From Bacteroidota bacterium (GTDB lineage: Bacteria > Bacteroidota > Bacteroidia > Chitinophagales > LD1), in contig JAFDYP010000639.1 of the NCBI GenBank assembly GCA_018267355.1, positions 1-16,461 on the forward strand: a DNA stretch of 16,461 nucleotides, given 5' to 3'. Shown piece by piece: positions 1 through 16,461 of this stretch. The translations under genes were made by a program, and so were the position numbers. The notes beneath the pieces are model-generated. The model was given only the letters and a program-made list of their open reading frames with translations. It had not been told where the DNA came from and did not search any database. How positions within the stretch are numbered: the first letter of the stretch is position 1; every line of letters begins with the position of its first letter.

Positions 1-579
1 CGCAAGGCAATGCGCACCCTGACCAAAATAAACAACCTCAATCATAAGTATAACCAGGCGCAGGGCAAGGAGAAAATGGATGCCCTGATCAATAAATATG
101 AGCTACAGCAAAAAGAGCTAAACGAAAAACTACTACATCAGAAAATGGAAACAATGAATAAAGAGATGCAGATGACCGCGCTGAACCTTCAGGAAAAAGT
201 AACGGTGCTGGATGAGCTGAAAGACTATGTGACCTCTCTGAAGAAGAAAGGAAAAGAAACCAATGAACTGATCCGCGCTATCTCGCGCAAGATAGACAGT
301 GTGATCATCACCGAGCAGGACAAGTCTACACTCCAGCAAAAGATTAGTGAGTCAAGCGGGGATTTCATGACCATACTGGCTGACCGGTACCCTGACCTCA
401 GCATGCTGGAGATCCGTATGTGTACCCTGCTCAAAACGGGTATGACCAATAAGGAACTCTCCAAACTATATGGCCAGAGTGAAAAAAGCTACGAGCAGCA
501 CCGCTACCGGATCAAGAAAAAAATGGGCCTGGGTCGTGATGAAAAACTAGTGAAAGTGCTCAACCATCTCACAAAGTAA
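1..579 (+). CDS. C-terminal part of a coiled-coil LuxR-type HTH transcriptional regulator (5' partial)
   Basis: The frame is open to the window's left edge (three sense codons precede the first ATG at 10), so this is most likely the 3' end of a longer gene. The visible part has a charged, Glu/Lys/Gln-rich stretch (about residues 12-105 from the ATG) typical of a coiled coil. A C-terminal helix-turn-helix of the LuxR/GerE kind follows (about residues 128-189), with the pattern LSMLEIRMCTLL, then GMTNKELSKLYGQSEKSYEQ, then RYRIKKKMGL. In Bacteroidota this coiled-coil plus HTH tail usually ends proteins carrying a periplasmic beta-propeller/Y_Y_Y sensor or TPRs and a membrane helix. The sensor part is not in the window, so the signal it reads is unknown. 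It converges on the exporter operon with only 24 nt between stop codons and no clear terminator there. I am confident of the HTH class, less so of the full architecture. Confidence 0.8.
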   Translation, partial: RKAMRTLTKINNLNHKYNQAQGKEKMDALINKYELQQKELNEKLLHQKMETMNKEMQMTALNLQEKVTVLDELKDYVTSLKKKGKETNELIRAISRKIDSVIITEQDKSTLQQKISESSGDFMTILADRYPDLSMLEIRMCTLLKTGMTNKELSKLYGQSEKSYEQHRYRIKKKMGLGRDEKLVKVLNHLTK

Positions 580-603
580 AGCGAAAACAGGCAGTCCACC
601 TGA

Positions 604-2190
604 TCATACCGGTGCCACATCCCTGGAGCGAAGGTCTACCACCGTCCTGTTGAGATATGGGATCAGGGCGCTAAGCAGTATCATAGCTAGTAGTATATAG
701 GCCATGACCTCATAGTAGTCCATGGCATAGCGCATCTGCGTCTGGGTCTGAGCGGCATTTATCAATAGCTTATTCGCCATTTTGGCCGCTGCGTCTGGTT
801 GCATGCCATGGGATGTAAGTCGCTGCGCATACATAGCCAGCGTACGTCGCACCAGTGGATTAGTCCGTGTCAGCGTGTCCTGCAGGGCGCTATAGTGCTG
901 CCCCCGCGAGTAGAGCTCGTAGTAATTCATCACCGCTATGCTGGTGCAAAAACCCAGATATCTGATCGTAAGACCGATGGCGGAAGCGGAGGCTCCCATA
1001 GAGGCGGGCACAGAGGAGATGGCGTACACGATGGCCGGCACCATGATCACCCCCACACCGAGTCCTTGTATCATGAGCGGCACGTAGTAGTTGTCTTCAT
1101 CGGCCTGCGTGGCAAACAAAAAGAACATGCGTGCATGATAAACCAAAAGCAATGAAAAACCACTCATCCATATGTACCGTACGTTCCACTTGCGCAGGAT
1201 GAGCATGCAAGCCATAACTACTCCTGCTACAAGACCCGCAATATTGGCAAGGTTGATATATGAGAGATGCCTGGGGTCTAATTTGAGTACAGCGGTGAAA
1301 AACGAATTGGTAAGTCCTGAGGCAAACCTGCAGATATACATCGTGTATAGAATGGTCATACCAATTACAAAGTTGCTGAAAGAAAATACCCGTAGATCGG
1401 TATAGGGTCTTTTGATATGGTGCTGGCGTATAAGATAGACTGACAGGCACAGCAGGAGTGCTGCAAGCGCATATCTGAAAGCAGGATCCTGCAGCCAATA
1501 GTGCTCCTGGCCGTACACCAGCATATATCCTATCAGGATGAGGCCTACGCTATAGAGTACAAAACTCTGCCAGTCGAGATAAGAGAGAGGAAAACGGCGA
1601 TGCAAGCGTACAGTATGCATGGTAACAAGCAGCAGCACAAAGCCCGGAATGTATAAGAAGGATGCATGGAGATAGAGCGTATTGAAATCAAATGCATCTA
1701 TCAGGTCTGCAGAGATCAGGTTGTTGAGCGGCATGGCTATGAGTAGCAGGCCAAACATAACGGAAAAGCCCACCTCGCGTGCAACTTCGCTATGGAAACG
1801 TGTGAAGAGGAGGGTCAATGACAGATTGACTGTACAGGCAAATAACATACCCTGGAAGAAACGAACGGGATAGAGTAAATACACATCTGAAATAGAAAAG
1901 CAGAAAACCGTGCTCACGATCTGCAGGAAAGTGAAAATGACAAAATACTCTTTGGTAGCCAGGTAGCTAAAAAACCTACGCTCGAGGCTGTAAAATCCGG
2001 CATATCCAGCATAGAACAAGATAACGGCAAACTGTATATCTGCCGGCTCACAACCATAGTAGCCCGCTGCAGCGCTGACATTGGCCATAGGCAGGAAGAA
2101 GACCACCAGGCTAGGTATGATCATGCTAAAAAGCGTGATGAATATCAACCAGCCCGGCGCCCATTTGCGAAAGATACGATACTCATTCAT
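604..2190 (-). CDS. MFS drug/efflux transporter, EmrB/QacA-like (DHA2, 14-TM) inner-membrane pump
   Basis: About 528 residues, rich in hydrophobic segments consistent with the 14-helix DHA2 layout, the pump partner of EmrA-type adaptors. Recognisable family features are an RFFQGMLFA motif (DHA2 motif B region), a late SSVPASMGASASAIGLTIRY segment, and a C-terminal soluble loop (SRGQHYSALQ, then LTRTNPLVRRTL) like the one before the last helix of EmrB. The canonical motif A between TM2 and TM3 is degenerate here (LERRFFSYLATKEY instead of GxLaDrxGrk). An ATG at 2217 is in frame, but I chose the ATG at 2190. It overlaps the upstream adaptor's stop in ATGAATGA and is preceded by an AAAGGA-like stretch, whereas 2217 would mean a 35-nt overlap. 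It is last in the TolC-EmrA-MFS operon. Substrate cannot be told from sequence; toxic hydrophobic compounds are the family norm. Confidence 0.85.
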   Translation of the reverse strand: MNEYRIFRKWAPGWLIFITLFSMIIPSLVVFFLPMANVSAAAGYYGCEPADIQFAVILFYAGYAGFYSLERRFFSYLATKEYFVIFTFLQIVSTVFCFSISDVYLLYPVRFFQGMLFACTVNLSLTLLFTRFHSEVAREVGFSVMFGLLLIAMPLNNLISADLIDAFDFNTLYLHASFLYIPGFVLLLVTMHTVRLHRRFPLSYLDWQSFVLYSVGLILIGYMLVYGQEHYWLQDPAFRYALAALLLCLSVYLIRQHHIKRPYTDLRVFSFSNFVIGMTILYTMYICRFASGLTNSFFTAVLKLDPRHLSYINLANIAGLVAGVVMACMLILRKWNVRYIWMSGFSLLLVYHARMFFLFATQADEDNYYVPLMIQGLGVGVIMVPAIVYAISSVPASMGASASAIGLTIRYLGFCTSIAVMNYYELYSRGQHYSALQDTLTRTNPLVRRTLAMYAQRLTSHGMQPDAAAKMANKLLINAAQTQTQMRYAMDYYEVMAYILLAMILLSALIPYLNRTVVDLRSRDVAPV

Positions 2191-3247
2191 GGTTCTGTCC
2201 TTTCCGTACGTAGACATTGGCGTTCATACCTGATTTTAGCAGCTCCGTCTCTCTCCTGTCTCCTTCTATCCTGATACGCACGGGTATACGCTGCACTATC
2301 TTTACATAGTTTCCTGTGGCATTATCTGGTGGCAACAGCGAAAAGCTGGAGCCAGTAGCCGGAGACAGCGATATAACCCTACCATGAAAAACATGGTCAG
2401 GATAGGCGTCTGCTACTATGCGGACCGTATCCCCGATATGCATATGTGCCACCTGGGTTTCCTTATAGTTGGCTACTACCCATTTGTCAGTCTCGTTATC
2501 TACGATATATGCCAGTACTTCACCAGCATTGATCATCTGGCCCGGCTCTACCGTTCTCTTGCCTATACGCCCATCGTAGGGGGCTAGTATTGCTGTGTAG
2601 CTCACATCCAGTTTGTGACGCTCTAGCAGCGCTTTGAGTCGCACGATCTCTGCATGGACTACCGCCTTTTCAGCCACTATGTCCTCTACCTTTGCATTGG
2701 CAGCATCATAGTTTTCCAGCGCTGTACGGTACTCACTCTTGTAGACATCCAGTGTGGCTTTTACATTTTCGATCTGCTGGCCTGTGGCTGCTTCTTCCGT
2801 ATAGAGTTTTTGATACCTGGCATATTCCAGTTCTTGCTTCCAGACTTTGGCCTGGCCGGCAGATGTTTGGGCTTCTGCCGCACCGGCAGCCTTTTGTAGT
2901 GTACGGGCATTGCTCTCCAGTACCTGCAGTTGAGCCTGAGCTTTAGCTATTGATGCCTCTGTCTGCACCTGTTGTATCATATACTCACGGCTATCTATGA
3001 GCAGAAGGGTATCACCCCGGTGTACCGGTTGATTTTCATCAAAACGCACATCCGTGATAAATCCTCCCGCCCGGGATATCACAGGGTTTACGTATTCCTC
3101 TACCTGTGCGTCATCAGTCTGCTCGTAGCGGTGATATCTCCATAGTATCCGGGCACCCCATATAAAAAGGGCCAGTACCATCATGCCTGCGAGCCAACCC
3201 GTGATGCGCGTGATAAGCCTGTCTATGGCTGTATATTGTTTTTTCAT
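2183..3247 (-). CDS. emrA: HlyD/EmrA-family periplasmic adaptor (membrane fusion protein)
   Basis: 354 residues. A single N-terminal membrane helix (about 17-37) anchors it in the inner membrane. TDDAQVEEYVNPVISRAGG then begins the biotinyl-lipoyl-like half, completed by a second half near AILAPYDGRIGKRTVEPGQM (about 217-237). Between them lies a long alpha-helical hairpin (about 80-205) that should reach the TolC channel. The C-terminal beta-barrel carries WVVANYKETQVAHMHIGD and FSLLPPDNATGNYVKIVQR, which match the EmrA family signature closely. This is why I call EmrA rather than a generic HlyD. It starts 5 nt after the upstream channel gene's stop, and its own stop overlaps the MFS start, indicating translational coupling within one transcript. 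Role: bridging the MFS pump and the outer-membrane channel during efflux. Confidence 0.92.
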   Translation of the reverse strand: MKKQYTAIDRLITRITGWLAGMMVLALFIWGARILWRYHRYEQTDDAQVEEYVNPVISRAGGFITDVRFDENQPVHRGDTLLLIDSREYMIQQVQTEASIAKAQAQLQVLESNARTLQKAAGAAEAQTSAGQAKVWKQELEYARYQKLYTEEAATGQQIENVKATLDVYKSEYRTALENYDAANAKVEDIVAEKAVVHAEIVRLKALLERHKLDVSYTAILAPYDGRIGKRTVEPGQMINAGEVLAYIVDNETDKWVVANYKETQVAHMHIGDTVRIVADAYPDHVFHGRVISLSPATGSSFSLLPPDNATGNYVKIVQRIPVRIRIEGDRRETELLKSGMNANVYVRKGQNHE

Positions 3248-3252
3248 TTTAG

Positions 3253-4581
3253 TTATAGATTGCCTATGATATTTTCCAGCAGGTAGTACCGGTCCTGCGC
3301 GGTGATACGTGCAGCCTCCAGATCAAACCGCGTCTGTAGCACCTGTATATCTGCATCCAGGAGGTCTGTGATGAGTGCAGCCTGATTGAAGTATGCCTGG
3401 CGTATGATACGTTCGTTCTCCACTGCGCGATCCACGCTGACCAGAGCCACATCTATCTGTACCAGTGACTCCCGGTATCTGAGATATGCCTCACGTACCT
3501 GCTGTCTCACGTGGTCCTCCTGATCTCTATGCGCTTCTTCTTCCTGCTCCAGCTCCATCTTTGCTGTGCGTGTCTTATAGATATTGTGATAAAAAGATGA
3601 TATAGGGAAAGACGCTTTGATACCACCTATGCCTATAGAGTACCAATAAGCATTGTAAGGGTAAAGCATGATCTGCGGATTGCCGTAGTGAAAGTCTCCC
3701 ATGAGACCTACTGTAGGCCTCACGTTTGCGCGGATCTGCCTCAGGTGCAGCCTGCTGAGTGACGTCTGCTGCTCAGAGAGGTGAAGCGCATAGGAGTGAT
3801 CCATAGCCATGTTCAGACATTCCTCATAGCTACCCGGATCTTTTGTCAGCACTTCAGTCGGCGATACCGGGCTGATGATCTTTTCATCCGGCTCGCCTAT
3901 CAGTATATTAAGCTTCTGGCTGGCAATAGATATATCGTTTTGTATCTGCACTAGCGTCATCCTACGCTTTGAGAGATCTAGCTCCACGCGCAGCACATCA
4001 CTCTTGAGAACCACTCCGTTCCGGTTTAGGGATTGTATTTCCCGGAGCTGCCGCTCCTGATCAGCTATATCTTTTTGAATGAGATCGCGAAAGATCGTCG
4101 ACTTCTGTAGCTCCAGATACAGACTGGCAGCCTGGTACCTGATATTTGAGGCCGTCTGGTCCTGCTGTATAAGTGCCATCTGATAGAGGGCTTTATTCTC
4201 CTTGACTTTTAGGTTGTTCTTATTGCCGTTATACAGATTGAGATAGAAATCTGTACCGGCACTGTACAACACATGTATCACATCATGCTGAGATGGTGCT
4301 GACAATCCATTTTCGTAGACAGGCATATTAGTAGCGCCCAGCACGGAGCCGGCGATATTGATATCAGGCAGGCGCTCCATTTGAGCATCTAGTATGCCCT
4401 CTTGGGCCGCGGCAGCACCTTTTCGCCTTATTTCTATGGCCCTGCTATGTGATGCAGCCCTATTCCAGACATCCGGCAGTGTCAGGGTCAGCGTATCAGT
4501 GGATACGCCGGGTATGGCGTATGAGGCAGAAAGTGGTCCTACGCATATCAGTAGCGGCAGGACTTTCCTTAGGTAGTTCAT
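3253..4581 (-). CDS. TolC-family outer membrane efflux channel (OEP)
   Basis: 442 residues, close to the usual size for the family. A signal peptide is visible (MNYLRKV, hydrophobic core LLICVGPL, cleavage likely after about residue 22, near ASYA). The mature part shows the two internally related OEP repeats. The first begins around LPDVWNRAASHSRAIEIRRK with the typical AQMERLPDINI. The second ends in LLDADIQVLQTRFDLEAA and RYYLLENIIGNL, a pattern common at TolC C-termini. Long Gln/Glu/Arg-rich helices make up the periplasmic tunnel. It is first in the operon, followed after 5 nt by the EmrA-type adaptor, so it is the dedicated outer-membrane exit for this pump. A TATCTTTG box lies 18 nt upstream of the start codon. 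Confidence 0.92.
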   Translation of the reverse strand: MNYLRKVLPLLICVGPLSASYAIPGVSTDTLTLTLPDVWNRAASHSRAIEIRRKGAAAAQEGILDAQMERLPDINIAGSVLGATNMPVYENGLSAPSQHDVIHVLYSAGTDFYLNLYNGNKNNLKVKENKALYQMALIQQDQTASNIRYQAASLYLELQKSTIFRDLIQKDIADQERQLREIQSLNRNGVVLKSDVLRVELDLSKRRMTLVQIQNDISIASQKLNILIGEPDEKIISPVSPTEVLTKDPGSYEECLNMAMDHSYALHLSEQQTSLSRLHLRQIRANVRPTVGLMGDFHYGNPQIMLYPYNAYWYSIGIGGIKASFPISSFYHNIYKTRTAKMELEQEEEAHRDQEDHVRQQVREAYLRYRESLVQIDVALVSVDRAVENERIIRQAYFNQAALITDLLDADIQVLQTRFDLEAARITAQDRYYLLENIIGNL

Positions 4582-4598
4582 TTGTTGATTTGACGATG

Positions 4599-4606
4599 CA
4601 AAGATA
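4599..4606 (-). promoter_or_regulatory. Putative -7 box (TATCTTTG) of the exporter operon promoter
   Basis: On the minus strand TATCTTTG matches the Bacteroidota sigma-ABfA -7 consensus TAnnTTTG exactly and lies 17 nt before the channel gene's ATG, implying a leader of about 10 nt. No good -33 TTTG is seen at the usual spacing, which may mean activator dependence. That reading is inference. Confidence 0.5.
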
Positions 4607-4633
4607 CAGTGCCGGTATATGGCCCGTTTTTCT

Positions 4634-4651
4634 TAAATAGTCAATTATTTA
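4634..4651. promoter_or_regulatory. AT-rich inverted repeat in the divergent exporter/AraC intergenic region
   Basis: TAAATA and TATTTA form perfect 6-bp arms around GTCAAT. The repeat is roughly central in the 115-bp region between the divergent channel gene and the AraC-type regulator, upstream of the operon's -7 box. It could be an operator, but short AT-only arms occur easily by chance. Confidence 0.25.
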
Positions 4652-4696
4652 TCTGATCCGGCCAAAAAGCATTTTCTTTGTTTCCAAACATCTTCT

Positions 4697-5482
4697 ATGG
4701 GTCTGATAGCAGCACTCCCAGATATAGATCTGCAGCCGAAAGCGGCTTTTGTCATGCATGAAAAATTTGAGCGGCTGATCCCCCTGCATCAGCACACTAA
4801 AGGACAGCTCACCTACATAGAAGGAGGTATTGCGTATATCACGATCCATTTTAAGACCTACATCGTCCCAGCCCATCATTTTTTCTGGATCCCGCGCGGC
4901 ATGCCCCATCTGCTGCGCGTGAGTAACTCAGCTACAGTGGTCCGCAACATCTATTTCTACACACATGACGATGCACGCGATGAGTTTTATAGTAAACTAG
5001 GCATCTACCCAGCCTCCAGGCTACTACTGGAGATGATAAAGTATACTGAGCGATGGGATGGCCGCCACGTAAAGTCTAATAATGAAAACTTTGAATTTCT
5101 GATCGCCTTAAAAAATATCCTACCTGAGATGGGGCATAAAACCCTGCCCATCATACTGCCTATCACTGAAGATGAATCCATGAAGCGCATACTACGATAC
5201 ATGGAAAGTAGAATTTCATTGCCGCTCACACTGGAGCAAGTCAGCAGTCAATTTAATATGAGTACCAGGTCGCTCTCCCGGTTTTTCCAGGCCAGACTAC
5301 AGATCTCTTTTCTGCAATACCTCAAAACCCTTCGGATGGTAAAAGCAATCGAAATGCTGCTAAAAACACAGAAACCTATCAGTGAGATAGCGCTGCTCGT
5401 GGGATATGATAGTATCGGTTCTTTTAGCAATGCCTTCTTTGCGCTCACTCAGTCGCGCCCTTCAGACTTCCGGAGGGTATAA
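4697..5482 (+). CDS. AraC-family transcriptional regulator with N-terminal cupin sensor domain
   Basis: 261 residues. The N-terminal half is a cupin-like ligand-binding fold (about 15-100): HQHTKGQLTYIEGG followed by VPAHHFFWIPRGMPHLLR, the His/Pro-rich pattern typical of AraC_binding domains. The C-terminal 95 residues hold the two HTHs: LTLEQVSSQFNMSTRSLSRF (first recognition region), then ISEIALLVGYDSIGSFSNAF and SRPSDFRRV, the canonical AraC tail. The start used is the first ATG in frame and leaves the cupin intact. It is divergent to the TolC-EmrA-MFS operon across 115 bp, so it probably controls that operon in response to a small ligand, and may control itself. A TTTCTTTG sequence upstream is only a weak -7 candidate. 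Family assignment is firm; the regulatory target is inferred from position. Confidence 0.9.
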   Translation: MGLIAALPDIDLQPKAAFVMHEKFERLIPLHQHTKGQLTYIEGGIAYITIHFKTYIVPAHHFFWIPRGMPHLLRVSNSATVVRNIYFYTHDDARDEFYSKLGIYPASRLLLEMIKYTERWDGRHVKSNNENFEFLIALKNILPEMGHKTLPIILPITEDESMKRILRYMESRISLPLTLEQVSSQFNMSTRSLSRFFQARLQISFLQYLKTLRMVKAIEMLLKTQKPISEIALLVGYDSIGSFSNAFFALTQSRPSDFRRV

Positions 5483-5484
5483 AT

Positions 5485-5513
5485 AAAAAGGGGATACGGT
5501 TTCCCGCATCCCC
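5485..5513 (-). terminator. Rho-independent terminator of the T9SS adhesin transcript
   Basis: GGGGATACGG and CCGCATCCCC (5490-5513) form a 10-bp stem with one A-C mismatch and a 4-nt loop. On the minus strand the stem is followed at once by TTTTTATTTAT. The T-tract orientation shows that it mainly stops transcription from the minus-strand gene ending at 5654. The convergent AraC gene ends just 7 nt before the hairpin and may also use it. Confidence 0.8.
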
Positions 5514-5562
5514 GCTCTTCCGGTAAGAAAAGTGAAAAGGTAGTTTTAGGTCTGGGTGATCA

Positions 5563-5599
5563 AAACAAAGGACAGGAGCAGCAGCACCTGCCTTTGTTT
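5563..5599 (-). terminator. Second hairpin in the 3' region of the adhesin gene
   Basis: AAACAAAGGACAGG pairs with CCTGCCTTTGTTT (13 pairs, one bulged A) around an AGCAGCAGCA loop. On the minus strand it lies 54 nt after the adhesin stop and ends in TTTGTTTTG, so it could be a first terminator or an RNA-stabilising 3' hairpin ahead of the stronger one at 5490-5513. The 171-bp convergent gap 5483-5653 holds only these two structures. Confidence 0.5.
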
Positions 5600-5653
5600 C
5601 GAACAAAACCATTACTCTGAAAAACACCGTATCGGATCACAGGTCAGTTGTTG

Positions 5654-8600
5654 CTATTTTGTCACCACCACTTTGCGACGTACATCTGACCTGTCTCTGG
5701 CCATCAGATAGTATATGCCGGAGGCTATATTTCTGACGGTAGCTGTATATGGTACATTAGCTTCTATTTTCATAGTAGCTACCTGTGCTCCTATACCATC
5801 CACCAAAACGAAGTCCCCGCTGACATCACACGTGATCACAAATGTTCCGTTATTGGGATTAGGGTACAGGTCTAGCTGGATCGTGCCAGCAGGTACTTCG
5901 TCTATGCCGGTGCACACTTTCAGTGTGATCGAGTCTGTGGCGCTGTTTGAGCAGCCGTTATTGTCAGTATAGCTGTAGGTTATCGCATAGTTGCCCGGTG
6001 TACCGCTCACCAGTCCTATGGTATCATTCACTACTATAATACCGCTGAATGTGCCTCCTGTAGGTGTAGCACCCTGCAGTGTGACAGGAGGATAGTTGCC
6101 CAGGCAGAAGGCGCTCTGAGGCAAACTAAAGGAGACATTGGGCAGCGGATTGCCATTGGCCAGGGTGATCGTGTCTGTCACATGGCAACCGTTGCCATCT
6201 ATAGAAATATAAGGGTATGCACCGGGCGCAAGATTGGTGGCCTGCGCCGTGGCCAGCAGGGCGATAGCATCTATCTCTACCCAGTCAGTGGCAGAGTCGT
6301 TGGCTACATCGATCCTGACTGCATCTACTCCATAGGTGCCTGGTAGTGGCACGGATAGTATCGTAGCTACCGCTGAGTCTGCATGTGCATGCCGCTGGAA
6401 TACCCTATGCCAGATATGAGCAGGATACTCGCGTACGAAAACACTATCTATATATCCCGGTGTATTGGTCACATATATCTCGACACTGGTAGCTGCTATA
6501 GGAGTGCTGTATCCTACTATCACAGTATCGCGCTGATCGCCATAGTCAGCAGACGTCCAGGCCGTCTGGATATCTCCATAGTTAGGATAGGTGTTTGGCG
6601 CGCCCAGCAGCTGATATGCTGACCAGCTACCAGGGCTCGTATTATATTCCCGGGACCTATACAAGACGGTATCAGCCCACTGCGGACCTGCCTGGTACAT
6701 TTGGCCATTGAAAGAGATGGAATAGGCACCAGTAGAATCCTCTGTAAATAATACAGAACCATCTGTCAGGCCCACGCATGATACCGGATGCGAGACAGAT
6801 AAGACAGGTACGGCCGGAGCATTTACACTCACCGTAGTGGTCACGATCGTATCACAGCTCAATGTGTCTGTATACGTACCCGAAAGGCTGTAGGTGTGGA
6901 TGCCTACTGTGATGTGCTGGCCCTGACAGACCGCAAATGACTGGGTAGGATAGATCACAGGCAATACTGAAACAAGCGCAGAATCTGTAGCTGCGCAGCC
7001 ATTGGAACTAGTAGCAGTGGCTACGAATACGCTACTATGTGCCGGGGACACGGTGATGGCACTCGTAGAATCTGCTGTACTCCACACTACAGGTACCGCG
7101 GTACTGGCCGTCAGCAGGGTGCTGGCTCCGGGGCAGAGTGTGATCTGATGCGGGGAAACCGTAAGCGCCGGTGATGGCTGTCCGTCCGGTATCGTCAGGC
7201 TGTCCGTATAGGCACAGCCGTGAGAATCCGTCACTGTAAAATGACTGACACCGGCAGAGAGATGGCCGATAGTGACCGGGCCCAGCAAACCGACAGCATC
7301 TATCTCTACCCAGTTGGTCGCAGTGTTGGTAGCTACACCCATATTCACCTGATCGATCGGATATGCGCCTGACAGGGGGATATGCAGTATGACAGACGCA
7401 TATACATTACTCTGTACAGGCTGGACCGCATAGACGATATGCCATACATTAGTTCCGGCCTCTCTGACAGATACGGTATCTACCATACCGGTAGTGTATG
7501 TTTCGTAGATCGCTATCTCACTGGCCTGCACGGGAGGATTGTATCCCAGTACCACTGAGTCCCTATGGCTACCATAGCTCTGAGGTGTCCATGAGGTGCC
7601 TATATCACCATAGCTGGGATAAGTGTTTGGCGCTCCTAGGAGCTGAGTAGCAGCGTAGCCACCCGAACTGTATTGTGTACTATAGGCTACCACAGAACTC
7701 GCCCAGCTATAGGTAGTACTGTAAGTATGACCACCCAAAGCAACCGTAAATAAGCTGGAGCTATTTGCTGACACCTGTATCTCCCCATCTGTATACCCAT
7801 GGCATGTGACTATATGTGCCAGCGTATCCATATAGGTGAAGTGGCCATTGATAAAGGTCACATCTGATGTCACAATGCTATCACACCCGAATGAGTCTAC
7901 ATAAGAACCACTGACCGTGTAGAGGTGGCCATGAATCGTGAGAGATGGCTGGTTGCATACGTTATAGATATCATGTACCTGCGGTATAGTAGAGAAGCTG
8001 ATGACCACATTCACTATACTATCGCAACTATATGGTACGGCATGTACACCAGATCCATGATAGGTCACTCCTCTGAAGGTCACGCTATCATATTGACAGA
8101 TGGTGAAAGGATACGAAATAACAGGGACAGATGAATACTGTACAGACACGGTGTCTTTTGCCACGCAGCCATTGGTATCAGTGACCGTCACAGTAAATGT
8201 GCCTGACCCCTGATAGACCAGCGTATCACCGCAGCTATAGTTTGTACCGTCATACCAGAATATATCTTCCAGTGGTGCACCGCCTGTAGTGGTCGTACTC
8301 CAGTGGTTCAGCTGAGGGCCGCATCCCTGTTGCGCGGGGTTGATCACAGTACTCAGGCCGGCACAGATGTTTGCAGCACCATATTCGTACGCACCGATAT
8401 CTGCTGTGCCGGTACGGGCGAAAACACGCTCATCTGCAGATGGAGCTACTGCATTATCAGCTGCATCGATAGCCGGGCTGGATGCTATCAGCGCCAGGGT
8501 ACCCTCATAGCGGCCATTGCCGCGCAATACGGTATCCAATACAGCCGAAGCTGTACTGCCATAAATGTTACCTGTCAATACACCTGTCAGGCTGGCACCT

Positions 8601-9451
8601 ATCGTATCTGCTATGATATTATGTCCATTGGCAGAGGTATAGCCGCCAAAAAGGTCATTGCCTGCTGTATCTGCGGTGTTGCCTACAAATATATTGTTGC
8701 TAAGAGACACCTGACCACCGCCGTAGATGCCGCGCATGATAGCGCCGCCGCGTGAGGGACTGTGATTGCCAAAGAAGGTACTATTGCGCACGAGTAGCTT
8801 GCCGCCTTGAGGATTGGAGATGGCGCCACCGCCGAAAACCACGCTTGCACAATAATTATGTACGAAGGTGCAGTTAGTGATCTCCATATACCCGAAGTTA
8901 TTGCAGACTGCACCACCACCGCTCAGGTAGCCGTAACCACCTGTAGTGTAGTTGCTATCAAAGGTGCAATTAGTGATAAAAATAGTATCGCCATTGTTGA
9001 ATACGGCGCCCTCATCCGGAGAGTGGTTTCCTTTCAGCAGGCAGTGGTCGAGTTTGACCGTGATACCTCCAGATCCTACAAAAACAGCAGACCCAAAGGC
9101 GCCCACTGCATTATTCAGAAAGGTAAAATTGCGGATGGTCAAATGTGTGCCGGCAGGCACGCTTTGAAACCAGGTAGTGCCCATCTGGGCAGACAGATCC
9201 TTAGGCCCATTGATCTCGATGGAGGTGGCCGGCACAGGATCTACGTGATAGGGTCCGTCCACGTTGATGTTGCTAGGCGTACACACATTGATCACGTGAG
9301 GATGATCCGGTGTGGTAGGATGCGTGTTGGCATCAGCTATGGCATCGTGCAGCGAGCCGGGTCCCGTGCCGGCCCGGGTGACGGTATAGGTATTGGCAAA
9401 TGCCAGGCTACCTATCATCAGCCATGTGAGGGTAAAGAATAACTTTCTCAT
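5654..9451 (-). CDS. T9SS-secreted beta-helix / SprB-repeat surface protein (adhesin-like)
   Basis: 1265 residues. A signal peptide (MRKLFFTLTWLMIGSLAFA) is followed by a right-handed parallel beta-helix (about 25-355) with Asn/Gly-rich turns such as LLKGNHSPDEGAVFNNGD. The helix is closed by SSPAIDAADN and GTADIGAYEYGA, the usual end of this family. After it come a Cys-bearing Ig-like stretch and three short repeats ending CDSIV/CDTIV (about 448-484, 497-532, 839-872). There are two SprB-like repeats, each split by a discoidin-like module (about 575-727 and 920-1066), and two further Ig/PKD-like segments. The C-terminus (from about 1190) is a type A sorting domain: LDLYPNPNNGTFVITCDVSG, then GIYYLMARD and KVVVTK. 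It should cross the outer membrane by T9SS and be cell-surface attached or released. It lies 107 bp behind a LytTR/kinase pair and has its own promoter-like region. Binding target unknown; adhesion is inferred from architecture. Confidence 0.88.
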   Translation of the reverse strand: MRKLFFTLTWLMIGSLAFANTYTVTRAGTGPGSLHDAIADANTHPTTPDHPHVINVCTPSNINVDGPYHVDPVPATSIEINGPKDLSAQMGTTWFQSVPAGTHLTIRNFTFLNNAVGAFGSAVFVGSGGITVKLDHCLLKGNHSPDEGAVFNNGDTIFITNCTFDSNYTTGGYGYLSGGGAVCNNFGYMEITNCTFVHNYCASVVFGGGAISNPQGGKLLVRNSTFFGNHSPSRGGAIMRGIYGGGQVSLSNNIFVGNTADTAGNDLFGGYTSANGHNIIADTIGASLTGVLTGNIYGSTASAVLDTVLRGNGRYEGTLALIASSPAIDAADNAVAPSADERVFARTGTADIGAYEYGAANICAGLSTVINPAQQGCGPQLNHWSTTTTGGAPLEDIFWYDGTNYSCGDTLVYQGSGTFTVTVTDTNGCVAKDTVSVQYSSVPVISYPFTICQYDSVTFRGVTYHGSGVHAVPYSCDSIVNVVISFSTIPQVHDIYNVCNQPSLTIHGHLYTVSGSYVDSFGCDSIVTSDVTFINGHFTYMDTLAHIVTCHGYTDGEIQVSANSSSLFTVALGGHTYSTTYSWASSVVAYSTQYSSGGYAATQLLGAPNTYPSYGDIGTSWTPQSYGSHRDSVVLGYNPPVQASEIAIYETYTTGMVDTVSVREAGTNVWHIVYAVQPVQSNVYASVILHIPLSGAYPIDQVNMGVATNTATNWVEIDAVGLLGPVTIGHLSAGVSHFTVTDSHGCAYTDSLTIPDGQPSPALTVSPHQITLCPGASTLLTASTAVPVVWSTADSTSAITVSPAHSSVFVATATSSNGCAATDSALVSVLPVIYPTQSFAVCQGQHITVGIHTYSLSGTYTDTLSCDTIVTTTVSVNAPAVPVLSVSHPVSCVGLTDGSVLFTEDSTGAYSISFNGQMYQAGPQWADTVLYRSREYNTSPGSWSAYQLLGAPNTYPNYGDIQTAWTSADYGDQRDTVIVGYSTPIAATSVEIYVTNTPGYIDSVFVREYPAHIWHRVFQRHAHADSAVATILSVPLPGTYGVDAVRIDVANDSATDWVEIDAIALLATAQATNLAPGAYPYISIDGNGCHVTDTITLANGNPLPNVSFSLPQSAFCLGNYPPVTLQGATPTGGTFSGIIVVNDTIGLVSGTPGNYAITYSYTDNNGCSNSATDSITLKVCTGIDEVPAGTIQLDLYPNPNNGTFVITCDVSGDFVLVDGIGAQVATMKIEANVPYTATVRNIASGIYYLMARDRSDVRRKVVVTK
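6254..6690 (-). repeat. Discoidin-like module, copy 2 (within the surface protein)
   Basis: Second copy, with QLLGAPNTYPNYGDIQ, RDTVIVGYSTP, IYVTNTPGYIDSVFVREYP and DWVEIDAIALL. The blocks shared with copy 1 are clear, while the linking sequence has diverged, so this is an old internal duplication rather than a recent one. Confidence 0.7.
7276..7711 (-). repeat. Discoidin-like module, copy 1 (within the surface protein)
   Basis: This segment encodes about 145 residues with the blocks QLLGAPNTYPSYGDIG, RDSVVLGYNPP, IYETYTTGMVDTVSVREAG and NWVEIDAVGLLG. The same blocks recur in the same order in copy 2 (6254-6690). The alternating beta-strand pattern and conserved WVEIDAV ending suggest a galactose-binding/discoidin-like beta-sandwich. 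I do not recognise a specific named family. Confidence 0.7.
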
Positions 9452-9468
9452 GTAATTGGTTTTGGTTT

Positions 9469-9483
9469 ATAGCTCAAAGCTAT
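9469..9483 (-). promoter_or_regulatory. Putative -7 box inside a perfect palindrome upstream of the surface protein gene
   Basis: On the minus strand TAGCTTTG (9482-9475) matches the Bacteroidota -7 consensus TAnnTTTG, 23 nt before the ATG. It is embedded in a perfect inverted repeat with 6-bp arms ATAGCT/AGCTAT and a 3-nt centre. A protein bound to the palindrome would cover the promoter. The duplicated 33-bp element lies 24 nt upstream of the box. Confidence 0.5.
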
Positions 9484-9506
9484 GCTCCTCCACCCCTCAC
9501 TTATAA

Positions 9507-9539
9507 TTTATGGTATCAAATGCATCAGAATGGTGATGA
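9507..9539 (-). promoter_or_regulatory. Duplicated 33-bp element, copy E1 (candidate LytTR regulator site)
   Basis: Read on the minus strand it begins TCATCACCAT and ends ATACCATAAA. The two ACCAT cores are direct repeats with a 20-bp period. It matches element E2 (11533-11565) at 28 of 33 positions, with the outer 10 bp on each side identical. It lies 55 nt before the surface-protein start codon and 24 nt before its -7 box. Paired direct repeats with a period of about two helical turns are the known layout of LytTR-family sites, and a LytTR regulator is encoded two genes upstream. The link to that protein is inference. Confidence 0.6.
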
Positions 9540-9550
9540 GATGCATAATC

Positions 9551-9562
9551 CTGACAGGTCAG
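9551..9562. repeat. 12-bp palindrome overlapping the kinase stop codon
   Basis: CTGAC-AG-GTCAG is a perfect palindrome that includes the kinase gene's stop codon, 11 nt upstream (minus-strand sense) of E1. It has no T-tract, so it is not a standard terminator. A TGACAGGT core is also present next to E2 at the other gene junction. Confidence 0.35.
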
Positions 9563-11487
9563 TCCAGGGCAAAACTAAGTGTAAAGACGGCGCCGTTGTC
9601 GTTTTGACTCGTTAGCGTACCGCGCAGCTGCCGGGTCAATTCATTTACGATACGCATACCCAGTGTGCGGGTAGAGCGCAAGTCAAAGGATACAGGCATG
9701 CCGACACCATTATCCGCATACCTGATGGTGCACAGGCCGTTCGCGTCTCTACTCACGTTTATATTGATAGCCCCTCCGACCTCGACTATTCCGCCGTACT
9801 TGATAGAGTTTGTGATCAGCTCATTTAGTATCACACCAAGCGGTATAGCACGCTCCATATCCAGCGTGAGGTCCTCGGGGCTTACAGTGACATTTACAGC
9901 TAGCGCCTGCGCTCCAAAGACCAGTTTCAGGTCAGCACATAGCTGTGTGATGTAGTCGGCCAGATGTATGGCCGACAGCGCCTCCTGGGCATATAGCTTC
10001 TGATGGATCAGCGCGATACTGCGCACCCGGTTGTGGCTTTCTCGCAGGGCTGCAGCGGCATTTTCATCTGATATAGAGTTGGCCTGTAGGCTGAGCAGGC
10101 TCGATACTATTTGCAGGTTATTCTTGACTCGGTGATGTATCTCGAGCATCAGCGTCTCCTTCTCTGCTGCTTGTCTTTCTATCTGCTCCTTCTGCGTCTC
10201 CAGTAGTTTATTAGCGCGCTGACTATTGCGATAGCTGCGCACTACTATAAGTATGAGCAGGACCAGCAGCAGTAGACCTGATGCTGCCACTATGATGATC
10301 GCTCTCAGGTTGCTGTTTTCACGTGTCTTTTCTTTCACTTGGTACTGCACCTCCAGGTCGCGCTGCGCCATCTCCGCCCGCAGTTGCATATTTGTTGCAT
10401 TCTGACGCTGTGCATCATTGAGTACACTATCGCCCCACCTGTTATACTCCTGGTAGTACCGCAGGGCGAGGCTATCCTGTCCGTGCTGATGCGCTATATC
10501 ACTTAGTGTTTTATTAGCTTCTTTGATATAGAGCTTAGCATGGTATTCTGTTGCGTCCTTCAGTAGTCGTCCGGCATATTTTTCTGCGAGGTCTACGTGA
10601 CCAATCTTCGCATACAGCCTGCTCAATAGGTCCAGACCATTCATCACATTCATGGGCCTTTTGATGCTATCCATTACGGCTACTGCCTGCAGCAGGCATT
10701 TTTCCGCATCCTCTGTCTTGCCCATCTCGAGGTAGATATCTCCCATACTGGTCAGCGAGGAGGCATGCTCATAGTTGTTTTGTCCGTTCAGCCGGGCCAT
10801 ATCTCTGACCACAGTGAGCATGATCTCTGCGGAGTCATCCTGGCCTGCACGGTGGTATTCGCTGGCTATATTTGCTGCTATTAGTTCTGCAAATCCCCAG
10901 TTCTTCATACTCCGGACCACTGCTGCGGCGCGCTGATAGTAGCGGATAGTGAGCATAGGGTCGCGCTCCAGGGCATCATATACTGAGGCGATGTTATTGG
11001 AGATCGTAGCTATCATCCGGTCATTTTGGCTCTGCTCCGCCACCCGTAGTCCCTCCAGATAGTACTGCAGTGAGCGGTCATAGTCGCCCATATCCTGATA
11101 CATGCCGGCCGTGAGGCTCAGACATGAGGCTTCGTAGAAACCACTACCAGCCTTTCGCGCATAGCTGATCGCTTTCTGATAGAGCTCTATCCCCTCGGCT
11201 GGTTTGTTTTCTATCACGCGCACCAGGCCCATAGTGCGGTATCCATCGGCCAGCAGCAGCGCATCACCGTGAGAGAGGTTTACCTCCTGCACTGCCAGTA
11301 TCCATGCCGAGTCGTTTTGTATGAACTTCTTCTCCCAGGCCATCTCGCCATAGATGCGTGCGCGCGCAGTGTCAGAGTGCACAGCCGACAGCCGGGGACC
11401 GAAAGACACAACCTCTGCACTCTGTGCATGGCATGTGATCAGGCATAGCAGCGATAGCCCAAATGCGAGAGTATAGCGAGCGGTCAT
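9559..11487 (-). CDS. TPR-containing membrane sensor histidine kinase (HisKA_2 type)
   Basis: 642 residues. A signal peptide (MTARYTLAFGLSLLCLITCHAQ) leads into a periplasmic TPR solenoid (about 40-360), visible in helical pairs such as YYLEGLRVAEQSQNDRM and LTSMGDIYLEMGKTEDAEKC. One membrane helix (about 392-417) follows, then a coiled coil. The HisKA_2 dimerisation box MLEIHHRVKNNLQIVSSLLS has its phosphoacceptor His near residue 451. The HATPase domain shows the N box LNELITNSIKYGG (about 554), the G box DNGVGMP (about 594) and RTLGMRIVNELTRQLRG. It lies 93 bp behind the LytTR response regulator, which is the obvious partner. It senses an unknown envelope signal and should phosphorylate D54 of that regulator. 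A copy of the duplicated element lies upstream, suggesting autoregulation. Confidence 0.92.
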   Translation of the reverse strand: MTARYTLAFGLSLLCLITCHAQSAEVVSFGPRLSAVHSDTARARIYGEMAWEKKFIQNDSAWILAVQEVNLSHGDALLLADGYRTMGLVRVIENKPAEGIELYQKAISYARKAGSGFYEASCLSLTAGMYQDMGDYDRSLQYYLEGLRVAEQSQNDRMIATISNNIASVYDALERDPMLTIRYYQRAAAVVRSMKNWGFAELIAANIASEYHRAGQDDSAEIMLTVVRDMARLNGQNNYEHASSLTSMGDIYLEMGKTEDAEKCLLQAVAVMDSIKRPMNVMNGLDLLSRLYAKIGHVDLAEKYAGRLLKDATEYHAKLYIKEANKTLSDIAHQHGQDSLALRYYQEYNRWGDSVLNDAQRQNATNMQLRAEMAQRDLEVQYQVKEKTRENSNLRAIIIVAASGLLLLVLLILIVVRSYRNSQRANKLLETQKEQIERQAAEKETLMLEIHHRVKNNLQIVSSLLSLQANSISDENAAAALRESHNRVRSIALIHQKLYAQEALSAIHLADYITQLCADLKLVFGAQALAVNVTVSPEDLTLDMERAIPLGVILNELITNSIKYGGIVEVGGAININVSRDANGLCTIRYADNGVGMPVSFDLRSTRTLGMRIVNELTRQLRGTLTSQNDNGAVFTLSFALD

Positions 11488-11501
11488 AATGTCTCAGGGT
11501 A

Positions 11502-11509
11502 CAAACTGC
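11502..11509 (-). promoter_or_regulatory. Weak -7-like box (GCAGTTTG) upstream of the kinase gene
   Basis: Minus-strand GCAGTTTG keeps the TTTG half of TAnnTTTG but not the TA. It lies 14 nt before the kinase ATG. Its main support is positional: it sits 23 nt from E2, nearly the same as the 24 nt between the good -7 box of the surface protein gene and E1. A weak box would fit an activator-dependent promoter. Confidence 0.35.
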
Positions 11510-11532
11510 ACACAATCCCGGAGGGAAGCAAG

Positions 11533-11565
11533 TTTATGGTATGAAGTGCAGCAATATGGTGATGA
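11533..11565 (-). promoter_or_regulatory. Duplicated 33-bp element, copy E2 (candidate LytTR regulator site)
   Basis: Minus-strand TCATCACCAT and ATACCATAAA flank 13 bp that differ from E1 at five positions. The ACCAT cores again repeat with a 20-bp period. It lies 45 nt before the kinase start codon, exactly 10 nt (about one helical turn) closer than E1 is to its gene. It sits in the 93-bp gap between regulator and kinase, so it could drive an internal promoter for the kinase. Confidence 0.6.
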
Positions 11566-11568
11566 CAG

Positions 11569-11591
11569 GTATACAGCATATCACTGTATAC
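11569..11591. repeat. Inverted repeat overlapping the response-regulator stop codon
   Basis: GTATACAG and CTGTATAC are perfect 8-bp arms around a 7-nt loop that contains the regulator's stop codon. On the minus strand it is followed after 3 nt by E2. There is no T-tract. It could be an attenuating hairpin between the two genes or a dyad binding site. Confidence 0.45.
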
Positions 11592-12309
11592 GCCTTATTC
11601 TGTCAAATAGGTCATCCTTGTAGTTGCGGCTAAGGGGTATTGTGGCCTTTCCTATAGCCACCTCTGTATGGCTGAGCGCATCCACTTTTTGCAGGTGTAT
11701 CACATAGCTTTTGTGCACCTGCATAAAAAAATCTGCGGGCAGATTTGGCAGGAATTCGCGGAAACTGGAGCGGATAATATGCTTTGCCTTATCAGTCACG
11801 ATGTGGATATAGTTGCCATCGCTCTCTAGGTAGTGAATATCGGAGATGTTCAGCTTGATATATTTCGTATCAGTTTTGACAAATACGCTTGCATCTATCT
11901 GCCAGGGAGAGGGGGTGGTCGCCACTGCCTGCTCTGTGCCGGCAAAATTGGCCAGAGCCACTTCTATGCAGGTATACAGGTCCTCCCGGCCGAAAGGCTT
12001 GACCAGATAGCCGTTTGGCCTGAGAGCTGCCGCATGGGTGACAGTAGCGCGATCAGAGTGAGAGGTGATAAAAACAAAAGGTTTGTGATATTTATCGCGC
12101 ACGAGCTGAGCCAGATCGAGACCCGTACGGCCGTGGCCCAATTGTATGTCCATCAGGATGAGGTCCGGATGCTGCGATTCGAGAGCTGCCACGGCTTCAT
12201 CATAGCTATAGGCGGCAGGCAAAACTTCGTACCCTATCCGCATCAGCATATCGCTCATATCCATGGCCACGAGCGACTCATCTTCTACTATCAATATCCT
12301 GATTTGCAT
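11581..12309 (-). CDS. LytTR-family response regulator (REC-LytTR)
   Basis: 242 residues. The receiver domain (about 3-120) has the acidic pocket E9/D10, phosphoacceptor D54 in LILMDIQLG, T82 in FITSHSD and K104 in LVKPFG, so all catalytic positions are present. The C-terminal LytTR DNA-binding domain (about 140-240) shows KYIKLNISDIHYLESDGNYI, then HIIRSSFREFLPNLP, FMQVHKSYVIH and IPLSRNYKDDLFDRI, all standard for the fold. LytTR proteins bind pairs of direct repeats and usually activate nearby genes. It is first of a regulator-kinase-surface protein series. A 9-bp-armed palindrome touches its start codon, and the adjacent E1/E2 elements are plausible targets. Confidence 0.94.
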   Translation of the reverse strand: MQIRILIVEDESLVAMDMSDMLMRIGYEVLPAAYSYDEAVAALESQHPDLILMDIQLGHGRTGLDLAQLVRDKYHKPFVFITSHSDRATVTHAAALRPNGYLVKPFGREDLYTCIEVALANFAGTEQAVATTPSPWQIDASVFVKTDTKYIKLNISDIHYLESDGNYIHIVTDKAKHIIRSSFREFLPNLPADFFMQVHKSYVIHLQKVDALSHTEVAIGKATIPLSRNYKDDLFDRIRRIQ

Positions 12310-12328
12310 ATCAGTATGAATACTGATA
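12309..12328. promoter_or_regulatory. 20-bp palindrome abutting the response-regulator start codon
   Basis: TATCAGTAT-GA-ATACTGATA has perfect 9-bp arms. Its edge base is the A of the regulator's ATG. A third TATCAG lies nearby at 12348-12353. A TATCTTTT -7-like box (12363-12370, minus strand) lies further upstream, so the palindrome would fall in the 5' leader, either as an operator or as an RNA hairpin limiting translation. The 89-bp gap 12310-12398 holds nothing else I can support. Confidence 0.5.
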
Positions 12329-12398
12329 GCTAATATAAAACAGTTAATATCAGATCGTAAGGAAAAGATAGATTTATATCTGCGGATATCTCAGTGTC

Positions 12399-13589
12399 TT
12401 ATCCCTCGCGGAAAACATCTTTCATTCGGTCAAAGAAGCCCTTTTCTCCTTTCTGCGGTTGCGGTTTAAAGTTTGGAGACTGACGCAGCTTTTCCATCAG
12501 TTTTTCTTCCTCGGCGCTGAGCTTTTGAGGGGTGTAGATATTGACTATGACCAACTGGTCGCCTTTGCCATAGCTATTGACTGATGGTACGCCTTTGCCA
12601 TTCAGGCGGAGTACTTTGCCGGCCTGCGTGCCGGCCGGTACTTTGATCTTCGCCTTACCATCCACTGTAGGTACTTCTACATTGCATCCCAGGGCTGCAT
12701 CTGCAAAGTTTAGGTATAGATTGTAGATCACATTCTGGCCGTCTATCTCGAGGTCTGCATGCTCTTCTAACTCTATGGCGATGATCAGGTCGCCTGCAGG
12801 GCCACCCTGCTCACCGGCATTACCCTTGCCGCTCATAGAGAGCTGCATACCGTCCTGCACACCGGCAGGGATATCAAAGGTCAGTGTTTCTTCACCGTAC
12901 TCTGTCCCCAGACCATTGCAGGTAGTGCATTTCTTGGTGATCATTTCACCGGAGCCATTGCACTGCGGACAGGTGGTCGTGGTCTGCATCTGACCAAGTA
13001 TCGTATTGGTAGTGCGACGCACTACGCCATTGCCTCCACACATAGTACACTTAGATACCGAGCTGGCATCTTTGGCCCCTGTGCCATGACACGTATGGCA
13101 CTGCACATGTTTTTTAACCTTGATCGTCTTTTTGGCGCCATGTGCTACCTCGGCCAGGGTCATCCGCACGCGGATGCGCAGATTGCTTCCCTTGCGGCCC
13201 CGCTGCCGCTGGCCACCTCCATTGCCCCCACCGCCAAAGAAACTCTCAAACGGGTCAAACCCGCCGCCACCGCCGCGGGCATTGCCAAAGATGTCACCGA
13301 AATTGCGGAAGATGTCTTCCACATTCATCCCGCCGCCGTGGAATCCGCCCCCCTGGCCCATATTCTCTGCTGCATGGCCATACTGGTCATAGCGCGCCTT
13401 CTTCTGGTCATCGCTCAGTACCTCATATGCCTCCGCAGCCTCTTTGAACTTTTCTTCTGCTGCTTTATCTCCCTGATTGCGGTCAGGGTGATACTTCAGC
13501 GCTACCTTGCGGTAGGCCTTCTTGATCTCCTCTGCCGATGCGCCTTTGGCTACACCCAGTACCTCGTAGTAATCTCTTTTGCCTGCCAT
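12399..13589 (-). CDS. dnaJ: Chaperone DnaJ (Hsp40, type I)
   Basis: 396 residues, full length for type I DnaJ. The J domain (about 5-70) carries HPD at 34-36, which stimulates DnaK's ATPase. A long Gly/Phe-rich linker follows (about 75-135; [28 protein letters not shown]). The zinc domain has four CxxCxGxG motifs: [24 protein letters not shown] and CTTCNGLG, all complete. The C-terminal substrate-binding domains include [20 protein letters not shown] and [12 protein letters not shown]. It lies 33 bp behind grpE, so both nucleotide-cycle partners of DnaK are co-transcribed. It acts in the cytoplasm in folding of new and stress-damaged proteins. No strong terminator is visible after it. Confidence 0.97.
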
Positions 13590-13622
13590 ATACTCCCTCC
13601 CGGAGATGAATGATTAATAATG

Positions 13623-14201
13623 TTATTTGCCCACTACCACTTTCGCAAAGCGGATGATCTTATCATTGAGATAGTAGCCCTTTTCTACTTCGTCTATCAC
13701 CTTGCCGGCCATATCTGGTGCCGGTATCTCTGTGATCGCCTCGTGCAGCTCCACATCAAAATCTTTACCTTTCGATTCTATAGCCTTGAGGCCTTTGCCT
13801 TCCAGGTTGCGCACGAGCTTGTGATAGATCAGCGTCATACCTTCTTTCACAGCAGCCACATCAGATGCTGTTTCCGCAGCCTTGAGCGCGCGCTCAAAGT
13901 CGTCTATCACAGGCAGCAGTTCCTTGATCACATCCTTGCTGGCGGTCAGGATCAGCTCCAGCCTTTCCTTCGCATTACGTTTTTTGAAGTTGTCAAAATC
14001 GGCATACAGGCGCAGGTGCTTATCCTTATATTCCTCCAGTTGCTTCTTGAGCGAGGCGATCTCCTCATCGCGAGGGTCTACTGTAGCAGCATTGATATCA
14101 TCCAGCACTCTTTGAGTATCCTCGTGAGAGAGCGTTTCGTCATTGGCACCATCCTGCGGTAGCTCCGGATTGTGTTCTTTATTTTCTTCCATATCAGGCA
14201 T
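13623..14201 (-). CDS. grpE: Nucleotide exchange factor GrpE
   Basis: 192 residues from the ATG at 14201 (MPDMEENKEH); an ATG at 14192 (MEENKEH) is equally possible. A TTG-initiated extension to 14237 is unlikely because a TAnnTTTG -7 box lies inside it. After an acidic N-terminus comes the long dimerising helix (about 35-85; EIASLKKQLEEYKDKHLR, DFDNFKKRNAKER). The head domain follows, with LLPVIDDFERALKAA, GMTLIYHKLVRNLEGKGLKA and the C-terminal signature KGYYLNDKIIRFAKVVVGK. GrpE releases ADP from DnaK. It is the first gene of a grpE-dnaJ operon and is separated from the upstream ppiD-like gene by a strong palindromic terminator. Confidence 0.96.
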   Translation of the reverse strand: MPDMEENKEHNPELPQDGANDETLSHEDTQRVLDDINAATVDPRDEEIASLKKQLEEYKDKHLRLYADFDNFKKRNAKERLELILTASKDVIKELLPVIDDFERALKAAETASDVAAVKEGMTLIYHKLVRNLEGKGLKAIESKGKDFDVELHEAITEIPAPDMAGKVIDEVEKGYYLNDKIIRFAKVVVGK

Positions 14202-14213
14202 AATATTCCGGCG

Positions 14214-14221
14214 CAAACATA
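14214..14221 (-). promoter_or_regulatory. Putative -7 box (TATGTTTG) of the grpE-dnaJ promoter
   Basis: Exact match on the minus strand to TAnnTTTG, 12 nt before the ATG at 14201 and 21 nt before the one at 14192. The predicted short leader slightly favours the second start. No convincing -33 box at the usual spacing. Confidence 0.5.
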
Positions 14222-14249
14222 TCAAAATACCTGCCAATGGGGAATAGGC

Positions 14250-14260
14250 GACATTTTGTC
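14250..14260. promoter_or_regulatory. Inverted repeat GACATTTTGTC upstream of grpE
   Basis: GACA-TTT-TGTC is a perfect dyad, extended on one side by a further matching base. It lies 28 nt upstream of the grpE -7 box, about the -40 region. A CIRCE element is not present, so this dyad is the best visible candidate for stress control of the operon. The arms are short and chance is possible. Confidence 0.35.
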
Positions 14261-14328
14261 AGAATGGGTGGGATTTTGACTCACTTTTTGTCGTTCAAAG
14301 GTCGCAGATGGTTTGCCGCAAATAGCAA

Positions 14329-14348
14329 AGCCTCCGATATCGGAGGCT
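14329..14348 (-). terminator. Palindromic terminator after the ppiD-like gene
   Basis: AGCCTCCGAT/ATCGGAGGCT is a perfect 20-bp palindrome (10-bp GC-rich arms), 27 nt after the ppiD-like stop on the minus strand. It is followed by TTTGCTATTTG, a weak T-tract. It isolates the gene from grpE-dnaJ downstream. Confidence 0.7.
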
Positions 14349-14375
14349 CTGTATAGTTTTAGCCAGCTGGCCAGA

Positions 14376-16461
14376 TTAGTTGTTTCCTTCAAAGTTTAGA
14401 CGATAGTCCTTGACTTTTGCCTCCTTGTGCAGTGCCTCTTGTATGGACCTGCTTTTAGCCATTGCCATCTGCTGTGCCATTATCACAGCGCGTGTCAGGT
14501 CTGTAGGAGCCGGAGGATCTACACCCGTTACCTTTTGTACTGCATATACACCCTGATTGCCACGTACCGGGCCAGACAGTTTGCCTTGTGCACTGTATAC
14601 ACCCGCGGCCACTACCGCAGGCTCCACACCGGATGGCAGGTTTGGATTGGCAAAGATGCTGTTTGGCGCTTCCTGAACTTGTTTGCCCAGCTTGGTAGCC
14701 AGATCATCAATATTAGATGCCTTTGCATCAGATATTTTCTTTGCCAGCAGCTCATACTTCTTCTCTTTCAGAAAGGCCATCTTTACCTGCTCCTTCACAG
14801 ACTCCAGATCAGGTGTGCCTTCGCCATTCACAGACTCCAGATAGGCCACTACATACTTGCGGCCGTTGACTCCTGAGCCATCATCTACGCTTTTGACCGG
14901 TGATACGTCACCTCTCTTGGCATCAAATACCCATTTGACCAGAGAGCGAGCGCTGAGCTGATCGACATCATAGCTTTCTTTTGTAATGTTTGCAGCGTGC
15001 TTGACCATGGTCGGATGCTCGGCAGCATATTTCTTCCATTTGTCTTCCGTATTGTTATTCTGTACAAACTGCATAGCATCACTGTAAATACCCGTCTCAG
15101 TCTCCTGGCTAGGAGCGAGCTGACGGGTAAAGAAAGCAACCTTGACACCTGGCAGGCTAGGCTTCGTCTCTGTCACTTCTATGAGCTTGGATGGGATGTA
15201 CTGGCCGTTTTCGGTCCGCTGGTAGTATTTGTAAACCTTGCCTACCTGACCATTGTGAAATACGATGCTCTTGTAATAATCGTCCAGTTGATTATCTGCC
15301 AGTTTTACCCAGCCTATATCGCCACCTTTCATTTTGGCAGCAGGATTATCACTATTGGCCGCTGCCAGTGCAGCGAAATCTCCATGAAGAGAATCTATCA
15401 GTGTATAGAGGCTATCAAAGAGAGCTAGTTTAGCCTTAAACTCATCTTCAGACTTCACATTGTTGTAAGAGAATTCAATTTCTCGCACGCGGACAGAGTC
15501 TGACATCATCTTCTTATCCGATACTTTGGCAAACTTGTAGGCACCATTGTCTACATATGGACCGACCACAGTACCCACAGGGAGGTCATACAGAGAGTCA
15601 GCTATAGCCGGGGCCTGCGGATTAGGCTGGCCCTTTACGCTATAAAGATCATACATGGGGGTTTCTGAGTATAGTTTTACAAAGAGAGAGTCATCCGATT
15701 TTGTAGCCCCCTTTTTGAATTCTTCCAGCTTGTCTGTCAGAGATTTCAGCGCCGTGGCAGAATCTACAGAAGACGGCACTACATTGAATGCCACATACTG
15801 TATAGTACGAGTCTCCTCCGTAGCCTTAAATTTTGCTGCATTCTTATTGAGGTATTCCTTCAGATCTGCATCAGTATACTTGATCTCATTGTCATTTACC
15901 TCGGCATAGGGCAGCTCTACGTAGCGGAAATCAGCAGTTTTATTGGTCTCCTCATAGTACTCTTCGGCCATCCACTTTGGCACATTGCCGATGCTCTTCA
16001 TGATCAGCGTATTGTACTTGGACTGCAGTTGAGACTTCTTGACTTGCTTCACCAGATTGTTCCACAGTTTCCTTTTGGCGCCCGGCTCCTGGCCTTTGTC
16101 ATCTACATTGAGATTTCTGATCAGCGTATTCAGACTGGCTACATCCACGGGGCCATTGCCAAAGATCTGCTGGCGAATGAGCGGGTGCAGATTCTCAGTC
16201 ATGGTGAGCGATACCATCTCATCATCAGATACAGTGACACCTGTTTTGTCAGATACACGCTGCATGACGATGTCATTTACCATATCATTCCATGTCTGCT
16301 GGTTCATATAGTTGCGCTGGACATCTGTCAGGTTGATGTGGTTTTGGGCTTCTATGTTTTTGACATTATCGGCCACCTCACTGGTATAGTCATTGTATGC
16401 TATAGCCTGTCCATCTACAGATCCTGCATCTGTCCCCCTGCCCGGGCGGAGTACACTGAAC
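14376..16461 (-). CDS. ppiD: PpiD/SurA-like periplasmic peptidyl-prolyl isomerase-type chaperone (5' partial)
   Basis: The frame stays open to the right edge, so about 694 codons are visible and the extreme N-terminus, expected to hold the membrane anchor, is missing. Upstream of an internal GTG at 16376 the reading continues as FSVLRPGRG, GSVDGQAIAYNDYTSEV, the start of a SurA_N/PpiD N domain. An internal start would cut that domain. A long helical chaperone region follows, then a parvulin-like domain (about 15190-15510) with FAALAAANSDNPAAKMKGGD and IGWV. C-terminal helical repeats end at YRLNFEGNN. Family role: inner-membrane-anchored folding factor for outer-membrane and secreted proteins. 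The usual catalytic His positions look substituted (VREIEF in place of the expected xxHIL), so it may act as a chaperone only. It ends at a palindromic terminator. Confidence 0.88.
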   Translation of the reverse strand, partial: FSVLRPGRGTDAGSVDGQAIAYNDYTSEVADNVKNIEAQNHINLTDVQRNYMNQQTWNDMVNDIVMQRVSDKTGVTVSDDEMVSLTMTENLHPLIRQQIFGNGPVDVASLNTLIRNLNVDDKGQEPGAKRKLWNNLVKQVKKSQLQSKYNTLIMKSIGNVPKWMAEEYYEETNKTADFRYVELPYAEVNDNEIKYTDADLKEYLNKNAAKFKATEETRTIQYVAFNVVPSSVDSATALKSLTDKLEEFKKGATKSDDSLFVKLYSETPMYDLYSVKGQPNPQAPAIADSLYDLPVGTVVGPYVDNGAYKFAKVSDKKMMSDSVRVREIEFSYNNVKSEDEFKAKLALFDSLYTLIDSLHGDFAALAAANSDNPAAKMKGGDIGWVKLADNQLDDYYKSIVFHNGQVGKVYKYYQRTENGQYIPSKLIEVTETKPSLPGVKVAFFTRQLAPSQETETGIYSDAMQFVQNNNTEDKWKKYAAEHPTMVKHAANITKESYDVDQLSARSLVKWVFDAKRGDVSPVKSVDDGSGVNGRKYVVAYLESVNGEGTPDLESVKEQVKMAFLKEKKYELLAKKISDAKASNIDDLATKLGKQVQEAPNSIFANPNLPSGVEPAVVAAGVYSAQGKLSGPVRGNQGVYAVQKVTGVDPPAPTDLTRAVIMAQQMAMAKSRSIQEALHKEAKVKDYRLNFEGNN

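Follow-up and report, generated by a model that had tools for sequence, protein, structure and literature searches.

In the window analysed here (16,461 nt, positions 1 to 16,461 of contig JAFDYP010000639.1, assembly GCA_018267355.1, from a Bacteroidota bacterium, genome G000), two similar elements, E1 and E2, lie before two consecutive genes, and the question raised by this locus is whether they are operators, and of which regulator. The gene order on the minus strand is dnaJ, LytTR response regulator, TPR-HisKA_2 kinase and large secreted protein, with E2 in the regulator-kinase intergenic region and E1 in the intergenic region between the kinase and the secreted protein. The genes concerned are as follows.

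11581 to 12309, minus strand: response regulator with receiver and LytTR domains, 242 aa (Pfam Response_reg, 75.5 bits; LytTR, 61.4 bits), the presumed binder of E1 and E2.
9559 to 11487, minus strand: TPR/HisKA_2/HATPase histidine kinase, 642 aa, proposed target behind E2.
5654 to 9451, minus strand: large secreted surface protein, 1265 aa, proposed target behind E1.

In the surface protein, the choice-of-anchor Q domain scored 42.3 bits (cut-off 25) and a T9SS sorting tail stayed under the Pfam cut-off (22.7 against 27); the tail of the protein's ortholog in G008, a genome of another genus, scored above it (53.3). The kinase matched the Porphyromonas FimS model at 52.4 bits, far under the model cut-off of 600. 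In a comparison of six regulators, D54, K104 and a large part of the LytTR domain were invariant, and D54 is, from the family, probably the phosphorylated residue. A single significant relative (3d6w, E 0.00033) was obtained when the LytTR domain was compared with solved structures. LytTR regulators are common in Bacteroidota: 3-13 LytTR domains per genome were found in the nine genomes counted, and 7 in G000.

Just past the surface-protein gene, a tripartite efflux operon (outer-membrane factor, HlyD-like and MFS proteins; 604-4581, minus strand) faces an AraC-type regulator (4697-5482, plus strand). ORFs of similar start and length follow the surface-protein gene in G004 and G001, of the same genus; in G003, also of this genus, a different gene comes next and the contig ends soon after. 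The dnaJ-regulator intergenic region (12310-12398, minus strand) contains a block, TTATATTAGCTATCA, common to the four same-genus genomes compared, which is possibly the regulator's own promoter.

The two elements were delimited as follows, the bit scores being those of a profile described below.

9507 to 9546, minus strand: E1, candidate operator element of 40 nt between the kinase and surface-protein genes (46.8 bits).
11533 to 11572, minus strand: E2, candidate operator element between the regulator and kinase genes (45.0 bits).

A first-pass annotation of this DNA had described both as 33-nt elements, and E1 was taken here as 40 nt by lengthening those 33 nt 5' on the gene strand. Its measurements of the repeat were reproduced: E1 (9507-9539) and E2 (11533-11565) are identical at 28 of 33 positions with the same outer 10 nt at both ends, both lie on the gene (minus) strand, each contains ACCAT-N15-ACCAT (20-bp period), and the distances to the start codons (E1, 55 nt; E2, 45 nt) differ by 10 nt. 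When extended, the repeat covers 41 nt with 80% identity. The two intergenic regions were dinucleotide-shuffled 1000 times: the top 33-mer match between the shuffled regions averaged 17.2 and reached at most 22, against 28 in the actual regions; the repeat is confirmed as real and beyond chance.

The cluster was found in four of the seven genus genomes, namely G000, G004, G003 and G001, the kinases of the last three being 96%, 78% and 76% identical to that of G000, and both E1 and E2 are kept in all of them. When G000, G003 and G001 were aligned at E1, 11 of 13 columns of the distal and 13 of 13 of the proximal half-site were invariant, against 2 of 13 in the adjoining upstream stretch and 5 of 20 on the downstream side. 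At E2 the downstream flank had 4 of 20 invariant columns, and since the upstream flank is fairly conserved too (15 of 20 and 9 of 13), the contrast is clear there on the downstream side only. In the three remaining genus genomes, searches for a regulator ortholog (E 1e-30) and for a kinase match (E 1e-40) found nothing, and the profile scan gave no strong element site. Regulator ortholog and elements thus occur together in 4 of 4 same-genus cluster genomes and neither occurs in the other three, a co-occurrence that spans a small number of independent lineages (some three within the genus, one in the next) and includes a cluster-less genome, G002, that is 73% complete (G000, 77%; G001, G003 and G004, 95-97%). 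The first-pass annotation had named lack of conservation in relatives keeping the cluster as grounds against its reading; this was tested, and conservation of both sites along with the cluster is supported.

Beyond the genus, a kinase search of the family gave matches at E 1e-40 or better in 7 of 30 genomes, 5 of them full length. G008 has the whole cluster (identity of regulator 64%, kinase 49%, surface protein 39%) and carries the element in both intergenic regions, at the same two places, in diverged form: its E1 and E2 agree at 25 of 33 positions (shuffle maximum 22), and, compared with the elements of the window, they share 22-23 of 33 positions (p ≤0.001; maxima in shuffles 21-22). The kinase ortholog of G008 (locus L097) contains an in-frame TGA at codon 27, which could reflect decay, an error or a later start. 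G007 and G029 have a kinase-domain match only and are without a strong profile match.

Among 396 genomes of the order (an even draw from a larger group), 10 had kinase matches at E 1e-60 or better; the only close match outside the family was in G378, of another family (regulator 51%, kinase 38-39% identity), and in four more (G176, G187, G238 and G316), with kinases about 30% identical, the kinase precedes the regulator. A draw of 394 genomes from the family of G378 gave one kinase match at E 1e-90, G378 itself. The G378 site before a secreted protein agrees with E1 at 25 of 33 positions (maximum 24 in 2000 shuffles), and its kinase is preceded by TGGTACCTAA, a 10-nt sequence repeated without mismatch at 21-bp spacing. 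This kinase-side region gave no clear match (p 0.48 and 0.54 to E1; 0.22 and 0.03 to E2), the two G378 regions agree with each other at 20 of 33 (p 0.24), and the G378 site was non-significant in the genome-wide profile scan (E 0.245); G378 counts as weak support. In its locus (L108, 2-7015, minus strand) a short ORF comes after the E1-like site, and next a giant secreted protein, bearing laminin-G and HYR domains, that matches the window's surface protein in short stretches only. The target may have been swapped in G378 and the regulatory pair retained.

The repeated unit is a half-site of about 10 bp, roughly TGCATYTSAT, in direct orientation at 21-bp spacing, the canonical LytTR layout. Half-sites were located by offset comparison and with a YpdB-operator probe.

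9536 to 9545, minus strand: E1 distal half-site, TGCATCTCAT.
9515 to 9524, minus strand: E1 proximal half-site, TGCATTTGAT, offset from its distal partner by 21 bp.
11562 to 11571, minus strand: E2 distal half-site, TACCTGTCAT, the weaker of the two.
11541 to 11550, minus strand: E2 proximal half-site, TGCACTTCAT, offset from its distal partner by 21 bp.

Of the two candidate operators, E2 is the weaker. With a 13-nt unit, 12 elements of six genomes gave 96 of 156 matches at the 21-bp offset, 44 of 156 at 20 bp, and 77 of 156 at 26 bp, the next best offset in the range 12 to 32. The corresponding counts at 21 and 20 bp were 62 and 32 of 104 in the window's genus and 34 and 12 of 52 outside it; with a 9-nt window the contrast was smaller (60 and 53 of 108), owing to a one-base displacement of the ACC part in the window's genus. 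The 20-bp basic period of the first-pass annotation therefore falls, and ACCAT at 20 bp as the basic unit was ruled out by the 21-bp register (offset counts and YpdB probe); it is a trait of the window's genus, the CAC/ACC part having a 21-bp period in G008 and G378. The 21-bp register was picked after the alignments had been viewed, and the YpdB operator, an outside motif, served as the independent check. Half-sites of 10 nt lying 11 nt apart agree with LytTR-type operators, described as two repeats of 9-11 nt with 11-13 nt between (PMC4847170, excerpt). At two half-site letters (distal/proximal), the window's genus has CA/AC in 7 of its 8 elements and CA/CC in E2 of G001; both G008 elements have CA/CA and both G378 elements AC/AC. 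By these letters, the E1 and E2 copies tend to share their lineage's variant.

The YpdB operator, a GGCATTTCAT direct repeat of 21-bp period at the E. coli yhjX promoter (PMC4847170, excerpt), was used as a probe. Its best match on either strand fell in the same place, strand and register in all 10 intergenic regions of five genomes, with scores of 12-16 of 20 and shuffle p ≤0.007 in nine regions and 0.14 in one, the regulator-kinase region of G001 (mononucleotide shuffles, as against the dinucleotide shuffles used for the E1/E2 pair). It agrees with E1 at 16 of 20 letters and with E2 of G008 also at 16 of 20, in the same register. Half-sites resembling a known operator were thus present in five genomes, significantly so in 9 of 10 regions; in G378 the right register was obtained in one of two regions (p 0.07 there and 0.53 in the other). 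Since LytTR operators have no common consensus (PMC4847170, excerpt), this likeness is counted as supporting evidence. The region upstream of the regulator gene (G000 only) held no comparable site, its best YpdB-operator score being 10 of 20 on the opposite strand.

Each element is followed by promoter-like boxes.

9475 to 9482, minus strand: -7-like box TAGCTTTG (TAnnTTTG consensus), 24 nt past the 33-nt E1; its -33 is poor (TTA).
11502 to 11509, minus strand: weak -7-like box GCAGTTTG, a poor match to TAnnTTTG, 23 nt past the 33-nt E2.
11529 to 11531, minus strand: candidate -33 TTG of the kinase promoter, 19 nt upstream of the -7-like box; all four cluster genomes of the genus retain it.

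TAnnTTTG is the -7 box of sigma-A, at -12 to -5, in Flavobacterium (PMC9723704, excerpt). The distances of 24 nt for E1 and 23 nt for E2 were as the first-pass annotation had them. In 5 of 5 genomes the end of the 33-nt element lies 24-25 nt from TAGNTTTG in the E1 class, and 23 nt from GCAGNTTG or GCATGTTG in the E2 class, whose box pattern (GCA..TTG) was chosen after viewing it. The E1-like site of G378 lies 24 nt from TAATTTTC, and its kinase site has no such -7-like box. The element-to-box distance is fixed at 23-25 nt while the spacer sequence diverges. Measured by the Flavobacterium -7 ruler, the E1 half-sites span roughly -75 to -66 and -54 to -45, ending 32 nt before the -7 box; those of E2 end 31 nt before the -7-like box and 9 nt before the candidate TTG. 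This placement just upstream of -35 (here -33) is that of a LytTR operator, the repeats of described autoregulatory LytTR systems being separated in most cases by 12 bp and strongly favouring a position 10 bp upstream of -35 (PMC6193735, excerpt).

An inverted repeat (ATAGCT-TTG-AGCTAT, 9469-9483, minus strand) overlaps the -7 box of the surface-protein promoter. Both of its arms are altered as a pair in G001 (ATAGTT-TTG-AACTAT), the arms in G003 can pair with G-U, and G008 has a different palindrome, TTGATGCATCAA, at nearly the same position.

It is unlikely that the regulator represses from E1 and E2 rather than activating. E2 does reach as far as the candidate -33 TTG, and the LytTR-domain protein CoxC represses via direct repeats that overlap the -35 box (PMC11347149, excerpt), but the E2 half-sites stop 9 nt short of the TTG, which matches LytTR-activator placement (PMC6193735, excerpt), and each promoter has one poor box (the -33 at E1, the -7 at E2), a feature presumably frequent in activated promoters.

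To examine the genome-wide distribution, a profile was built from the ten elements of five genomes, and 16 of the 30 family genomes and G378 (17 genomes) were scanned, with scoring of the best 150 of about 2900-5200 first-look candidates per genome. Among these best 150 candidates each, the ten training sites scored 34.6-46.8 bits, all in the cluster and two per genome in the five cluster genomes, and the next best match in the 17 genomes scored 20.1 bits; no third strong site was found in any of them. Because the ten sites are the profile's own training set, the informative part of this result is the lack of a third strong site. The 20.1-bit match was inside a coding gene of G002. Five of the weaker profile matches (L119, L120, L121, L135 and L143) were checked and all were within ORFs, those at L119 and L143 in copies of one gene.

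Pattern searches gave a similar distribution. A strict pattern with up to 3 mismatches recovered E1 and E2 only in their own genome. A 17-position pattern, scanned in 10 genomes with up to 2 mismatches, recovered at 0-1 mismatch E1 and E2 of the four same-genus cluster genomes and one match, with 1 mismatch, in G002, which thus had the top match outside the cluster in the profile scan and the pattern scan alike; besides these eight cluster sites it gave 59 matches, against 68 for a reversed-pattern control, and a pattern with spacing one base longer recovered 0 known sites. The many unrelated copies that the first-pass annotation had said would tell against its reading were looked for by this genome scan and were not found. 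A wider regulon was also considered and set aside, the pattern and profile scans having given no further site at their sensitivity. The arrangement looks like an operon-specific regulon of two promoters.

It is quite improbable that E1 and E2 are operators of a different factor, another LytTR protein or other regulator, that co-controls the cluster. G000 does encode 7 LytTR domains, and the AraC-type regulator lies downstream at 4697-5482; assignment to the cluster-head regulator among those domains rests on adjacency and co-occurrence. Against a different factor, the elements track the regulator ortholog (present in all 4 same-genus genomes that have it, with no strong site in the 3 that lack it), although those three genomes still have 3, 10 and 6 other LytTR domains, both strong sites of each genome are inside the cluster, and a 21-bp direct repeat suits LytTR. 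A nearby, co-occurring LytTR regulator (61.4 bits; 4 of 4 against 0 of 3 genomes) is what a LytTR operator would be expected to have.

Less probable still is a role at the RNA level, such as signals for attenuation or for mRNA processing between the genes, after each stop codon. The elements do begin 15-19 nt past the stop codon in the window's genus, and the small inverted repeat at the surface-gene -7 box shows its paired change in G001. However, the conserved unit is a direct and not an inverted repeat, the window has 0 Rfam matches at gathering thresholds, the distance to the -7-like box is fixed whereas the two G008 elements lie at different distances, 47 and 10 nt, from the stop codon, and a known protein operator matches in the same register. 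Recent or chance duplication of a functionless intergenic stretch, for which two alike stretches within about 2 kb might speak, is hardly credible, chance being excluded by the shuffles and duplication already contradicted by conservation of both places in five genomes of two genera.

The reading preferred here, with a probability of roughly 0.83, is that E1 and E2 are a dedicated operator pair of the LytTR regulator at the head of the cluster, activating the kinase and the surface protein. Its operon-specific part follows from conservation with the cluster, the lack of a strong third copy, and a layout and promoter distance as in described operators; we infer that this regulator binds the elements, that it activates rather than represses, and that phosphorylation is involved. 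In the proposed mechanism the TPR-HisKA_2 kinase would phosphorylate the regulator, two LytTR domains per element would bind on one DNA face via half-sites 21 bp apart, directly ahead of the -33 region in a promoter of the Bacteroidota sigma-A type, and the phosphorylated regulator would thereby bind and activate both promoters, raising the kinase itself and the secreted choice-of-anchor Q surface protein. The regulator gene, which has no such site, is presumably expressed separately, and feedback would for that reason pass through the kinase and not the regulator. Of the first-pass interpretation, the LytTR operon-specific site before the kinase and surface protein stands without its ACCAT/20-bp unit, and the autoregulated two-component system holds in part at most, a candidate operator (E2) preceding the kinase gene and no comparable site the regulator gene.

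A defined candidate operator with two promoters and a single likely target protein could link a sensor kinase to one surface protein. In the Bacteroidota LytTR literature, as covered in part by titles and abstract openings, no mapped site for a LytTR response regulator was found. More speculatively, and at fairly low probability, a regulator made separately with feedback on the kinase alone might form a private two-promoter switch, possibly bistable, that commits the cell to one surface protein and has been kept through at least two Bacteroidota genera, the YpdB-like half-site type being maybe shared across phyla. As a fresh example of an already known type of gene switch, ordinary in kind, the proposed pair of LytTR operators is convincing.

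Among known systems, E. coli YpdA/YpdB likewise has a LytTR response regulator with its own histidine kinase and a direct repeat at 21 bp. It is of the LytS/LytTR type (PMC4847170, excerpt), whereas the kinase here is TPR-HisKA_2; its target is a transporter and not a surface protein and the kinase itself, and the promoters here, unlike those of YpdA/YpdB, look to be of the Bacteroidota -33/-7 type. In the autoregulatory LytTR Regulatory Systems (LRS; HdrRM and BrsRM), 9-bp direct repeats serve positive feedback on the own operon and control of other genes (PMC6193735, excerpt), and the Listeria lmo0984 repeat, GCATCTTAG-12 bp-GCATGTTAC, resembles the half-sites here (same excerpt). There, however, a LytTR regulator is paired with an inhibitory membrane protein (PMC6193735, excerpt), and membership of the LRS was rejected for the present system, in which a regulator with a receiver domain is partnered by a histidine kinase. 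From the same phylum come the LRS-like operons of Bacteroides, with the predicted arrangement TCCGGTATTCA-11bp-ACCGGAAATCA, 11 bp, TGTA-19 bp-TATCTTTG (PMC6193735, excerpt). As here, paired direct repeats stand before a Bacteroidota -33/-7 promoter, but the period is 22 bp, the half-site sequence is another, the regulator has transmembrane segments, and a membrane protein takes the place of the histidine kinase as partner (PMC6193735, excerpt).
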